From Anaerolineae bacterium (GTDB lineage: Bacteria; Chloroflexota; Anaerolineae; J036; Brachytrichaceae): DNA of 64,000 bases. Numbering within the stretch: position 1 is the stretch's first letter; every line of letters begins with the position of its first letter. Location: positions 1 through 64,000 of the forward strand of contig CANJQH010000003.1 in assembly GCA_947476335.1 (NCBI GenBank), read 5' to 3'. The notes beneath the pieces were generated by a model. It was not told where the DNA came from, ran no database searches, and saw only the letters and a program-made list of their open reading frames with translations. A program made the translations under genes and the position numbers. Below are positions 1 to 64,000 of the stretch, piece by piece.

Positions 1-70
1 CCATTTCGAAAACCTTAAGTCAGCTTCGCGATTTCGGCAAGTGCAGTTGTGCACCCGGTAAACAAATACG

Positions 71-196
71 GTAGTAGATAGTGGTAGTAGATAGTGGTAG
101 TAGATAGTGGTAGTAGATAGTGGTAGTAGATAGTGGTAGTAGATAGTGGTAGTAGATAGTGGTAGTAGATAGTGGTAGTAGATAGTGGTAGTAGAG
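71..196. repeat. 13-bp tandem repeat, about 9.7 copies
   Basis: The unit GTAGTAGATAGTG repeats head to tail nine full times plus a partial unit, nearly without divergence. Variants of the same word (GATAGT, ACTATC) continue to about position 250 and recur in other spacers, near 10070 and 19770. The minus strand reads open through the array, but that ORF is only a periodic translation of the repeat. The array lies downstream of the 253-1086 gene, which is transcribed toward it. Confidence 0.95.
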
Positions 197-252
197 CCTG
201 CAAATTTATCTGCTACCGCTATTACTATCCGCTATCACTATCCGCTATCCAT

Positions 253-1086
253 TTACACCACGTGTTCATCAGCAGCGCGGGCGGGCGTGCCAGGGTGGCG
301 CGGCGCAACGGGCTGCAAAACGCGGCGGCGTTGCGGGGTAAGTCGCGCGAGCAATTCATCCGAGTAGCGATATCCATGGCGCGTATTGCCCCACGACGGG
401 CCGTAGCGGTAAATCACCACGCGGCGTTCGCCGGAATTTGTGCGTGATGAAGCGCCATGCGACAACGCGTCGCTGAACAACAGCGCGTCGCCGGCGTTCA
501 GATGCACCTCGACTGCGCCTTCGATCGTGTCCATACGCTGCCGCTCGTTCCACGGCTTCGCAAATTCCGGATGTGCAAAGCTGGATTTATGCGAACCGGG
601 AATCACCATCGTTGCGCCGTCGCCCGGGCCGACATCGGTCAGCGCCAGCAGCATATTCACCTGCCCGCAGCGGAAGTGGCCATCGTAGTACTTGTACTGG
701 TTGCGCACGTTGCCTTCGTGGGCGCCGGAGTGCATCGGAAAGAAACCACCCTGCCGACGAATAGATGCGAAGCACTCATCGATGAACAGTCCTTCGACGT
801 AGCTTTCGTATTCGCCGCAGTAATGCAGCAACCGCTCGTACCACGAAGGATGGTCGATCAGTTTTTCGAACGGCGCGCCCGCCTCAACGATATTCTGCAG
901 TTCGGCGCCAGTGAAGCCGTTGTTGTCGAGCCGATGCACGTTGCCCCACCAGCCTTGATACGGCAGGTCCGGAAAAGTATCGAACGCGTCGTTGAGTTCG
1001 CCCAGCAGTTCGGGCTCAATCGCGTTTTTCAGCACAAGATAACCGCGCAGGTCAAACAGGTAATCTTCGATGGATCGTGTCGTCAT
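253..1086 (-). CDS. phytanoyl-CoA dioxygenase (PhyH) family protein
   Basis: This 277-residue protein resembles PhyH-type non-haem iron, 2-oxoglutarate-dependent oxygenases. The N-terminus has the usual family opening, a short helix followed by D-L-R-G-Y-L-V-L. The core includes the strand G-D-G-A-T-M-V-I-P-G-S-H-K near residue 160, and a distal S-H-G-A-S followed by R-R-V-V-I-Y-R supplies a plausible iron ligand and the 2-oxoglutarate-binding arginine. The proximal HxD is not canonical: the matching place reads M-H-S-G-A-H-E, so the acidic ligand is uncertain. Substrate unknown. A second PhyH-family gene lies on the same strand beyond an AraC regulator, suggesting a shared catabolic role. 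Confidence 0.85.
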   Translation of the reverse strand: MTTRSIEDYLFDLRGYLVLKNAIEPELLGELNDAFDTFPDLPYQGWWGNVHRLDNNGFTGAELQNIVEAGAPFEKLIDHPSWYERLLHYCGEYESYVEGLFIDECFASIRRQGGFFPMHSGAHEGNVRNQYKYYDGHFRCGQVNMLLALTDVGPGDGATMVIPGSHKSSFAHPEFAKPWNERQRMDTIEGAVEVHLNAGDALLFSDALSHGASSRTNSGERRVVIYRYGPSWGNTRHGYRYSDELLARLTPQRRRVLQPVAPRHPGTPARAADEHVV

Positions 1087-1167
1087 ATCTATCTATGATG
1101 AACGGCAATGCCGGAATTTCATCCCGATTAACGAGAAAAATTCCGGCATAGTAATATCATCAGCACC

Positions 1168-1277
1168 TAACTACTCAGGCCAAAATCAGTATTTCCCGCG
1201 AAACACACTATTCTCTCCCCCTTCGGGGGCGAGAATAGTGTGTTTCGCGTTGGAAAAATGGCTGGCCTGAGTAGTTA
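1168..1277. repeat. family A palindromic repeat, copy 1
   Basis: A near-complete copy with 12-bp outer arms (TAACTACTCAGG and CCTGAGTAGTTA) and a long inner stem around CCCCCTTCGGGGG. It sits between the divergent PhyH and AraC genes. Confidence 0.95.
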
Positions 1278-1402
1278 CCAAAATATGCTGTTCATGCTTT
1301 ACAGGTTCACAATCTGAGAGAAAAAAATCTGAGAGAAAAAAATCTGAGAGCACATCATGCGGCAAGAAAATAGCGGGCGCCTAAGTGTGCAGATCCAACA
1401 CG

Positions 1403-2212
1403 ATGACAGACAAAAGCCGCCGCCAGCGGGAATTCGGATTCCGCATCTGGAATCGCGAGCCGCTTCTGATGGACACATCGCATCATCACAACGACATCGA
1501 AGTGAACGTCGTCGAGCGCGGGACGATCACGTATCTGTTCGCCGGCCACACGGTCCATGTGCGCGAGCGCGAAATTCTGGTGTTCTGGGCGGCGATACCG
1601 CATCGCATGACAGCATGTGCGCCAAACACGCATGTGCACTGGATTACGTTGCCGCTTGCATGGATGCTGCAGAATTATGGCTTGGCGAACTTCGGCCGTG
1701 AGATGTTGCATGGCCGGCCGATTTTGGGCCGCATGCAGGAAGACGAAGTAACGCGCCTGCACCGCTGGGAAGGCGATCTTGCGTCAGGGGGAGAACAACG
1801 TGCAGTGGCGCTGCTCGAACTCGAGGCGCGCATGCGACGGCTGGCTCTCGAACGCACGGAGCCTGCACGGCGCCGTGCGGCGCCGGCGAGCAAAGCAGCG
1901 GTGATTGCGCGCTTCGTCGCATCACACTTCACAGAACCGCTCAGCATCGACGCAGTCGCACACCACTCACACGTGCACCCGCACTATGCGATGGCGGTAT
2001 TCAAGGAAGCGTTTGGCGTCGGCATCATTGAGTACGCCACACAGCATCGCATCGCGCACGCGCAACAATTGCTCGCCACGACCGATCTCAGCGTGCTCGA
2101 CATCGCCCTGCAGTCCGGCTTCGGATCTGCAAGCCGTTTCTACGAGGCGTTCAAACAGGTATGCGGAGTCACGCCTCTGGCATATCGGCGCGAGCTCCGT
2201 GCGAACGAGTAG
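1403..2212 (+). CDS. AraC family transcriptional regulator
   Basis: The 269-residue protein has an N-terminal cupin-like sensing half, seen as S-H-H-H-N-D-I-E followed by G-T-I-T-Y-L-F-A-G and P-H-R-M. The C-terminal AraC/XylS domain carries two helix-turn-helix motifs. The last of these matches the family signature closely (I-A-L-Q-S-G-F-G-S-A-S-R-F-Y-E-A-F-K, then G-V-T-P-L-A-Y-R-R). I chose the ATG at 1403; an in-frame GTG lies six codons upstream. The flanking PhyH and aldo/keto reductase genes are plausible targets, but no operator can be assigned. Confidence 0.92.
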   Translation: MTDKSRRQREFGFRIWNREPLLMDTSHHHNDIEVNVVERGTITYLFAGHTVHVREREILVFWAAIPHRMTACAPNTHVHWITLPLAWMLQNYGLANFGREMLHGRPILGRMQEDEVTRLHRWEGDLASGGEQRAVALLELEARMRRLALERTEPARRRAAPASKAAVIARFVASHFTEPLSIDAVAHHSHVHPHYAMAVFKEAFGVGIIEYATQHRIAHAQQLLATTDLSVLDIALQSGFGSASRFYEAFKQVCGVTPLAYRRELRANE

Positions 2213-2219
2213 CGCGCAG

Positions 2220-3041
2220 CTACTCTGCGCGATACAGCACCGGGTTCATCGGCGAATCGACGGCCGCGCCAATTTGCACGCCAGGCATCCACGTATTCCA
2301 ATCATTTTCGTGATTCTTGTGCCGTGGCTGGCTCAGGCGAATGCCGTCCTCGATATAAATCACGGTCATCACCGCACGCGGCATAACCGACGTATTCGGC
2401 CCAGCGCGGTGAAAAGTCCAGCCGGCATGAAAGCTCACTTCGCCCAGGTCGTATGGCCCTTCATCGATCGGGAAGTCGCGCAGATTAAAGCGCATCTTCT
2501 CCTCGCTCTCATCGCTGATCGCCAGATCACGGCCTTTTTCGAAAACATGCGAGCCAACGCAGAACGCCAACGGCCCCAGCTCAAGCGGCGTCTTCTGCAG
2601 TGGCACCCATACCGTGACCGAATTAGCGTTACTCAGCGGCCAGTAAAACTGATCGACGTGCCACGGCGTATAACCACCACCGGGCTCTTTATACAACGCC
2701 TGATCGTGGTACATGCGCACGCCTGCAACGCCCATCAGCTCAGCGGCGATGCGCGCCAGCCGGCGCGAAAACACAAATTCGCGCGCGACATCGTCCTTCG
2801 TCCACAGGTTCATGATCTGCAGAAAGGCGCGGCCGTAGGTGCTGCGCTCGGCGAGCGGCTTCTCTTCCTTGTTCAGCGTCTGCACCAGCTCGCTTATTTT
2901 TTCGCCATAAAAGGCGAGCACCTCTGCGGAGAGCACGTCTTTGAGTTTGACATAGCCGTCACGTCTGTAGTTTTCGACGGCTTCAACCGGCAACGTGTAC
3001 GGCTCACTGATTTGTGTGTACAGATCTTCTCGATTCATCAC
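2220..3041 (-). CDS. phytanoyl-CoA dioxygenase (PhyH) family protein
   Basis: A 273-residue PhyH-type Fe(II)/2-oxoglutarate oxygenase. The metal triad is visible: H128-x-D130 in P-W-H-V-D-Q-F-Y-W, and a distal histidine at about 211 in T-F-H-R-A-G-P-N-T-S. Trp and Val residues in V-T-V-W-V-P-L and the G-S-H strand fit the double-stranded beta helix. Substrate unknown. A GGAGA sequence 7 bases before the ATG supports this start, unlike many genes here that lack one. It converges on the AraC gene with a 7-bp gap and lies downstream of the same-strand aldo/keto reductase, with a family A repeat between them. Confidence 0.93.
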   Translation of the reverse strand: MMNREDLYTQISEPYTLPVEAVENYRRDGYVKLKDVLSAEVLAFYGEKISELVQTLNKEEKPLAERSTYGRAFLQIMNLWTKDDVAREFVFSRRLARIAAELMGVAGVRMYHDQALYKEPGGGYTPWHVDQFYWPLSNANSVTVWVPLQKTPLELGPLAFCVGSHVFEKGRDLAISDESEEKMRFNLRDFPIDEGPYDLGEVSFHAGWTFHRAGPNTSVMPRAVMTVIYIEDGIRLSQPRHKNHENDWNTWMPGVQIGAAVDSPMNPVLYRAE

Positions 3042-3081
3042 TTGTCTCCATGACTACTCAGCAGGCAATACCTCTACGACA

Positions 3082-3190
3082 GTAACTGCTCAGGCCTACG
3101 TCGATATATTCCGCGAAACGCACTATTCCTCCTCCCTTCGGGAGGAATAGTGCGTTTCGCGATGGAAAATAGAGCGGCCTGAGTAGTTAC
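3082..3190. repeat. family A palindromic repeat, copy 2
   Basis: A full copy from GTAACTGCTCAGGCC to GGCCTGAGTAGTTAC. The inner stem reads AACGCACTATT/AATAGTGCGTT, where copy 1 has AACACACTATT/AATAGTGTGTT, so both arms changed together. It abuts the 3' end of the aldo/keto reductase gene. Confidence 0.95.
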
Positions 3191-4126
3191 CTACGACAAC
3201 ATCTCAACCACGCGCACGCCATCGAGGCGCAGCGCACCCAGCAATTCATCGGCCTGCGCCGCAGTCGTGGCGCTGGCGATCGGCGCAGTGATGTCGGGCT
3301 GTGCCATCAGCCATGCGAGCGCCACCTGCGACGGCCGCGCATTCAACTCAGCAGCAGCGCGTTCAACTTTTGCGAGCGCCGCCCAGCCTGCCTCGTTGAA
3401 ATAGCTCTTCTGCACGCCGCCTGCGCGCGCGGTCTGCGGCAGCTCAGCGCCGGGCTTGTACTTGCCGCTGAGAAAACCACGGGCGAGCGAAAAGTACGGG
3501 ATCACGCCAACCTGCCGTTCAAGGCACAGCGGCCGCAAATCACGTTCATACGGCTCGCGGTCAATGTAGTTGTAATTTGGCTGCAGGCAATCATAGCGGG
3601 CGAGATCATGAGCAGCGCTGATGTCCAACGCAGCGCGCAGGCGTGCACCGCTGTAGTTCGACGCGCCGATCGCGCGCACCTTGCCCTGCTGCACGAGCTT
3701 GTCGAATGCGGCGAGCGTCTCTTCGAGCAGCGTCGACTCGTCGTCGATGTGCGCCTGATACAAGTCGATCACGTCAGTCTGCAGGCGACGCAGTGAAGCT
3801 TCAACCGCTTCGACCATGTAACGCGCACCAAGGCCTTCCCGGCCCTCGCTCATCTTCGAGCCGAGCTTGGTAGCGATGACGACACGATCACGATTGCCGC
3901 GCGCACGCATCCACGCACCGACGATGCTTTCGCTCTCACCACCAGCGTTGCCGGGCGCCCACGTCGAATACACATCCGCCGTGTCGATGAAATTGCCACC
4001 GCCAGCGACGAATGCGTCGAGCACTTCAAAAGAGCGGTCGTGATCGATGGTCCAGCCAAAGACATTGCCGCCAAGGCAAAGCGGTGTGACGAGTACGTTC
4101 GATTTTCCGATTTTTCGCTTATTCAT
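3191..4126 (-). CDS. aldo/keto reductase
   Basis: A 311-residue (alpha/beta)8 NADPH-dependent oxidoreductase. The catalytic tetrad is recognisable: Asp in F-I-D-T-A-D-V-Y, the following Tyr, Lys in V-I-A-T-K-L-G, and His in Y-Q-A-H-I-D. The cofactor region near the C-terminus contains A-P-I-A-S-A-T-T and a conserved Q-A-D-E-L. Length is typical of the AKR12/AKR11-like bacterial groups. It may reduce a carbonyl made by the neighbouring oxygenases, which is only an inference from position. A TACACT box lies 13 bases before the ATG. Confidence 0.95.
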   Translation of the reverse strand: MNKRKIGKSNVLVTPLCLGGNVFGWTIDHDRSFEVLDAFVAGGGNFIDTADVYSTWAPGNAGGESESIVGAWMRARGNRDRVVIATKLGSKMSEGREGLGARYMVEAVEASLRRLQTDVIDLYQAHIDDESTLLEETLAAFDKLVQQGKVRAIGASNYSGARLRAALDISAAHDLARYDCLQPNYNYIDREPYERDLRPLCLERQVGVIPYFSLARGFLSGKYKPGAELPQTARAGGVQKSYFNEAGWAALAKVERAAAELNARPSQVALAWLMAQPDITAPIASATTAAQADELLGALRLDGVRVVEMLS

Positions 4127-4139
4127 AGTGGAGGGTCAG

Positions 4140-4145
4140 AGTGTA
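4140..4145 (-). promoter_or_regulatory. candidate -10 box for aldo/keto reductase
   Basis: On the minus strand TACACT ends 13 nt before the ATG at 4126. No clear purine-rich ribosome site separates them. Confidence 0.4.
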
Positions 4146-4214
4146 GGCAACGATTCAAGTGCAGGCCTGTATTTTCTACGACATGCGCTATCCCGTATGC
4201 ACTAAAAAGAAAAG

Positions 4215-4326
4215 GTAACTACTCAGGCCAGCTATTTTTCCAACGCGAAACACACTATTCTCTCCCCCGAAGGGGGAGAGAATAGTGTGTTTCGCGGGAA
4301 ATACTGATTTGGGCCTGAGTAGTTAC
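4215..4326. repeat. family A palindromic repeat, copy 3
   Basis: A full copy in the reverse orientation: the side reading GGCCAGCTATTTTTCC comes first. The inner stem is the same as in copy 1. It lies between the aldo/keto reductase and patatin genes. Confidence 0.95.
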
Positions 4327-4386
4327 AAGAAAAGAGATGGCGCGTGTTGCGATTGAATTATTGACCAGCCATGAGTTTGCCGATGT

Positions 4387-5295
4387 TTAGCGCACGAACA
4401 GTCTGGCACCGGGCGGCCCTTCCGGAAGATCATCAGGATGAACACGGGCCGGATAGCGCACCACATTCGGAGTGGGCGCGGCGAGATAGGCACGCGCGGC
4501 TGCTGTGCCCGCACGGATCATCGAATCGGTCTGCGAAAAATCGCCAAGGCCGACGTTGCCGTGTGCATAGAGAGGAATATGGTGCACCGTAATGCCAGGC
4601 GTGTGGATTGCGTGCTCGAGTTCGCGCAGCGTCTTCAGGTACAGAAAATTCGCCACGCAGTAATTCGACATGGCGAAGGCGTTGTCGACGCCAATGGCGC
4701 GCTCAGGGCCGGGCTGGTTTGCGATGTCGATCGCCCAGATTTCCGTGGCGCCGCGTGCGATGGCAACATCGACCGGCAGGTTGCTCACCACCCCACCGTC
4801 GACGAATAGTTCGCCTTTGTGGTCGTGCGGCGGAAAGAAGCCGGGCACGGCGGCGCTCTGCAGCGCGGCTTCGTAGGGATCAGCGCTCTTGTCATCACCG
4901 TAGACATAGAGCGTCTGCGTGACAAAATGCGTGATGGTGATGTAAAGCGGGATCTTCATGTCGCCGAAAGTTCGCACATGCGGCGGCGCCACAGAGCGCA
5001 GGTGCGCACGCAGGCGCGCATTGTCGGCCAGGTAACGCCGACCGCGCAGCGCGCTTGTGAGCGTGCTCAAGATCGAGTTCGTGAACAAACGCCGCCGCCC
5101 AGCGTCACGCCATAATTCTGCGCCGAGACGCGCCTGCGTGATGGTTGGATCCATCGCCAGGAAAAGACCGTTGAGCGCGCCTGCGCTCGAACCAACGATC
5201 ATGTCCGGCACGATGCCAGCTTCGAACAAGACCTCCACTGCGCCGAGTTCCAACGGACCGCGGTTCCCTCCACCGGAAAGTACGAATGCCCTCAT
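4387..5295 (-). CDS. patatin-like phospholipase
   Basis: A 302-residue protein of the patatin/RssA family of serine lipid hydrolases with a Ser-Asp dyad. Seen: the oxyanion glycine loop S-G-G-G-N-R-G at residues 7-13, the nucleophile elbow G-S-S-A-G at 35-39 (Ser37), and the D-G-G motif in F-V-D-G-G-V-V-S-N-L-P. No signal peptide or transmembrane helix is visible, so it is likely cytosolic or peripheral at the membrane. Substrate is unknown; family members deacylate phospholipids or other acyl esters. The gene stands alone downstream of a large hairpin spacer and has a TAGACT box 7 bases before its ATG. Confidence 0.94.
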   Translation of the reverse strand: MRAFVLSGGGNRGPLELGAVEVLFEAGIVPDMIVGSSAGALNGLFLAMDPTITQARLGAELWRDAGRRRLFTNSILSTLTSALRGRRYLADNARLRAHLRSVAPPHVRTFGDMKIPLYITITHFVTQTLYVYGDDKSADPYEAALQSAAVPGFFPPHDHKGELFVDGGVVSNLPVDVAIARGATEIWAIDIANQPGPERAIGVDNAFAMSNYCVANFLYLKTLRELEHAIHTPGITVHHIPLYAHGNVGLGDFSQTDSMIRAGTAAARAYLAAPTPNVVRYPARVHPDDLPEGPPGARLFVR

Positions 5296-5302
5296 GCGTA
5301 GA

Positions 5303-5308
5303 AGTCTA
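5303..5308 (-). promoter_or_regulatory. candidate -10 box for patatin gene
   Basis: The minus-strand TAGACT ends 7 nt before the ATG at 5295, with no Shine-Dalgarno sequence between. It overlaps the edge of the following hairpin spacer. Confidence 0.45.
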
Positions 5309-5321
5309 CAGTCAGAGTGAC

Positions 5322-5389
5322 GAGAGTACAGAGTCAGAGTGGATAGCAGCAGTCATCAGCTCCACTCGTCACTCTGACTCTTTACTCTC
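5322..5389. terminator. long spacer hairpin, possible terminator
   Basis: A 20-bp stem with one mismatch (GAGAGTACAGAGTCAGAGTG against the segment at 5370-5389) encloses a 28-nt loop. It sits between the end of the FtsH-like gene and the start of the patatin gene, both on the minus strand. No T-run follows, so the terminator role is tentative. Confidence 0.5.
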
Positions 5390-5408
5390 TACTCGCTTCT
5401 CTCTTCTC

Positions 5409-7316
5409 CTACGCTTCCGTAATCGCAGTCTCAGACACTTCTACAGCTATATTCGGCTGCGACAGTTGGGTACGTTGTTCAGCGAGCGTTTGTGCGCGCA
5501 ATGCAGCGAGCGTCTTCGGGATGATCTGCTCTTCGTGCAGCGAGTCCACGGTCTGGTTGGCCTCGATGATGTCGATGACTTCGCGGCCATTCAAGGTGCC
5601 ATGCACGAGCAGTTCTTCTGCCACGGCAGAGACTTCCTTCCAGTGTCGCCGCAACAGCATCTCGGTGGCATCTTCCATCTTGATCCAGTAACTTTCGAGC
5701 GTTTTGTCCATACCACCGCTGGAGCCGGGGGCGCCGATGGCGGCGTTGTTCAGATCCATGGCCAGTTTGGGACCGAAATAGCCGGCGCGCGCCATGCGTT
5801 GCAGCAGAAAGCTCACAGCTGGATAGTCTCCGCCGACGCTGTAGAAGATTTCACCGGAGTAAATCTTTTCCGAAGCGCGGCCAGCGAGGAAAACGATGAC
5901 GTCGTATGCGTCACGCTGAACCGGCTTGATGTGCTGCTCAACCGTATCGACCGGCGCGACGTGGCCGTAGCTGCCCGTCGACAGGCGCACGATCGTGGCG
6001 CGCACGATCTTCTGCTCGGGCATCATGTAATACTGCGCGATGGCGTGACCGGCCTCGTGATACGCCAGGACGCGGCGCTGGCCGTCATCCATTTCCTCGA
6101 TCGGCATTTCCATACCGGTCTGCTGTTCCATGAAGGCCTTGTCGATGTCCTTCTGCGAGACCTTATTGCGGCCGGCGAAGAAAGCCAGGCGAACGGCGTC
6201 CTTCGTAATTGCACCAGCGATGTCGGCCGGCGTCATCCCGCTCGTATCCGCCACAATCGCCTCAACATCGACGGTTTCATCGTGCTGAATGCGGCTCATG
6301 TAGCCGTTGATGATCAGACGGCGGCTGGCCTTATCCGGCGGCTCGACGGCGATCTTAGTGTCAAGGCGGCCCGAGCGCGTCAGCGCCGGGTCGAGCACAT
6401 CCGGGCGGTTCGTGCTGCCCATCCACATCACGTGCCAATTGCGCTTGATCTCGTACTTGCGGCCGAAGAGCTTCCAGAGTTTGGTTCTGATCTTCTCGCC
6501 GCGCGACGGACCGCTCATGCCATCCATCTGGCTGAGCAGCGTGCTGAGTGCGAACATGCCAAGGCCCATGCCGGTGCCGCTCATCATGCCGCCCTGCTGA
6601 GAGCCGCCGCGCACACCGCCGCGGCTCATGCCGATCGCGTCGATTTCATCGATGTAGGCGACGCAAGCGCCGTACTTCTTCGCCAGATCGCGCGCCCAGG
6701 CCGAAAACCGCAGCACCATCAGGATGTCCATACCCCAGAACATGCCTTGGAAGCTGGTGCCGAGCGCCGAGATAAATGCCATGCCGGATTCACCGGCGAT
6801 GGCCTTGGCCAGCATCGTCTTGCCGGTGCCAGGCGGGCCGTACAGCAGCAGACCGCTGATGTACTTACCGCCCATCTTCTCGAAGTCCTTGCGGTCGCGC
6901 AACAGTGACATCCACTGCTTCACCAGGCCGACAAGCTGCGGCTGACCCCAGTAATCGTCGAAGGTCACACTCGTATCGTCGCCTGGGCGGATAATTTCCA
7001 CCTTCGGCCGGCCGAGGAACCAAAAAATCAGGCCGAACTGTGCTACAACACCGATCAGCACCGCCAGGATCTGCACCGCCAGGCCGAAAACTGTCTGCAG
7101 GCCAGACAGCACCATATTCAGCTCGACGTCGCCGCCGGACGCAAAGAGCGCCAGAACCGTCAGCAGGCTCATGACGACCGTAATTTTGATGAAGCTGATC
7201 AGCGCGCGGCGCCGGCGATTTTCCCAGCGGTTATAAGGAATATCAATTTCCTTTTTCGCCAGTTTGTTCGCGCGATCCCCCCGCTCAGGCAGCAATGGCT
7301 GAGGCACACTTTTCAT
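5409..7316 (-). CDS. FtsH-like membrane AAA+ zinc protease
   Basis: About 635 residues. Two hydrophobic segments near the N-terminus (I-K-I-T-V-V-M-S-L-L-T-V and V-F-G-L-A-V-Q-I-L-A-V-L-I) anchor it in the membrane. An AAA+ domain follows with Walker A G-P-P-G-T-G-K-T, Walker B V-A-Y-I-D-E-I-D and an arginine-finger region G-R-L-D-T-K-I. The protease domain has the zinc motif H-E-A-G-H. This is the FtsH layout for ATP-driven degradation of membrane and regulatory proteins. It differs from housekeeping FtsH in its linker, which has a Gly/Met-rich insert after Walker B, so it may be a second, specialised copy. I prefer the ATG at 7316, preceded by GGGGAGAGGAG, over one 13 codons upstream. Confidence 0.88.
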   Translation of the reverse strand: MKSVPQPLLPERGDRANKLAKKEIDIPYNRWENRRRRALISFIKITVVMSLLTVLALFASGGDVELNMVLSGLQTVFGLAVQILAVLIGVVAQFGLIFWFLGRPKVEIIRPGDDTSVTFDDYWGQPQLVGLVKQWMSLLRDRKDFEKMGGKYISGLLLYGPPGTGKTMLAKAIAGESGMAFISALGTSFQGMFWGMDILMVLRFSAWARDLAKKYGACVAYIDEIDAIGMSRGGVRGGSQQGGMMSGTGMGLGMFALSTLLSQMDGMSGPSRGEKIRTKLWKLFGRKYEIKRNWHVMWMGSTNRPDVLDPALTRSGRLDTKIAVEPPDKASRRLIINGYMSRIQHDETVDVEAIVADTSGMTPADIAGAITKDAVRLAFFAGRNKVSQKDIDKAFMEQQTGMEMPIEEMDDGQRRVLAYHEAGHAIAQYYMMPEQKIVRATIVRLSTGSYGHVAPVDTVEQHIKPVQRDAYDVIVFLAGRASEKIYSGEIFYSVGGDYPAVSFLLQRMARAGYFGPKLAMDLNNAAIGAPGSSGGMDKTLESYWIKMEDATEMLLRRHWKEVSAVAEELLVHGTLNGREVIDIIEANQTVDSLHEEQIIPKTLAALRAQTLAEQRTQLSQPNIAVEVSETAITEA

Positions 7317-7326
7317 GTCGTGGAGC

Positions 7327-7337
7327 TCCTCTCCCCT
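7327..7337 (-). promoter_or_regulatory. ribosome binding site deciding the FtsH-like start
   Basis: On the minus strand the purine run GGGGAGAGGAG ends 10 nt before the ATG at 7316, favouring this start over the in-frame ATG at 7355. Confidence 0.6.
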
Positions 7338-7556
7338 ATAATGCTCAAGTTTCACGCCGAACCGCTTCGGCGACTCCGCTCCACACAGGCAAATTGAAAT
7401 CGTCCGCTCGCCGATCTCATGTATTCATGTCCTCATGAAAAACAAGAAATCAGCACTAACAATTTCGATGACCTGCTGAAGGCAAATTCACCCGCGATCA
7501 TCCGCCGGAAAACATTATGAATTCTAGCCATGCGCGGGCACGGAGCAAGGCAAATC

Positions 7557-7667
7557 GCAACTACTCAGCTTCATGTCAGTATTTCCACAAAACACGCCCT
7601 CACGCCCCCAAAGGGAGAGAAAGCGCGTTTTACGATGAAAAATTGACTGTTCTGATCAATTACGATC
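7557..7667. repeat. family A palindromic repeat, degenerate copy 4
   Basis: The outline of a family A copy survives (AACTACTCAG, then CAGTATTTCC, CAAAACACG and CGTTTTACGATG), but the right arm has decayed to GATCAATTACG. It occupies the 379-bp gap between the divergent FtsH-like and MazG genes. I see nothing else there beyond ordinary sequence. Confidence 0.75.
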
Positions 7668-7695
7668 CATCGTTTAAGAATTTCGTGAGAGCCCT

Positions 7696-9207
7696 GTGAT
7701 TTATATTGTCGGCCTCGGCCCTGGCAACCCAAACCTCCTGACGCGCGAAGCGTGGGATCTGCTGCAGCGCACCCAACGTGTGTACCTGCGCACGCGCCGG
7801 CATCCGACGGTGGCCGGCCTCCCGCATGGCGTGAAACTGACCTCCTTCGATTCGCTCTACGCCCGTGCCGAGAGCTTCGACCAGGTCTACGATGCCATTG
7901 CAACGAAAATCATCGCAGCGGCCAGGCGCGCGCAAAAAAGCGGCGCAGACGTCATCTATGCGGTGCCCGGCCATCCGCTCGTCGGCGAACGCAGCGTGCC
8001 GTTGATTCTGGCGCGCGCCGCTGCTGCTGGAATTTCCACTCACATCGTCGGAGGCCTCAGCTTCGTCGAGCCGGTGCTCGAGGCGCTGGCGCTGCACGGC
8101 CGCCTTCCGCCAGGCGACGATCCGATGGCCGGCCTGCAGCTGTGCGACGCGCTCGATCTGGCGCGACTGCACCATCCCCCGCTCGACCCGGATCGGCCGG
8201 CGCTGGCTGCGCAGATTTATTCGCGCGCCGTCGCCTCCGACGTCAAACTCACCCTGCTGAACCAGTATCCGCCGGCTCACGGGGTGCATATCGTGCGCGC
8301 AGCCGGAGCCGGCTCAGCCGCAGCATGCAGCACCGTGGCGCTGGCCGAGCTCGATCACAGTGATTACTTCGACCATCTGACTTCGCTTTATGTTCCGGCA
8401 TTACCCGGCGTGACCAGCTTCGAGGGTTTCCAGGAGACCCTTGCCCATCTGCGCGCGCCCGAAGGCTGCCCATGGGATCGCGAGCAGACGCATCAGTCTC
8501 TGCGCGGCACACTGCTCGAAGAGGCCTACGAAGTGCTCACAGCCCTCGACGAGGACGACATGGACGCGCTGCGCGAGGAGCTGGGCGACCTGCTGCTGAA
8601 CATCATCATGCAAGTGCAAATTGCCACAGAGGAGGAAGTCTTCCGCATGACCGACGTCATCGCCGACGTCGATGCCAAGCTGAAGCGCCGGCATCCCCAC
8701 GTATTCGGGGCGGAGCGCTTCCAAGATTCGGCCGAGGTTCTGGTGAACTGGTACGCCATCAAAGCGGCCGAAAAAGCGGCCAAGGCGGAGACCAAACCCG
8801 TCGACACGTCGGCGCTGGCGGGCGTCGCACCGGCGCTGCCAGCGCTGGCGCAGGCGCAGAAATATGCACATCGTGCACATCGCGCCGGCTTCCGCTGGGA
8901 AGACAACGAGAAGCGTCTACACAAAGTATTCGAGGAAATCGAAGAAGTGCGCACTGCACGCGACGATGTGCACCGGCGCGAGGAATTCGGCGATCTGGTC
9001 TTCAGCATCGCCTACTGGGCCGACGGCTACGACATCGACATCGAAACTGCGGCGCGCGACGCAAACGCAAAGTTTGCGCGGCGCTTCCGCGCGCTCGAGC
9101 AAGCCGTCCGCGTGCAGGGACTGGACATGCTGCAGATGTCTGAGACAGCGCTGCTTGAGACCTGGCGCGCAGTGAAACGGGGCGAAAAAGGCGAGAAGAG
9201 CGAATGA
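7696..9207 (+). CDS. mazG: tetrapyrrole methylase domain-MazG fusion (YabN-like NTP pyrophosphohydrolase)
   Basis: A 503-residue two-part protein as in Bacillus YabN. Residues 1-200 form an SAM-dependent tetrapyrrole-methylase-type domain, beginning I-Y-I-V-G-L-G-P-G-N-P and containing Y-A-V-P-G-H-P. Residues 235-335 and 370-480 form two MazG-type all-alpha NTP pyrophosphohydrolase halves. The first has C-P-W-D-R-E-Q-T-H and the metal-binding E-E-A-Y-E and E-E-L-G-D-L-L; the second has E-E-I-E-E-V and E-E-F-G-D-L-V. MazG removes non-canonical or excess nucleoside triphosphates. The start is GTG. The stop overlaps the next gene's ATG (ATGA), so the two are co-transcribed. Confidence 0.95.
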   Translation: MIYIVGLGPGNPNLLTREAWDLLQRTQRVYLRTRRHPTVAGLPHGVKLTSFDSLYARAESFDQVYDAIATKIIAAARRAQKSGADVIYAVPGHPLVGERSVPLILARAAAAGISTHIVGGLSFVEPVLEALALHGRLPPGDDPMAGLQLCDALDLARLHHPPLDPDRPALAAQIYSRAVASDVKLTLLNQYPPAHGVHIVRAAGAGSAAACSTVALAELDHSDYFDHLTSLYVPALPGVTSFEGFQETLAHLRAPEGCPWDREQTHQSLRGTLLEEAYEVLTALDEDDMDALREELGDLLLNIIMQVQIATEEEVFRMTDVIADVDAKLKRRHPHVFGAERFQDSAEVLVNWYAIKAAEKAAKAETKPVDTSALAGVAPALPALAQAQKYAHRAHRAGFRWEDNEKRLHKVFEEIEEVRTARDDVHRREEFGDLVFSIAYWADGYDIDIETAARDANAKFARRFRALEQAVRVQGLDMLQMSETALLETWRAVKRGEKGEKSE

Positions 9208-10058
9208 AAATCGCGCTGCTCGCCGATGTGCACGCCAACCAGCGGGCGCTGTGGGCGGTCTACGAAGACATAGAGCGCTGGCGACCGGACCACGTGCTGG
9301 TGCTGGGCGACGTGGTGAACCGCGGACCGCGGCCGCACGAGTGCCTTGCCTTTGTGCAGCAGCGCGTCGCCGACGCCGGCTGGCGCTGCGTGATTGGCAA
9401 CCACGAAGAGTACGTGCTGCGCGAATTTCGTCAACCCGACAAAGCCAGTCCGCTGCGCGAAACATTTCGCGCTTCGCAATGGACGGGCGCATGCCTGGGC
9501 GAGGCCGGCATTGCCGCGATTGAGCAGTGGCCATTTTCGCTGGCGCTGAATTTCGAGCTGAGTGGTGAAGTGCGCGTCGCGCACGCCTCGATGCTGCACA
9601 CGCGCGACGGCATTTTCACAGAGACCACGCACAAAGAAATCCGCGGCAAAGTCGGTGCGCCGCTGCCGGCCGTCTTCGGCGTTGGGCACACACACGTGCC
9701 ACTGCAGCGCACGCTGGCGCCGGAGCAGGCGTTGGTGGTGAATGCCGGCTCGGTCGGCATGCCATTCGACGGCGACCCGCGCGCGGCATATGCGCAACTG
9801 GAATGGCGGCACGGCCGCTGGTCGGCACGCATCATGCGTGTGGAGTACGACCGCGCTGGGGCGGTGCATGACTTCGCCGAGAGCGGATTTTTACGCGATG
9901 GCGGGGCACATGCGACCGTCATGCTGTGGGAGCTGCGGCTATCGCGTGGGCTACTGTTCGAATGGGCGCGCGACTTTGAGGCAGCCGTACTCGGCGGCGA
10001 AATGAGCATGCAGCGCTCGGTAGAACTGTTTCTGAGGGAAAGAGGGCTGGGGGAATAG
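9204..10058 (+). CDS. calcineurin-like metallophosphoesterase (YfcE/MJ0936-type)
   Basis: 284 residues with the binuclear-metal phosphoesterase signature: D-V-H-A-N at residues 8-12, G-D-V-V-N-R-G-P, G-N-H-E, and the late G-H-T-H followed by N-A-G-S-V-G-M-P. The arrangement is that of small bacterial phosphodiesterases related to MJ0936 and YfcE, with a C-terminal extension of roughly 100 residues of unknown role. It overlaps mazG by 4 bp, so the pair may act together in clearing nucleotides, though the substrate cannot be read from sequence. A symmetrical hairpin follows the stop. Confidence 0.93.
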   Translation: MKIALLADVHANQRALWAVYEDIERWRPDHVLVLGDVVNRGPRPHECLAFVQQRVADAGWRCVIGNHEEYVLREFRQPDKASPLRETFRASQWTGACLGEAGIAAIEQWPFSLALNFELSGEVRVAHASMLHTRDGIFTETTHKEIRGKVGAPLPAVFGVGHTHVPLQRTLAPEQALVVNAGSVGMPFDGDPRAAYAQLEWRHGRWSARIMRVEYDRAGAVHDFAESGFLRDGGAHATVMLWELRLSRGLLFEWARDFEAAVLGGEMSMQRSVELFLRERGLGE

Positions 10059-10070
10059 CGGCGAGGCAGA

Positions 10071-10112
10071 AGTCGATAGTAGATAGTATGTAAGCACTGT
10101 CTACTATCGACT
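10071..10112. terminator. bidirectional hairpin between convergent genes
   Basis: A 17-bp stem with one mismatch (AGTCGATAGTAGATAGT against its partner at 10096-10112) and an 8-nt loop lies exactly between the convergent phosphoesterase and response-regulator genes. There is no long T-run. Confidence 0.6.
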
Positions 10113-10118
10113 CTTCAG

Positions 10119-10826
10119 TTACTTCCCCGCACCGCCCATGTGCGTTTCGTCGAGCATGACGATGCCCTGCTTGAGTGCATAGAGGGCTGCCTGGGTGCGG
10201 CTGGGCAGGCGCAGCTTCGACAGCACATTGCTGACGTGCGTCTTGACAGTTTTCTCACTGACGACAAGGGCGGCGGCGATAGCCTTGTTCGAAAGGCCCT
10301 TGGCGATCAGACGCAGCACTTCAGTCTCGCGATCAGTCAGCTTTTCAGGTGATTCCGGCGTGCGGACTTCACGAATCAGGCGCTTGGCCGCCTCCGGATC
10401 CAGCTGCACTTCACCGCGAAAGGCTCCTTTGATGGCCTTGGCGAGTGCGTCAGCTTTGGTGTCTTTCATTAAATAGCCCATTGCCCCGGCATGAATTGCT
10501 TTGAAAACTTTGTCATCTTCGAGGATGCTCGTCAACGCAATCACTTCGACTTCAGGGTGCGCGTTCTTAATTTTCTGCGTGGCGGTCAGCCCGTCCATCA
10601 CCGGCATGATGATGTCCATCAGGACGATATCAGGCTTGAGAACCGCGCACAGATCGCATGCCTCTTGCCCATTTTGCGCCTCACCGATCACCAAAATTTC
10701 CTTGTCAAGGCCGAGGAACATCTTTATGCCCTGCCGAACCACGGCATGGTCGTCCACAAGCAGCACGCGAACCGGAAGATTTTGCGTGGATTGAGTGTCC
10801 TGGCTAGCATTGGTTGGGTCGAACAT
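10119..10826 (-). CDS. NarL/FixJ-type response regulator
   Basis: 235 residues: an N-terminal receiver domain and a C-terminal LuxR-type helix-turn-helix. The receiver has the acidic pair D25-D26 in L-L-V-D-D-H, the phosphoacceptor D71 in V-L-M-D-I-I-M-P, and the switch Thr and Lys in A-L-T-S and M-K-D. The output domain shows L-T-D-R-E-T-E-V-L-R-L-I-A-K-G-L-S-N-K-A-I and V-K-T-H-V-S-N-V-L-S-K-L. A perfect GGAGG 5 bases before the ATG at 10826 fixes the start. No kinase gene is adjacent. The nearest, at 60.5 kb, is too far away to pair with confidence. Confidence 0.96.
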   Translation of the reverse strand: MFDPTNASQDTQSTQNLPVRVLLVDDHAVVRQGIKMFLGLDKEILVIGEAQNGQEACDLCAVLKPDIVLMDIIMPVMDGLTATQKIKNAHPEVEVIALTSILEDDKVFKAIHAGAMGYLMKDTKADALAKAIKGAFRGEVQLDPEAAKRLIREVRTPESPEKLTDRETEVLRLIAKGLSNKAIAAALVVSEKTVKTHVSNVLSKLRLPSRTQAALYALKQGIVMLDETHMGGAGK

Positions 10827-10830
10827 TAGT

Positions 10831-10836
10831 TCCTCC
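10831..10836 (-). promoter_or_regulatory. ribosome binding site of the response regulator
   Basis: The minus-strand GGAGGA lies 4 nt before the ATG at 10826. It rules out the upstream in-frame ATG codons as the main start. Confidence 0.75.
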
Positions 10837-11017
10837 ATCAAGTGAGTGGCAGAATACCACATACTCCGTTATCTGTATGCTCTGCGTTTATTTGAATTAT
10901 TTTCTAAGTAAACAAGTTTGTATGACGGACCAGATACAGCACATACGACAAAAACGGCACTTGTGCAACTTGGCCGCTGTGCCTATGGCAGCCATTCACG
11001 TTGCGGTCAGAAATCGT

Positions 11018-11097
11018 AGCTATTCAGGCCTAAATCAGTATTCCCCACGCAACACGCGCGTGTTGCGCGTTGAAAAACCGAATGGCCTGAGTATGAC
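11018..11097. repeat. family A palindromic repeat, short copy 5
   Basis: A shortened copy: TAGCTATTCAGGCC, a small CGCAACACGCGCGTGTTGCG core, then GGCCTGAGTA. It lacks the C/G-rich tip of full copies. The rest of the 10827-11168 spacer shows nothing I can name. Confidence 0.8.
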
Positions 11098-11168
11098 CCC
11101 CTATTGATATGGGGAACGGGGGCGAAGTTCGCAGTTATCAAAAAAAACAACACCTCTTCAACGCTGGC

Positions 11169-11174
11169 TACAAT
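11169..11174 (+). promoter_or_regulatory. candidate -10 box for the Nudix gene
   Basis: TACAAT lies 11 nt before the ATG at 11186, with no ribosome site between. Confidence 0.5.
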
Positions 11175-11185
11175 CAAAGCACGCC

Positions 11186-11854
11186 ATGGCAAAAACCTCA
11201 GAAGTGTTCGTGACGGTTGACATCGTCATCTTTGCCCTGCGAGAAGACGACCTGCAGGTATTGCTCATCAAGCGCAAATATCCGCCGTTCGAAAATACGT
11301 GGGCCATTCCCGGCGGCTTTGTGCAACCGCAGGAATCGCTCGAAGACGCCGCCGCGCGCGAGCTCTATGAAGAGACCGGCATACGCAACGTGCACATCGA
11401 GCAGCTCTATACCTTCGGTCAGCTCCACCGCGACCCGCGCGGGCGCATGATCACGGTGGCTTATTTCGCGCTCGTGCCCAAGCCACTGGCGGTGCAGGCC
11501 GGCTCAGACACCACCGACGCGCAGTGGAAATCTGTCTACGATCTACCGCAGACCGCCTTCGATCACGCCGAAATTGTGAATTATGCGCTCAAGCGCCTGC
11601 GCTACAAGCTCGAATACACCGCCGTCGGCTTCCAGCTGCTGCCGCTCGATTTCACACTCAGCGAACTACAGCACGCGTACGAAATCATCCTCGGCGAGGC
11701 ACTCGACAAGCGCAACTTCCGCCGACGCATTCTGCAAGCCGGCGTGATCGAAGAAACCGGCGCCATGCATATGGGTGATGGCCGCCCTGCCAAGCTCTAC
11801 CACTATCGCCCGTCCGCCGTCGCCGAAGTAAAAACACGGCGCTTGTTTCCGTAA
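11186..11854 (+). CDS. Nudix-domain protein with C-terminal winged helix (NrtR-like)
   Basis: 222 residues. The Nudix fold covers residues 8-145 and has a complete Nudix box, G-x5-E-x7-R-E-L-x-E-E-x-G (residues 44-66). The C-terminal 70 residues (F-T-L-S-E-L-Q-H-A-Y-E-I-I-L-G, then R-N-F-R-R-R-I-L) match the winged-helix tail of NrtR-type regulators. NrtR proteins sense ADP-ribose and control NAD biosynthesis. Because the Nudix box is intact, this one could also hydrolyse an ADP-ribose-like substrate. No NAD genes adjoin it, so the target is unknown. Confidence 0.9.
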   Translation: MAKTSEVFVTVDIVIFALREDDLQVLLIKRKYPPFENTWAIPGGFVQPQESLEDAAARELYEETGIRNVHIEQLYTFGQLHRDPRGRMITVAYFALVPKPLAVQAGSDTTDAQWKSVYDLPQTAFDHAEIVNYALKRLRYKLEYTAVGFQLLPLDFTLSELQHAYEIILGEALDKRNFRRRILQAGVIEETGAMHMGDGRPAKLYHYRPSAVAEVKTRRLFP

Positions 11855-11882
11855 ATTGAGTTCCGAGTTCCGAGCGCGGAAT

Positions 11883-13616
11883 CTACTCGGAACTTCTTCC
11901 GCACACTATCAGCTCGACATCATCCACATACAAGCTCGATGGCAATGTGGAGTCGGTGGCGCCCTTGATCGTCACCCAGACGCCGCGCCCGGAGAGGCGA
12001 GCCACGTCGATGGGTATATCTGTGCGCACCCACTCGCCGCGCCCGGCACCGGCGTTGTCGATGCGCAGCGGCGGTACCAGTTCCACGCCACCATCCGTCT
12101 CCAGGCCGATGCGAAACGCGTCGTACACCGTACGCGTCGATATTTCCGCCGTATCCAGATAACGCCACACCGTCAACGTCGCACTGACCACCTCAGCCGG
12201 CATCTGCACCGTCTGCAAGATTTCACTCCAGTAGCCATTCACTTCAGGAGAACCGACGCGGCCGCTGCGGGCACCGCCATGCACGTGCACCGCTGAATAC
12301 GCCGTCGTGCTGTAAACCGTAACCTCAGTGTTCGCCAGGCCAGCCCAGCCGGCCTCCGCTTCGAAATTGCTGTTCACCAGCACATTCGCACACGCAATCG
12401 CAGGTTCACGCTGCACCAACGGCAGCAGCACACGTTCACCAGATACATTCATCACCGGCGTGTGTGCGGCAATGAACGCACTCGGCGCGACGTAGCCATC
12501 GCCTGGGTACGGGTAATCGTTCGGATGAATGCGAAATGTATAGCCGCGCCCTGGATACAACCAAGTGCATTTCGGATAGTCATAGCCATAGGCGTTCGTG
12601 CCCGCCTCATAGATATTCCCCATATCGGCGCGACGACGCAGCTCGAAATGCAGGTGCGAATCCCACACCGGATGCAGCTCCGGCGTGCGGCCGCGGTAGC
12701 CCTGATCAAACACCACGGCGATCTGCTGGCCGCGCGTCACCACTTCGCCCACCACCACACGCACGTCGGCGACGTGGCCATACATCGAATAAATATCGCT
12801 GCCGTCGGGCAGGCGATGCCAAATCACCACCACATTGCCGGGGTAACTCAACAGCGAATTGTGGCGCACCACCACGCCATCGGCCACGGCATAGACCGGC
12901 GCACCGGCGGTGTTCGTCATCGCCGTATCGAGACGGTACCAGTCCTCGCCAGCGTGCAGCATGCGCGACCAGTCCACATCGAAGCATTTGATGCGCCACT
13001 GATCGAGGTTGCGCGTGCCATAGCCCAGCTGTTCCATGCGCACGCTTTGTTCTATGCGGCCTTCCGGCACACCGTAATTTGCACCTGCGGCATCGCGCAT
13101 GGGAAATTCGAAGGCTGCGGCGACCGAGGCATCCTCGACCGCCGCAGCCGGTGCACGTACTGCGCGGGTCTGCAGCGGTTGATCAAGTGCGCGAAACGTC
13201 GCCAGCAGATGTTCATATTGCGCAAGAGCCTGCGGCGAAGGTTCGACGTCCCCCCCCGCACCACCGCCGAACAGCGCGATGCGGTACCACACACCGCTGC
13301 CAGGTCGGCCGGGCAACAGCGCCGCACGCGCGTCCCCAGCCGGCTCAGCCGCAGGAGCCGCATCGGGCAGCGTCACGATCGACGCGCCTTGATACGCCGC
13401 CGTATCCGTCACGACAAACTGCACATAGACGATGCGATACGGCTGCGACGCGTCCGTACTGTCCGTGACATGCGCTGTGGCCGCATATTCAAACGCATAC
13501 GCCGCGTCCACCGAAATATACGTGCACCATTCTGCACCCTGCCCAACAGCCACCAACCCGCTCAACAACGTCTGCACCGGCGACGCACAAGCGGAAAGCA
13601 GGAAAAGAGAGAGCAC
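11883..13616 (-). CDS. M23-family metallopeptidase, probable lipoprotein
   Basis: About 577 residues. The N-terminus L-S-L-F-L-L-S-A-C-A is a lipobox, predicting a lipid-anchored surface protein. The LytM/M23 zinc endopeptidase core is clear: H221-x3-D225 in H-A-G-E-D, the G-D-V/A-D-G-V-V-V-R strand, G-H-V and H321-L-H323. M23 enzymes cut peptidoglycan cross-bridges. Residues after about 400 form a beta-rich module resembling carbohydrate-binding or jelly-roll domains. The start is uncertain: GTG at 13616 leaves a very short signal, and no better ATG lies upstream in frame. Confidence 0.88.
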   Translation of the reverse strand: MLSLFLLSACASPVQTLLSGLVAVGQGAEWCTYISVDAAYAFEYAATAHVTDSTDASQPYRIVYVQFVVTDTAAYQGASIVTLPDAAPAAEPAGDARAALLPGRPGSGVWYRIALFGGGAGGDVEPSPQALAQYEHLLATFRALDQPLQTRAVRAPAAAVEDASVAAAFEFPMRDAAGANYGVPEGRIEQSVRMEQLGYGTRNLDQWRIKCFDVDWSRMLHAGEDWYRLDTAMTNTAGAPVYAVADGVVVRHNSLLSYPGNVVVIWHRLPDGSDIYSMYGHVADVRVVVGEVVTRGQQIAVVFDQGYRGRTPELHPVWDSHLHFELRRRADMGNIYEAGTNAYGYDYPKCTWLYPGRGYTFRIHPNDYPYPGDGYVAPSAFIAAHTPVMNVSGERVLLPLVQREPAIACANVLVNSNFEAEAGWAGLANTEVTVYSTTAYSAVHVHGGARSGRVGSPEVNGYWSEILQTVQMPAEVVSATLTVWRYLDTAEISTRTVYDAFRIGLETDGGVELVPPLRIDNAGAGRGEWVRTDIPIDVARLSGRGVWVTIKGATDSTLPSSLYVDDVELIVCGRSSE

Positions 13617-13677
13617 GCAGAAGAAAAATCTCGGCGCGAAAAAATGGTGCGGGCCCAGGAATTACCACCTTTTTTTA

Positions 13678-13791
13678 CGTAATGACTCAGGCCTCGGTTG
13701 ATATTTCCCGCGAAAGATACGATTCCTCCTGCCGGAGAGACGAGAAATCGTATGTTTTGCGATGAGAAATAAGACCGGCCTGAGTCGTTAC
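13678..13791. repeat. family A palindromic repeat, divergent copy 6
   Basis: Outer arms are TAATGACTCAGGCC and GGCCTGAGTCGTTA. The inner stem has an unrelated sequence (AAAGATACGATTCC against AGAAATCGTATGTTTT) yet still pairs, which is strong evidence that pairing is conserved. Confidence 0.9.
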
Positions 13792-13797
13792 GCAACT

Positions 13798-14862
13798 TCA
13801 TAAATAAGCACCTTTATGTTTGTAGTTCGAACACAGCGCGCTCACATAGGTGATGATTTCGGGCAGCTTTTTATCCCGTTGTGCGCGTTCGACCCACAGA
13901 TTCAACGTCCGCGCGCGCGACGTGAGCTTATCCAGCAGGTCAATCACCACCACTGTATCAACACCGATCCAGTATGAAACGAGCGAGAGAATCGACATCT
14001 TCTGCTCCTTGATCAGCATATCTGCACGCATATAGTCGCGGAACAAGGCCCGCCGACTGGTCAGTCTCGGTTCGGCGCGAAAAATTTCGCGCAGGTCAGG
14101 ATCGATATAGCCAGTGGCGAGCGCTTCATAGTGTGCCGTCTTCGCGTTCATGAATTCGGCAACGGTCAGCTTCACCTGTTCGTAAGGCTCCATCATCCAG
14201 CCGGGGTCGGTCTCGATCAGTGGCGGCGAGCCGCCAATTTCCTTCACGAGCCGGTCGGTATAGCGCAGTTTTTTGAGCGCCGTCGGGTAGCGTTGGTACG
14301 TCTTTCGCCAACCCGAACGCGGCGTCAGCCATACGGTGAAAGTTTCGGCAAAATCTTCATCAGGATGTTTCTGCGCGTAGTGGTCGCCGTTAGGGTTCAC
14401 ATAGGAGCGACTCCATGGGTTGTAGTTGTAGTCGTCCTTCTCAGGGTATGTATTAAAAAAATGTCCCCGCACGTCAAAAAGATGCCGGAAATCTTTGCGG
14501 CGATAGAGTTTGTACGAATAGCAAAACGCGTGCCCGCATTCGTGACGCAGCAGGTCGAAGATATCCGCATCGCTGTAGCGCCAGCCACGAAATTCTTCAT
14601 TCAATTCTTTGAGCAGCGGGTGAAGATCATAAAAGCCGAGCGCCACGAGCGGCTGGCCGGCGATGCAGCCGTAGCCAGTCGATATGTAAAAAATCGGCTC
14701 AAGTTGTGTGATGCCAGCACGGCGCAGCTCTTCCTTCACTACAGGAATCGCCTGCGCGAAGATCGTGTCCTCAATTTGCAGGCCCAGCTGATGAACCGGC
14801 ATATTCAACAGTTCCAGCTTTAACGTCTCAGTCTGATATAAAAGCGCACGCGTGCGTCGCAT
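13798..14862 (-). CDS. putative zinc metallopeptidase (HExxH)
   Basis: About 354 residues. It carries H107-E-C-G-H111 in L-L-R-H-E-C-G-H-A-F-C and a downstream acidic residue in D-E-D-F-A-E-T-F-T-V-W (Glu near 173), a gluzincin-like layout resembling the Pfam putative zinc-binding metallopeptidase group (Peptidase_Mx). No signal peptide or membrane segment is seen. Substrate unknown. The ATG at 14862 is preceded by GTGGAG, so I prefer it to the TTG five codons earlier. It lies between a family A repeat and the D/B repeat island. Confidence 0.75.
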   Translation of the reverse strand: MRRTRALLYQTETLKLELLNMPVHQLGLQIEDTIFAQAIPVVKEELRRAGITQLEPIFYISTGYGCIAGQPLVALGFYDLHPLLKELNEEFRGWRYSDADIFDLLRHECGHAFCYSYKLYRRKDFRHLFDVRGHFFNTYPEKDDYNYNPWSRSYVNPNGDHYAQKHPDEDFAETFTVWLTPRSGWRKTYQRYPTALKKLRYTDRLVKEIGGSPPLIETDPGWMMEPYEQVKLTVAEFMNAKTAHYEALATGYIDPDLREIFRAEPRLTSRRALFRDYMRADMLIKEQKMSILSLVSYWIGVDTVVVIDLLDKLTSRARTLNLWVERAQRDKKLPEIITYVSALCSNYKHKGAYL

Positions 14863-14884
14863 GAATAAGCTCCACAAAAGCGAA

Positions 14885-14953
14885 GGGGAGTGGCTAAACC
14901 CAAGTAGAGAAAAACCCGCGAATCACGGACTCTACTCAGATTTAGTCACTCCC
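14885..14953. repeat. family D repeat, copy 1
   Basis: About 69 bp with inverted ends (GGGGAGTGGCTAAA and TTTAGTCACTCCC) around CCCGCGAATCACGGACTCTACT. It is nearly identical to the copy at 31692-31758. Confidence 0.85.
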
Positions 14954-14964
14954 AGGCGAAGGGA

Positions 14965-15204
14965 GTATAGCAAGGGCGCATCCGCAGTGGGTGCATCCGC
15001 AATTTGGGGCGAATTTCACGAAACGGCGGCGGCGATCACCTGGACCGGGACGAGGGTCCGCAGCGTCGCGCCTTCGGCGCTTTTTCCGCGGAACATGAGC
15101 GCCGGAGGCGCAGTCGCTTCCCCAGCCCAGGGCTTGCGCACCTGCGGCGTGACGGCGCGCGGTCAACGTTTACCCCAAACGGCGGCTGCGCCCGTATAGC
15201 AAGG
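14965..15204. repeat. family B repeat, copy 1, with flanking 11-bp direct repeats
   Basis: Positions 14976-15193 hold a 218-bp element with imperfect inverted ends (CGCATCCGC...TTTGGGGCGA and CCCCAAACGGCGGCTGCG). GTATAGCAAGG occurs immediately on both sides (14965-14975 and 15194-15204), as expected of a target-site duplication. It separates the metallopeptidase from the uracil-DNA glycosylase gene. Confidence 0.8.
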
Positions 15205-15210
15205 CCGTTC

Positions 15211-15216
15211 TACAAT
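15211..15216 (+). promoter_or_regulatory. candidate -10 box for the uracil-DNA glycosylase gene
   Basis: TACAAT lies 9 nt before the ATG at 15226 and just outside the family B copy. No ribosome site is present. Confidence 0.5.
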
Positions 15217-15225
15217 TCCGCTGTA

Positions 15226-15870
15226 ATGACCCACGGCACAGCAGACGATCTATTCAAGGTGGCGGCCGAAGTGCGTGCGTGCCAGTTGTGTGGGCTGGCG
15301 ACCGGCCGCAGAAACGCCGTGCCCGGCGAGGGGCCGCTGCACGCCGACGTCATGTTCATCGGTGAAGGGCCTGGCTTAAACGAGGATAAGCAGGGCCGGC
15401 CCTTCGTTGGCGCATCTGGGCAGTTTCTCACTCAGCTGATCGCGCGCGCCGGCCTCAAGCGCGAAGACGTATTCATCGCCAACGTAGTGAAATGCCGCCC
15501 ACTCGACAACCGCGATCCGCTGCCGGAGGAAATTATCGCCTGCCACGGCTACCTCGAGCGCCAGATCACGCTGGTGAACCCAAAGATCATCGTCACACTC
15601 GGCCGATTTTCCATGGCGTCCTATTTTCCCGGCATGCGCATCAGTACCATCCATGGCCAGTCCAAACGATTGCCCAACGGGCGCCTCGTCGTCGCCATGT
15701 TCCACCCAGCCGCCGCGCTGCACAACGCCGGCCTGCGCCCGACGCTGGAACAGGATTTCACCGGCCTGAAGACGCTGCTGGATCTGGAGAAAGTGCTGAA
15801 CGCCCGACAACGGCCGGCGGCGGATGACGATAAAAGCACACCCAATGGACAACGCAACTTTTTAGGCTGA
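15226..15870 (+). CDS. uracil-DNA glycosylase, Fe-S type (family 4/5)
   Basis: 214 residues. The four cluster cysteines of [4Fe-4S] uracil-DNA glycosylases are visible: C-x2-C at 19-22 (A-C-Q-L-C-G-L), then C in N-V-V-K-C-R-P and C in I-I-A-C-H-G-Y-L. The catalytic loop is G-E-G-P-G-L-N-E-D and the uracil pocket continues Q-G-R-P-F-V-G-A-S-G. The late M-F-H-P-A-A-A-L corresponds to the leucine/HPA loop. It removes uracil from DNA to start base-excision repair. The frame stays open upstream through the family B repeat, but the ATG at 15226 matches the family N-terminus. Confidence 0.93.
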   Translation: MTHGTADDLFKVAAEVRACQLCGLATGRRNAVPGEGPLHADVMFIGEGPGLNEDKQGRPFVGASGQFLTQLIARAGLKREDVFIANVVKCRPLDNRDPLPEEIIACHGYLERQITLVNPKIIVTLGRFSMASYFPGMRISTIHGQSKRLPNGRLVVAMFHPAAALHNAGLRPTLEQDFTGLKTLLDLEKVLNARQRPAADDDKSTPNGQRNFLG

Positions 15871-15931
15871 TGCCTATCATTCATTCGACGGTCGGCGGTC
15901 ACCCGTCGTTCGCCATTCATACAAACCTGTC

Positions 15932-16801
15932 ATGCCCAATCCCTGGATTCTCGCTGCACGCCCCAAAACTCTGCCCGCCTCGATCGCGCCAGTGCTCGTC
16001 GGTACGGCACTGGCTGTGCGCGAAGGCGCATTCCATCCCCTCGTCTTCGCCGCCACGCTGGCAACGGCCGTGCTGCTGCAGATCGGCGCCAACTACGCCA
16101 ACGACGTCTTCGATTTTCTCAAAGGCGCCGACAAGGCGCGCGTCGGGCCGACGCGCGTCACGCAAAGTGGCCTACTCACCTCACGCCAGATGCTGACCAG
16201 CACGGCGCTCATTTTCATCGCTGCGGCGCTGCTCGGCATATATCTCGTCTTCGTCGGTGGCCTGCCCATCATCGTCATCGGCGTATGCGCCATCATCGCC
16301 GCACTGGCCTACACCGCCGGCCCCTTCCCGCTCGCCTACAACGGTCTGGGGGACTTGTTTGCCTTCCTCTTCTTTGGCATCGTCGCCGTCTGCGGCACCT
16401 ATTTTCTACAGACTGGCAATTTTCACCCGCTCACCCTCGCATGTTCGCTACCGACGGCGCTGCTCGTCACCAACATCATCGTCGTCAACAATCTGCGCGA
16501 TATCGACACCGACCAGGTGGCGAACAAACGAACGCTGGCCGTGCGCATCGGCGACCAAAACACGCGCATCGAGTACGTGCTCTTCGTCGTGCTGGCTTAT
16601 GCAACGCCGCTACTGCTGTGGATCTCCGGTCTGCTCGGCCCCAGCGGTCTGCTCGCCTGGCTTAGCCTGCCCGTCGGCATCCGCCTAACGCGCGATCTGC
16701 AGCGCGCGCCGCGCAGCGCAGCCCTCAACCCCATCCTCGGCCGCACTGCACAATTCAACCTGTTGTTTTCCGCGCTGTTCGCAGTGGGGTTGCTTTTTTG
16801 A
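15932..16801 (+). CDS. menA: 1,4-dihydroxy-2-naphthoate prenyltransferase (MenA)
   Basis: 289 residues with eight or nine predicted hydrophobic helices, of the UbiA family. MenA attaches the polyprenyl chain in menaquinone synthesis at the membrane. Diagnostic segments: the N-terminal A-R-P-K-T-L-P-A-S, the first Asp-rich site N-Y-A-N-D-V-F-D, G-P-T-R-V-T-Q-S-G, and the second site N-N-L-R-D-I-D-T-D. Length is normal. It lies 61 bp after the uracil-DNA glycosylase gene on the same strand. The spacer consists of short CGTCGG/CGGTC words, as in other spacers of this window. Confidence 0.95.
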   Translation: MPNPWILAARPKTLPASIAPVLVGTALAVREGAFHPLVFAATLATAVLLQIGANYANDVFDFLKGADKARVGPTRVTQSGLLTSRQMLTSTALIFIAAALLGIYLVFVGGLPIIVIGVCAIIAALAYTAGPFPLAYNGLGDLFAFLFFGIVAVCGTYFLQTGNFHPLTLACSLPTALLVTNIIVVNNLRDIDTDQVANKRTLAVRIGDQNTRIEYVLFVVLAYATPLLLWISGLLGPSGLLAWLSLPVGIRLTRDLQRAPRSAALNPILGRTAQFNLLFSALFAVGLLF

Positions 16802-16850
16802 CGACAACTCCACCAGGTTCATGCCTCACTCTGCCGTACCGATTTGAAGA

Positions 16851-16920
16851 CAAACGAAAACAAACGAAAACAAACGAAAACAAACGAAGTCAAACGAAGT
16901 CAAACGAAGTCAAACGAAGA
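16851..16920. repeat. 10-bp tandem repeat, seven exact copies of CAAACGAANN
   Basis: CAAACGAA starts at 16851, 16861, 16871, 16881, 16891, 16901 and 16911. Degenerate forms (CAAGAA, GCAAACGAA) continue to about 17000. The period equals about one DNA helical turn. The array fills much of the 370-bp gap between menA and the S1-domain gene. The rest of that gap is AT-rich with a weak TACAAT box near 17134. Confidence 0.95.
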
Positions 16921-17133
16921 CGAGCAAGAACAAGCAAGAACGAAAGCAAACGAAATTCAAGGGCAAAAAAGACGATTTAAAACAAAAAATAGACGAAATA
17001 CAACTAAAACATACCAAGAACGCACATCTGACAACTTATCTCCTCCTGCATCATCCACACTACAATTCAATTTGTCAACTTACCAAAAACACATGATTAG
17101 GGCAAAATTTCTTACCCTTCATAAAGGTTGGTT

Positions 17134-17139
17134 TACAAT
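17134..17139 (+). promoter_or_regulatory. weak candidate -10 box for the S1-domain gene
   Basis: TACAAT lies 32 nt before the GTG at 17172, leaving room for a normal leader. I see no convincing -35 box. Confidence 0.35.
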
Positions 17140-17157
17140 CTGCCCCGTTCGCTTTCA

Positions 17158-17163
17158 AGAGGA
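17158..17163 (+). promoter_or_regulatory. ribosome binding site of the S1-domain gene
   Basis: AGAGGAG-type purines 8 nt before the GTG at 17172 support this start codon. Confidence 0.6.
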
Positions 17164-17171
17164 GATTTTCC

Positions 17172-18113
17172 GTGAGTGACGCTATTCTCGAAGCCCAGCC
17201 AGTTACCAATCAGACTTCCGATGCGCCAGAAATTGCGCAAGTTGCTGTCCCGAGCAGCCTGGAGGAAGTAAAGCCGCGCATGGCGCTGACCGGCAAGGTC
17301 GCCCGTGTGGAACTGGGTGGGGTCCATGTTGATATCGGCGTGGGAGTGGACGGTTTCGTCCATATCTCGCAACTGGTCGCCGAATCCGGCGAACCGATCA
17401 CGCGTGTTGCCGACGCATTTAAGGTAGGCGATGAAGTGCAAGTCTTCGTCGGCCGCGTATCCATCCAGCGCAAGCGCATCGAATTGACCATGCGCAGACC
17501 GGCAGCATTCGACTGGTCGAATCTGAAGGTTGGCAGCCAGGTCTTCAACGTGAAGGTCGTGGCAGTCGAAAGCTTCGGCGCCTTCGTCAATTTCGACGGC
17601 CCGAAAGATGGATTGATTCCGTTCAACTTGATGCCAAAGGGTATGCGCCCGAAGATCGATGACATGATCGAAATGGTCTGGGTCATCGAGGTGAACGAGT
17701 CGAAGAACCGAGTCGGCATGACGATGTTCGAACCCCCGGCGCTGCCGTGGGAGAGCATCCAGCGTGGCCAAGAATACAAGGGCCGCATCACACACTTCGA
17801 ACGCAACGGCGCTTACGTCGACATCGGTGCAGAACGCGAAGGCCTGATCCGGCCCTCGTCGATCGGCGCCGGCTACGTTGACATGCGCACCGTCGTCAAC
17901 GAAGGCGAAGAGGTGACTGTCAAGGTCATCAAGGTTGATCCGAGTCGCAAAATCATCGACCTGACGCTCCCAGGCGTCAGCCCCGACGAATTCGCGCTCT
18001 CGTCCGGTCCGGAAGAGACAATCAGCCCGTTTGCAGCCGCGCTCATGCGCGCGCAGAAAATCGCCAAAAACCAAGCTGCAGCCGCAGCAAAGAAAGCCGG
18101 CACCGCCGGCTGA
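17172..18113 (+). CDS. S1 RNA-binding domain protein (ribosomal protein S1-like)
   Basis: 313 residues with three S1-type OB-fold repeats, at about 36-105, 120-190 and 200-268. Typical sequences are V-D-G-F-V-H-I-S-Q-L, F-D-G-P-K-D-G-L-I-P-F and D-I-G-A-E-R-E-G-L-I-R. It ends in an Ala/Lys-rich tail. Bacterial S1 usually has four to six repeats, so this is a short form that may act on the ribosome or as a general RNA-binding protein. The GTG start has a good ribosome site. A strong intrinsic terminator follows, so the gene is a single-gene transcript. The upstream 10-bp array could belong to its control region. Confidence 0.88.
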   Translation: MSDAILEAQPVTNQTSDAPEIAQVAVPSSLEEVKPRMALTGKVARVELGGVHVDIGVGVDGFVHISQLVAESGEPITRVADAFKVGDEVQVFVGRVSIQRKRIELTMRRPAAFDWSNLKVGSQVFNVKVVAVESFGAFVNFDGPKDGLIPFNLMPKGMRPKIDDMIEMVWVIEVNESKNRVGMTMFEPPALPWESIQRGQEYKGRITHFERNGAYVDIGAEREGLIRPSSIGAGYVDMRTVVNEGEEVTVKVIKVDPSRKIIDLTLPGVSPDEFALSSGPEETISPFAAALMRAQKIAKNQAAAAAKKAGTAG

Positions 18114-18136
18114 TTCATCGCACAGGCGATCGATCA

Positions 18137-18168
18137 AGGCGGACCATCGATGGTCCGCCTTTTTTTTC
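18137..18168 (+). terminator. intrinsic terminator after the S1-domain gene
   Basis: A perfect hairpin (AAGGCGGACC ATCGAT GGTCCGCCTT) is followed by a run of eight T residues. It is the clearest Rho-independent terminator in the window. Confidence 0.92.
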
Positions 18169-18229
18169 GTACGGCACTCCGACTCTCTATTCCGACTCTC
18201 TATTTCCCTTCTCTCCACTCCCCACCACC

Positions 18230-19768
18230 ATGGAACTCAACGAAGTCGAACGTGAACGTGTGCGCAAACTGGCAACGCTGCGCGCCGCCGGCATCGATCC
18301 CTATCCGCCGCGCACTGAATTCGCCGCCGAACGCCGCATGGCCGCCGACGCCGCACAAGCCGCCCTCGCGCATGCACAGACACCCGAAGCGCCGCCCACC
18401 ACCGCCGCCATCATGGGCCGCATCGTCGGCAAGCGCGTCATGGGCAAGGCCGCCTTCGTCCACGTTGAGGACGGCTCCGGCCGCATCCAGCTCTTCGCCC
18501 GCGTCGGCGAAGATTCGCTCACCAAGGATTCGTTCGACATCCTCAAAGATCTCGACCTGGGCGATTTCGTCGAAGCCCGTGGCGAGCTCATGCTCACCAA
18601 AACGGGCGAACCTTCGCTGAAAATCAACGATTGGCGCCTGCTCTCCAAAGCGATTTCACAATTGCCTTTCGCCAAGGAAGAAAAGCAGCCAGACGGCAGC
18701 GTCGTCCGCTACAGCGCCATGAGCGACCCGGAGACGCGCTATCGCCAGCGCTACGCCGACCTGGCGGTCAATCCTGAAGTGCGCGAAATTTTCCGCACGC
18801 GCGCGCGAATTATTAAAGCCATGCGCGAATTCCTCGACGATCATGATTTCCTCGAGGTCGAAACGCCCATCCTGCAGCCGGTCTATGGCGGCGCCGCAGC
18901 CCGCCCGTTCGTCACGCATCACAATCAGCTCGATCAGGATCTCTACCTGCGCATCGCCTTCGAGCTGTACCTCAAGCGCGTCGTCGCCGGCGGCATCGAG
19001 CGCGTCTACGAAATCGGCCGCGACTTCCGCAACGAGGGCGTCAGCTTCAAGCACAACCCTGAATTCACCATGCTTGAGTTCTATGCCGCATACATGGACA
19101 TGTACTCGGTCATGGATCTGATCGAAGCGATGATTCAGCACATTGCGCGCCGTGCACTCCCCCCCGAAGCAAACGGTGCAAGCGTCTTTCGCGGCCACAC
19201 GATTCACTGGCTGCGCCCATTCCGCCGCTGGAAGCTGCGCGACGCGATTTTGGAAAAAACCGGCGTCGACTACGCGCTCTTCCCCGATGCCGCCTCGCTC
19301 GGCGCCGAAGCCGTCGCCCGCCGCCTGCTGCCCACCGACGCCGTCAAGGACAAGCCGTGGGGCAAGATCATCGACAGCCTGATCGGCGATTACGTCGAAA
19401 AAGACCTCGTCGATCCGACATTCCTTTACGAATACCCGCGCGATATCTCGCCCTTCGCCAAGAGCCGCCCGGATGACCCGAACACGGTCGAACGCTTCGA
19501 GGGCTTCATCGGCGGTGCTGAGCTGTGCAACGCATTCTCCGAGCTGAATGACCCACTCGATCAGGAACAGCGCTTCCTCGACGAGAGCGCCAACGCCGAC
19601 GGCGACGAAGCCAATCCCATCGATGAAGATTTCCTGCGCGCTATGCGCCTCGGCATGCCCCCGATGGGCGGCCTCGGCATGGGCATCGACCGACTCACGA
19701 TGATGTTCACCGGTAAGGACACAATTCGTGAAGTGATCCTGTTTCCGCATCTGAGGCGGGAAGAGTAG
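18230..19768 (+). CDS. lysS: lysyl-tRNA synthetase, class II
   Basis: 512 residues, the usual LysS length. The N-terminal anticodon-binding OB domain covers about 55-170 (G-R-I-V-G-K-R-V-M-G-K-A-A-F). The class II catalytic core follows: motif 2 as R-D-F-R-N-E-G-V-S and H-N-P-E-F-T-M-L-E-F, and motif 3 as G-M-G-I-D-R-L-T-M-M-F near the C-terminus. It charges tRNA-Lys for translation in the cytosol. No ribosome site is obvious before the ATG. The preceding spacer is made of CTCTATT/GACTC words, and a spacer of ACTATC words follows. Confidence 0.97.
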   Translation: MELNEVERERVRKLATLRAAGIDPYPPRTEFAAERRMAADAAQAALAHAQTPEAPPTTAAIMGRIVGKRVMGKAAFVHVEDGSGRIQLFARVGEDSLTKDSFDILKDLDLGDFVEARGELMLTKTGEPSLKINDWRLLSKAISQLPFAKEEKQPDGSVVRYSAMSDPETRYRQRYADLAVNPEVREIFRTRARIIKAMREFLDDHDFLEVETPILQPVYGGAAARPFVTHHNQLDQDLYLRIAFELYLKRVVAGGIERVYEIGRDFRNEGVSFKHNPEFTMLEFYAAYMDMYSVMDLIEAMIQHIARRALPPEANGASVFRGHTIHWLRPFRRWKLRDAILEKTGVDYALFPDAASLGAEAVARRLLPTDAVKDKPWGKIIDSLIGDYVEKDLVDPTFLYEYPRDISPFAKSRPDDPNTVERFEGFIGGAELCNAFSELNDPLDQEQRFLDESANADGDEANPIDEDFLRAMRLGMPPMGGLGMGIDRLTMMFTGKDTIREVILFPHLRREE

Positions 19769-19840
19769 ATAGCGGATCGTGGATCATTACTATCTACTAT
19801 CACTATCCACTGACACTATCCACTATCACTATCCACTCTG

Positions 19841-20950
19841 ATGTCCACAAAACGCCTCGTCATCAAACTCGGCACCAGCACGCTCACCGCCGACACACCG
19901 CGCATCAGCAGACGGCGCATGCTGGAGATCGCGCGCCAGGTGGTGCTTGTGCGCGAGGCTGGTCACGAAGTAGTCCTCGTCTCGAGCGGCGCCATGCAGG
20001 CCGGCCGCGAACGCATGGGCGTGCAAAAAGACCCGCGCGCGCCGCTGCCGGTCAAACAGATGCTCGCCGCCGTCGGCCAGACGCACCTGATGCGCGCATG
20101 GGAACAGGTGTTCGAGCTGTTCGATGTGTACGTCGGCCAGATCCTGCTCACGCGCGCCGACCTGAACGATGACCGCCGCCGTTATCTCAACGCACGCGAC
20201 GCACTCACCGCCACGCTCGCGCACGGCATCGTGCCGATCGTCAACGAGAACGACGCCGTCGCTACCGAGGAGATTCGCGTCGGCGACAACGATAATCTCT
20301 CGGCGCTCGTCGCCAACGTGCTCGACGCCGATCTGCTGCTGATCCTCTCGGACATCGACGGCCTGTTCACCGCCGACCCACGCCGCGACCCACACGCCAC
20401 GCTGATCGACGAAGTGCCGCTGATCGACGACGACGTGCGCGAGCGCGCCACCGGCAGCCGCACCGCGCTCGGCGTGGGCGGCATGAACACAAAGATTCAG
20501 GCAGCCGAACTCGCCACGCACTCGGGCGTGACGGTCGTCATCGCCAACGGCGCGCGACCGAACGTCATCGTCGACGCTGCGGCCGGCGCATCCGTCGGCA
20601 CGCGCTTCCTGGCCCAGGCGCGCAGCGTCGAGGGCCGCAAACGCTGGATCCTCTCCGAACGCGCCGCGGGTTCGGTGCACATCGACGCCGGCGCCGCCCG
20701 CGCGCTGCGCCAGGGCAAAAGCCTGCTGCCCGTCGGCGTACGCGAGGTCGTCGGCGACTTCGAACGCGGCGGCATCGTCGATGTGCTCGACGAATCCGGC
20801 CGCACCCTCGCCCGCGGCATCGCCCGCTACGGCGCCGCCGACGCCCGCAAAATCGCCGGCCGCCAGTCCGATCAGATCGAATCAATCCTCGGCTACGACT
20901 TCGCGCCGATGCTCGTCCACGCAGACGATATGGTGGTGCTGGATCGCTGA
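19841..20950 (+). CDS. proB: glutamate 5-kinase with PUA domain
   Basis: 369 residues. An N-terminal amino-acid-kinase domain (K-L-G-T-S-T-L-T at the phosphate loop, V-L-V-S-S-G-A-M-Q-A-G, I-V-N-E-N-D-A-V and L-S-D-I-D-G-L-F) is followed from about residue 280 by a PUA domain (S-L-L-P-V-G-V-R-E-V-V-G-D-F). ProB phosphorylates glutamate in the first step of proline synthesis. The partner proA is not in the window, so the pathway genes are split. The gene follows lysS by 72 bp. The intervening spacer has only short ACTATC repeats. Confidence 0.97.
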   Translation: MSTKRLVIKLGTSTLTADTPRISRRRMLEIARQVVLVREAGHEVVLVSSGAMQAGRERMGVQKDPRAPLPVKQMLAAVGQTHLMRAWEQVFELFDVYVGQILLTRADLNDDRRRYLNARDALTATLAHGIVPIVNENDAVATEEIRVGDNDNLSALVANVLDADLLLILSDIDGLFTADPRRDPHATLIDEVPLIDDDVRERATGSRTALGVGGMNTKIQAAELATHSGVTVVIANGARPNVIVDAAAGASVGTRFLAQARSVEGRKRWILSERAAGSVHIDAGAARALRQGKSLLPVGVREVVGDFERGGIVDVLDESGRTLARGIARYGAADARKIAGRQSDQIESILGYDFAPMLVHADDMVVLDR

Positions 20951-21058
20951 TGGACGACCGCCGACCGCCGACGACGGATGCGGCGCGGCCTCCTTCGAAG
21001 GAAGCCACACGCCGCACTCACCCGAAACGCAAAACGAGCACCTCAGTGCGTCTGCAAC

Positions 21059-21064
21059 TACACT
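21059..21064 (+). promoter_or_regulatory. candidate -10 box for the sulfotransferase-like gene
   Basis: TACACT lies 7 nt before the ATG at 21072. No ribosome site is present. Confidence 0.45.
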
Positions 21065-21071
21065 CGCCCGC

Positions 21072-21671
21072 ATGATCATTTCGCATGCGCTTCGCTACGT
21101 CTACATCGGCATCCCGCGCACCGGCTCGAAATCGATGAACCGCTGGCTGCTGGACCATTTCCAGGGAGAGTGGTTCGGCGAGCATCACGCATGGAACGTG
21201 CCGGCGGAGGCGCGTGACTATTTCATCTTCACGATCGTGCGCAATCCGTACGACCGCGAAATGAGCGCGTGGCATTTCATCCCATGGTCGGCGCCGGAAG
21301 ATCGCACCCCGCTGCCCGTTTCCGAATTCGCCGCCGGCATGCGCGGCACGGCGAAATACAAGGACGGCACCACGATCATCGAAGGGCATGAAACGCCCGA
21401 AGTGCGCATGAACCAGGCGAACTACGTCGCGCGCGCCGGCGTCAAACATGTGCTGCATTTCGAACGGCTGCCGCATTGCCTGACCGAGCTGCCCTTCGTC
21501 GTCCCGAACGCCGTGCCGCCCTTTCCGCACCGCCCGGAGCGCGGCGTGCGCCCACCCGGCGGCTTCTTCGATCATTTCAAAAACCCCGAAGATGAGGCCG
21601 CCGTCTGGGCCTACGCCGACGACGACTTCGCCGCGTTCGGGTATCGGCGCTACTCTGACTCTCTACTCTGA
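21072..21671 (+). CDS. sulfotransferase-like protein
   Basis: 199 residues. Two PAPS-binding signatures of the sulfotransferase fold are present: the 5'-phosphosulfate loop in I-G-I-P-R-T-G-S-K-S-M and the 3'-phosphate strand in I-V-R-N-P-Y-D-R-E-M-S-A-W. The size fits small bacterial members that modify unknown acceptors. No signal peptide. I start at the ATG at 21072, because the longer frame upstream runs back inside proB. The last 9 bp overlap the 3' end of the convergent FGGY kinase gene, an unusually tight tail-to-tail arrangement. Confidence 0.85.
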   Translation: MIISHALRYVYIGIPRTGSKSMNRWLLDHFQGEWFGEHHAWNVPAEARDYFIFTIVRNPYDREMSAWHFIPWSAPEDRTPLPVSEFAAGMRGTAKYKDGTTIIEGHETPEVRMNQANYVARAGVKHVLHFERLPHCLTELPFVVPNAVPPFPHRPERGVRPPGGFFDHFKNPEDEAAVWAYADDDFAAFGYRRYSDSLL

Positions 21672-23153
21672 CTCTCTACTTTCCGTCGTCCGTCGTCCGT
21701 CATCCGTCGTCCATTCGCCAAACACCGCCTCGTACGCCGCACGCCGCTCAGCATCCGGCTCGAAGCGCGCGGCCGGGCGATAGGCGATGCGCGCAGCATC
21801 GTCGACGCTGGCGAACACGCCGGCGCCGACGCCGGCCAGCAGCGCCGCCCCGCGCGCGCTGGCCTCGGATTCGTCGGACGTCACGATCGGCAATCCGAGC
21901 ACATCGGCCTTCATCTGCTGCCACCAGGCGTTGCGCGCACCGCCGCCGGTGACGCGCAGCTCGTCGGCGCGAAATTCGCCCAGCGCCTGCATCAGCTCGA
22001 CGATGCGGCGAAATCCGAAGCTCAGGCCCTCCATCGCCGCGCGCATCATGTCACCGCGCGTGTGCGACAGCCGCAGCCCGAGCCACGCGCCGGTCGAATT
22101 CGGATCGCGCTTCGGCGGGCCGCTGCCGCGCAGGTACGGCACGAAGCGCACGCCGTTCGCGCCGATGGGCGCATCCGCTGCGGCGCGCATCAGCCCGGTC
22201 ACCGATTCGAGCGACGCGTCGCCGGCGAACGTCTCGCTCAGCCAGTTCACCACGCCGCCGCCCATCAGCCCACCGAGCAGGTAGAAGCGCCCGGGCGCGG
22301 TGTGGCAGCCGCAGCCGAAGCCCGGCAGCGCCGTCACATGGTCGGCGATCGAATGCGTCAGCGTGGCCATGAACGCCTCGGACGTGCCGGCCGAATCGAG
22401 GATCACACCCGGCTCGACCGCGCCGATCGCCAGCGCGCCGCAGATGTGGTCGTGCCCGCCGGCCGCCACCGGTATTCCGACCGGCAGGCCAGTCGCACGC
22501 GCAGCTGCGTCGCTCACGCCGCCAATCACTGCGCCGCTCTCGATCAGCGGCGGCAGGAGGCGCGCCGGCAGGCCAGCGAGTGCGAGCAGATCGGCCGACC
22601 AATCGTGCGCGCGCGGGTCGAACAGCATCGTGCGCGACGCCATCGGCAGCGACATGCTGCGCACGCGGGTGAGCTTGAAGCTCAGCCAGTCGGCCAGCCC
22701 GAGCCAGTGCGCAGCGCGCGCGAACGCCGCGGGCGTATGCGCCTGGTGCCACTGCAGCTTCGGCGCGGAGTAAATGTGATCGAACGAAAGCCCGCTCATT
22801 CGATACAGCGCGAGCGGGTCGACGCGCGCGCGCCATTCTTTCAGCAGCGACTGCGTGCGCAGATCGTGCCACGGGATCACCGGCGCACACGGGTCGCCGG
22901 CGGCGTCGACGAGCACACCCGATTCGGCCATGCTCGAGACGCCAATGCCAGCGACCGGCTCAGGCAGCGACGGCAGCAAATCACGGATCAGCTGTGCGAA
23001 CAAGCGCCAGAGCGCATCGGCGTCGTATTCGCCGCCGGCGAGCGACGGCGTCGGCGCACCGATCGACGCGACGGTTCTTCCGCTGGCGTCGATCGCCAGC
23101 ACCTTGCAGTTGGTCGTGCCGAGATCCAGGCCGAGGAAGATTGCGGATTTCAT
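21663..23153 (-). CDS. FGGY-family carbohydrate kinase (xylulokinase-like)
   Basis: 496 residues. The ATPase phosphate-1 loop is L-G-L-D-L-G-T-T-N-C-K near the N-terminus. The FGGY C-terminal domain shows R-V-T-G-G-G-A-R-N and A-S-A-R-G-A-A-L-L-A-G-V-G. Family members phosphorylate pentuloses, hexuloses or polyols. XylB-like proteins are the closest in style, but the sugar cannot be fixed from sequence. On the same strand follow a LacD-type aldolase and a ROK kinase, so the three probably share one sugar route. It ends within the tail of the sulfotransferase-like gene. Confidence 0.92.
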   Translation of the reverse strand: MKSAIFLGLDLGTTNCKVLAIDASGRTVASIGAPTPSLAGGEYDADALWRLFAQLIRDLLPSLPEPVAGIGVSSMAESGVLVDAAGDPCAPVIPWHDLRTQSLLKEWRARVDPLALYRMSGLSFDHIYSAPKLQWHQAHTPAAFARAAHWLGLADWLSFKLTRVRSMSLPMASRTMLFDPRAHDWSADLLALAGLPARLLPPLIESGAVIGGVSDAAARATGLPVGIPVAAGGHDHICGALAIGAVEPGVILDSAGTSEAFMATLTHSIADHVTALPGFGCGCHTAPGRFYLLGGLMGGGVVNWLSETFAGDASLESVTGLMRAAADAPIGANGVRFVPYLRGSGPPKRDPNSTGAWLGLRLSHTRGDMMRAAMEGLSFGFRRIVELMQALGEFRADELRVTGGGARNAWWQQMKADVLGLPIVTSDESEASARGAALLAGVGAGVFASVDDAARIAYRPAARFEPDAERRAAYEAVFGEWTTDDGRRTTESRESE

Positions 23154-23192
23154 ATTTCAGATTTTGTCTTCATCCGCAAATATCCAGCATTC

Positions 23193-23304
23193 GTAACTAC
23201 TCAGGCCCAAATCAATGTTTCCCGCGAAACACGCTATTCCTTCCCCTGAAGGGGGAAGGAATAGCGTGTTTCGCGTTGGAAAACTAGCTGGCCTGAGTAG
23301 TTAC
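23193..23304. repeat. family A palindromic repeat, copy 7
   Basis: A full copy. The inner stem AACACGCTATTCCTTCCC pairs with its own complement, a different sequence from copy 1. It lies between the LacD-type and FGGY genes. Confidence 0.95.
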
Positions 23305-23315
23305 GAAATCTGAAA

Positions 23316-24320
23316 TCACTTCAATCGTTTGCGCCACGGCGTCGCCGGTTCGAGCGACACATTGAGCGCGCGAATGCGTTCGACGCCGTTTGTGCTGAGC
23401 CAGTTGAAAAAGCCATCCGCACCGGACTTCACGAACTCAGGGATGCCATCCTGCCAGGTAGCGCGGCCGCACAACACGCCGGAGAACGGCGCGCCTGATT
23501 CGAGCGCCATGCTGATCGTCTCGCGGAAGAGGGCGTCGCTCACGCCGCCGCTCAGATAGATAAACGGCAGGTGCGTGGCATCGGCGCCGGCGCGAAAAGC
23601 TTCGAGCGCCTCGGTGCGCGTCTGCGCAAAGGGTGTCCCAGCCGCATGCACCGACGTACCTTCGACGTACTTCATATTCACCGGCACTTCGACCTTCAGC
23701 ACATCGACGCGGAAGCGCTCGGCTGAAAAGTCACGCATCGTCTGCAGCACTTTGTGCGGCCGCACGCGCGCATAGTCGAGGCTTTTTTCGTCTGCGATCA
23801 CATCCGTGTACGTGTATGGTTCAAGGAAGAACACCACGTCTTCAGCCGCACATTCAGCGCCGATGCGTTCGATCAGCGTGTGCTTTTGATCATTAATCGC
23901 CGCGTCATCGTCCGGGTCGTAGTACACCATGACCTTGACGCCGTCGGCGCCCTGCTCGACCAGCCTGCGCACAGAGAGATGCGGCGGCAGGCGCAACATG
24001 CGACCCTTGTTCGTGGTGTCGTAACCCGTCTCTTCGTACGACAAAATCACGCCGCAGTTCGACGCACGCTGCTTGAGCGCCTCGCCGCCGTACTGCGGAT
24101 CGAGCAGCACCGCACTGGCATGCGGCGTCAGCGCACGTGAAACCACGGCTTTGAACGCAGCGAGCTCATCGTCAGTCATCGGGCGACCGAGCAGGTTACT
24201 GATCGTCTTGCGCAGCGAACCGCGCTGATCCATCGCCAGCGCAGTGAGCACGCCGACGTCATTGGACAAACGGTCAAGGCGCGCAGCCTTGCCGTCGGTG
24301 ATGCTGAATTTGCGTGTCAT
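23316..24320 (-). CDS. lacD: tagatose 1,6-diphosphate aldolase (LacD-like)
   Basis: 334 residues of the class I LacD aldolase family, which cleaves tagatose 1,6-bisphosphate to dihydroxyacetone phosphate and glyceraldehyde 3-phosphate. Family landmarks: A-L-A-M-D-Q-R-G-S-L near the N-terminus, A-V-L-L-D-P-Q-Y-G, the Schiff-base region V-D-V-L-K-V-E-V-P, and P-F-I-Y-L-S-G-G-V-S. Some relatives act on sulfofructose phosphate or other ketose phosphates, so the substrate is not certain. Its neighbours are sugar kinases. TAATAT lies 9 bases before the ATG. Confidence 0.93.
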   Translation of the reverse strand: MTRKFSITDGKAARLDRLSNDVGVLTALAMDQRGSLRKTISNLLGRPMTDDELAAFKAVVSRALTPHASAVLLDPQYGGEALKQRASNCGVILSYEETGYDTTNKGRMLRLPPHLSVRRLVEQGADGVKVMVYYDPDDDAAINDQKHTLIERIGAECAAEDVVFFLEPYTYTDVIADEKSLDYARVRPHKVLQTMRDFSAERFRVDVLKVEVPVNMKYVEGTSVHAAGTPFAQTRTEALEAFRAGADATHLPFIYLSGGVSDALFRETISMALESGAPFSGVLCGRATWQDGIPEFVKSGADGFFNWLSTNGVERIRALNVSLEPATPWRKRLK

Positions 24321-24329
24321 GAGTGCCCG

Positions 24330-24335
24330 ATATTA
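24330..24335 (-). promoter_or_regulatory. candidate -10 box for the LacD-like gene
   Basis: The minus-strand TAATAT ends 9 nt before the ATG at 24320. Confidence 0.5.
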
Positions 24336-24370
24336 GCGCAACCCGGGATCTAAGAAGACGGGGAAAAACG

Positions 24371-25330
24371 TTACATAACGACAACGCCGCGCGCCAACGC
24401 CGCTGCCCCGAGCAGTCCACTGTCGTCACCCAGCGCAGCCGGCACAAGCGGAATATTGCGATACGGCAGCATGGCGCACTCACGCACCATCGCGCGCAGC
24501 GGCTCCCACAGCACCGCACCCATCGTCGACACACTGCCGCCGATCACCACGATCGCCGGATCAAACATGTGCAGCAGATTTACTACGCCGATGCCGATGA
24601 CGCGCGCGGCGTAGCGCACAATCGACAACGCAAGGGCATCACCGGCATTCGCCGCCTCACCCACCTCACGCGCAGTGATGGTTTCGACGCGGCCGCCGAC
24701 AAGATCGCGCATCACCGATGCGTCGCCAGCGCCCAGCCGCCGCTGGGCAAGCGCGGCAATGGCCGGGCCGGCCGCCAGCGCTTCGAGTGCGCCGGGCAGT
24801 CCGAAGTGATCGACCGGCGAATCAAACTGCACCGAAGTGTTGCCGAGCTCAGTGGCCAGCCCACGCGAGCCGCGCACGAGGCGATCGTCGAGGATCACAC
24901 CGCAACCGATGCCGGTGCTCAGCGTGATATACGCCATGTCGCGAAATCCGCGCGCTGCGCCAAAGCGCTGCTCACCCAGCGCCGCCAGATTTGCATCATT
25001 GTCGATCGCCGCTGGCAAGCCGAGCGCTGCGGAAAGCAGATCGCGCAGCGGCACGTCCGTCCACCCGAGCGTCGACGCGTACATAACCACACCAGTGAAC
25101 GGGTTGAGCGGCCCAGGTGCAGCCACCCCAACGGCGCACACATTTGTCGTGCCAGCCAAAATTTCGCGCGCCGCCTGCACGATGCGCAGGATCACCGCGT
25201 CCGCGCCCTGCTCCGGCAGCGTCGGCCGCCGCACGCGCTGCAGAATATGGCCGTCGGCATCGACCAGTGCAACACGAAATGATGTGCCACCAAGGTCGAC
25301 AGCAAGAACGGAAGCGGTAGCAAAAGACAT
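24371..25330 (-). CDS. ROK-family sugar kinase lacking the zinc motif
   Basis: 319 residues with the ROK kinase fold: A-V-D-L-G-G-T-S at the N-terminal phosphate loop, G-V-A-A-P-G-P-L, catalytic Asp in I-D-N-D-A-N, and G-T-I/S-T-G-I-G-C-G. ROK enzymes phosphorylate glucose, fructose or N-acetylhexosamines. The usual E-x-G-H and the Cys cluster C-x-C-G-x2-G-C-x-E are replaced by E-L-G-N-T-S-V and F-G-L-P-G-A-L-E, so the structural zinc site is lost. I start at the ATG at 25330 because the frame upstream runs into a family B repeat. It is the third gene of the sugar cluster. Confidence 0.92.
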   Translation of the reverse strand: MSFATASVLAVDLGGTSFRVALVDADGHILQRVRRPTLPEQGADAVILRIVQAAREILAGTTNVCAVGVAAPGPLNPFTGVVMYASTLGWTDVPLRDLLSAALGLPAAIDNDANLAALGEQRFGAARGFRDMAYITLSTGIGCGVILDDRLVRGSRGLATELGNTSVQFDSPVDHFGLPGALEALAAGPAIAALAQRRLGAGDASVMRDLVGGRVETITAREVGEAANAGDALALSIVRYAARVIGIGVVNLLHMFDPAIVVIGGSVSTMGAVLWEPLRAMVRECAMLPYRNIPLVPAALGDDSGLLGAAALARGVVVM

Positions 25331-25362
25331 GGGCGGGAGAATACACTGCGGCGGATGCACCG

Positions 25363-25441
25363 CTGCTGGACGAGCGCATCCGCCGTTTGGGGCAGATTTC
25401 ACGAAACGACGTGGGACGTCACCCAGACCGATGGTCTGGGC
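25363..25441. repeat. family B fragment left of the IS630 element
   Basis: It begins CTGCTGGACGAGCGCATC, continues with CCGCCGTTTGGGGC and CACCCAGACCGATGGTCTGGG, and is cut at the IS630 left end. The opening 18 bases recur exactly at 27044-27061. Confidence 0.8.
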
Positions 25442-26612
25442 TAAGTGACTAACCAAAAGAATTGACGTAAGGCGGAGACAGAGCCAAGCGAGCGTGTCGG
25501 ATAACGGAGCAGTTGGCAAGGGAGAGAAGGCGATGCGGCGTGAACTCCAGACAGCAGCGATGGATGGCAGCATCGAGGTCAGGCAAGGAGTGGTAGTTGC
25601 GGTTGGCTGCGATGTGTTGTTTCAGCAGCCACCAAACCTTTTCAACGGGATTGAGCTCGTGTCCGCTGTAGGTCGGCAGGTATATGAGTTGGATGCGCTG
25701 CTGGCAGGTCAGCCAGGCGCGCAGAGCAGCACTGGCGTGGATGATGCAGTTGTCGGCGATGACGTAGATCAGGCCGCTGTGGTACGTCTGGGTCAGCTGT
25801 TCCAGAAATTGGATGAACTCGACGCTGCGTTTGCGCGCGGTCAACAGATAATGCCATTGGCCGGTGCGCACGTTGAGCGCGCCGAAGATCCCACGGCGCC
25901 GATTCGCGCCTGGGGTGGGCAAGCGTGCTTGTGTGCCGATGCGCTGCCACATGCTGCGCAGCACCGCCAGCAGGTGCACATCACACGCATCGACGGCCAC
26001 GATGTGCGCCTGGGCTGGGTCACACGCCAGCACCTCGTCCAAACGGGCCAACTTCGTCGCGCGCTGCGGGTCGGGCTTGTGCACCGGGGTCAGTTTCGGA
26101 CGAGGCCAGCTGAAGGAGATCGCCCGCAGCGCACGTCTGACTGTGCTCGGACTGATCACGATCCGAAAGCGCTCTGCCAGATGCAGCGCCAGCAGCGCCA
26201 CCGTCCAGACCGTCTGCAGGTATCCGTAGACCGTCGGCGGCTGGCTGGCCTGCGTCTCCACGATATCCGTCAGGTGTCGATCACACGGCGGTCTGCCTGA
26301 CCTGGGTGCGTCGTGAAGCCCCTGCGCTCCATGTGCGTCGCAGCTTGCCGACGCGCGCTGCACCGTTCTGAGGCTGTAGTCCATCGTGCGCGCGATTGCC
26401 TGCTGTGTCATGCCTTGATCTCGCATCAACACGAAATGAGCACGTTCCGAAACTCGTCCGACGCACTGCCGCGCCATCTGACGCAGCTCCTGGTACTGGA
26501 TATCATTCAAGGGCATACGGGGTTCGCTGGTTTTTCTGCTGAAGTTAAGGTCTCAACAGTTTAGCCAACATACCCCGTTGCACTTACGTCACTTTTTCTG
26601 GTGACCTACTTA
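25442..26612. mobile_element. IS630-family insertion sequence with TA target duplication
   Basis: A 1.17-kb element bounded by TA at 25442-25443 and 26611-26612. Terminal inverted repeats of about 29 bp start AGTGACTAACCAAAAG on the left and AGTAGGTCACCAGAAA on the right; both then reach TGACGTAAG. One transposase gene fills it. The insertion target was the TA of G-G-G-C-T-A-G inside a family B repeat. Confidence 0.9.
25449..26516 (-). CDS. IS630-family transposase
   Basis: 355 residues. The N-terminal helix-turn-helix region has the IS630-style opening (F-V-L-M-R-D-Q-G-M-T-Q-Q-A-I-A-R and Y-S-L-R-T-V-Q-R). The DDE catalytic domain follows: Asp in I-V-A-V-D-A-C-D, Asp in V-I-A-D-N-C-I-I-H, and Glu in L-N-P-V-E-K-V-W-W. 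It catalyses cut-and-paste transposition into TA. The frame is intact with no stop or shift, so the element may still be active. Its left terminal repeat overlaps the 3' end of the gene. No other IS copy is in the window. Confidence 0.95.
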   Translation of the reverse strand: MPLNDIQYQELRQMARQCVGRVSERAHFVLMRDQGMTQQAIARTMDYSLRTVQRASASCDAHGAQGLHDAPRSGRPPCDRHLTDIVETQASQPPTVYGYLQTVWTVALLALHLAERFRIVISPSTVRRALRAISFSWPRPKLTPVHKPDPQRATKLARLDEVLACDPAQAHIVAVDACDVHLLAVLRSMWQRIGTQARLPTPGANRRRGIFGALNVRTGQWHYLLTARKRSVEFIQFLEQLTQTYHSGLIYVIADNCIIHASAALRAWLTCQQRIQLIYLPTYSGHELNPVEKVWWLLKQHIAANRNYHSLPDLDAAIHRCCLEFTPHRLLSLANCSVIRHARLALSPPYVNSFG

Positions 26613-26613
26613 G

Positions 26614-27061
26614 TAGTGCGTCCAGGCAAAACTTGCGGGTCCCCACTAAACATCCTGATATCGGCGCCACGCCGTTGCCAGGGCCGCGCCTTCCGCACAA
26701 ACGCCGGCTGAATCGAAGTACGCCCTTTCAAGGCTGAAAAAGCGCTAAAGGCGCGACGCAGTCCTAGCCCAGACCATCGGTCTGGGATGCACAACCGCAC
26801 CCGTGGGAAATTGCTGCGTCGCAATATGGGCGCAATATGGGCGCAATATGGGCGCAATGTGGGCGCAATGTGGGCGCAATGTGGGCGCAATATGGGGTGT
26901 AGGCAAGGTTCGCACAGGGCAGACGCTCACAAGTTTTGCCTGGACGGACCACATAGGACTGCGTCGCGCCGTTGGCGCTTTTTCGACGGAACATGAGCGC
27001 GACGATGCGTTGTCAAATTTCGCCCCAAACGGCGGATGCACCCCTGCTGGACGAGCGCATC
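26614..27061. repeat. family B composite right of the IS630 element
   Basis: It contains TAGCCCAGACCATCGGTCTG (inverted copy of the left flank), a GCGCTTTTTCGACGGAACATG stretch, and the end CCCCAAACGGCGGATGCACC. CGTCCAGGCAAAACTTG at 26619 is inverted at 26931-26947. With the fragment at 25363 it forms one island bracketed by an 18-bp direct repeat. Confidence 0.7.
26821..26897. repeat. 11-bp tandem repeat, seven copies
   Basis: GCAATATGGGC, alternating with GCAATGTGGGC, starts every 11 bp from 26821 to 26887. The order is ATA, ATA, ATA, ATG, ATG, ATG, ATA. It lies inside the family B composite. Confidence 0.95.
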
Positions 27062-27070
27062 TAGCCTCGT

Positions 27071-27076
27071 TAGAAT
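27071..27076 (+). promoter_or_regulatory. candidate -10 box for the Cys-rich gene
   Basis: TAGAAT lies 6 nt before the ATG at 27083 and just outside the family B composite. Confidence 0.45.
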
Positions 27077-27082
27077 TCCTGC

Positions 27083-27412
27083 ATGCGCACCCCAGCCGGC
27101 AAGGATTGCCGCTTCTACTATTCCGATTATTTTCGCGGCCGCGAGACGCAGGAATGCCGTCTGATCGAACGCAACCCACAGGGTGGCCAATGGCACACCA
27201 AACTCTGCGACAGCTGCCCGGTGCCGGATATCCTGCGCCAGAACGCCTGCCCAAACATGGTATTGGAAGGCCGCATCGAAAAGACATTGCTCGGCCTGCG
27301 TGAACGCGTGCGCATCTACGCCGTCTGCTCACAGCATCGCGTTGAAGTCGACAAGCCCGCCGTCGGATGCGGCCGCTGCCACGAATCGTTCGACGTAAAA
27401 GTTGTTGAATAA
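27083..27412 (+). CDS. small cysteine-rich protein of unknown function
   Basis: 109 residues, not recognised. It has eight cysteines in pairs and singles (C9, C25, C42-x2-C45, C56, C82, C95-x2-C98), the spacing of a zinc ribbon or other metal site. Two CxxC pairs (L-C-D-S-C-P and G-C-G-R-C-H) are the clearest elements. There is no signal peptide, so it is probably cytosolic. It lies 72 bp before the FabL-like reductase on the same strand. TAGAAT lies 6 bases before its ATG. Codon use resembles neighbouring genes, which argues that it is real. Confidence 0.7.
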   Translation: MRTPAGKDCRFYYSDYFRGRETQECRLIERNPQGGQWHTKLCDSCPVPDILRQNACPNMVLEGRIEKTLLGLRERVRIYAVCSQHRVEVDKPAVGCGRCHESFDVKVVE

Positions 27413-27484
27413 GCCACGGAAATGCTTTGCTGCGCTCAGCGCACAGCTAACGCAACTTCGCCTATCCACGGTGTTTCTGTTGAT

Positions 27485-28300
27485 ATGTCCGAAAAAGATC
27501 TCAAGAATAAATGGGCCGTCATCCTCGGCGCATCATCCGGCCTCGGCGCAGCGACGGCGCGCGAGCTGGCGCGCTGCGGCGTGAACATCATCGGTTTCTA
27601 CCTTGGCCGCGGCCAGCCAAGCAGTGAGACGCAGCGTTTCGCCGAAGCAATGGCACAGGAATTCGGCGTGGTCGTGAAGTACTTCCGCGCGAATATCGCC
27701 AACGACGAAAAGCGCGCCGCGGCGATGACGCAGATCCGCGAAACAATCGCGGCACATCCAGATTCGGCACAGAGTGTGCATGTGCTCGTGCACTCGGTTG
27801 CCTTCGGTTCACTGCTGCCGTTCCTCGACAAAGACCCTGCGCAGTCGATCTCACGCGCACAACTCGAAATGACGTTGGACGTCATGGCCAACAGCCTGGT
27901 CTATTGGACGCAGGATTTGTGGCGCAATGATCTGTTCGTGCGCGGCAGTCGCGTATTCAGCATGAGCAGCGCCGGCAGCATGCAGGTCGTGAAAAATTAC
28001 GGCGCAGTCGGCGCAGCCAAAGCCGCGCTCGAAGCGTACACGCGCGCGCTGGCGTTCGAACTCGCTCCGCACGGCATCGTCGTCAACGCCCTGCTCGTCG
28101 GCGTAGCCAATACGAACGCGCTGCGCAAAATTCCGACGCAGGACCTGATCGTCGGCTCAGCCATGCGCCGCAATCCAAGCGGCCGCCTCACCACACCCGA
28201 AGACGTCGCCGTCGCCGTGCGTTCGCTGTGCGACCCTGAAATGCAGTGGATCACTGGCGCGACCATCCCCATCGACGGCGGTGAGATCTTCTGTATGTGA
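27485..28300 (+). CDS. enoyl-ACP reductase-like SDR (FabL type)
   Basis: 271 residues. The short-chain dehydrogenase fold has G-A-S-S-G-L-G at 15-21 and the catalytic pair Y172-x6-K179 in N-Y-G-A-V-G-A-A-K. Classical SDRs use Y-x3-K; Y-x6-K is the pattern of FabI and FabL enoyl-ACP reductases. The flanking text (A-A-L-E-A-Y-T-R-A-L-A-F-E-L and G-A-T-I-P-I-D-G-G) resembles Bacillus FabL. It probably reduces enoyl-ACP in fatty-acid synthesis with NADPH. The frame is open 21 codons upstream, but the ATG at 27485 fits the family. Confidence 0.85.
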   Translation: MSEKDLKNKWAVILGASSGLGAATARELARCGVNIIGFYLGRGQPSSETQRFAEAMAQEFGVVVKYFRANIANDEKRAAAMTQIRETIAAHPDSAQSVHVLVHSVAFGSLLPFLDKDPAQSISRAQLEMTLDVMANSLVYWTQDLWRNDLFVRGSRVFSMSSAGSMQVVKNYGAVGAAKAALEAYTRALAFELAPHGIVVNALLVGVANTNALRKIPTQDLIVGSAMRRNPSGRLTTPEDVAVAVRSLCDPEMQWITGATIPIDGGEIFCM

Positions 28301-28328
28301 GGGAAGAGAGCAAAGAGTCAAAGTAAAG

Positions 28329-28439
28329 GTAACCGCGCAGACCCAAATCAGTATTTCCTGCCAAACATGCTATTCCTTCCCTTGAAAAGGAAGGAATAGC
28401 GTGTTTGGCGTTAGAAAAATGGCTGGCCTGAGTAGTTAC
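28329..28439. repeat. family A palindromic repeat, copy 8
   Basis: The left outer arm has drifted (GGTAACCGCGCAGACCC) while the right arm is intact. The inner stem CCAAACATGCTATTCC pairs with GGAATAGCGTGTTTGG, with one G-T pair. Confidence 0.9.
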
Positions 28440-28465
28440 GAGTAAAGAGTGATGATTACTACTCT

Positions 28466-29446
28466 TCACTCTGACTCGCTACCCTCTTCCGCCTCAATAT
28501 CCACCGTCAGCTCCGGCATCAGCTCGAACCGGCCGCGAAACTCGCTGAGCAGGCCAGAGACCTGTACATCGTCGCCGAGGCGCAATGTCTCCGAAAACGG
28601 TACGGCCTGCCACGCGCTGTCGAAGACGACGGCGTCAACCGTTTTGCCAGCTTTGTCGCGCAATTCCAATCGCATGCCGCCGGTGAACGGGCGAAAGTCC
28701 GTCACAGCGCCGCGCACAGTGACCCATGCACCGAGCAAATTCGCATCAAGCGCGGAGATCGGCCGCAGCTCAAACGGCAGCGGATCAGCGGGCGCAAGGT
28801 CCGCAGCCTCGGAAGGCAAGATCTGCCGCGTATCGCGATATTCGCCGGCGCCGCCGGTGACGCGCAGCCATTTGCCCGGCCGCAACGCTGCCGGATCGGG
28901 CAGCACAGTGCGCGGCAGCGGCACGTCGGCGGTGGCGGAGCCGTGGCGCAGCGTGACGATCACCAGTCGATCTGCAACGCGACGCACGCGGCGAATCTGA
29001 CCAATCGTCACAGCACGCTCACCATCACGCAGCGCATCAAGGCCGGCAAGTTCGATAGCGAGCGGCTCCGGCCGTTCGATCTGCAGCGCATCAGCGGCAC
29101 CGAGCACGAGCGACGCGTCTTCTTCACGAATGCGTAACGTACCTTCAAGCGCGACGCGATCGCCCGGCGCGGGTATGCGGTCGTTACGCTGCAACTCACG
29201 CACCGCGCGGCGATATGCCATCACACGAATGCGTCCATCGTCATCGGCGACAGTGAATGAAAGGAAATCATCGGCAAGCGTCGGATAGCCAACGACCACG
29301 CCCGCGACGCGCACATATGCGTAATTCATCGCAGGTTGAATGCGGTCGATGGCGGTAAGCGGGCGCGGCTGCGCTCGCACGGCGAAGATCAGCGCACAAA
29401 TGGCGCCGACGGCGAGAAATAAAAAAAGCCCCTTGAACAGTCGCAT
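28466..29446 (-). CDS. membrane-anchored protein with tandem OB-fold-like domains
   Basis: 326 residues. A single hydrophobic helix at residues 7-25 (L-F-L-F-L-A-V-G-A-I-C-A-L-I-F-A-V) anchors or exports it. The rest looks like three nucleic-acid-binding OB-type units, each with an R-V-x-G-x-V opening and a G-D-R/D-V-x-L/V-x-G close (for example P-G-D-R-V-A-L-E-G and L-G-D-D-V-Q-V-S-G). Such tandem OB domains occur in extracellular nucleases such as YhcR, but no nuclease domain is attached here. Function unknown. The last residues (E-A-E-E-G-S-E-S-E) run into a low-complexity spacer. Confidence 0.7.
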   Translation of the reverse strand: MRLFKGLFLFLAVGAICALIFAVRAQPRPLTAIDRIQPAMNYAYVRVAGVVVGYPTLADDFLSFTVADDDGRIRVMAYRRAVRELQRNDRIPAPGDRVALEGTLRIREEDASLVLGAADALQIERPEPLAIELAGLDALRDGERAVTIGQIRRVRRVADRLVIVTLRHGSATADVPLPRTVLPDPAALRPGKWLRVTGGAGEYRDTRQILPSEAADLAPADPLPFELRPISALDANLLGAWVTVRGAVTDFRPFTGGMRLELRDKAGKTVDAVVFDSAWQAVPFSETLRLGDDVQVSGLLSEFRGRFELMPELTVDIEAEEGSESE

Positions 29447-29549
29447 GAAAAACCTCTGCGGCCAAGGGGCAGACCGTGGAGGAGATTTTACATTTCAGAT
29501 TTCAGATTTGACGCACTCTTTACTCCGAAATCTCTAAATCTGAAATCTG

Positions 29550-29662
29550 GTAACTACTCAGGCCCAAATTAGTATTTCCCGCGCAACACGCTATTATTTC
29601 CCCCTTTGGGGTGGAGGAATAGCGTGTTGCACGTTGGAAAAATAGCTGGCCTGAGTAGTTAC
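29550..29662. repeat. family A palindromic repeat, copy 9
   Basis: A full copy with inner stem AACACGCTATT/AATAGCGTGTT. Both sides are AAATCTGAAAT words. Confidence 0.95.
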
Positions 29663-29675
29663 GAAATCTGAAATG

Positions 29676-29681
29676 TAAAAT
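29676..29681 (+). promoter_or_regulatory. candidate -10 box for the Trm112-like gene
   Basis: TAAAAT lies 7 nt before the ATG at 29689 and within the right arm of the 22-bp inverted repeat. Confidence 0.4.
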
Positions 29682-29688
29682 CTCTGCC

Positions 29689-29937
29689 ATGTCATCACCG
29701 ATCAGCTCCGAGCTTCTGGAGATCCTGCGCTGCCCTTTCTGCGTGAGCAGCGCCACACGCGTGCCGGGAGACGATCCGGGCCGTCTGCAGCTGTATAAAG
29801 ACTGCTGGCTCATCGAACCCGTGCATGGTCGCAAATACCCCATCAAGGACGGCATCCCGATCATGCTGATCGAAGAAGGCGAGAAGTGGATGAAGACCAA
29901 GCCGGAAGATCTGCCGGTGCCGCCGCCCGCGGAATAA
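29689..29937 (+). CDS. Trm112 family protein
   Basis: 82 residues. The zinc-ribbon-like Trm112p fold is recognised from L-L-E-I-L-R-C-P-F-C near the N-terminus and Y-P-I-K-D-G-I-P-I-M-L near residue 55, both hallmarks of the UPF0434/Trm112 family. One CxxC is clear and another Cys (K-D-C-W) lies mid-protein. Eukaryotic and archaeal Trm112 activates methyltransferases; in bacteria the role is mostly unproven. It stands alone between family A repeats. The last residues are proline-rich. Confidence 0.88.
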   Translation: MSSPISSELLEILRCPFCVSSATRVPGDDPGRLQLYKDCWLIEPVHGRKYPIKDGIPIMLIEEGEKWMKTKPEDLPVPPPAE

Positions 29938-29946
29938 TCTGAAATC

Positions 29947-30058
29947 GTAACTACTCAGGCCCAAATTAGTATTTCCCGCGCAACACGCTATTCCTTCCCC
30001 CGAAGGGGGAAGGAATAGCGTGTTGCGCGTTGGAAAACTGGCTGGCCTAAGTAGTTAC
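29947..30058. repeat. family A palindromic repeat, copy 10
   Basis: A full copy with inner stem AACACGCTATTCCTTCCCCC and its complement. It is followed after 9 bp by short copy 11. Confidence 0.95.
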
Positions 30059-30067
30059 CTGAAATCA

Positions 30068-30151
30068 GTAACGACTCGGGCGAGTCTATTTTCCCGTCGC
30101 GCAAGATGGGCGTGTTGCGTGAGCAATGTGGACTCAGGCCTGAGTCGTTGC
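30068..30151. repeat. family A palindromic repeat, short subtype, copy 11
   Basis: Outer arms GTAACGACTCGGGC and GCCTGAGTCGTTGC enclose a reduced core. The same subtype occurs at 45679, also beside a full copy. Confidence 0.85.
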
Positions 30152-31297
30152 GAAATCTGAAATTTGCATGACATGCGCGCCCGGCGCGATGTTGCCTTCA
30201 ACACAATCGAAGCCGAGCGAGCGAGTGCGCGCAGCGACGGTCGCTACATGATCGCGGTGCAGCATGAGCACCATCGTCGGTCCAGTGTCAGTAGAGAAGT
30301 ATACGGAAATGCCCTCCGCACGCAGATCGTCGCACATGCGAAAGAGCGTGATGTTCTCCGGCTCCCACGCGAAGATTTTCTGCTCATTGCCACCAGTCAT
30401 GGTGACGGCATGCAGCGCAATGCTGTCGAGTTCGGCCTGCTGCGCGAGTGTGAGCCAGTCTCCTGCATGAACAGCGTCGATTGCGCGAAAAATTTCGTCC
30501 GGGCGCGTGCGCATCCAATGGCGAAACCAGGCGCTGCGTGGCGCGTCGTAATGCGCCTGTTCTGTTTTCAACCCGATGCGCGAATCGAGCGGAATCGTAA
30601 TCAGCCGCATGTCGCGCAGCTCGCCCTTCTGATCAAGCCGAATGGCAAAGCTGTCTTCGTGCGAGATGCCGGGATACGACAACCAGAGCGCAACACCGCC
30701 TGCGGCACTGCGGCAGCCGGAGCCGGCCAGCAGCCGCGACACGCACGTGACGGCGCGCGTGTTCTGCAAGATCTCCGGCCCAAACGCAGCTGCCAGCGCC
30801 GCCGTGGCCAGCGCAGCTGAGCCAGACGCACTGGTGCCAAGGCCCTTGCCAGCCTTGCCCCCTTTCACTACGTTGCGTGAGCGCACACGTGCCGAGCTCG
30901 ACATGTGCGCCAGCGCACGCACCGCGTTCAATGTCTGCTGAATGCGCTGCAGCTCGCGGCCCGTCGCCGGCGCGCCATTCAACTCTGCCTCGTCGGCTGC
31001 GAGATCCGGATCGAATTCAACCAGCGTTTCAGAATACGCCGCGTCATTGGTGACGCTGATACTGGGCAAAAACGCCGTGCGCCATTGCCAGTCCGCCAAG
31101 CCATGATATTTCAAAATTCCCTGCATCGGATGCGCACGCGCCGCTGCCCGCCCATGTGGATCGCCCGGCGCATCAAACGCCGGATATTCCTGCAGCATAT
31201 AGCCATCCGCGCGCAGCCGCGCCGTTACGCGCTCGTGCGCCTCACGCATCTCGTCGGCAATAGATTCGAACCCGGAAGGAATGGAAGTGTTGACCAT
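30134..31297 (-). CDS. diphosphomevalonate/phosphomevalonate decarboxylase
   Basis: 387 residues of the GHMP kinase superfamily. The ATP loop is G-K-G-L-G-T-S-A-S-G-S-A-A-L-A. Other mevalonate-decarboxylase features are G-I-L-K-Y-H-G-L, S-I-S-V-T, and G-S-G-C-R-S-A-A-G-G-V-A-L-W. The family makes isopentenyl diphosphate or isopentenyl phosphate. Relatives in Roseiflexus act on phosphomevalonate in a modified mevalonate route, and sequence alone cannot tell which substrate applies. The C-terminal codons run into the short family A copy 11. No other mevalonate gene is in the window. Confidence 0.87.
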   Translation of the reverse strand: MVNTSIPSGFESIADEMREAHERVTARLRADGYMLQEYPAFDAPGDPHGRAAARAHPMQGILKYHGLADWQWRTAFLPSISVTNDAAYSETLVEFDPDLAADEAELNGAPATGRELQRIQQTLNAVRALAHMSSSARVRSRNVVKGGKAGKGLGTSASGSAALATAALAAAFGPEILQNTRAVTCVSRLLAGSGCRSAAGGVALWLSYPGISHEDSFAIRLDQKGELRDMRLITIPLDSRIGLKTEQAHYDAPRSAWFRHWMRTRPDEIFRAIDAVHAGDWLTLAQQAELDSIALHAVTMTGGNEQKIFAWEPENITLFRMCDDLRAEGISVYFSTDTGPTMVLMLHRDHVATVAARTRSLGFDCVEGNIAPGAHVMQISDFATTQA

Positions 31298-31307
31298 TTC
31301 AGATTTC

Positions 31308-31461
31308 GTAACTGCTCAGGCCCAAATCAGTGTTTCGCGTTGGAAAACTAGCTAAGTTCCTGTCCATAAGTTTTGTCCGGCAGATTCGCCTCCCCCGCAA
31401 AGCGGGGGAGGCGAATCTGCCGCCAGAACTTTTGGCGACTCACTTAGCCTGAGTAGTTACC
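31308..31461. repeat. family A palindromic repeat, copy 12, disrupted by family C
   Basis: GTAACTGCTCAGGCCC starts the copy and GCCTGAGTAGTTAC ends it. After G-G-A-A-A-A-C-T-A-G-C the 94-bp family C element is inserted, so C arrived later than A. The C/G-rich inner stem is missing. Confidence 0.9.
31353..31446. repeat. family C element (IS630-type MITE), copy 1
   Basis: 94 bp from TAAGTTCCTGTCC to GGCGACTCACTTA with a perfect 20-bp inner stem GGCAGATTCGCCTCCCCCGC around AAA. It has TA at both ends and is nested in family A copy 12. Confidence 0.93.
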
Positions 31462-31489
31462 AGACTTCAGATTTCAGATTTCAGATTTC

Positions 31490-31601
31490 GTAACGACTCA
31501 GGCTAGCCATTTTTCCAACGCGAAATACACTATTCTCTCCCCCGAGGGGGGAGAGAATAGTGTATTTCGCGGGAAATACTGATTTGGGCCTGAGTAGTTA
31601 C
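31490..31601. repeat. family A palindromic repeat, copy 13
   Basis: A full copy in reverse orientation. The inner stem reads AAATACACTATT/AATAGTGTATTT, another paired change relative to copy 1. Confidence 0.95.
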
Positions 31602-31691
31602 CGGATTTCAGATTTCAGATTGAATAGTGTCGATTAGATTGGAAGGTTACACTAATCGTCTTTCTACCGGTTCTTTCTATCGGTTCTATCG

Positions 31692-31758
31692 GAAATGGCT
31701 AAGCCCAAGTAGAGAGAAACCCGCGAATCACGGACTCTACTAAGATTTGGTCACTCCC
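31692..31758. repeat. family D repeat, copy 2
   Basis: It matches the copy at 14885 over CCCGCGAATCACGGACTCTA and both ends. Short TTCTATC words flank it. With copies A12, C1 and A13 it makes the 498-bp gap 31298-31795 almost entirely repeats. Confidence 0.85.
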
Positions 31759-31795
31759 GTTCTATCTGTTCATCTGATTCAATCGCAAATCACCC

Positions 31796-33181
31796 ATGAA
31801 TACCCGTCTTCTCGAATTTGTCGCTGCGCTGCGCGCGGCCGGAGTGCGCATTTCGATGGCGGAAAGCGCGGACGCACTGCGCGCGATCGACGCCGTCGGC
31901 GTGAGCGAGCGTGCGCTGTTCAAGACTGCACTGAAGGCCACGCTCGTCAAAGAACACAACGACGAACCAGCATTCGAACAATTCTTTCCGCAATATTTCG
32001 GCGGTGATCCGCAGGGCCTGCAGCAGCCACAGAATCTCAGCAAAGAAGAGCAAGAGCAGCTCGAACGCGCACTCGACGAACTGCGCGAACAATTGCGCCA
32101 GCTCATGCAAATGCTGGCGAACGGTGAACGGCCGAGCGACGAACAGCTGCAGGAACAGGCGCGCCGCGCCGGCATGCGGCCGGGCCTACGCGCCGACCCA
32201 CGCATTCGCGAATGGATCGCCGAGCGCATGCAACGCCAGATGGGCCTCACGCCGCAGCAGCTGCGCGACGCGATCGAAGCCCTGATGAAACAGCTTAAGG
32301 AGCAGGGCATGTCGCCGGAAGCGCGCGCCGAAGTGCGCAGCACCGTACGCGAAAACGCACAGTCGGTGCGTGAACAGGTCGAACAGTTCGTCGGCCGTAA
32401 TCTCATGCAGCAGCCGGACGATTCGCGCCGCCGCTCTCGCATCGACGACCTGATGGATCAGCCGCTGTCGTCGCTCAGCGAGAGCGAGGCCGACGAACTA
32501 CGCGCGCACGTGCGCACGCTCGTAGCGCGGCTGCGCTCGCGTGCGGCGCTGCGCATGCGCCGCGGCGCGCGCAGAAACATCGACGTGCGCGCCACACTGC
32601 GCCGTAATCAGCGCTACCTCGGCGTGCCGCTCGAATTGCAGCACCGCAAACACACGCTCAAACCGAAGATCACCATCATCGTCGACGTCAGCACGTCGAT
32701 GCGCCCAGTCGCTGAGTTCATGCTGCACATGGTTTATGAGCTGCAGGATCAGATCGCAAAGGCGCGCTCTTTCGCTTTCATCAGTGATCTGCTCGACGTC
32801 AGCATGATCTTTCAGGAATTTCGGCCGGCACAGGCATCAGAGAAAGTGCTCACGTCGCTGCCACCCGGTCACTACAACACCGATCTCGGTGCCGCACTCG
32901 CAACGTTTGTGCGCGAACATGGAGACGCCGTCGATCGGCGCACCACACTGATCTTCGTCGGCGACGCGCGCAACAACTACAACGACCCGCGCGTCGATCT
33001 GATGCAGTCGCTGCTCGGTCGCGCCAGGCGCGTAATCTGGTTCAATCCAGAGCCACCGGCGATGTGGGGCAGCGGCGACAGCGACATGCTGCAGTACGCA
33101 CCCATCAGCTCCGTAGTGCATCAGGTCGCCACGCTGCAACAGTTGTCCGACGCAATCGATAATCTTTTTCAAGCACACTGA
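31796..33181 (+). CDS. VWA domain-containing protein (CoxE-like)
   Basis: 461 residues. The N-terminal half is helical and Gln/Glu-rich (residues 80-200, probable coiled coil). The C-terminal half is a von Willebrand factor A domain with the metal site D-V-S-T-S-M, a conserved Thr in N-T-D-L-G, and F-V-G-D-A-R-N. CoxE-type proteins work with MoxR AAA+ ATPases to mature or remodel other complexes. No MoxR gene is adjacent, which is unusual. No signal peptide. The gene is preceded by a spacer made of repeats and followed by a small membrane protein. Confidence 0.85.
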   Translation: MNTRLLEFVAALRAAGVRISMAESADALRAIDAVGVSERALFKTALKATLVKEHNDEPAFEQFFPQYFGGDPQGLQQPQNLSKEEQEQLERALDELREQLRQLMQMLANGERPSDEQLQEQARRAGMRPGLRADPRIREWIAERMQRQMGLTPQQLRDAIEALMKQLKEQGMSPEARAEVRSTVRENAQSVREQVEQFVGRNLMQQPDDSRRRSRIDDLMDQPLSSLSESEADELRAHVRTLVARLRSRAALRMRRGARRNIDVRATLRRNQRYLGVPLELQHRKHTLKPKITIIVDVSTSMRPVAEFMLHMVYELQDQIAKARSFAFISDLLDVSMIFQEFRPAQASEKVLTSLPPGHYNTDLGAALATFVREHGDAVDRRTTLIFVGDARNNYNDPRVDLMQSLLGRARRVIWFNPEPPAMWGSGDSDMLQYAPISSVVHQVATLQQLSDAIDNLFQAH

Positions 33182-33262
33182 TGCGCAGCGCACGAGATTC
33201 CAACGGCGAATGCGCGCCACTGAAGACGTTTGAAAAATCGCGTCGATAATCATGCCCGCACG

Positions 33263-33808
33263 ATGAACCGAAAAAGTGATCCGAAAAACAACGACGAAAC
33301 TCAACACCAGCGCAGCGCACACCTGCGTGTCGGACTGCTCGCTGGATTGGTGCTGGGCCTTGCCATCGCCGCGCAACAGATTACCGGCGATCCACTCGGC
33401 ATGCTGATCGTGGTGATCGGCATGCACATCGCCGGCTATTACGCAGCACGTGAATCACAGGCAGAAACGCGGCGCGCCGCGATGCGCGCCGGCATGCTCG
33501 GCGGGCTCATCGCCGGCGTAGTAACGGGCCTGGCCTTCGCTGCCGTCACCATGTTTCTCTCACTCGACACGACGCGCACAGCGCAGATGCAGCAGCAGAG
33601 CCTGCAGGCGATGGACGAATTGTGGCCGTCGTATTCTGAAATTGTGCGCAGCGAAATGACGCGCGATCCGGAACAGTTCCGCATCAGTTACATGATCTCG
33701 ACCGCCATCGCCACCACATGCTGCAGCATCATGCTGCCCGCCGCCGGCGCCGCCTTCGGCACGGTCGGTGGCACCTTCGGCATTCGCAGGCGCGATGCGG
33801 CTGAGTAG
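33263..33808 (+). CDS. small membrane protein of unknown function
   Basis: 181 residues with four hydrophobic segments, near residues 18-36, 46-63, 77-99 and 147-172. Several are Gly/Ala-rich (G-M-L-G-G-L-I-A-G-V-V-T-G-L). A soluble stretch at 105-140 lies between the last two. Not recognised; the alternating Gly pattern resembles DUF4199-like integral proteins, with low certainty. It follows the VWA gene by 81 bp on the same strand. I start at ATG 33263, although an ATG 11 codons earlier is also open. Confidence 0.65.
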   Translation: MNRKSDPKNNDETQHQRSAHLRVGLLAGLVLGLAIAAQQITGDPLGMLIVVIGMHIAGYYAARESQAETRRAAMRAGMLGGLIAGVVTGLAFAAVTMFLSLDTTRTAQMQQQSLQAMDELWPSYSEIVRSEMTRDPEQFRISYMISTAIATTCCSIMLPAAGAAFGTVGGTFGIRRRDAAE

Positions 33809-33859
33809 CACGACGCATTGTCTACGCCGCACTCTTACAGCAACGGCGATCAGTGCTTC

Positions 33860-34402
33860 TTACATGTATCCACGCTGCAACGCCGCTTCGCCGTAACCAG
33901 ATTCGGGCGACGTGTCCGGCACGTCAAAGCCGAGCGTGTCTGCGATGCGCACAATCATGTTGAACGCGCCGCAGATGTGAATCGCCTCTTCGATCTGCGC
34001 ATCGCTCACACCGGCGCGGCGCGCAGCGTTCACATCTTCCGCGACGACGTCGTCAGGCTGAATGGTCAGCCTGTGAATCAGGCCAAGCACCGCACGCAAG
34101 CCCTCGGAAACCGGGGCGGTGCGCCAATCATCGAATACTGCCTGGGTCAGCTCCTCACCGAGGGCTGCGCGCGCCATCGCGCCGTGCGTGCCCGCTCAGA
34201 AGGGACACTTGTTCAAATACGCCGTGTAGCCGGCGAACAGCTCGCGTTCGCCCACGCTCCATGCGCTGTCGCCGCGCAACAGTATCTGCAGCATTTCAGA
34301 ATACGGGCGGCCAAACAACTCCGGCCGGTACGCCAGCGCCTTCACCACGTCAAGCGTGGCGCCAGGCGCCAGCGTATCGCGATCGACTTTCGACAGTCTC
34401 AT
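33860..34402 (-). CDS. AhpD/CMD-like protein, probable selenoprotein (CxxU)
   Basis: Read as one gene this is 180 residues with an in-frame UGA at codon 69 (34196-34198). Before it stands L-N-K-C-P-F, and after it A-G-T-H-G-A-M-A. The motif is therefore C66-P-F-U69-x3-H73, exactly the C-x-x-C-x-x-x-H redox site of AhpD/carboxymuconolactone-decarboxylase-like proteins. Both halves share one frame with no gap, and the part after UGA (I-E-E-A-I-H-I-C-G-A-F-N-M) is family-typical. AhpD-like selenoproteins are known. The RNA after UGA is GC-rich and can fold around GCGC-GAUG-GCGC, but I cannot confirm a SECIS. The alternative is a nonsense-mutated pseudogene. The start overlaps the upstream gene (ATGA). 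Confidence 0.75.
34196..34198 (-). other. in-frame UGA, candidate selenocysteine codon
   Basis: The TGA falls exactly at the second cysteine position of the CxxC motif. Reading frame and family similarity continue on both sides. Confidence 0.75.
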
Positions 34403-34752
34403 TTTTTCTCCTGATCGGCGTTCGTGTTCATCGCCGCCATCCCAGCCTCGATGCGCCGCATACCCGCCCCTGCAGCAACGGTGATGATTGCTTCGTACAC
34501 TGCATCTTCAGCATATCCAGCCTGCAGCAGGCGCTCGACGTCTTCGTCGACGACTTTGTATGCATTGCGGATCGCCTTGTCGACAAACGCCGCCAGCAGC
34601 GCTGGCACATTGGCAAATTCGCCCCCACGCCCAGCGGCGCGGTCGTAGATCGCCGCACGCACCGCGTGCGACAACGCACCCGGCGTGTTCAATACCGATT
34701 CGACGATCGCATCACGATTCGCTGCAAACCGATCTCCAGCATAGGTGGACAT
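34399..34752 (-). CDS. AhpD/CMD-like partner protein without catalytic cysteines
   Basis: 117 residues. The helical pattern resembles the carboxymuconolactone-decarboxylase/AhpD fold (A-F-V-D-K-A-I-R-N-A-Y-K-V-V and Y-E-A-I-I-T-V-A-A-G-A-G), but no CxxC is present. It overlaps the candidate selenoprotein by 4 bp (ATGA), so the two are translationally coupled and may form a heteromeric AhpD-like complex. The start at 34752 (M-S-T-Y-A-G-D) is preferred to an ATG 12 codons earlier that lies in the spacer. No cofactor site is visible. Confidence 0.75.
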   Translation of the reverse strand: MSTYAGDRFAANRDAIVESVLNTPGALSHAVRAAIYDRAAGRGGEFANVPALLAAFVDKAIRNAYKVVDEDVERLLQAGYAEDAVYEAIITVAAGAGMRRIEAGMAAMNTNADQEKK

Positions 34753-34792
34753 TGGAGTTGAAGTGTACTGCAGCAACAGGAAAAACATTCGT

Positions 34793-35012
34793 CACGGGTG
34801 CATCCGCCGTTGGGGGCGGATTTCATGAAATGGCGCGTGCTGTCACCCGGACCGATGGTCCGGGCTGGGGCAGCGTCGCGCCTCCGCCGTTTGGGGCGAA
34901 ACATGAGCGCACGCCATAGCGCCAACGGCGCGGTCCGCCGCGGCAGCCCCGGGCGACGGCGGCGCGACGACGCGCGGTCATATTTCGCCCCAAACGGCGG
35001 GGGCACCCTGTA
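34793..35012. repeat. family B repeat, copy 4
   Basis: About 220 bp from GGGTGCATCCGCCGTT to CCCCAAACGGCGGGGGCACCC. Inside is the palindrome ACCCGGACCGATGGTCCGGG. It lies between the AhpD-like operon and the subtilase. Confidence 0.85.
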
Positions 35013-35078
35013 CCCCCAATTTGGATATCTTTTTGCCACAGCAAATTTTCAGCGCACGCAGGACGACAGCCCACCCCC

Positions 35079-37265
<2,187 letters not shown>

Positions 37266-37307
37266 CGTGGGCACGGATTGTAGGGGCGAGGCAAGCGTCG
37301 CCCCTAC

Positions 37308-37313
37308 TAGAAT
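37308..37313 (+). promoter_or_regulatory. candidate -10 box for the isochorismatase-like gene
   Basis: TAGAAT lies 6 nt before the ATG at 37320. Confidence 0.45.
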
Positions 37314-37319
37314 TGTCAT

Positions 37320-38024
37320 ATGGCCCTTGCAAAAAATTCGCGCCCGTTTTTGAAACACCTCGATCGATGGATGGATGAACGACCAGTGCTTTCATTGCGC
37401 AAGGTGGCGCCTGATGCGACGCGCGCCGCGGTGATGTGCGTCGATATCATCAACGGCTTCTGCACCGTCGGACCGCTCGCCAGCCCGCGCGTGCAGGGTA
37501 TCGTCAAGCCGATCATTTCGCTCTTCAAGGCCGCACACAAACACGGCATCGAAAATTTTGTGCTTATGCAGGACACACACGATCCAGAAGCAATTGAGTT
37601 CGATGCGTACCCGCCGCACTGCGTGCGCGACACCGCCGAAAGCGAAACCGCGCCCGAGCTGCTCAAGCTTCCGTTTGCCGACCGGTTCATCGTGCTGCCG
37701 AAGAATTCAATCTCATCCGCGTACAACACCGGCCTCGATGCCTGGCTCGACGCGCACCCAGACGTGAACACGTTCATCGTCGTCGGCGACTGCACAGACC
37801 TGTGCACGTATCAGCTCGCCATGCATCTGCGCCTGCGCGCAAATGCAGCGCAGCAGAGCGGCGTGCGCGTGATCATCCCGGAGAACTGTGTACAGACGTA
37901 CGACACACCGGTGAAGATCGCAACGAAGCTCGACATCCCAGCGCACGACGGCGACCTGCTGCACGCGATCTTCCTGCACAACATGGCATCGAACGGCATC
38001 GAAGTCGTCGGCAAACTGCGATGA
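37320..38024 (+). CDS. isochorismatase/nicotinamidase-like hydrolase
   Basis: 234 residues. The cysteine-hydrolase triad is visible: Asp in [10 protein letters not shown], Lys in V-L-P-K-N-S-I-S-S, and Cys in [10 protein letters not shown]. This is the pattern of nicotinamidases and isochorismatase-like enzymes. The metal ligands D-x-H are suggested by Q-D-T-H-D-P. Nicotinamidase activity (NAD salvage) is likely but not proven. The stop overlaps the acylphosphatase start by 4 bp (ATGA), so the two are co-transcribed. It is divergent from the subtilase with only 54 bp between start codons. Confidence 0.9.
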
Positions 38025-38299
38025 GCGCGCACAAAAGACTGCGTGCCGTCGTGCGTGGCCGCGTGCAGGGCGTCGGCTTCCGCTATTCCACACTGCGTCG
38101 CGCCATCTCACTGGAACTGCGCGGCTGGGTCGCCAACCGCAGCGATGGATCCGTCGAAGTCGTCGCGGAAGGCAACCACGTCGCGCTGGAAACGCTGCTC
38201 GATTTCCTGCACCGCGGGCCGCCCGCAGCCGACGTGCACGAAGTTGATCTGCGCTGGGATGTCGCCGTCGGTGAATTCAGTACTTTCAATATGCGCTGA
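38021..38299 (+). CDS. acyP: acylphosphatase
   Basis: 92 residues, a standard acylphosphatase size. The phosphate cradle V-x-G-R-V-Q-G-V-G-F-R is at residues 12-22 and the catalytic Asn is in G-W-V-A-N-R-S-D-G-S. The enzyme hydrolyses acyl phosphates such as carbamoyl phosphate or 1,3-bisphosphoglycerate in the cytosol. Its ATG overlaps the stop of the preceding gene. The stop is followed by a four-fold CTGATGCG repeat and a degenerate family A copy. Confidence 0.95.
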   Translation: MSAHKRLRAVVRGRVQGVGFRYSTLRRAISLELRGWVANRSDGSVEVVAEGNHVALETLLDFLHRGPPAADVHEVDLRWDVAVGEFSTFNMR

Positions 38300-38337
38300 C
38301 TGATGCGCTGACTGATGCGCTGACTGATGCGTTAAAT

Positions 38338-38406
38338 ATCATGGTCAGTATTTTCAGCGAAACATACGTGTTTCGCGTTGGAAAAATAGCAGGCCTGAGT
38401 AGTTAC
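38338..38406. repeat. family A palindromic repeat, truncated copy
   Basis: Only CAGTATTTTCAGCGAAACATACGTGTTTCGCG and the intact right end GGCCTGAGTAGTTAC remain. It ends 15 bp before the thioredoxin reductase fusion gene. Confidence 0.8.
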
Positions 38407-38421
38407 CAAAAAAATCATCTC

Positions 38422-39621
38422 ATGACGACTGAATCATCAAAGGCCACAATCACCATCTACGGCACGACATGGTGCCCGGACTGCCACCGCTCGAAACAAT
38501 TCCTCAGCGAACAGCGCCTGCGCTACGCATGGGTTGACATCGAACAACATCCGGAAGCACAGGCTTATGTCGAGCAGATCAACGACGGCAAGCGCATTGT
38601 GCCGACGATCGTGTTCGAAGACGGCTCTTTTCTGGTCGAACCGAGCAACGCGGAGCTGGCGAAAAAGCTCGGCTTGCAGACGCAGGCGAAGATGAGCTTC
38701 TACGACATGATTGTCATCGGCAGCGGGCCGACCGGCCTGACGACGGCGTTATACGGCGCACGCGAAGGGATGAGTGTGCTCGTCATCGAGAAAGCCGCGC
38801 TCGGGGGGCAGGTCGGTGTGACGGAGCGGCTCGACAATTTTCCGGGCTTCCCAGACGGCATCAGCGGCGAAGAATTTGCACAGCGATTGACACGACAAGC
38901 CGAACGCTTCGGCGTCGAGATGTTGAAGGCGCAGGAAGTGATTGGCATTGGCGGCGACGCCGCTGGCGTAAACCACTGCGTAAAAACAGCTGACGGCCGC
39001 GAGTATGGCGCGCGTGCGGTGCTGATCGCCACGGGCTCACGGTATCGTCGGTTAAATGTGCCGGGCGAAGAAGATTTCATCGGCGCAGGCATCCACTTCT
39101 GCGCCACATGCGACGGCCCGTTCTACAAAGGGCAGCACATCGCCGTCATCGGTGGTGGCAACAGCGCTGGTGAGGAAAGCCTTTTTCTGTCGCGCTTCGC
39201 CGAGAAGGTCACCATCCTCGTGCGCGGCGATGCGCTGTCCGCCAGCCGCATCGTGGCGGACAACATCGCCAACGATCCGAAGATCGAAGTGCGCACGCAC
39301 ACAGAAGTGCAGGCTTTCGAAGGCAGCGGCAAGCTCAGCGCAGTTGTCGTAAAGGACAAGCGCACCAGCCAGATCGAGACGCTGACGCCGGCGGGCGTGT
39401 TCGTCTTCATTGGCCTGCAGCCGAACAGCGGCTGGCTGCCAGCCACGATCGAGCGCGACGAGCACGGCTTCGTGACGACCGGGCTGAATCTGGAGACGAC
39501 GATGCCGGGCGTGTTCGCTGCTGGTGATGTGCGCAAGGGCAGCACCAAGCAGGCCGCCAGCGCAGCAGGCGAAGGCGCAACGGCGGCGCTGATGATTCGT
39601 GAATATCTGCGCGGCCGCTGA
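38422..39621 (+). CDS. glutaredoxin-thioredoxin reductase fusion
   Basis: 399 residues. Residues 1-85 form a glutaredoxin/NrdH-like domain with C18-P-D-C21 in T-T-W-C-P-D-C-H and I-V-P-T-I-V-F-E-D-G. From about residue 93 comes a full thioredoxin reductase: FAD loop V-I-G-S-G-P-T-G-L-T-T-A, catalytic C-A-T-C-D-G-P-F, NADPH loop V-I-G-G-G-N-S-A-G-E-E, and the closing F-A-A-G-D-V-R. The fused domain could be the reductase's own substrate, making a self-contained disulfide reductase. An ATG at the domain joint (M-S-F-Y-D-M-I-V) might also allow a reductase-only product. Confidence 0.93.
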   Translation: MTTESSKATITIYGTTWCPDCHRSKQFLSEQRLRYAWVDIEQHPEAQAYVEQINDGKRIVPTIVFEDGSFLVEPSNAELAKKLGLQTQAKMSFYDMIVIGSGPTGLTTALYGAREGMSVLVIEKAALGGQVGVTERLDNFPGFPDGISGEEFAQRLTRQAERFGVEMLKAQEVIGIGGDAAGVNHCVKTADGREYGARAVLIATGSRYRRLNVPGEEDFIGAGIHFCATCDGPFYKGQHIAVIGGGNSAGEESLFLSRFAEKVTILVRGDALSASRIVADNIANDPKIEVRTHTEVQAFEGSGKLSAVVVKDKRTSQIETLTPAGVFVFIGLQPNSGWLPATIERDEHGFVTTGLNLETTMPGVFAAGDVRKGSTKQAASAAGEGATAALMIREYLRGR

Positions 39622-39636
39622 AGCGGAAGCGAAATC

Positions 39637-41547
39637 TCACGGCACCGGAACCACGGCCAAATCCGGCGTGGGCGCAGCAGCAGGGTCCGGTGTGGGTTCA
39701 GGAGTGGCGAGTTCAGAACCTTCGGGCACGACGAAGTCCGGGCCGAAGCGGTACACGTTGCGCCACGGCACGTAGCGGCTGGTAAACGCCTCATTAATCA
39801 GCACGCTGTCACCACGCGTCACTTTACGCGTGAACGTGATCGTCGCGCCGTCGACGGCATGTTCGACCTGCTTCACCTCACCGGGCGCGAGCTGATTGTC
39901 CGGATCTGGTTCATACAAATCTGGTGCGTGCGGCACCACTTTCATAATGCTCGGCTGGCTAATCATGACCACACGGCCGTCTGAGGTTCCGAAGAATTTG
40001 AAGGTCAGCGTAACTTCGGCCGGATCAAAATATGACTCGATGAGCAGGTGCGTTTTGGTGTCGTTGCGAAATTTCATGTCAGCGACAGGAGTGAACACGG
40101 CAGCGTCGTAACCAGCGCCCATGCCATTTTCATAATAGCTGACGCGGTAGCCGTGCGGATAACGTTCGATGATCGGAAACCCAGCGCGCAGCGCAGCTTG
40201 AAACGCCGTCGTCGATACCTGGCACACACCGCCGCCGACGCCTTTTTCGGTACGGTTGCCGACAATGATAAGGCCCTCTTCGAAGCCATCCTCTTTGCTC
40301 ACATTGCCGAGGTACTGATTAAACGAAAAGATTTCACCTGGGGGAACGATCACGCCATGAAAACGCAAGGCAGCGAGTTTGACGTTCGCAATGCGCGCAG
40401 CGCTCGATCCGCGGAAGTACGTCGTCGCCTGCGTGATGAGCTGCGTGATGCCCAACTCTGCAGCCGTCACCGAATCCGAGAAGGGTGGCTGAATTTGTTT
40501 GACCGCAATCGTGACCTTGTGCGGCCCGGGGCTGCGCAGATTTTGCTCGATCACCTTCAGCGTGGCATCGATGTCGATTGCGCGACCTGGACGACCGGGT
40601 TTGACAACCTTCAGGTTTTTCGATGCTTCATCGAAGGTGAAATGTGCATTCTCAACGGTGCCAGTGATCGATGAACTGAACGGCTGCAACAGCGCGCGAA
40701 TGCTCTCGTCGTTCACCATCACGCGCAGCGTCACTGTGCCGTCCGGTATCTTTTCTTCCACAACAGAGGCATAGCGCGCCAGTTGCTCGTGCGAGATGCG
40801 AAAAGCCTCGACGGGTTCCTGTGGCTGATCCTTTTGATTCCACACAGGCAGCATCACGACCAGATCTTCACTCAGGATGTACGCAAGCTCTATCGCCGCC
40901 TTCGACGCTGAAGGAATACGCGGCGCAACCATGAGCGTAGGCAGGACGATGGGAGCAGCCTGTCGTGTGCGAATCGCCGCCTCGATCGCCTGCACAGCCG
41001 CAGCCTGATCGATGGTTACTCCAGCCTGCGCCTGCGTCTCCTGAATCTTTCCGCTCACGTCGTCCTTCTTCAGGCTCGCATCGACGACGGGTTGATCGAA
41101 TTCCGCAGCGATCTGTCGCACACGCGCAACAGCCGCAGCTTCATCCATGTACACCGTCGAGCCGATATCAACACCGAACCAGTACACCAACGCGCGCTCG
41201 CGCAGCATATTCTGCCAATCACCGTTGCGGCCGATCTTAAAGGCATGCCGCACGACAGCCGCTGGGTCAATATGACTGCCGAAGGCGGTGGGTGAATAAT
41301 TTTTCACTTGGCCCCCGACATCAATTTTCAGATTCTGCCCCTCGTAATAATTCCCCTGTTCAATCGCAACGGTGAAAACCTGCGCGACGGTCTTACCACC
41401 GATATCACGGCCATTCAGAAAAACGCCGGGATATACGCGATCCTGATACGCGACGTGGTGATAGACAACCGCAGCAACCGGCGTCACTACAAGGCTGACG
41501 AGCATTGCAATGAAAAAAGATATGGGCCGAAAAACTTTGCGAACCAA
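39637..41547 (-). CDS. VanW family protein
   Basis: 636 residues. One N-terminal membrane helix (F-F-I-A-M-L-V-S-L-V-V-T-P-V-A-A-V) precedes a YoaR-like putative peptidoglycan-binding region. The VanW domain lies at about 385-510 with V-P-P-G-E-I-F-S-F-N, G-G-G-V-C-Q-V-S-T-T and E-R-Y-P-H-G-Y-R-V-S-Y-Y. The C-terminus is Pro/Ala-rich. VanW proteins are linked to cell-wall metabolism but have no settled enzymatic role. The protein faces outward. The start codon is probably TTG, with a perfect TATAAT 9 bases before it. Confidence 0.9.
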   Translation of the reverse strand: MVRKVFRPISFFIAMLVSLVVTPVAAVVYHHVAYQDRVYPGVFLNGRDIGGKTVAQVFTVAIEQGNYYEGQNLKIDVGGQVKNYSPTAFGSHIDPAAVVRHAFKIGRNGDWQNMLRERALVYWFGVDIGSTVYMDEAAAVARVRQIAAEFDQPVVDASLKKDDVSGKIQETQAQAGVTIDQAAAVQAIEAAIRTRQAAPIVLPTLMVAPRIPSASKAAIELAYILSEDLVVMLPVWNQKDQPQEPVEAFRISHEQLARYASVVEEKIPDGTVTLRVMVNDESIRALLQPFSSSITGTVENAHFTFDEASKNLKVVKPGRPGRAIDIDATLKVIEQNLRSPGPHKVTIAVKQIQPPFSDSVTAAELGITQLITQATTYFRGSSAARIANVKLAALRFHGVIVPPGEIFSFNQYLGNVSKEDGFEEGLIIVGNRTEKGVGGGVCQVSTTAFQAALRAGFPIIERYPHGYRVSYYENGMGAGYDAAVFTPVADMKFRNDTKTHLLIESYFDPAEVTLTFKFFGTSDGRVVMISQPSIMKVVPHAPDLYEPDPDNQLAPGEVKQVEHAVDGATITFTRKVTRGDSVLINEAFTSRYVPWRNVYRFGPDFVVPEGSELATPEPTPDPAAAPTPDLAVVPVP

Positions 41548-41556
41548 TATGAGCCT

Positions 41557-41562
41557 ATTATA
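41557..41562 (-). promoter_or_regulatory. candidate -10 box for the vanW-like gene
   Basis: The minus-strand TATAAT ends 9 nt before the TTG start at 41547. It is the best match to the -10 consensus in the window. Confidence 0.55.
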
Positions 41563-41605
41563 GATAAGAGCCTGTCATTGTGTTCCGTTTTCATCGATTT
41601 CACAT

Positions 41606-43261
41606 TTATGCAAATGGTTGCTCACTCTTCAAATCGGGCTTTTCGCGCCGCAGAGGTGCGCTGGACGGGCCAATGGCGTATTGCTCATAAATCTTTTCGC
41701 CATATTCGGTCGTGTGAATCGCCACCGGCATTGGTACAGCATGGCCCATGATGAGCGCCTGCTGTTTGCTGTCAAGTGAAGCGAGCACACCGCGCAACTG
41801 GGCAGCGCCATTAATGCCGGTGAACACTGCACTGATGTCCTTCTCATCGCTGAGCGCGCACGTGATGCGCGTGCCGATCTGCGACATGACCTCGCCGTCG
41901 ATCTGGCTCGGCCGCTGATCGACCACCATCAGCGTCACGTTGTATTTGCGCAATTCGCGCGCGATGGTGCCGAAGATCGTGTGTTCGGCGACGCCGGGTT
42001 CGAGGAACTTATGCGCCTCTTCGATCACGATAACGAGCTTTTTCGGCTCGACGCCACCGCCACCTTCGGCATCTTCCTTCATATCGCGATAGCGTTCACG
42101 AATGCGGCGCGTCAAAAAATTCGCGACAAAAACATACGCGCCCATATCGTCGCCGTATTTGCCAAACTCGACGATCACACTAATCCCTTTCGTCAGATAA
42201 CCAATGATGCGCTCGACAAAATCTGCCTGCGCCTGCTCACGAATAAATTCGAAGCCAAGCAGCTTCTGCAGCTTACGCTGCATCGCGTAGTAGGTGCCTT
42301 CGATAATCTTATTTTCCGCAATCATGGCCTTCACTTCACCGTCCACGTCGTCGTTGATCAGCTCATAAATCCACGTTTTCGGCGCGCGCCGCTTCATCGC
42401 ATACAGTGCGTTCACCTGCACATCGGTGAGCGCAAGCACGCGGCTCACCGATTCGAGGTCCTCAGGTTCGATCTGTCCATAGCCGATTGCGAGTGCGAAC
42501 TCCGGCCGGCTGTTGCGCACACGCGATGACTTCTCATCCAGCGTCACAATGACGGTCTTGTTTGAAATCGCATTCAGTTGCTTGAGGCCTTTGAATTTGC
42601 GATTCTTGTCGCCCTTGAGCGTATAGCCGTAGTCGTTGTGCATGTCAAAGATCAGGCACGACGCGAGATCCTTGTGAATCACCGCGGCGAGGAGCGGCAC
42701 AGTCATGAACGTTTTACCGGTGCCGCTGCGGCCGAAGATGGCGCTCGATCGTTCGAGCATGCGTTCGAGGTCGATGTTGATTTCGATCTTCTCGTCCTCG
42801 AGCGAGGCGCCGATGCGGTACGGCGAACCCTCATCGCTGGCAAACACTTCACGCACTTCCTCAGGCGTGCTGCGATATGCCGCGGTGAAATGCGCGGGCA
42901 CACTCTTCACCGGCCGCAGCTCGCCGGTATCCTGTTCGCGCACGAGATGCGGCTTTACTTCAAGCAGGCCAAACACCGTCGTGCCGCGCAGCATATCGAT
43001 CATCATCGGATCGGACGGCGGCATTTTCTGCACAGCGACGTCAGTGGCATCCAGTTTGATGTCCGTGACGAGGCCAAAGTAGCGGCGCCCGGTGTTTCCA
43101 TCGATAGTGACATAGCTGCCAACGGTGATGCCCTCAATGATGATGCCGGGGTCGAGCTTAACCTGCACACCCTCGCTGAGCGATCCACCAACGACCTGAC
43201 CAAGGCGCTGGCGCGGCGCAGCATCATCAACGCCAAAGAAGCGACCGGGGAAGTTTTCCAT
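41606..43261 (-). CDS. HerA-like ATPase with HAS-barrel domain
   Basis: 551 residues. The N-terminal 110 residues form a HAS-type beta barrel (G-S-Y-V-T-I-D-G and R-Y-F-G-L-V-T-D-I). The HerA/FtsK-class ATPase follows with Walker A G-R-S-G-T-G-K-T, Walker B V-I-V-I-E-E-A-H-K-F, and R-x3-D-x-R-P-S style sensors in V-V-D-Q-R-P-S-Q. HerA hexamers pump DNA and usually work with the NurA nuclease in end resection. No NurA is in the window. The ATG at 43261 is preferred. A HAS-barrel protein is encoded 20 bp upstream on the same strand. Confidence 0.93.
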   Translation of the reverse strand: MENFPGRFFGVDDAAPRQRLGQVVGGSLSEGVQVKLDPGIIIEGITVGSYVTIDGNTGRRYFGLVTDIKLDATDVAVQKMPPSDPMMIDMLRGTTVFGLLEVKPHLVREQDTGELRPVKSVPAHFTAAYRSTPEEVREVFASDEGSPYRIGASLEDEKIEINIDLERMLERSSAIFGRSGTGKTFMTVPLLAAVIHKDLASCLIFDMHNDYGYTLKGDKNRKFKGLKQLNAISNKTVIVTLDEKSSRVRNSRPEFALAIGYGQIEPEDLESVSRVLALTDVQVNALYAMKRRAPKTWIYELINDDVDGEVKAMIAENKIIEGTYYAMQRKLQKLLGFEFIREQAQADFVERIIGYLTKGISVIVEFGKYGDDMGAYVFVANFLTRRIRERYRDMKEDAEGGGGVEPKKLVIVIEEAHKFLEPGVAEHTIFGTIARELRKYNVTLMVVDQRPSQIDGEVMSQIGTRITCALSDEKDISAVFTGINGAAQLRGVLASLDSKQQALIMGHAVPMPVAIHTTEYGEKIYEQYAIGPSSAPLRREKPDLKSEQPFA

Positions 43262-43281
43262 TGTGTTCAAGAAGCCGGGTT

Positions 43282-43863
43282 TTACAATCTGCGCAGCACG
43301 CTTTCCAGCCGCCGTGCATCGCTGGCCAGCCAGCGCGCCAGTTCGCGGCCACATGCCTGAGTAAACATCGCCTGTGCCGTCGGGTTCGCGCGCGATTCAC
43401 GGGCGATGCGAATCGCCGCCGCCAGCAGCTCTTCGGTCGGGACATCACGCGAATCGAGTACAAGACGCAGCCAATCCACATGTGCGGTGAAACGCTCGAT
43501 CTCAGCCGAATCGCAGGTGTTCACTTCGTCCAGCGTGATCGGAGGCTGCGCTGACAGCGCATATCGCGGCTCGCCACCCGCTTCCTCATAACCGACGCAC
43601 AGCACGCTCGCCTCCACTGGCACGCGACGCGCACGCTGCCAGGCGATGTCCTCTTCGCGCACATCTTCGGCTACCGAAAGCATTTTCGTCATGCCATCAT
43701 CCTCGATCGCGATGTTGTAAATCAGACCGTACACCGTCGCATCCCGATACTGAATACGAGTGCGCACCAGCGAACCAAAGATTGGAACAGCTTGCCTCTC
43801 AACGCGACAGCCGAAGACAAAACTGCGCGTCTCCGCGCGAAGCACTTTGCCGATTGCGCTCAT
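43282..43863 (-). CDS. HAS-barrel-like protein, probable HerA partner
   Basis: 193 residues. The first 90 residues resemble a HAS-type barrel (F-G-S-L-V-R-T and V-Y-G-L-I-Y-N-I-A-I); the rest is helical and holds two isolated cysteines. It is not a NurA nuclease as far as I can see: no D-x-S start or late catalytic Asp and Glu pattern stands out. It precedes herA by 20 bp, so the two are surely co-transcribed and may interact through their barrels. Function otherwise unknown. Confidence 0.7.
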   Translation of the reverse strand: MSAIGKVLRAETRSFVFGCRVERQAVPIFGSLVRTRIQYRDATVYGLIYNIAIEDDGMTKMLSVAEDVREEDIAWQRARRVPVEASVLCVGYEEAGGEPRYALSAQPPITLDEVNTCDSAEIERFTAHVDWLRLVLDSRDVPTEELLAAAIRIARESRANPTAQAMFTQACGRELARWLASDARRLESVLRRL

Positions 43864-43953
43864 GAGTGCGCATTATCCGTCAGGCGCACGAAGAGCACAG
43901 AGGGGGGTGACTAAACACAAGGGTATTACGCGAAACACCCGCTGCCTCCAAAC

Positions 43954-44047
43954 CAAGTGAGTCGCCAAAAGTTCTGGCGGCAGATTCGCCTCCCCCGCAA
44001 AGTGGGGGAGGCGAATCTGCCGGACAAAACTTATGGACAGGAACTTA
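43954..44047. repeat. family C element (IS630-type MITE), copy 2
   Basis: 94 bp in the reverse orientation (AAGTGAGTCGCC to CAGGAACTTA). One base in the loop side differs (GCAAAGTGGG). Its terminal TA is the start of the TAGAAT box of the pyruvate kinase gene. Confidence 0.93.
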
Positions 44048-44051
44048 GAAT
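44046..44051 (+). promoter_or_regulatory. candidate -10 box for pyruvate kinase, made partly by family C
   Basis: TAGAAT lies 9 nt before the ATG at 44061; its first two bases are the end of family C copy 2. Confidence 0.55.
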
Positions 44052-44060
44052 AACAGCGCA

Positions 44061-45503
44061 ATGCTGCGCACGAAAATTGTCTGCACCCTCGGTCCTGCCA
44101 CAGATTCCGACATCGTGCTCACTCAGATGATCCAAGCCGGTATGAATGTCGCACGCATGAACTTTTCGCACGGCGCACACGCGGATCATCTGCGCCGCAT
44201 CGGACAAGTGCGCCGCATCTCCGCCGAACTCGGCGCCACCGTCATCATCATGGGCGATCTGCAGGGGCCCAAGTTTCGCATCGGCGACCTGCCCGCCGAT
44301 GGCATCGTGCTCAAACCCGGCGACTCCCTCTCGCTTTTCGTCGGCCACGCCTTCGATCCCATGCGGCCCGAACGTGTGCCATTTCCACATCCGGAAATCA
44401 TCGCCGCACTCGTGGAGGGAAAATATCTGCTCATCGACGACGGCACGATCTCGCTCGAAGTCGCCGAACACATCTCCGAGCACGAGGTGCGCTGCATCAT
44501 CCATGACGGCGGCCGGCTGCTCTCGCGCAAGGGCGTCAGCGCGCCCGGCGTCTTGGTATCCGTATCATCCATCACGAGCAAAGACAAAGTTGATCTGGCA
44601 TTCGCCTGCGCACAGAATATCGAAGCCATTGCGCTGTCTTTCGTTCGCACCAGCAGCGACGTGCGCGAATTGCGCAGCCTCATCGCCTCGCACGGCGGCA
44701 CGCAGCTCATCGTTTCAAAAATCGAAAAGCCGGAAGCGCTCGAAGACCTCGAAGGCATCATCGCGGAAAGCGACGTCATCATGGTCGCTCGCGGCGACCT
44801 CGGTGTGGAAGCACCACCCGAAGAGGTGCCCTTCTATCAGAAGCGCATCATCCGCAATTGTCGCCGCGTTGGCAAGCCGGTCATCACTGCGACGCAGATG
44901 CTGCAAAGCATGGTGCACGAAGCGGTACCGACGCGCGCCGAAGCCAGCGACGTAGCCAACGCCGTACTCGATGGCACCGATGCCGTGATGCTGAGCGCCG
45001 AAACTGCCAGCGGCGCACACCCAGTCGAAGCGGTCAAGGCCATGGTGCGCATCGCGCTGCGTGCAGAAGGCCACGCCGCCCGCCGCGGCACCTGGCGCAC
45101 AGAACACGCATGGCACGAGGAGTCATTGTCCGAACTCACCACAGACTCAATCACGCTGGCGGCCGTCAACGTCGCCCGCGAGATCAGCGCCGCCGCCATC
45201 GTCTGTGCCACGCGCTCCGGACAAACGCCACGCATGGTCGCGCGCAATCGGCCGACTGCGCCGATCCTGAGCCTGACGACGACACAACGTGCGCTGAATT
45301 ACGCCAGCTTCGTCTGGGGCGTGGAGGCGGTCACCGAAGCAAGCGTAGTGCAGAACACCGATTTGCTTTTTGAAGCGGCCGAACGCATCGTCAAGGAACG
45401 CGGGCTTGCAACGAGCGGCGACTGCATCGTCATCGTCGCCGGCGTGCCGCTCGGCAGCGGCTCCGGCACAACAAACATGATCAAAGTGCAAATGCTGCAC
45501 TAA
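44061..45503 (+). CDS. pyk: pyruvate kinase
   Basis: 480 residues. The TIM-barrel active site is recognised from R-M-N-F-S-H-G, K-P-x signature elements in I-V-S-K-I-E-K-P-E-A, and M-V-A-R-G-D-L-G-V-E followed by V-I-T-A-T-Q-M-L-Q-S-M. The C-terminal effector domain (V-C-A-T-R-S-G-Q-T-P-R-M-V-A and late G-S-G-T-T-N) is complete. It converts phosphoenolpyruvate and ADP to pyruvate and ATP in glycolysis. It stands alone; the upstream neighbour is a family C element and the downstream spacer holds two family A copies. Confidence 0.97.
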   Translation: MLRTKIVCTLGPATDSDIVLTQMIQAGMNVARMNFSHGAHADHLRRIGQVRRISAELGATVIIMGDLQGPKFRIGDLPADGIVLKPGDSLSLFVGHAFDPMRPERVPFPHPEIIAALVEGKYLLIDDGTISLEVAEHISEHEVRCIIHDGGRLLSRKGVSAPGVLVSVSSITSKDKVDLAFACAQNIEAIALSFVRTSSDVRELRSLIASHGGTQLIVSKIEKPEALEDLEGIIAESDVIMVARGDLGVEAPPEEVPFYQKRIIRNCRRVGKPVITATQMLQSMVHEAVPTRAEASDVANAVLDGTDAVMLSAETASGAHPVEAVKAMVRIALRAEGHAARRGTWRTEHAWHEESLSELTTDSITLAAVNVAREISAAAIVCATRSGQTPRMVARNRPTAPILSLTTTQRALNYASFVWGVEAVTEASVVQNTDLLFEAAERIVKERGLATSGDCIVIVAGVPLGSGSGTTNMIKVQMLH

Positions 45504-45526
45504 CTGCCCAGGAATAAAAAGAGCTG

Positions 45527-45552
45527 CACTTATTCAGGCCGCCCATTTTTGA
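45527..45552. repeat. fragment of a family A repeat
   Basis: ACTTATTCAGGCCGCCCATTTTT resembles the left end of a reversed family A copy and precedes full copy 14 by 7 bp. Confidence 0.55.
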
Positions 45553-45558
45553 TTTATG

Positions 45559-45670
45559 GTAACTACTCAGGCCAGCCATTTTTCCAACGCGAAACACACT
45601 ATTCTCTCCCCCGAAGGGGGAGAGAATAGTGTGTTTCGCGGGAAATACTGATTTGGGCCTGAGTAGTTAC
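45559..45670. repeat. family A palindromic repeat, copy 14
   Basis: A full copy in reverse orientation with inner stem as in copy 1. Confidence 0.95.
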
Positions 45671-45678
45671 AATTTATT

Positions 45679-45761
45679 GCAACGACTCGGGCCTAAGTCA
45701 GTATGTCCCGCGAAACACGCGCGTTTTTCGCATTGAAAAATTGGCCGGCCCGAGTCGTTGC
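45679..45761. repeat. family A palindromic repeat, short subtype, copy 15
   Basis: Arms GCAACGACTCGGGCC and GGCCCGAGTCGTTGC pair perfectly around a reduced core. It lies 8 bp after full copy 14, mirroring the copy 10/11 pair. Confidence 0.9.
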
Positions 45762-45791
45762 CTGCTCTGATTTTTTGTCTTTCATCTACTG

Positions 45792-46976
45792 CTAACGGCC
45801 GGGCTTCTTGTAACAGCCGTAAACCACCGCACGCGGAATCGTCGTCTGCGAGCCGTCGACTTTGGTCACATACATCGTAAACACGTAATAGCCCTTCTCC
45901 GTGAGTGTGAAGGCAAATTCGCCGGTGGGCAGGTTAACAGGAATGCGCTTGCCAGCAGCGCTGTTCGGCTGCAGGCCGCTCAGATTACCCTGCGGGCAGT
46001 CGTATACATCAGGCACGCCATTGGGGGCGCTGACCTCGAGCTCGGCGCGTTGTGCACCGTTGATCGTCCATGTCCACTTCGAAGCATTGCCTTCCCCATT
46101 GTGACCGAGCGGCACATCGCCGATATCATTGCGCGGAGAGAAGCTGTCGGCCTGGCTATAGGGCAGCAGCGCCGACGGCGCCGTGGTGGGTGCAGCAGGC
46201 GGGGCGGGTGTGGCAGTAGCGAGCGGCACATCGGCAGCGGTCGCTTCAGCAGGCGGCGCCACCTTCACAACAGGCAGACCCGCCGCGTCGCCTTTAAATT
46301 GCACCAGTTCGCCGATGACCCACGCCAGACCTTTTTCTCCGGCGGCAAATTCGATCTGCCACCAGGTGCCATCGGTGCTCTTCGCCTTCACCAGTGCGCT
46401 TTCATCCTTCATGAGCTGGCCGACAATTTCGTAGCCTGTGCCCGGGCCTTTACGCAGGTTGACCTTATCGTTCTCGACATTTGTCACCCGATTCGGCGCC
46501 ACGGTGGGCGCGGCGGCTTCGGTCGGCGCGGCCTGGACCGGCGTAGGTGAAGCGGACGGCTGCGTCGGCATCGGAGCTGGCGTTGCCGTCGGCAGCACGA
46601 GCGCCTGCACCTGAATGAACACCGGCTCTGAGCTCACCACGACGACATCTTGAGCATTGAAGCCCTTGATCTGCACGACGCTGGAGCCAGCGAGTGAAGC
46701 TGGCGGAACCTGATAGTCGATGGTCAGCGGAAATGCGCCGGTCTCGTCCGCCTGATCGATGATGGCGATCGGCTGATTGTTCACCAGCACTTGCACCTTC
46801 ACTACACCAGCGCCTTGCACCTTTCCTTCGATACGAAAGGAAGAACCAGCCACCACCTGCGTCTGCGGCTGCGGCGCCGTCAGCACTGCAACCGCATCTG
46901 TTTTCGTTGAAGTGCAGGCAGAAGCAATCAGCAGCACGAAGACTGCGGTGAGGAGGATGGCAGAAGATCGTTTCAT
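45792..46976 (-). CDS. lipoprotein with Ig-like and SH3-type domains
   Basis: 394 residues. The signal ends in I-A-S-A-C at Cys21, a lipobox. Residues 35-130 resemble a bacterial Ig-like module. A Thr/Pro/Ala linker follows. A bacterial SH3 (SH3b) domain lies at about 165-230 with V-N-L-R-K-G-P-G-T-G-Y-E-I-V-G and W-W-Q-I. A second linker leads to a C-terminal beta domain of unknown type with two cysteines (V-Y-D-C-P and V-Y-G-C-Y). Likely an outer-face cell-envelope protein that binds wall polymers. Function unproven. Confidence 0.87.
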   Translation of the reverse strand: MKRSSAILLTAVFVLLIASACTSTKTDAVAVLTAPQPQTQVVAGSSFRIEGKVQGAGVVKVQVLVNNQPIAIIDQADETGAFPLTIDYQVPPASLAGSSVVQIKGFNAQDVVVVSSEPVFIQVQALVLPTATPAPMPTQPSASPTPVQAAPTEAAAPTVAPNRVTNVENDKVNLRKGPGTGYEIVGQLMKDESALVKAKSTDGTWWQIEFAAGEKGLAWVIGELVQFKGDAAGLPVVKVAPPAEATAADVPLATATPAPPAAPTTAPSALLPYSQADSFSPRNDIGDVPLGHNGEGNASKWTWTINGAQRAELEVSAPNGVPDVYDCPQGNLSGLQPNSAAGKRIPVNLPTGEFAFTLTEKGYYVFTMYVTKVDGSQTTIPRAVVYGCYKKPGR

Positions 46977-47010
46977 TTTTAGTGTTCCGAAGGGGGAGAC
47001 GGCGAATATT

Positions 47011-47607
47011 TTACCGCCGAGGCAAAAAAGCTCCCGCGCCGCACATCATCCCCGCTGCGAGCGTGCACCACCAGCCCCAGCCCAGCCCGACGGGCACGCC
47101 GAACAGCGGTTCAATGGCCGCAGCGCGCACGACGACAAATCCGCCTGCTGCGATCAGCGCTGCTGCTGCTGCTGCTGCGGCGGCGATGCGCAGTGCGCGG
47201 TCGCTGTTCAGCAGACCGAGCGCGGCGCACACCAGCAGCACGAACGCGGCGACGACTCCCTGCAGCACGAATTCCGAGCCCTGCCCGATCATCAGTTTGC
47301 GCAACTCCGGATAGCCCGGCAGACTGAGCACGACGAGCAGCACGGCGGCAGCGAGTGGAAGTGCGCGGCGATTCGCAGCGGCGGCGATGAGCAGCGCCGC
47401 CGCCCACAGCGGCAGCAAATAGCCTTCGTTGAAAAAAACGCCGGCGTTCGGCGTGTAGTTGGTGAATACGGCCAGCTCATGCGCGCTCAGAGTGAGCGCC
47501 GCGGCCGCGGGCTGTGCCCACGGCGCGAAGTGGCCGACGACGAGCGCAAGCGCGGCGAGTGGAAACGCGATGCGCGCGAAGGAGATTTTAAATTTCAGAT
47601 TGCACAT
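47011..47607 (-). CDS. membrane protein of unknown function
   Basis: 198 residues with five or six hydrophobic helices, several extremely Ala-rich (I-A-A-A-A-A-A-A-A-A-L-I-A-A-G). There is no recognised family. The start is uncertain: the frame stays open upstream through AAATCTGAAAT words and a family C element to 47778, but that part has low-complexity or repeat sequence. I use the ATG at 47607 (M-C-N-L-K-F-K-I-S-F), itself inside such words. It follows the SH3 lipoprotein start by 34 bp and the two may be linked. Confidence 0.6.
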   Translation of the reverse strand: MCNLKFKISFARIAFPLAALALVVGHFAPWAQPAAAALTLSAHELAVFTNYTPNAGVFFNEGYLLPLWAAALLIAAAANRRALPLAAAVLLVVLSLPGYPELRKLMIGQGSEFVLQGVVAAFVLLVCAALGLLNSDRALRIAAAAAAAAALIAAGGFVVVRAAAIEPLFGVPVGLGWGWWCTLAAGMMCGAGAFLPRR

Positions 47608-47687
47608 TTCACATTTCAAATTGCACAAATCACATTGATCAGGTCCAATGCGAAATGTGCAATATGAAATGTGCAATCTGAAATGCC

Positions 47688-47781
47688 TAAGTTCCTGTCC
47701 ATAAGTTTTGTCCGGCAGATTCGCCTCCCCCGCAAAGCGGGGGAGGCGAATCTGCCGCCAGAACTTTTGGCGACTCACTTA
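47688..47781. repeat. family C element (IS630-type MITE), copy 3
   Basis: 94 bp in the same orientation as copy 1. Its last three bases, TTA, are the complement of the TAA stop codon of the molybdenum hydroxylase large subunit, so the insertion used the TA of that stop. Confidence 0.95.
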
Positions 47782-50043
47782 GATCGTCCCGATCGCCTTC
47801 AGCACATTGCGCGGGTTCATCGGCAGCACATTCATGCGTACACCAATGGCGTCATAGATCGCATTGGCCAGCGCGCCGGCAGGCGGCACGATCGGCACTT
47901 CGCCGACGCCCTTTACACCAAACGGGTGATTCGGGTTGGGCACCTCGACGAGGATCGTATCAATCATCGGCATGTCGAGCGCCGTGGGCATGCGGTAATC
48001 GAGCAGGCTGCCATTCAGCAGGTGGCCATCTTTGTCATAGACGTACTCCTCATGCATCGCCCAGCCCAGGCCCTGCACCACGCCGCCCTGAATCTGGCCT
48101 TCGACATAGCTCGGGTGAATGGCACGGCCGACATCCTGCGCCGCGGTGTAGCGCAGAATCTGCAGCTTGCCCGTCTCCACATCCACCTCAACGTCAACCA
48201 CCTGCGTGGCAAACGTGGGCAGTGCGCCCTTGGTGTCAAGCGACACGGACACCGAAATTGGACCGCCGGTCTCGTCGAGCTGGCCAGCCAGTTCCTTGAA
48301 CGTGATCGCCTTTTCACCGCACGAGTAAACGTCACCCTTGACGTTCACCTGCTCAGGCTGCACATCCCACAACGCGGCTGCATGCTTCTGCATCTCGGCG
48401 ATGATCTTCAGACCGAGCCGATGCGCCGCCATGCCGGAACCGTACGTGCTGCGCGAGCCGCCGGTGGCGTCATTGAAACCGACCGTCTGCGTATCGCCCA
48501 TCATCGGGCGGATATCTTCGTACTTCAGGCCGATCGTCTCGGCCAGCTGCATCGCCAGCGACGCGCGCAGGCCACCGATATCGGTGCTGCCTTCGAGGTA
48601 GCTCACGCGGCCGTCGGAGTTGATCACTGCGCTGGCCGACGAGCGGCCGTCCCAGTTGCCCCAGTAGCCCGAAGCCACACCGCGGCCGACCTTGTTGCCC
48701 AGGCGGCTCGGCGCCGGCTTCGGGCTGTTGTAATGCGCGGAAACCTTGATCGCCTCGATCGTCTCAAGATAGGCGATCGGGCCGTACGTCGGGCCGTCAG
48801 CACGGCGGTCGCCCTGGCGTGCGCCGTTCTTGAGCCGCATCTCAAGCGGGTCGATGCCCAGCTTCTCGGCGAGGTCGTTGACCACGACTTCGGCTGCATA
48901 TGCCGCGTTCGTGCCGCCGGGCGCGCGATATGCCTGCGCCTTGGGCTTGTTCACGATCACGTCGTAGTAGTCAATGCGCGCGTTCTCAAAGCGATACGGG
49001 CCGAAGATCACCGCAGCGCCGGCGCCAATAGGCGAACCCGGGAATGCGCCAGCCTCGTAGGCCATCCACGCGTAGGCGGCGATGATTCGGCCGCTCTTGT
49101 CCGCACCCATCTTCACGCGCATCACCGAAGCGCTCGTCGGGCCAGTGGCCTTCAGTACCTCGTCGCGGCTCATCGTCAGCTTGACCGGCTGATGGCCAGC
49201 CTTGCGCGACAGCGCCGCAGCCAGCGGTTCAAGATACGCATTCAGCTTGCCGCCGAAGCCGCCGCCGATCTCCATCGGGATCACGCGCACCATCGCCAGC
49301 GGAACCTTCAGCACTTCGGAAATTTCGCGGCGCTCGTCCCATGCACTCTGCGTGCTCGTCCACGCAGTGATGCTGCCGTCCATGCTCGAGATCGCTGTGC
49401 CATTCTGCGGCTCGATATAGCCCTGATGCACGGTGCCGGTGACAAATTCGCGCTCGACGATCACGGCCGCATTCGCGAACGCCTTGTCGACATCGCCCAG
49501 ATCATGGCGACCGTGCGAGGCGATGTTTGTCGGCTTCGTGCCCTTCTCACCGAGCTCGTCGGTGCGCACTTCCTGCAGCACCACCGGCGAATCATCACGC
49601 ATGGCTTCGATCACGTCGAGCACCGGCGTCAGCACCTCATAATCAACCTTGATCAGCTTGAGTGCCTCTTCGGCGATATGAACATCCACCGCAGCGACGG
49701 CGGCAACGACGTGGCCGTGATACAGCGCACGCGTCTGCGCCATCAGGTTCTCGCTGAGGTAGCTGAAGTTCACTACACCTTCGCCGGCGTGCACGGTCTC
49801 ATTCGACGCGGCCGGAAAGTCGCGGCCGGTGATAACGGCTTTCACGCCCGGCAGCTTCTCCGCCGCGCTCACGTCGACGCTGCGAATGCGCGCATGCGCG
49901 TGCGGGCTGCGCAGCACCCTGCCATACAGCAGTCCCTGCAGTTTGATGTCTGCGCCGTACTGCGCACGTCCGGTGACCTTATCGATGCCATCGGGCCGAA
50001 TCGGACGAGTGCCGATGACCTTGAATTCCTGGGTCTCAATCAT
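47779..50043 (-). CDS. xanthine dehydrogenase family, molybdopterin-binding subunit
   Basis: 754 residues. It has the two-domain layout of the large subunit: a first domain with V-T-G-R-A-Q-Y-G-A-D-I near the N-terminus, and the Mo-binding domain with G-G-G-F-G-G-K and A-Y-R-A-P-G-G. The catalytic Glu region is G-V-K-G-V-G-E-V-P near the end. The CoxL A-Y-R-C-S-F-R motif is absent, so it is not form I CO dehydrogenase. The hydroxylated substrate (purine, nicotinate or another heterocycle) cannot be assigned. It is the third gene of the operon, 19 bp after the Fe-S subunit. A good GGAGA lies before its ATG. Confidence 0.95.
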   Translation of the reverse strand: MIETQEFKVIGTRPIRPDGIDKVTGRAQYGADIKLQGLLYGRVLRSPHAHARIRSVDVSAAEKLPGVKAVITGRDFPAASNETVHAGEGVVNFSYLSENLMAQTRALYHGHVVAAVAAVDVHIAEEALKLIKVDYEVLTPVLDVIEAMRDDSPVVLQEVRTDELGEKGTKPTNIASHGRHDLGDVDKAFANAAVIVEREFVTGTVHQGYIEPQNGTAISSMDGSITAWTSTQSAWDERREISEVLKVPLAMVRVIPMEIGGGFGGKLNAYLEPLAAALSRKAGHQPVKLTMSRDEVLKATGPTSASVMRVKMGADKSGRIIAAYAWMAYEAGAFPGSPIGAGAAVIFGPYRFENARIDYYDVIVNKPKAQAYRAPGGTNAAYAAEVVVNDLAEKLGIDPLEMRLKNGARQGDRRADGPTYGPIAYLETIEAIKVSAHYNSPKPAPSRLGNKVGRGVASGYWGNWDGRSSASAVINSDGRVSYLEGSTDIGGLRASLAMQLAETIGLKYEDIRPMMGDTQTVGFNDATGGSRSTYGSGMAAHRLGLKIIAEMQKHAAALWDVQPEQVNVKGDVYSCGEKAITFKELAGQLDETGGPISVSVSLDTKGALPTFATQVVDVEVDVETGKLQILRYTAAQDVGRAIHPSYVEGQIQGGVVQGLGWAMHEEYVYDKDGHLLNGSLLDYRMPTALDMPMIDTILVEVPNPNHPFGVKGVGEVPIVPPAGALANAIYDAIGVRMNVLPMNPRNVLKAIGTI

Positions 50044-50062
50044 GTTGATCTCCTGTAACTCT

Positions 50063-50542
50063 TCAGGCCTTCGCCCGCATTTCTTCAGCGGCCGCCATAA
50101 CAGCCTTCACGATTTTGTCGTACCCCGTGCAGCGACACAGGTTGCCGGCGAGGAAATAACGCACTTCATGCTCGGTCGGATTCGGATTCTTCTCGAGCAG
50201 CGCCTTGGAAGCGACCAGAAAGCCCGGCGTGCAGATGCCGCACTGCAGCGCGGCGTTCTCGAGGAACTGCCGCTGCAGCGGGTGCAGCTCATCGCCGGCG
50301 AGGCCTTCCACAGTGGTGATGCTGCGGCCCTGCGCTTCGACGCCAAGCACGAGACAGCTGTTCACCAGCACACCATCAAGCAGCACGCTGCACGCACCGC
50401 AGTTGCCGTTGTTGCAGCCTTCCTTCGCGCCGGTCAAATTCAGCACGTCACGCAGCACTTCGAGCAGACTCTGGCGCGGCTCACAAAGAAATTCATTTTC
50501 TTGGCCGTTGATCGTCGCAGAGACGGAAATTTTTCTGGACAT
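50063..50542 (-). CDS. xanthine dehydrogenase family, [2Fe-2S] subunit
   Basis: 159 residues with both clusters of the small subunit. The plant-ferredoxin-type cluster uses C-N-N-G-N-C-G-A-C and the preceding L-C. The second helical domain uses C-G-I-C and C-R-C-T-G-Y. It passes electrons from the molybdenum site to the FAD subunit. Length and order are standard. It lies 27 bp after the FAD subunit and 19 bp before the Mo subunit, all on the minus strand. Confidence 0.97.
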   Translation of the reverse strand: MSRKISVSATINGQENEFLCEPRQSLLEVLRDVLNLTGAKEGCNNGNCGACSVLLDGVLVNSCLVLGVEAQGRSITTVEGLAGDELHPLQRQFLENAALQCGICTPGFLVASKALLEKNPNPTEHEVRYFLAGNLCRCTGYDKIVKAVMAAAEEMRAKA

Positions 50543-50569
50543 AGTTAGACTCCTAAAACTGCCCCGGCC

Positions 50570-51442
50570 TCAGGCCCGAGCGCGTTCGATGGCAATTTCC
50601 AGCGTGCGCTTCGTCATGACGGCGGAGAGATGCTTGCGCTGTTCGGCGCTGCCGCGCATATCACTGATCGGCCGCGCGGCCGCCTTCGCAATTTCGGCGG
50701 CGGCGTTCACCGCAACCGCGCCCACAGGCTGCCCAATCAGGGCCGCGCCCGCTTCCGGCACGAACAACGGCGTCGGCGCCACCGCACCCAGCGCAATACG
50801 CGCCGCGATGAACGTCGACTTATCTGCGCTCAACTGCACAGACACACCGGCGCTGACCACCGCAATATCCATTTCGTTGCGTGGAATAAAGCGCAAATAA
50901 GCAGCACCGCTGTTCGGCTGCGGCGCCGGCAGTTTGAATGCCACCAGCAGGTCACCCTTTTGCAGCACGGTGCGGCCCGGGCCTGCAAAGAAATTCTCGA
51001 TCGCGATTTCGCGCGTGCCATTCGCAGAAGCCACCACACAGCGTGCATTCAGCGCGATCAGCGTCGGCAGCGCATCGCCAGCTGGTGAAGCAGTGCACAC
51101 ATTGCCGCCCAGCGTCGCACGACCTTGAATCGCCGTGCCGCCAATCAGCGTAGCCGAGTCCATCAGGCCCGGATACAACGCCGCCAGCTTCGCATCACCA
51201 TATATACGATGCATCGGAACCGCCGCTCCGATCGTCAGCCCAGCGGCCGCATCATAGGACAGTTCGTTTAATTCCGGGATCGCCTTTACATCGACCACGA
51301 CATGTGCGCTACGGCGCCCTTCACGCAGCTGCACGATGATATCGGTGCCGCCACTCAGGACTTTTGCGTTGTCGCCCTCCTGCGCAAGGATGGCGGACGC
51401 CTCACTCACGGATTTTGCTGAGACGTAGGAGAAAGCTTGCAT
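50570..51442 (-). CDS. xanthine dehydrogenase family, FAD-binding subunit
   Basis: 290 residues. The FAD-binding CO-dehydrogenase-type domain shows V-L-S-G-G-T-D-I-I-V-Q-L and T-L-G-G-N-V-C-T-A-S-P-A-G-D. The C-terminal domain has A-L-G-A-V-A-P-T-P. It accepts electrons from the Fe-S subunit and passes them to NAD or another acceptor. First gene of the three-gene operon. The start codon is preceded by TATAAC 8 bases upstream, which fits the TANNN pattern except at the last base. Confidence 0.95.
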   Translation of the reverse strand: MQAFSYVSAKSVSEASAILAQEGDNAKVLSGGTDIIVQLREGRRSAHVVVDVKAIPELNELSYDAAAGLTIGAAVPMHRIYGDAKLAALYPGLMDSATLIGGTAIQGRATLGGNVCTASPAGDALPTLIALNARCVVASANGTREIAIENFFAGPGRTVLQKGDLLVAFKLPAPQPNSGAAYLRFIPRNEMDIAVVSAGVSVQLSADKSTFIAARIALGAVAPTPLFVPEAGAALIGQPVGAVAVNAAAEIAKAAARPISDMRGSAEQRKHLSAVMTKRTLEIAIERARA

Positions 51443-51542
51443 GAGGAGAAGTTATAGCATAGGGTGTGTGAAAAGTCAGTGTAAAGCGGCAGAGTGGAAA
51501 TCTATACACTCTTTACTCTGACTCTCTACTCTGACTCTCTAC

Positions 51543-51636
51543 TAAGTTCCTGTCCATAAGTTTTGTCCGGCAGATTCGCCTCCCCCGCAAAGCGGGGGAG
51601 GCGAATCTGCCGCCAGAACCTTTGGCGACTCACTTA
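51543..51636. repeat. family C element (IS630-type MITE), copy 4
   Basis: 94 bp, same orientation as copies 1 and 3. Its terminal TA begins the TAGTAT box of the creatininase gene. CTCTACT/GACTCT words precede it. Confidence 0.95.
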
Positions 51637-51640
51637 GTAT
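51635..51640 (+). promoter_or_regulatory. candidate -10 box for creatininase, made partly by family C
   Basis: TAGTAT lies 7 nt before the ATG at 51648. Its first TA is the end of family C copy 4. Confidence 0.5.
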
Positions 51641-51647
51641 TCAACAC

Positions 51648-52343
51648 ATGCACATCTCCCAATCTCACTGGCAGCAGATCGAAGACTATCTCCGGCGCGA
51701 CGATCGCTGTGTGCTGCCGCTGGGCAGCACCGAACAGCATGCGTACCTCAGCCTGAGCACCGATTCGATCCTCGCGGAGAAAATCTCGTGCGACGCCGCC
51801 GAACCGCTCGGCATCCCGGTATTTCCAGTGCTGCCATACGGCATCACGCCATATTTCATGGACTATCCGGGCACGGTTTCGCTGCGTGTCAGCACCTACC
51901 TGGCCGTAATCAGTGACGTGCTCGATGCCCTGTACCAGCACGGCTTCCGGCGCATCATGATCGTCAACGGCCACGGTGGCAACAACCCAGCCGGCGCCTT
52001 CGCCGACGAATGGCTGAACACGCACCCAGGCGCTGGCATCAAATTCCACAACTGGTGGAATGCGCCGCGCACCTGGGCACACGTCTCCGCCACAGATCCG
52101 GTCGCCTCGCACGCCTCGTGGATGGAAAATTTCCCCTGGACGCGCCTGGCTGGCGTGGCCATGCCAACCGAAGCAGCACCGACGCTGAAGACGCCGCGCA
52201 AGTACAGCGCCACAGAAATGCGTGCGCGGCTGGGCACGGGCAACTTCTCCGGCCTCTATCAGCGCCCCGACGATGAGATGCTCGCCATTTGGAGAACCGC
52301 CGTGGCTGAGACGCGCGACATGCTGGAGGACTGGAATGACTAA
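51648..52343 (+). CDS. creatininase family protein
   Basis: 231 residues. Metal ligands of the creatininase/FAPy deformylase family are visible: E29 and H31 in G-S-T-E-Q-H, Asp38 in S-T-D-S-I-L-A-E, and His in V-N-G-H-G-G-N. Members hydrolyse creatinine, guanidinopyrimidine-like amides or pterin precursors. The substrate here is unknown. The gene overlaps the following SDR by 8 bp. It is divergent from the molybdenum hydroxylase operon across a family C element, so the two sets may share a heterocycle pathway. Confidence 0.93.
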   Translation: MHISQSHWQQIEDYLRRDDRCVLPLGSTEQHAYLSLSTDSILAEKISCDAAEPLGIPVFPVLPYGITPYFMDYPGTVSLRVSTYLAVISDVLDALYQHGFRRIMIVNGHGGNNPAGAFADEWLNTHPGAGIKFHNWWNAPRTWAHVSATDPVASHASWMENFPWTRLAGVAMPTEAAPTLKTPRKYSATEMRARLGTGNFSGLYQRPDDEMLAIWRTAVAETRDMLEDWND

Positions 52344-53100
52344 CGCCGACGCCTTTGATTTCACAGGCCGCACCGTGCTCGTCACCGGCGCTGCACATGG
52401 CTTCGGCCGCGCCATCGCCGTCGCCTTCGCCGCGCGTGGCGCCCGCGTGCGAATCTGTGACCTGCTCAGCGACGAAATCGAACAAACGCGCGCGCTGTGC
52501 CAGCTGGCCGGCGCCGCCTGCGACGCCGCCGTCGTCGACGTCACCGACCGCGATGCCGCCTTCGCTTTCGCGCAGGGTGCGCCCATCGATGTGCTCATCA
52601 ATAACGCAGGCGGTGTGCTCGGCCAAGTCGGCCAGCCGCTCGAATACGTCACCCCCGCGCAGTGGCAGGCCATCTTCGACGTCAACGTCGGCGCCGCCTT
52701 TACCTTCGCACAAGCCGTCGCACCGGGCATGAAAGAGCGCCGCACCGGCCGCATCGTCAATATCAGCAGCGGCGCCGGCCTCGGCATCAGCCTGACCGGC
52801 ATCCAGGCCTATGCTTCGGCCAAAGCCGCACAAATCGGCCTGACGCGCCAGCTCGCACACGAACTCGGCCCATTCGGCATCACCGTGAATAACATCGCCC
52901 CCGGCTTCGTACGCAGTAACCCCAACAGCGAACGCCAATGGCAAGCCTTCGGCGCTGCCGGCCAGCGCGAAGTACTCGATGGCATCGCACTGCGCCGCCT
53001 CGGCTCCCCCGAAGACATTGCCCACGCCGTGCTCTTCTTTGCCTCGGATTTCGCCGCCTGGGTCACCGGCCAAGTACTGGCGGTGGATGGAGGGAAATAA
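52336..53100 (+). CDS. short-chain dehydrogenase/reductase
   Basis: 254 residues. Classical SDR: cofactor loop T-G-A-A-H-G-F-G at about 18-25, N-N-A-G-G, catalytic Ser in I-S-S-G-A-G, and Y-A-S-A-K with the Y-x3-K pair. The acidic residue D-L-L after the second beta strand favours NAD over NADP. It is co-transcribed with the creatininase (8-bp overlap). The substrate is not determinable. Sequence near the end (Q-V-L-A-V-D-G-G) is typical. Confidence 0.95.
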   Translation: MTNADAFDFTGRTVLVTGAAHGFGRAIAVAFAARGARVRICDLLSDEIEQTRALCQLAGAACDAAVVDVTDRDAAFAFAQGAPIDVLINNAGGVLGQVGQPLEYVTPAQWQAIFDVNVGAAFTFAQAVAPGMKERRTGRIVNISSGAGLGISLTGIQAYASAKAAQIGLTRQLAHELGPFGITVNNIAPGFVRSNPNSERQWQAFGAAGQREVLDGIALRRLGSPEDIAHAVLFFASDFAAWVTGQVLAVDGGK

Positions 53101-53150
53101 ATAACGGGGCAGGGAAATTTTGCATGCGCTTTTCCCTGGCCCCTATCCCC

Positions 53151-53156
53151 TATACT
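53151..53156 (+). promoter_or_regulatory. candidate -10 box for the PH-domain membrane gene
   Basis: TATACT lies 7 nt before the ATG at 53164. Confidence 0.5.
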
Positions 53157-53163
53157 CCCCTGT

Positions 53164-54069
53164 ATGAGCGTCTTCGAAACGGACTCACGCCTGCCGTTCA
53201 CCGCCGGAATCGTCGCCATGCTCGCCGTACTCGGCGCGATGATCGCGAGCATCCTCGGCGCAGTGCTGACGCCCGTCTCGATCATCACCTTCATCTACAT
53301 CCTGATCGCAACGGCATTACTCCCGCTCATGGTCATGATCGGCTGGCAAACCACAGGATATGTGCGTTCCAGCTATGCACTCGACCGCAACGCGCTCGTC
53401 ATTCGCTGGGGTGATGTGCGTGAAATTGTGCCCATGGCCGACATCCAGCGCGTCATCGCAGCCACAGACATCATCGACGGGCTGCACTTCCGGCGCATTC
53501 CCCTGCCCGGATGGTGGCACGGGGCAGGCCACCATCCCGCGCTCGGTCGCCTGATCTTCTACTCAACCGAGGGCCTGCAAAACCAGATTGTGGTCATCAC
53601 CCCAGATCGCAACTATGTGATTTCGCCCTATGACGCAGACGCTTTCCTCGATGCGTTCAACGCGCGCTTCGACATGCGGCCGACGCAGCACATCACATAC
53701 AGCCACATGCAGCCCCAGTACATGAACTGGTGGTTCTGGCGCGATCGAACGGCGCATCTGCTGCTGCTCGTCATGTTGATCGTGCACCTCGGCCTCGTCG
53801 CGCTCGCCACCGGCCGTTATCCGACGGCGCAGGCGCAAATCCCACTGCACTTCGACGCCGCCGGCCTCGTCGATCGCGTCGGGCCGCGCACGCAGATTTT
53901 CATCCCGGTCATCGCCGGCACAGTGCTGCTGCTGCTCAGCACAGTCGCGGGCCTGCTCATCTACGCACGCCGCGAACGCGGCCTCGCCTATCTGCTCTGG
54001 GGTGGCAACATGGCTGTTCAGGTGATGTTCGCCATCGCCGTATTCACCATCGGATTCGCTACGGCGTAA
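53164..54069 (+). CDS. membrane protein with PH-like and DUF1648-like regions
   Basis: 301 residues with two N-terminal membrane helices, a PH-like beta domain at about 70-165 (R-S-S-Y-A-L-D-R-N-A-L-V-I-R-W-G), and two or three C-terminal helices. Between the latter, I-P-L-H-F-D-A-A-G-L-V-D-R resembles the DUF1648 motif seen in SdpI-type immunity proteins. Function unknown. Its last 11 bp overlap the convergent CopD-like gene. Confidence 0.8.
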   Translation: MSVFETDSRLPFTAGIVAMLAVLGAMIASILGAVLTPVSIITFIYILIATALLPLMVMIGWQTTGYVRSSYALDRNALVIRWGDVREIVPMADIQRVIAATDIIDGLHFRRIPLPGWWHGAGHHPALGRLIFYSTEGLQNQIVVITPDRNYVISPYDADAFLDAFNARFDMRPTQHITYSHMQPQYMNWWFWRDRTAHLLLLVMLIVHLGLVALATGRYPTAQAQIPLHFDAAGLVDRVGPRTQIFIPVIAGTVLLLLSTVAGLLIYARRERGLAYLLWGGNMAVQVMFAIAVFTIGFATA

Positions 54070-54919
54070 TCACAGCCGGCAACACCTTCATTGCCGCAAC
54101 GGCCAACAACAGCACCCCACCCAACACCGCTTCAGCTACAAGGCCGCGACGAAAGCGCCGCACGAGCGCGGCTCCATCGTCAGCCGCACCCTTCATCAGC
54201 GCCCAGCGCCGCAGCTGCGGCGCCAGCACCAGCTGATGAAACGCACCAAAGCCGATCAGTACAGCGAACAACACAAGCTTCACGGATAGCGCACGACCAT
54301 AGTCACTCGTCCACAACGCCTCGAAGCTGCCCAGAAACTGCGCGGACTGTGCGATGCCGCCGAGTGCCAGTCCGGCCACGCAGAACAGCGCAAGCGGCGA
54401 AAACCGTTCGATCGCCGCGCCAAAACTGTGCATGACGACCACATCCGGCTCGCGCACCAGCGCAACCGCAATCACACCGAGCATAACCACGCCGCCCAGC
54501 CAAAACGCCGCCAGCGTCAGATGTAGCCAGTCGCCCAGAAGCGCCGGAATGCCCATTGCCGCGCTGCGCGAGAGCGCGCTCTGCGTGCCGAGCAGCAACA
54601 GCGACAGCAGCGCGGCCCACGGCCCTCGCACCCGGTTGCGCAGCAACACCAGCAGCACCAGCAGCAAGCCGACTCGTACCCAGACGATAACGGTCCCGAT
54701 CTCACCGCCCACACCTTGTGCGGCAATGAACGCCAGCGCCGTCGTCAGGAATGCTGCAATCAATGCCCACGATGTTGCACGCAGGCGCGCGGTCTGCGTC
54801 CTTTCATGTACCAGGCGCGCATATTCGCCAGCCAGCGCCGTCCGTTCGATGAAAAAACCGCCCGTCAGCGCACAATATGCGCACAGCAACAAACCCTGCC
54901 ACAGCGTGTTCTCGAGCAT
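54059..54919 (-). CDS. CopD family copper resistance/transport protein
   Basis: 286 residues with eight or so hydrophobic helices. The CopD domain is recognised by W-L-H-L-T-L-A-A-F-W-L-G-G and the late F-G-A-F-H-Q-L. Members import copper across the membrane, often beside CopC, which is not found here. I start at ATG 54919 because the frame upstream overlaps the divergent cobC gene. The 25 bp between the two start codons must hold both promoters. Confidence 0.9.
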   Translation of the reverse strand: MLENTLWQGLLLCAYCALTGGFFIERTALAGEYARLVHERTQTARLRATSWALIAAFLTTALAFIAAQGVGGEIGTVIVWVRVGLLLVLLVLLRNRVRGPWAALLSLLLLGTQSALSRSAAMGIPALLGDWLHLTLAAFWLGGVVMLGVIAVALVREPDVVVMHSFGAAIERFSPLALFCVAGLALGGIAQSAQFLGSFEALWTSDYGRALSVKLVLFAVLIGFGAFHQLVLAPQLRRWALMKGAADDGAALVRRFRRGLVAEAVLGGVLLLAVAAMKVLPAVITP

Positions 54920-54925
54920 GTCCGC

Positions 54926-54935
54926 ATGGTAACCT
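54926..54935. promoter_or_regulatory. overlapping divergent -10 boxes for CopD-like and CobC-like genes
   Basis: TAACCT (54930-54935, plus strand) is 9 nt before the cobC-like ATG. TACCAT (54931-54926, minus strand) is 6 nt before the copD-like ATG. They share bases. Confidence 0.45.
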
Positions 54936-54944
54936 TTCGCGCCG

Positions 54945-55562
54945 ATGTCTATCCCACGCAACGTATGGCTGGTGCGCCACGGCCAGACCGATTGGAACCT
55001 CACACGCCGCTACATGGGCGCAAGTGATCGCCCACTTACCGAGCACGGGCACAGACAGGCCGCGTCGCTGGGCCGATTTTTTTTCGCGCGCAAGATCGAT
55101 GTGATCATTCACAGCGGAGTCGCACGCACGCGTAATACAGCCGAAGCGATTCGCGCCGGCCGCAGCATCGATCTCATCGAAGACCCGCGCTGGCGCGAAG
55201 CTTCGCACGGTGCATGGGAGGGCCTGACATGGCGTGAGGTTTCGGCGCGCTTCGGCACACAGGCGCGGGCACGGTTCTCCGATCCAGTCAATATCGCCCC
55301 GCCCGACGGCGAGTCGCTCACCCAGCTCCGCGCACGTGTTCTCGATGCATATTCCGATCTCAGCCGCAGCTTCCCGCGCAGACGCGTGCTAATCGCAACC
55401 CATGGGGGCGTGATCCAGACGCTGCTATGCGAACTTTTCGCCACGCCACTGGCCGAACACTGGCGGTGGCGCATCGATCTGGGCAGCGCATCCGGCTTCG
55501 ACTGCTACCCAGGAGCGACCATCCTGCGCGCAGTCAATACGATTCCCACATTCGTCTCGTAA
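54945..55562 (+). CDS. cobC: histidine phosphatase, probable alpha-ribazole phosphatase
   Basis: 205 residues of the phosphoglycerate-mutase-like family. Catalytic R11-H12-G13 in L-V-R-H-G-Q-T-D-W-N, and the second His in I-A-T-H-G-G-V. The adjacent cobalamin synthase gene suggests alpha-ribazole phosphatase (CobC), which dephosphorylates alpha-ribazole phosphate in the lower-ligand branch of cobalamin synthesis. A general sugar-phosphate phosphatase remains possible. It is divergent from copD. Confidence 0.85.
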   Translation: MSIPRNVWLVRHGQTDWNLTRRYMGASDRPLTEHGHRQAASLGRFFFARKIDVIIHSGVARTRNTAEAIRAGRSIDLIEDPRWREASHGAWEGLTWREVSARFGTQARARFSDPVNIAPPDGESLTQLRARVLDAYSDLSRSFPRRRVLIATHGGVIQTLLCELFATPLAEHWRWRIDLGSASGFDCYPGATILRAVNTIPTFVS

Positions 55563-55607
55563 CGCAACTCCACGGTCCATCGTTGGTTTTGCCTCAAAAT
55601 CCCGAAT

Positions 55608-55640
55608 AACGTAACGATTCAGGCTGGGGGCGATTCCCCA
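55608..55640. repeat. fragment of a family A repeat
   Basis: CGTAACGATTCAGGCT matches the left end of family A; the rest is lost. Confidence 0.55.
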
Positions 55641-55695
55641 TTCTCTTCATCTCCCTATTTCCCCGTCTTCCTGTCTTCCTGTCACAAAACACATC

Positions 55696-56460
55696 ATGTC
55701 ATTTTTCGAAGCCATCCGATTCCTCACGCTGATTCCAGTCCCGTTCCTGCCACCAATGAGCATGGACACGTACGAGCGCAGCATCGCACGCGCCATGGCG
55801 TGGTTTCCGACCGTCGGCCTGCTGATCGGCGCATTCGGCGCCGCCGCCGGCTGGCTTGGCGAACTCGGCTGGGGCGAGCTCACGCGCGCAGCGTTCACGG
55901 TGATCGCATGGGGCATCATCACATCCGGCCTGCACCTCGACGGGCTCTCGGACACATTTGACGCAGTGATGAGCTGGCGGCCGCGCGAACGCAAGCTCGA
56001 AATCATGAAGGACAGCCGCATCGGCGCCATGGGCGCGATTGCGCTGATCGCCGTTCTGCTGCTCAAGACAGCATTCCTGAGCGCCGGCACCGGCATGACC
56101 ACATGGCTGCCGGCAGCGCTACTCGCGCCGGTGCTCGGCCGCTGGGTCGATCTATACGGCGTCTTTTTCTTCCCCGCCGCCGCCGAAGGAGGGCTGGGGC
56201 GACATTTCAAAGAACATATCCGTCGACGCGATTTCGCATTCGCCACAGCGCAGATGATCGTGATCGTCATTGCTGTGTGCGCCTGGAGCAGCGGCATCAT
56301 GGGCATCCTGCGCGGCGGCGTCGCTGCCATACTCGTCTTTGCTGCAGCACACGCACTTTTCACACGCTGGACGCGCTCACTCGGCGGCCTCACCGGCGAC
56401 ACTTATGGCGCCGTCTGCGAAATTGGCGAAGCCATCGCGCTCGCGGTATTTTGCATCTGA
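55696..56460 (+). CDS. cobS: adenosylcobinamide-GDP ribazoletransferase (cobalamin synthase)
   Basis: 254 residues, integral membrane with six or seven helices. CobS landmarks are F-L-T-L-I-P-V-P near the N-terminus, the metal-binding H-L-D-G-L-S-D-T-F-D-A, and K-D-S-R-I-G-A-M-G. It joins adenosylcobinamide-GDP and alpha-ribazole to make cobalamin at the membrane. With cobC it represents the final steps. Other cob genes are not in the window. Confidence 0.96.
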   Translation: MSFFEAIRFLTLIPVPFLPPMSMDTYERSIARAMAWFPTVGLLIGAFGAAAGWLGELGWGELTRAAFTVIAWGIITSGLHLDGLSDTFDAVMSWRPRERKLEIMKDSRIGAMGAIALIAVLLLKTAFLSAGTGMTTWLPAALLAPVLGRWVDLYGVFFFPAAAEGGLGRHFKEHIRRRDFAFATAQMIVIVIAVCAWSSGIMGILRGGVAAILVFAAAHALFTRWTRSLGGLTGDTYGAVCEIGEAIALAVFCI

Positions 56461-56513
56461 CGCACCCAGCACCCATTTTCTGATACCCAATCAGGCAGCC
56501 TATTCTCAATTTC

Positions 56514-56625
56514 GTAACTACTCAGGCCCAAATCAGTATTTCCCGCGAAACACACTATTCTCTCCCCCTTCGGGGGAGAGAATAGTGTGTTTCGCGCTGG
56601 AAAAATGGCTGGCCTGAGTAGTTAC
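56514..56625. repeat. family A palindromic repeat, copy 16
   Basis: A full copy, identical to copy 1 in the inner stem. It lies between cobS and the SRPBCC gene. The following 90 bp contain TAGAAT near 56692 but nothing else clear. Confidence 0.95.
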
Positions 56626-56721
56626 GAAATTTCTCATAAAACAACCTCTTCCGCGTAGTTCAGCCGAATCTCAGCATCCGGCATTCAAATAGAATCTCAC
56701 GCGTTCCAGAGGAAATCTACT

Positions 56722-57288
56722 GTGTTGTTCAAATATCCGAGTGTCACCGTCAGCGGCCTCATCACCGCGCCCGCTGAAGTTTTATTTGCAATCGTCAGCG
56801 ATGTGTCGCGCCACCCCGAACTGGCCGGGAGCGGCGAAGTAGAGCAGGTGGAATGGGTCACCCCCGCCCCACACGGCGTCGGCGCCGGTTTCGCCGCACG
56901 CCAGAACGTCGGTGGAATGCGCTATCGCACGCGCTCGTACGTGCAGGTATACGACCCACCGCATCAGTTCGTCTGGCTCTCCGGCATAGGCGCACGCCGG
57001 CCCCCCTTCGGACAACTGTGGGGCTTTGATTTCAAAGTCATCGACGCACGCACAACCTGGACGTCGAACATGATGCGCGTGCCCATCCCGCTGCTGCGCG
57101 TCCCCCCATTCACCTGGATGGCTGACACAGGCGCAATGCACGAAGTCACCAACATGAAACCCACGCTGCCGCGCCTGGCAAAGATGGCCGGCGCACAACT
57201 GCTCGGCGACCTGCGCATCACACTCGACTGGTGCGCCGGCGACGCACCATGCAGTCGTGTCGATCCAGCCTCATTTCAAACGACGTAG
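56722..57288 (+). CDS. SRPBCC (START-like) family protein
   Basis: 188 residues of the polyketide cyclase/dehydrase-like SRPBCC fold. The beginning I-T-A-P-A-E-V-L-F-A-I-V-S-D-V-S-R-H-P-E is the family opening, and the ligand cavity strand is Q-F-V-W-L-S-G-I-G. Most such bacterial proteins bind hydrophobic ligands; the ligand is unknown. The start is GTG, supported by AGAGGAAA 8 bases upstream. No partner gene is adjacent. Confidence 0.85.
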   Translation: MLFKYPSVTVSGLITAPAEVLFAIVSDVSRHPELAGSGEVEQVEWVTPAPHGVGAGFAARQNVGGMRYRTRSYVQVYDPPHQFVWLSGIGARRPPFGQLWGFDFKVIDARTTWTSNMMRVPIPLLRVPPFTWMADTGAMHEVTNMKPTLPRLAKMAGAQLLGDLRITLDWCAGDAPCSRVDPASFQTT

Positions 57289-57427
57289 CCGCTCAGTCCC
57301 AAAGGCGCACTTCAAAGCGCCTGCGGCACAGAAAAAGCGGCGGAATGCGTGCCAGGCCCATGTTTTTTGCGAAATTTGCGGCGCGGCACTGGCTGACGCA
57401 CCCCAGCAGCGCCGCTACCGGCGCCGA

Positions 57428-59419
57428 TCACGGTGCCGCCGATGTCACAATCAAAATTGCAACTGGCGTAACCGTGTCCGTCGCCGGTAGCGGCGGGGGA
57501 AGAAACAGCGGCAGCGGCGTATCCGTCGCAATGGCCGTGCTCCTCGGCGCAGCCGTCGGCGTATCCGTCGCAATGGGCACAGGCGTCGCGCTTGGCACAG
57601 GCGTCGCGCTCGCAATGAGCGTCGCGCTCGCAACAGGCGTCGCGCTCGCAACGAGCGTCGGCGTCGGCGTCGGCACTTCCTGTATCCAGCCGAAAATCAG
57701 ACGCGCCTGGCCGTTGTATTCGACATACTGAACCTGCAGCGCGTGCGGCCCAGCCGCCAGCACACGCGTCACGGTCATCATGCGGTTGCCCGTAGCGGAA
57801 TAACTGTCGATCAGCGGCACACCATCCAGATAGAAGCGCACGCCATCGTCGACCTCCGCCGTGAATACATACGTACCAGCGCCAAAATTCAAACTGCGCT
57901 GCCAGTCCACCGAGAAGCCCTCGGCGGAAACTTCAGGCGCTGGTGAGCTGAATCCCCATTCGAAATGCAGGCCTGGTCCGCCGTCCGGATCGAGATCATC
58001 ACGAATCAGCACCGGCTGACCGCTGCGGTCGATATTGTTGTAATAGCGCCCACGCCAGCCGGTATAACTGCTGCGCCAACTCAGCGCCACGCGCGCACCA
58101 GCCGTCGCCTCGTAATATTCGATGCGAATAATATGCGCACCGCGGTTCAGGCTGCGGCTCGCCTGCACCGTGCGCGGCGGCCCGTTGCGCCATTCGTCGA
58201 TCAGCAGCACACCGTCCACATACAAACGGCCGCCATCGTCAACCGTAAAGTCGAACACATAGTTGTCGCTGTTCGGAAATTCCTGAATGCGCGTGAATAT
58301 CGCCGAAAATCCGTTCGCCGGCACCCCACCCGCAGGCGAACCACTGCGCCAGTCCAGATTCAAAAACGGCGCACCAGGCTCGTAGCGCCGCAGCACCGCC
58401 GGCTCGAGCAAGTCCGTATTGGCGTAATACTGTGCGTACCACACATCAGCGGCATTCGGATCCGGCGTCGGCGGCGGTGCCGGCGGCGTATAAGTCGGAT
58501 ATGGCGTCGGCTCATGCGGCGGCCCCGGCGGATGTGGCGGATGCGGCCCATCCATGCACGGCGGCGGCGCAGTTGGCACGGCCAGCGGCAACTCGAGCAC
58601 GTTGTTGGCCTCAGTAATTTCAGCAATTGTGCGGCCCGAGTCCACCGTCACACGATTCAGCCCGGTCAGATATCCGGGGAACCACAACGTAATCGCCCTG
58701 CCTCCTTCGAGGCCGGTATTCAGCGTGTACTGCGCATTATTGACCTGCACAATAAATGGCCCGGCCGGATACGGTGTAGTGTTGCGCACTTCGACCTTCA
58801 CACCCAGCGGCGGTTCATTGCCACGCTGCGTACAGACGTACTGCGCCTGCGTTTCGATCGACACGCTGCCGACGGCCAGGTCGGGCAACGCATCCACACC
58901 CTGCACCGGCAGCGCGCTCGGTGTCGGGGGTAAAGCAGACGTCACAGCGGTTGTCGCCGGAATGCCCACTCCCGCCCCCGTCGCCGACGAGAAACTGGTG
59001 AAGCCGCTGCCGCTGCCACGCGCAACCAGATACAGCACCGCTGCATTGCTCGGCGCTGGTACGCCGGCCAGCACAAAGTTGCCGTTGCCATCGCTCGTCA
59101 CTTCCACCAGCAGCACCAGCTGATCAAACGCCACATTCGGCGTCGCCGACGTGTAAATCACCACGTGCTCGCCAGCCTGGAACCCGCTCCCCACCAGCGT
59201 CATCGGCTGGCCGGGCTGCAGCGGCGTCGCCAGATCAACCCGCGCGCGCACCGGCGCCGTCGGCACAGATGGTTCACTGAGCAGCGTCGGTAGCAGAAAA
59301 GCGCCCACACACACCAGAATCAGCACGAGCAAAGCCAACGCACCCCACGCGATATATCGCGAGGAGCTGAAATCAAAACGACCGGTCCCGGTCTGAGTGC
59401 GCCTGGGGTCCTGGTTCAT
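57428..59419 (-). CDS. membrane-anchored protein with CARDB-like and two PA14-like domains
   Basis: 663 residues. A helix at 24-48 (A-L-A-L-L-V-L-I-L-V-C-V-G) anchors it with the N-terminus inside. A CARDB-like domain (residues 180-275) precedes a Pro-rich linker with many histidines. Two PA14-like beta domains follow (about 320-440 and 450-570), each with W-x-A/G-x-Y-Y-N and D-D-G-x-R/L-x-Y-L/V-D-G. The C-terminus is a low-complexity Ala-Thr-Pro tail made of a coding repeat. PA14 domains often bind carbohydrate. GGAGG precedes the ATG. No catalytic site is visible. Confidence 0.87.
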   Translation of the reverse strand: MNQDPRRTQTGTGRFDFSSSRYIAWGALALLVLILVCVGAFLLPTLLSEPSVPTAPVRARVDLATPLQPGQPMTLVGSGFQAGEHVVIYTSATPNVAFDQLVLLVEVTSDGNGNFVLAGVPAPSNAAVLYLVARGSGSGFTSFSSATGAGVGIPATTAVTSALPPTPSALPVQGVDALPDLAVGSVSIETQAQYVCTQRGNEPPLGVKVEVRNTTPYPAGPFIVQVNNAQYTLNTGLEGGRAITLWFPGYLTGLNRVTVDSGRTIAEITEANNVLELPLAVPTAPPPCMDGPHPPHPPGPPHEPTPYPTYTPPAPPPTPDPNAADVWYAQYYANTDLLEPAVLRRYEPGAPFLNLDWRSGSPAGGVPANGFSAIFTRIQEFPNSDNYVFDFTVDDGGRLYVDGVLLIDEWRNGPPRTVQASRSLNRGAHIIRIEYYEATAGARVALSWRSSYTGWRGRYYNNIDRSGQPVLIRDDLDPDGGPGLHFEWGFSSPAPEVSAEGFSVDWQRSLNFGAGTYVFTAEVDDGVRFYLDGVPLIDSYSATGNRMMTVTRVLAAGPHALQVQYVEYNGQARLIFGWIQEVPTPTPTLVASATPVASATLIASATPVPSATPVPIATDTPTAAPRSTAIATDTPLPLFLPPPLPATDTVTPVAILIVTSAAP
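57580..57670. repeat. coding repeat for the Ala-Thr-Pro tail
   Basis: GTCGCGCTCGCAA-type 18-bp units repeat four or five times with small changes, on the strand opposite to the coding strand. Confidence 0.8.
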
Positions 59420-59500
59420 GCTGCCTCCATCAAAATTCTGGCCGCGCGCAGGCAGCGCAACGGATAAGGTGATTATAGAGTTAGCAAAGAATGCGCTTCC

Positions 59501-59752
59501 ACCGGGGTGCGCATCCGCCGTTGGGGGCGAAATATGACCGCGCGTCGTCGCACCGCCGTCGCCCGGGGCTGGCTGCTGGCCTGCCGCAGCGGACCGCGCC
59601 GTTGGCGCTTTGGCGCGCGCTCATGTTCCGTCGAAAAAGCGCCGGAGGCGCGACGCTGCCCCAGCCCGGACCATCGGTCCGGGTGACAGCACGCGCCATT
59701 TCATGCAATCTGCCCCCAACACCGGGGTGCGCCCAACCAACGCCGGATGCCC
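59501..59752. repeat. family B repeat, copy 5
   Basis: It shows the family features in reverse orientation: GGGGGCGAAATATGACCGCG at one end, the palindrome CCCGGACCATCGGTCCGGG and TTTCATG at the other. ACCGGGGTGCGC occurs at both ends (59501 and 59721), a 12-bp direct repeat. Confidence 0.8.
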
Positions 59753-59765
59753 CACCCCGGGGCTT

Positions 59766-59771
59766 TAGAAT
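59766..59771 (+). promoter_or_regulatory. candidate -10 box for the methyltransferase gene
   Basis: TAGAAT lies 11 nt before the ATG at 59783. Confidence 0.5.
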
Positions 59772-59782
59772 CACCGTGCCTC

Positions 59783-60556
59783 ATGTCTCAGCCTATTTAC
59801 GATTCCTTCGCCCGCGTATACGATCTGCAGCACAGCAACTACGCCGACGATCTGCCGCTGTATCTACAGCTGGCGCGCGAACTGGCACCCGGGCAGGCAG
59901 TGCTCGAACTTGGTGCTGGCAGCGGCCGAGTCATGCTGCCCCTGCTGCGTGCCGGCCGCCGCGTCGTCGGCGTCGACGAATCGCCCGAAATGCTCGACAT
60001 CGCGCGCGAACACATCGCCGCCCTCAGCACCGACGCGGCGTCCTCTGAGCTGCACTGCGCCGACGCCCGCACGATCCGACTCGACGAGCGCTTTGGCATG
60101 GTCGTCATCGCACTGAATACGTTTTTGCACAACCGCACGCGCGAAGACCAGCTCGCCACACTGCGCACCGCGCGCGAACATCTCGCACCCGGCGGCTTTC
60201 TCGTCGTCGACCTGCCACCGAACGACGAGCTCTCCTTCCAGCCCGACGACGACGATTATCAGATCGAGGCTACGCTCATCGATCCATCCACGCAAACCCG
60301 TATCACCAAATCCGTCGCCAGCAGCATTTTTTGGGCCACGCAGGAACAGGAACTCACCTACCGCATCGTCGAGGAGCGCGCCGGCCAGGAACATGAGCAG
60401 ATCATCTCATTCCGCCTGCGCCATGTCTTTCGCTACGAAATGGATCTCCTGCTGCAGCTCGCCGGCTTCGACGAACCACGCTGGCTCGGCGATTACGTCA
60501 TGAACGAATATGCCGACGACAGCGAACGTATGATCTGCACAGCGCAGTGCCATTAA
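59783..60556 (+). CDS. SAM-dependent methyltransferase
   Basis: 257 residues, class I fold. The SAM loop is L-E-L-G-A-G-S-G-R-V at residues 41-50, the acidic residue ends V-V-G-V-D-E-S, and motif IV is F-L-V-V-D-L-P-P-N. Substrate unknown. The start at 59783 follows the TAGAAT box. The stop is 8 bp before the histidine kinase start, so the two may be co-transcribed, or the kinase may have its own promoter across the stop codon. Confidence 0.9.
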   Translation: MSQPIYDSFARVYDLQHSNYADDLPLYLQLARELAPGQAVLELGAGSGRVMLPLLRAGRRVVGVDESPEMLDIAREHIAALSTDAASSELHCADARTIRLDERFGMVVIALNTFLHNRTREDQLATLRTAREHLAPGGFLVVDLPPNDELSFQPDDDDYQIEATLIDPSTQTRITKSVASSIFWATQEQELTYRIVEERAGQEHEQIISFRLRHVFRYEMDLLLQLAGFDEPRWLGDYVMNEYADDSERMICTAQCH

Positions 60557-60559
60557 ATT
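60554..60559 (+). promoter_or_regulatory. candidate -10 box for the histidine kinase
   Basis: TAAATT, which includes the methyltransferase stop codon, lies 5 nt before the ATG at 60565. Confidence 0.3.
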
Positions 60560-60564
60560 TGCCC

Positions 60565-62019
60565 ATGGCGATTCGCACCAAACTCACCATCTGGTACACC
60601 AGCGTGCTCGCACTCGTGCTGATCGCATTCGGCGCCGGCATCTACGCGCTGCTGACGGTGCGCATCAACAGCCAGCTCGAAGCGAATCTGCGCCAGTCAG
60701 CCGACACCGTCTGGCCAGTGTTCTGGACGGCGGGCGTGCGCGTGCCCAGCCTCGACGAAACCAATCCGCTGATCGTGCCGCGGCCGGCGCAGGATCCGTT
60801 TCGCACCGCCGAAGTCTTTGTCGAAATTTTTGACTCCAATGCCCGCGTCGTGGGCATCTCATCAAACCTCTTCGCCGACCAGCCCACAACCTATCGGGCA
60901 CTCGATCAAAATGCGCTCGAACGGCTGCGCGCATCAACCAATTCGTCTCAAACGGAAGTGTTCAGCATTATCCGCCCGAACACGCGCACGTCGCTCTACG
61001 TGCTGACCCGCACACAGTACGACATGAATAGTGAGCTGATCGGCTACCTGCAGGTCGCAATTTCACGCGAACCGCTCGAAAGCTCGCAGTACGATCTGCT
61101 CGTCTCGCTGCTCGTGCTCGGCACCGCCGGCCTCATCATCTCCGCAGTGCTCGGCGCCTTCCTCGCACGCCGCGCACTGCGCCCAGTCGACCGCATCACG
61201 CAGACGGCGCTGGCCATTTACCGCGCCGAAAACCTCGGCCGCCGCGTGCCCGTCCCCAAAACCGAAGATGAGGTCGGCCGCCTGTCCGCCGCCTTCAACG
61301 AAATGCTCGATCGCCTGTCACGCCTGTTCAGCGCACAGCAGCGCCTCGTCGCCGACGTATCGCACGAAATGCGCACGCCGCTCACGGTCATCCGCGGCAA
61401 CATTGATCTGCTGAACGCCATGGGCTGCGCCGATCCAGAATCGCTCGACGCACTGCGCCGCGAAGCCGACCGCATGACGCGCATGGTGGGCGACCTGCTG
61501 CTGCTCTCGCAAGCCGACGCCGGCCAGCTCTCGATGCAGATCAAACCGACGCACCTGGCGCCGATCATCTCCGACGTCGAACGCAGCGGCCACGTGCTGG
61601 CCGGCGAACGCGTGCAGATAACCGCCGTCGTCGACCCCTCCATCGTGGTCGCCGTAGATTCAGACCGGCTGAAGCAGGTGCTGCTGAACCTGACCGACAA
61701 CGCCATCAAGCACACGCCCGACGGCGGCAAGGTGCGATTGGAAGCTGCCGGTGTCTACAACGGCTTCGCACGCATTTCCATCATCGACACCGGCATCGGC
61801 ATTCCCGAGGACGACGTGACACACGTATTCGAACGCTTCTACCGCGTGGACAAATCCCGCTCACGCGAACGCGGCGGCGTCGGGCTCGGCCTCTCAATCG
61901 CGCAGAAAATCGTTGAAGCACACAAGGGCCGCATCACCGTCAGCAGCAAACTCGGCGTCGGAACCACTTTCGACGTATACGTGCCCGTGGCTGAAATGAC
62001 GGTGACGGACGACGAGTAA
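60565..62019 (+). CDS. membrane sensor histidine kinase
   Basis: 484 residues. Two membrane helices (about 10-32 and 175-200) flank an extracytoplasmic sensor region of 140 residues. A HAMP domain follows, then HisKA with phosphoacceptor H267 in V-S-H-E-M-R-T-P-L, and HATPase_c with N-x3-N in L-T-D-N-A-I-K-H and G-x-G-x-G in D-T-G-I-G-I-P and G-V-G-L-G-L-S. The signal is unknown. No response regulator is adjacent, so the partner gene is elsewhere or distant. Confidence 0.96.
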   Translation: MAIRTKLTIWYTSVLALVLIAFGAGIYALLTVRINSQLEANLRQSADTVWPVFWTAGVRVPSLDETNPLIVPRPAQDPFRTAEVFVEIFDSNARVVGISSNLFADQPTTYRALDQNALERLRASTNSSQTEVFSIIRPNTRTSLYVLTRTQYDMNSELIGYLQVAISREPLESSQYDLLVSLLVLGTAGLIISAVLGAFLARRALRPVDRITQTALAIYRAENLGRRVPVPKTEDEVGRLSAAFNEMLDRLSRLFSAQQRLVADVSHEMRTPLTVIRGNIDLLNAMGCADPESLDALRREADRMTRMVGDLLLLSQADAGQLSMQIKPTHLAPIISDVERSGHVLAGERVQITAVVDPSIVVAVDSDRLKQVLLNLTDNAIKHTPDGGKVRLEAAGVYNGFARISIIDTGIGIPEDDVTHVFERFYRVDKSRSRERGGVGLGLSIAQKIVEAHKGRITVSSKLGVGTTFDVYVPVAEMTVTDDE

Positions 62020-62168
62020 TGGTTGGCGACAAACGAGTTATGGGGCGATCACAAATCCCACCGGTCTCTCGCATTCGTTCGAGATGACTGCGCCAACAGC
62101 TTTTTTTCGGCTCTCTATTTTCGGCTCGCTATCAGCAGTTCAGCAGTCGTCGTTTTTCCCCTCAGGAC

Positions 62169-62174
62169 TACAAT
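62169..62174 (+). promoter_or_regulatory. candidate -10 box for malY-like gene
   Basis: TACAAT lies 7 nt before the ATG at 62182. Confidence 0.5.
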
Positions 62175-62181
62175 CCCGCAC

Positions 62182-63339
62182 ATGGCCTCAATTTTCGACG
62201 AGCTTATCGACCGACGCGCTTCCGATGGCATCAAATGGCTGGCATACCCAGCCGATGTACTCCCCATGTGGGTGGCGGACATGGATTTCCGTTCGCCCGA
62301 ACCTGTCATTCAGGCGCTGCGCGAGCGCGTCGAACATGGCGTCTTTGGTTATGCCGGTCCGCAGCCGTCGCTGATCAACGCCATCGTGGCATGGGCGGAA
62401 TCACGCTACAGCTGGCAGATCAAACCCGAACATATCGTGATGCTGCCGGGCCTGGTGAGCGGCCTGAACTCGGTGGTGCGCGCGTACGGCCACGTTGGCG
62501 ACAGCACGATCATGCTTTCGCCGATCTACCCGCCGGTTTACAGCAGTGCATACGAACAGGGTCTGCGCCCGATCCTCGTGCCGATGCCGACAACGCGCAC
62601 CGGCTCGACGCTGCGTTACGAAATCGATTTCGACGCGTTCGAAAAAGCGATCACCCCGCGCACTACACTGATGATGTTGTGCCACCCGCACAACCCGATC
62701 GGCCGCGAATTCACACGTGAAGAGCTGCTGCGCCTGGGCGAAATTGCACTCAGGCACAACCTCACCATCTGCTCCGACGAAATCCACTGCGACCTGATGC
62801 TCGATGGTCGCAGCCACATCACGTTCGGGTCGCTCTCGCCGGAGCTGGCCGAACGCACCATCACGCTGATGGCTCCGAGCAAAACTTTCAACGTGCCCGG
62901 ACTGGGCTGCAGTTTTGCCATCATTCCCAACCCACAGCTGCGCCAGCGGATGCAGAGCGCAATCAGCGGCATCCTGCCGCACGTGAACCTGATGGGCATG
63001 GTCGCCACCGAAGCAGCCTTCACCAAAGGCGACGCCTGGCTGGCCGATCTGCAGGCGTATCTGACGGGCAACCGCGACGCGCTGGTGCAGTTCGTCACCG
63101 AGCACATGCCCGGCGTGGTCACCACCGTCCCTGAAGCGACCTACCTGGCGTTCCTCGATTTCCGTGAAGTTGGCCTTGGCAAGGACCCGTACGGGCATTT
63201 CCTGTCGAAGGCAAAGGTGGCGCTGAGCGGGGGGGCCGGCTTCGGCGCCGGCGGCGAGGGTTTCGCGCGCTTCAACTTCGGCTGCCCACGCAGCCTTATG
63301 CTCGAGGCGCTCGAGCGCATGGCAGCGGCGCTGCCCTGA
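62182..63339 (+). CDS. MalY/PatB-type aminotransferase (cystathionine beta-lyase-like)
   Basis: 385 residues of the PLP fold-type I class. The PLP lysine is K234 in A-P-S-K-T-F-N-V-P-G. W-V-A-D-M-D-F and C-H-P-H-N-P-I-G-R are typical of PatB/MalY C-S lyases, which break cystathionine or cysteine conjugates. Aminotransferase activity is possible but less likely. A near-perfect palindromic terminator follows. Confidence 0.93.
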   Translation: MASIFDELIDRRASDGIKWLAYPADVLPMWVADMDFRSPEPVIQALRERVEHGVFGYAGPQPSLINAIVAWAESRYSWQIKPEHIVMLPGLVSGLNSVVRAYGHVGDSTIMLSPIYPPVYSSAYEQGLRPILVPMPTTRTGSTLRYEIDFDAFEKAITPRTTLMMLCHPHNPIGREFTREELLRLGEIALRHNLTICSDEIHCDLMLDGRSHITFGSLSPELAERTITLMAPSKTFNVPGLGCSFAIIPNPQLRQRMQSAISGILPHVNLMGMVATEAAFTKGDAWLADLQAYLTGNRDALVQFVTEHMPGVVTTVPEATYLAFLDFREVGLGKDPYGHFLSKAKVALSGGAGFGAGGEGFARFNFGCPRSLMLEALERMAAALP

Positions 63340-63347
63340 ACTTGTCA

Positions 63348-63380
63348 AAGTAACCCGGCTTCTAAGAAGCCGGGTTACTT
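63348..63380. terminator. bidirectional terminator between convergent genes
   Basis: A 16-bp perfect stem (AAGTAACCCGGCTTCT with AGAAGCCGGGTTACTT) lies between the malY-like gene and the convergent deacetylase. Confidence 0.8.
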
Positions 63381-64000
63381 GAGTGACATAACAACCGAAT
63401 CCATGCGCCGAAACTGCGCACCGATCGACAATCCGTGCTCGATGAAGCGCTCCAGCATGGCGACGCGATGCCCACGGCCGATCACCTGCGGATGCATCGC
63501 CACGGTCAGCACCCCATCAGGCACGTGCGCATGCATGTAGTCGAGCTCACCCGCCCAGATTTCGAACACTTTACTCGGCGCAGACGTGCCATTGCGATAC
63601 GGAGCAAAGTTGAACTGGAAATGCGGCCAGTCATCCAGCTCAAAACACATCGGCATCTCCCACAACGCCGCCGGGCGCCCAACATGCAGCGGCTCGTGCT
63701 GGCTGACGCGGTCGCCGATCCGCGGCCGATACGGCCGGTAATCATCGGCCATCAGCGACGAGTCGTAAGCAAAGCCAAATTCTTCGAGCAGTGCGAGCGT
63801 TACAGCCGAAAAATCAGCAGATGGCGATCGAAACCCCTGCGGCGTCACACCGATGCGGCGTAACGAATCGAACGCACGCTCCATATCCGCACGCTCTTCA
63901 GCCGGCGTCTGCATGCTCGGATCGACGTGCGCCCACGAATGATGCGCAATTTCATGGCCATCTCGCAAAATCGCCTCGACCTCGGCTGGAAAAGATTCGA
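63375..64000 (-). CDS. polysaccharide deacetylase family protein, partial
   Basis: At least 208 residues; the N-terminus lies beyond the right edge and the frame is open to it. The NodB-type motif 2 is visible: H-E-I-A-H-H-S-W-A-H-V-D-P with H-x3-H metal ligands. Motif 3, G-F-R-S-P, follows 30 residues later. The late V-A-M-H-P-Q-V-I-G-R-G gives the final histidine. Such enzymes remove N- or O-acetyl groups from polysaccharides or, in puuE-like members, act on small amides. The first catalytic Asp would lie outside the window. Confidence 0.9.
   Translation of the reverse strand, partial: ESFPAEVEAILRDGHEIAHHSWAHVDPSMQTPAEERADMERAFDSLRRIGVTPQGFRSPSADFSAVTLALLEEFGFAYDSSLMADDYRPYRPRIGDRVSQHEPLHVGRPAALWEMPMCFELDDWPHFQFNFAPYRNGTSAPSKVFEIWAGELDYMHAHVPDGVLTVAMHPQVIGRGHRVAMLERFIEHGLSIGAQFRRMDSVVMSLK

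Follow-up and report, generated by a model that had tools for sequence, protein, structure and literature searches.

A MITE copy very probably inserted into an older hairpin of short repeated words between two divergent bacterial genes

Introduction

In the window (the 64,000-nucleotide stretch of DNA analysed here), copy 9 of a short repeated element, family A, stands inside an inverted repeat in the spacer between two genes. This raises the question of which came first, the element or the outer repeat, and whether the two belong together. The original prediction offered two answers: that A elements enter existing spacer hairpins, or that element and hairpin jointly make a larger bipartite structure.

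Judging from one neighbour protein with 45–50% identity to named genomes, the source species is probably a member of the Chloroflexota near Candidatus Roseilinea and Thermoflexales. Its assembly is a draft of 125 contigs. We used a 464-kb set (the window plus 20 stretches), a 1.26-Mb sample (37% of the genome), and 30 relatives, none of the same genus, with a best protein identity of 51%.

Results

The outer repeat at copy 9 and the restored spacer hairpin

The perfect 22-bp inverted repeat claimed around copy 9 is present, positions 29482-29503 (GAGATTTTACATTTCAGATTTC) and 29663-29684 (GAAATCTGAAATGTAAAATCTC) being exact reverse complements. An inverted-repeat finder lengthened the pair to 27 nt with 93% identity, and the pairing continues past the repeated words of the arms into TGGAGGAGATTTTACA with one mismatch. 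A perfect flank-to-flank run of at least 22 was found at 1 of 163 full A copies and in none of 326 dinucleotide shuffles or 600 swapped flank pairs; the outer pair at copy 9 is not a product of chance. The site is organised as follows.

28466..29446, minus strand: OB-fold protein gene (tRNA_anti-codon, PF01336), divergent left neighbour of the spacer
29482..29509, plus strand: 28-nt left arm of the spacer hairpin as it was before the insertion; the left outer repeat makes up the first 22 nt
29510..29535, plus strand: loop of the original hairpin, 26 nt
29536..29549, plus strand: loop-side half of the right arm, an exact inverted repeat (I13) with 29496-29509
29542-29549, plus strand: first target-duplication copy, GAAATCTG, ending the loop-side half-arm
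29550..29662, plus strand: family A copy 9, 113 nt, with ends GTAACTACTCAGGCC / GGCCTGAGTAGTTAC
29663..29670, plus strand: second 8-bp target-duplication copy, GAAATCTG, pairing with 29496-29503
29671..29684, plus strand: outer half of the interrupted right arm, pairing with 29482-29495
29689..29938, plus strand: Trm112p-like gene, 82 aa, divergent right neighbour of the spacer

The neighbours lie on the minus strand (left) and the plus strand (right), so the genes diverge. The Trm112p-like gene matched PF03966 with E 0.00023 and 21.5 bits, slightly below the 22-bit cut-off.

When A and one GAAATCTG were removed, every one of the 28 nt of 29482-29509 paired with the segment made by joining 29536-29549 and 29671-29684, around a loop of 26 nt; this empty site is a computed one and not an allele from a sister strain. 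The visible 22 bp therefore consist of 14 bp of the interrupted arm (29482-29495 with 29671-29684) and 8 bp supplied by the duplication (29496-29503 with the second duplicate). Because the 28-bp right arm is contiguous only without A and one 8-bp duplicate, A entered a spacer hairpin that was already there, in agreement with the first of the two proposals. Folding with and without A spoke in part for the second: the filled site formed one three-way structure with z −13 (DNA) and −14 (RNA), so that a local effect may exist, and the A-less site reached z −11.2 (DNA).

A weaker inverted design, claimed around copy 8 at 28301-28328 and 28466-28490, proved real as well, with arms of 30 nt, a score of 12, and a loop of 10. 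These arm figures hold after the removal of A and one duplicate, and the arm words differ from those at copy 9. The features around copy 8, and the next A copy to the right of copy 9, are listed here.

28302..28328, plus strand: left arm of the copy 8 hairpin, built of GAGTCA/GAGTAAA words; its last 8 nt are the duplication AAGTAAAG (28321-28328)
28329..28439, plus strand: family A copy 8, 111 nt
28321-28328 and 28440-28447, plus strand: copy 8 duplications, AAGTAAAG and GAGTAAAG, 7/8 alike
28461..28490, plus strand: right arm of the copy 8 hairpin, overlapping the 3' end of the minus-strand gene 28466-29446
29947..30058, plus strand: next family A copy, 112 nt, with duplications CTGAAATC at 29939-29946 and 30059-30066

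A second clean case was found at C9:21496-21607, where A interrupts the left arm of a palindrome whose arms are 35 nt long (score 29). The words here are GATAGTG, with a stretch that is not made of words, GCATGGGGTGATTTTAGAAG, on the outer side, and the duplication is GATAGTGA.

Family A as a MITE

Family A behaves like a MITE, a short non-autonomous palindromic element. Its terminal inverted repeats are 15 bp long (GTAACTACTCAGGCC / GGCCTGAGTAGTTAC), and these exact 15-mer ends occur 279 + 286 times in its own genome and 0 times in the 30 relatives. The 1.26-Mb sample yielded 260 distinct matches and 163 full copies, 104 of the latter exactly 112 nt long; 258 of the 260 matches were mostly intergenic according to gene calls from our own codon-usage script (1027 genes). 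Perfect 8-bp duplications flank 79 of the 163 full copies, with a palindromic, AT-rich consensus near SAWATWTS. Among the 65 near-full copies tested for duplications in the 464-kb set, 30 had perfect 8-bp duplications and 46 matched at 6/8 or better, the mean flank identity being 0.75 at duplication length 8 versus 0.23–0.31, near chance, at lengths 3–7 and 9–12.

A genome-wide profile search gave no matches to the PF03050, PF01609, and PF12762 transposases, and the sole match to PF00872 was a 57-position IS256-type remnant at C41:5378-5545, covering positions 313-369 of 379 (E 2.2e-11). The 1.26 Mb (37% of the genome) contained no recognisable longer element that had A ends and encoded a transposase. 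Within this sample, 13 pairs of A ends that lay up to 9 kb apart with 7/8 duplications exceeded 160 nt. Four were inspected as candidates for an autonomous partner and rejected: two are A copies with a nested family B element, and the others are clusters, or a neighbouring A and an A-like variant. The A pattern had no match in viral contigs, and Rfam had none in the window.

Family B (CTAAGTTCC...GGCGAATCTGCC...ACTTAG) is itself palindromic and is nested in A copies at C18:20645-20846 and C4:50537-50739. The A copies hosting it keep perfect 8-bp duplications, and 61 B-type inverted repeats occur in the 1.26 Mb. In the window, 30068-30151 and 45679-45761 are occupied by diverged elements of lesser length whose ends resemble GTAACGACTCGGG / GGCCTGAGTCGTTGC; they are probably related to family A.

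Flank pairing and target preference across A copies

A survey of the flanks, as the original prediction had asked for, showed outer pairing above chance at other A copies: a score of at least 11 was reached at 15 of 163 copies, by none of 326 shuffles, and by 8 of 600 swaps. Thirteen of these 15 are word hairpins (with the words CTGAAAT, GAGTAAA/GAGTCA, or GATAGTG), one involves neighbouring A-like DNA, and one is neither. In a smaller empty-site test, 8 of 54 sites were paired versus 0 of 270 shuffles, with a weak excess over swaps (8.7% of 300); the high swap rate arises because the flanks of different A copies share words. With A removed, 15 of the 163 sites (16 by mask count) lay within a non-MITE inverted repeat with a score of at least 12 (1.26 Mb). 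As a general design, the larger bipartite structure of A and hairpin was thus not borne out, since just 15 of 163 sampled sites are in such hairpins.

To judge where A inserts, we took expected rates from a target matrix and compared them with 102 well-marked insertions. Hairpin spans contained 14 of the 102 (7.6% expected, p = 0.037), a weak excess, and hairpin arms contained 10 (5.3% expected, p = 0.07), which is not significant. Insertions were more clearly enriched in AATCTGAAAT words (5/102 versus 0.9% expected, p = 0.002) and in period-7 arrays (10/102 versus 2.6% expected, p = 0.0003). Ten of 11 duplications in CTGAAAT arrays were in the register CAGATTTC, to which a matrix derived from insertion sites in neither arrays nor hairpins gave the highest weight (20.3; other registers ≤6.2). 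A very probably enters word spacers because the word CAGATTTC fits its target consensus and not because it needs a hairpin. The A sites are most simply read as reflecting sequence preference, perhaps with a slight additional attraction to arrays.

Word hairpins in gene spacers

The claim that AAATCTGAAAT words are used in many spacers was correct, with the qualification that they are unevenly spread (31 exact copies in 464 kb, 11 in the window). The doubled word AAATCTGAAATCTG had 76 + 68 matches in the genome and 0 in the 30 relatives. In the spacer hairpins, words of 7 or 13 nt are arrayed in inverted orientation around loops that are unrelated from one hairpin to the next; the older hairpin at copy 9 is a member of this genome-wide class. 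Intergenic period-7 arrays numbered 50 (325 per Mb); the corresponding densities were 20, 33, and 39 per Mb for periods 5, 6, and 8, 104–156 for periods 10–12 and 14, and 293 for period 13.

Among 69 intergenic long-loop inverted repeats, 48 fit five word classes and 21 do not. The left arm carried the same word strand in 47 of the 48 classed hairpins, by word lists that came from those very hairpins. The two commonest words were for that reason searched in the whole genome, with loci tallied by hand from the match lists: TTTCAGATT-N8..38-AATCTGAAA matched 42 times and GAGTCAGAG-N8..38-CTCTGACTC 27 times, each at 22 loci, whereas neither had any match in the opposite order. Word orientation tracked the spacer half clearly for some words (GATAGTGATA, 14/1 versus 1/8) and weakly or not at all for others (ATTTCAGATT, 33/22 versus 17/29, p = 0.028; AGAGTAAAGAG, p = 1; GACCGCCGAC, p = 0.15).

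Hairpins were found in tandem, divergent, and convergent spacers alike, and a simple terminator role was rejected on this ground. A role as mobile units was also considered and rejected, direct repeats at the ends of the 69 long-loop hairpins being no commoner than in swapped flanks. Only 7 of 2346 loop pairs shared a 13-mer, and with few shared loops and no end repeats, the hairpins are unlikely to derive from a single mobile hairpin by copying. At copy 9 and C9:21496, the palindromes extend outward into sequence that is not made of words, so the complementarity of the arms is not due solely to shared words. This suggests that one hairpin arm may be copied from the other. At C10:2951-3087, a hairpin has ATTTCAG repeats in the left arm and ACTGAAA in the right, which are different yet pairable words.

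In 654 kb from 17 relatives, we found 27 period-7 arrays (other periods, 0–7), spread over 7 genomes. G013 and G014 accounted for 20 of these arrays, and 10 of the 17 relatives had none within the stretches read. G013 and G014 contain inverted pairs of other words (e.g., ATGAGTAACGAGTAA), and G001 has one AT-rich case. Long heptamer arrays of other words are present at L151 and L165 (G014) and L169 (G013), and some change word in mid-array. Our literature search, mostly outside subscription journals, found no paper on polarised heptamer palindromes in Chloroflexota.

Discussion

Copy 9 is very probably a MITE that jumped into an older spacer hairpin with 28-bp arms, at a word matching its target; the hairpin itself was not required. 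The duplication, the restored palindrome, the target consensus, and the word hairpins support this reading directly. The element would have transposed into the right arm of the older palindromic spacer of two divergent genes, duplicating GAAATCTG, and we infer that the transposase that moved it is lost or unseen and that A and hairpin are not under selection as a joint structure. As to how arms grow, the likeliest course is that words lengthen by slippage within an arm, that the arms are copied or corrected against each other via hairpin intermediates, and that A inserts later, where a word fits its target. Slippage and arm copying do not explain the single word polarity.

That A and the outer hairpin have been selected as a single bipartite unit, such as a three-way structure with a regulatory or insulating role between the divergent genes, strikes us as very improbable. 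Although folding of the filled site is much stronger than that of shuffles, both as DNA and as RNA, and outer pairing with a score of at least 11 is kept at 15/163 copies versus 8/600 swaps, 148 of the 163 A sites are outside such hairpins. Moreover, among the 14 cases with a duplication of at least 4/8, A sits in the left arm in 8, the right arm in 2, and the loop in 4; words and arms vary from case to case, and the insertion breaks the arm exactly at the duplication. It is unlikely that A targets hairpins or cruciforms as such, like IS elements seeking REP palindromes. Insertion of IS elements into REPs has been described (PMC1525189), and the numbers of insertions in word-hairpin spans (14/102 versus 7.6%, p = 0.037) and period-7 arrays (10/102 versus 2.6%, p = 0.0003) point in this direction, but the arm excess is not significant, 88 of 102 insertions lie outside the spans, and the register in the CTGAAAT word follows a sequence preference learnt elsewhere.

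The order of events could also be reversed, with an outer pair younger than A whose words grew or were copied on both sides. Being repetitive, word arrays might lengthen once an insertion has taken place. However, the 28-nt left arm is continuous, the right match is continuous only without A and exactly one duplicate, and the palindromes at copy 9 and C9:21496 hold non-word sequence at their outer ends, which makes such a history extremely improbable. With insertion of A into an older hairpin as the preferred reading, the copy 9 observation is largely explained, and the less ordinary part is the spacer word hairpins.

Copy 9 is an ordinary MITE insertion, yet a cleanly dated one, in that the hairpin preceded A, and A insertions provide a natural marker for the order of events in spacers. 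A broader and rather doubtful possibility is that many gene spacers of this Chloroflexota lineage are renewed as polarised palindromes, with 7- or 13-nt words always running in the same direction away from genes whatever the strand, arm copied from arm, and words turning over between genera while the architecture stays. If this were true, the 3' untranslated end of an mRNA and the 5' untranslated start of the same or another mRNA would carry complementary arrays that could pair, and the published puzzle of intergenic heptamers would become a question of how palindromes arise in spacers and persist there. The word pairs lead to predictions that can be tested, namely copying between arms, turnover of words from strain to strain, and pairing of mRNA ends.

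Comparison with known systems

Elements of the IS66 family have 5'-GTAA ends and make 8-bp duplications. Family A likewise starts with GTAA and duplicates 8 bp, but unlike an IS66 setting its own genome has 0 matches to the PF03050 transposase, and assignment of A to this family is only a lead. MITEAba12 of Acinetobacter is 111–114 bp long, makes 9-bp duplications, and has an identified partner, ISAba12 (PMC6382973). Family A resembles it as a short (112) non-coding element that ends in inverted repeats and duplicates its AT-rich targets, and differs from it in its 8-bp duplications, its approximately 280 exact ends per strand, and the lack of a partner among the sequences searched. As a mobile element inside extragenic palindromes, A recalls the REP-inserting IS elements (PMC1525189), but its preference follows a short consensus and most of its insertions are outside palindromes.

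When the ORFs in 37% of the genome were scanned with a crude Y1 (RAYT) motif, a single Y1-type candidate emerged, and it was unconvincing. REPINs are inverted REP pairs with a variable middle. The word hairpins are similar to them as inverted pairs with fixed polarity and a variable loop, and unlike them in that REP arms are of conserved sequence and the word-hairpin arms are degenerate arrays. TAACTGA arrays of Beggiatoaceae and Cyanobacteria are direct repeats, with one inverted case reported (PMC4679880), and among the intergenic tandem repeats of prokaryotes heptamers are reported to be the most abundant, with unclear function (PMC6344855). The words described here are likewise lineage-specific intergenic 7-nt tandem arrays, but unlike TAACTGA, they commonly form inverted single-polarity pairs, and several of them occur together in one genome. 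The P6b stem of Nostoc trnL also has 7-nt motifs on both sides and grows or shrinks by motif units; it is a single RNA stem of a self-splicing intron (PMC4476775), whereas the word hairpins occupy many unrelated gene spacers. Overall, the word hairpins are closest to the known heptamer repeats and the Nostoc trnL P6b motifs.

Follow-up and report, generated by a model that had tools for sequence, protein, structure and literature searches.

We conclude that a gene on the minus strand of the window, the 64,000-nucleotide stretch of Anaerolineae DNA analyzed here, almost certainly encodes an AhpD-like selenoprotein (33860..34402) into which selenocysteine (Sec) is inserted at codon 69. Together with the gene that overlaps it upstream, it quite likely specifies a two-subunit AhpD-like alkylhydroperoxidase or thiol-disulfide oxidoreductase, in which a Sec-containing catalytic subunit and a catalytically dead paralog would form a heterodimer. 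For this pair, we infer both the peroxide substrate and the Sec chemistry.

The minus strand from 34402 to 33860 holds one frame of 180 codons that is open except for a single TGA at 34196-34198, which is codon 69. An earlier, sequence-only reading had noted that two open reading frames (34402..34196 and 34177..33860, minus strand) share this frame and are separated only by that TGA, and so it proved. Reading TGA as U yields a protein of 180 amino acids (MRLSKVDRDTL...YLNKCPFUAGTHGAMARAAL...GYM) that ends at the stop codon at 33860-33862 and places Sec in the sequence C66-P-F-U69-A-G-T-H73. The AhpD-like identity that had been proposed for this product also held, as evidenced by profile scores above both cut-offs: 89.6 bits for TIGR01926 (AhpD-like, peroxidase-related; curated cut-off, 81.8) and 30.1 bits for PF02627 (CMD; cut-off, 23). 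Moreover, the read-through protein matched the solved peroxidase-related proteins 6k40 and 2oyo, and its homologs are of matching length. Under automatic annotation, this gene would appear as two genes or as a pseudogene, and the upstream partner would go unnamed.

Homologs were sought in 400 genomes of the phylum and in one scan of a named genome (401 genomes in total), which returned sequences up to 56% identical to the window's protein. Across the 48 nucleotides aligned from the Sec codon onward, TGA occupies this codon's column in 22 loci, counting the window's own; a more distant TGA locus (L057) was left out of this alignment. In six related loci, the codon is TGT or TGC. All 23 aligned members have C or U at position 69 and H at position 73. 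Where carriers of the TGA form are named, they are metagenome-assembled genomes labeled Chloroflexi, Chloroflexales, Planctomycetota, and Actinobacteria. Because 22 homologous genes share TGA at one column, the codon is not a chance event, as the sequence-only reading had argued, and the comparison that it had proposed at this position showed all the members examined to have either U or C. A CxxC gene that had suffered a sequencing error or had recently acquired a nonsense mutation would show a TGA here too, and the window's own hairpin, described below, does depart from the family form. Nevertheless, such an accident is very improbable, given that the same-codon TGA recurs in genes from independent genomes, most of them about 40-56% identical, that the frame downstream of it is conserved, and that the genome has a full Sec machinery along with other TGA-containing genes.

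A tree of 39 sequences requires five changes between U and C; the family shows Sec and Cys exchanging at what is most likely the attacking residue. The window gene is part of a deep subfamily (branch support, 100/98). More distant TIGR01926-like genes from the window's family and class also encode CxxU, and the trait is therefore common in this group; these further candidates (L021, L022, L024-L031, L034, and L036-L038) have motifs such as CFYUTESH and CEYUVKHH and no strong partner match, and L024 was reported with two in-frame TGAs. One catalytic-gene copy in another genome (L061, G393:C2) has a TAA near its N terminus besides the Sec TGA and is possibly decaying; that genome has another, intact copy. 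The window's own genome also encodes a Cys-type AhpD-like paralog (CTYCASVH; L032/L096, contig C35) with no partner-gene match in the same genome. Among 27 other genomes of the window's family, no close homolog of the window gene was found (best E value, about 3e-13), and in the tree it is closest to genes from other families of the same phylum; judging from these distributions, inheritance was likely sporadic or involved horizontal transfer.

The machinery for Sec insertion is present. Following a suggestion to look for selA, selB, selC, and selD, profile searches located all four in the same genome: SelA (491.4 bits, on the window's contig), SelB (312.8 bits), SelD (362.8 bits, with one internal TGA), and a tRNA-Sec with a TCA anticodon (71.2 bits). 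SelD is itself a selenoprotein (contig C3:93308-94237), and its TGA falls within the motif CAGUAGK, which we take to be the usual catalytic Sec position of SelD. A peroxiredoxin-type protein (PF00578; L102, contig C47) with an in-frame TGA near 1615 (WFYQMDNTSWUAAQ) is a further selenoprotein candidate by its sequence and might be a lipoprotein. Formate dehydrogenase searches of this genome gave only sub-cut-off matches without TGA, and among the other long frames of the window that are joined by one TGA, a list judged by eye, none was considered to have a plausible redox motif.

This inventory also bears on how the codon is read. The frame is open whatever residue TGA encodes, and a changed genetic code or leaky read-through could in principle place another residue, such as Trp, at position 69. 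However, we regard this as vanishingly unlikely: the genome's tRNA-Trp has a CCA anticodon while its tRNA-Sec has TCA, homologs have Cys and never Trp at the position, and TGA is still a stop codon in this genome because the overlapping partner gene terminates with it. On the basis of codon conservation and tRNA content, we rejected both the pseudogene and the Trp-recoding explanations. The selenoprotein reading is instead supported by the Sec machinery, by U or C at the homologous position, and by a covarying hairpin in the family.

RNAalifold detected one hairpin common to the 22 TGA loci (columns 16-29). Counting its loop-closing pair, 97.7% of cells are paired and 11 are compensatory; none of 500 shuffles equaled the alignment in paired fraction, in compensatory cells, or in covariation score, and the signal collapses when the register is slid. 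The same columns in the Cys loci are 58% paired, which is no better than shuffles. The family loop, N-GU-N', lies 17 nucleotides after the UGA and reads G-GU-C in nine sequences and A-GU-U in 12, and the second Ala/Val codon pair after Sec is found only as GCG-GTC (9) or GCA-GTT (12). At columns 21-24 of alignment A1, the loop-closing pair switches from G-C to A-U with the Ala and Val codons in lock-step. This hairpin agrees, with covariation, with the published bSECIS rule, which asks for G in the first two loop positions and for a loop 16-37 nucleotides after the UGA (PMC13188914). The locus family is a clear example of a SECIS within coding sequence whose loop-closing pair has undergone compensatory change.

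Among the 22 loci, the window alone deviates, with a loop of G-AU-G, because the Val of the family is Met there. Its hairpin in the family register (34162..34193, minus strand) has the loop GAUG (34175-34178) 17 nucleotides after the UGA, degenerate relative to GGUC/AGUU; this copy is weak, with four pairs left in its apical stem and the outer apical ones broken. The stability of the 48-nucleotide fold after the UGA does not exceed that of shuffled sequences (z, -0.34). An alternative SECIS candidate (34148..34167, minus strand) displays a GGU loop (34157-34159) 36 nucleotides after the UGA, and its spacing resembles that of the candidate hairpins in this genome's selD and peroxiredoxin-like genes, which are strong and have G-U loops 32 and 33 nucleotides after the UGA. 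Both window candidates, either of which may serve as the SECIS, fit the rule of PMC13188914, though without excess stability. Rfam returned no matches in the window.

In Mycobacterium tuberculosis AhpD, the catalytic residues are E118, C130, C133, and H137 (PMC3141380), and the window's protein reproduces this E-x11-C-x2-C/U-x3-H spacing with E54, C66, U69, and H73, of which E54 (12 residues before C66), U69, and H73 are invariant in the alignment. It differs in having Sec at the position of C133 and F in place of H132. The sequence-only reading had correctly placed the TGA at the second cysteine of the CxxC motif, but its label for that residue, the resolving cysteine, is probably wrong, since Cys133 of the M. 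tuberculosis enzyme is the exposed attacking residue. In that enzyme, the residue at the base of the cleft that forms the cross-link with AhpC is Cys133, not Cys130 (PMC6626918). In the alignment, position 69 is always C or U, but two Cys members lack C66, which is otherwise kept. On both grounds, Sec69 most likely replaces the attacking residue rather than the resolving one, a conclusion that stays provisional because mutants of Burkholderia thailandensis AhpD weight the two cysteines differently (PMC6626918). The two members that lack the first Cys (L054 and L056, with TEFC) retain the Sec-equivalent Cys, the His, and the partner gene; judging from their sequences, they are possibly single-Cys enzymes.

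The second component of the locus is a coding sequence of 117 amino acids at 34399..34752 (minus strand; ATG at 34752, with a start at 34788 also possible), whose stop codon TGA (34399-34401) overlaps the selenoprotein start as ATGA. The product is AhpD-like but has neither the motif nor any Cys. Profile-profile comparison aligned it with the catalytic family at 96% probability (E, 4e-9), the CxxC segment being absent from the partner, and the earlier suggestion that the overlapping upstream gene encodes a Cys-less paralog was thereby borne out. The window's partner matched nothing in NCBIfam and nothing in Pfam at a meaningful score, and three of 22 partner family members match CMD weakly. 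Its AlphaFold model has a pLDDT of 93.7, and the best PDB matches of that model are TIGR01926 proteins, with TM scores of about 0.65 and weak E values.

The two genes travel together. The partner lies directly upstream of the catalytic gene in close relatives where the sequence allows this to be seen, and when searched independently, it gave 23 strong matches in 19 of the 401 genomes. All 19 of these genomes have the catalytic gene, and none has the partner alone; in five other genomes, the partner is absent and a more distant TIGR01926 relative is all that was found. In 22 of the 23 places, the two genes are neighbors, and the exception comes from a fragmented genome. In one Cys clade (L051, L053, and L065), catalytic protein and partner are fused in one chain, catalytic domain first; because the fused chains form one clade, the fusion was one event. 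Besides the partner, there are no conserved neighbors, and neither ahpC nor any other redox gene adjoins the pair; AhpC-TSA proteins are located elsewhere in the genome. Within the window, the minus strand at 35079-37358 encodes a subtilase-like protein that has a long tract of Thr-Pro repeats toward its C terminus. Its gene ends about 330 bases before the partner gene, and segments of the GCCCCAAACGGCG type recur in the interval.

It might be argued that the selenoprotein is real but works alone, as a homodimer or hexamer, and that the partner is a separate regulator, a chaperone, or a translation-coupling peptide. Other TIGR01926 selenoproteins of the same class do occur in genomes without a strong partner match. 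We nevertheless consider this arrangement unlikely, if deserving of some weight, given the strict co-occurrence and adjacency of the genes, their fusion in the Cys clade, and the homology of the partner to the catalytic subunit. The same co-occurrence, adjacency, and natural fusion lend strong, though indirect, support to the asymmetric complex imagined in the sequence-only reading.

A two-subunit enzyme of this kind could work as follows. UGA69 would be decoded by SelB and Sec-tRNA by means of a hairpin in the following 20-50 nucleotides, placing Sec within C66-x-x-U69-x3-H73 and, with the invariant E54, in the proton-relay geometry of AhpD. Sec69 would attack, and C66 would resolve the selenenic acid as an Se-S bond. 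The partner, having lost the whole CxxC helix-turn-helix, would replace one subunit of the usual dimer, and the product would be a pseudo-symmetric heterodimer like that of Sesn-A and Sesn-C in Sestrin, where the partner may stabilize the assembly or sense a ligand. The pair might instead have no antioxidant role and another activity of the CMD fold, for example as a catabolic dehalogenase or decarboxylase: no neighboring gene fixes the substrate, and the debrominase Bmp8, also of the CMD fold, is among the weaker structure matches. However, the arrangement of the invariant E, C/U, and H is that of the AhpD relay (PMC3141380), and TIGR01926 and its solved members are peroxidase-related, which makes such an activity rather improbable.

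Selenoproteins of this general type are not new. AhpD-like CxxU proteins have been known since 2005 (PMC1088965; see also PMC2398784), and TIGR01926 is listed as a selenoprotein family whose AhpD-like CxxU form is exemplified by MCB9421940.1 (PMC13188914). The window gene resembles these enzymes in its score above the curated cut-off, in having Sec last in CxxU, and in sharing the fold of 2oyo, 6k40, and 2prr; what sets it apart is its deep subfamily, in which the catalytic unit is accompanied by a motif-less partner, either as a gene or as a fused domain. The CxxU region also aligns with NF041238, the AhpD_rel_CFYUT (seleno)protein family, but at 38.6 bits, far below the cut-off of 175, and the length and N-terminal part differ. 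Unlike the AhpC-AhpD system, and M. tuberculosis AhpD in particular, the window's gene has no ahpC beside it, and a separate dead paralog is present. In the limited literature searched, we found neither the motif-less partner nor its fusion nor the parallel with Sestrin.

That parallel is architectural. Human Sestrin2 consists of two AhpD-like halves, the active Sesn-A and the motif-less Sesn-C, and it can be superposed on the dimer formed by 2PRR, a TIGR01926-like protein (PMC4674687). A model of the fused homolog (mean pLDDT, a moderate 79; partner domain, about 43-96) has 2PRR as its best match and matches Sestrin2 over its whole length, with TMq values of 0.68 and 0.62 and rmsds of 13 and 8 Å, respectively; its Sestrin matches have high rmsds (7.7-13 Å). 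In view of the build of Sestrin2, its overlay on 2PRR, and the matches of the fused model to both, the pair probably forms a Sestrin-like, pseudo-symmetric heterodimer in which Sec provides the one active site. Direct homology to, or membership in, the Sestrins was considered and rejected, as an hmmsearch with profiles of this family against PDB chains returned no Sestrin and gave no sequence link. More tentatively, and with some doubt, we propose that the phylum has an asymmetric, Sestrin-like seleno-alkylhydroperoxidase whose dead paralog took on a regulatory or ligand-binding role and was fused to the catalytic unit at least once in a Cys lineage; if true, prokaryotes would offer an independent instance of the Sestrin architecture. 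The pair is also a small, expressible system in which to test the role of a dead AhpD half, a question that underlies Sestrin too. Sestrin2 and this family each combine one catalytic and one motif-less AhpD-like unit, and the fused Cys homologs keep the same order, catalytic and then dead. The window, unlike Sestrin2, divides the units between two genes, and of the dyad, Sesn-A has only the first Cys left, while here it is the second position, that of Sec, that is invariant.
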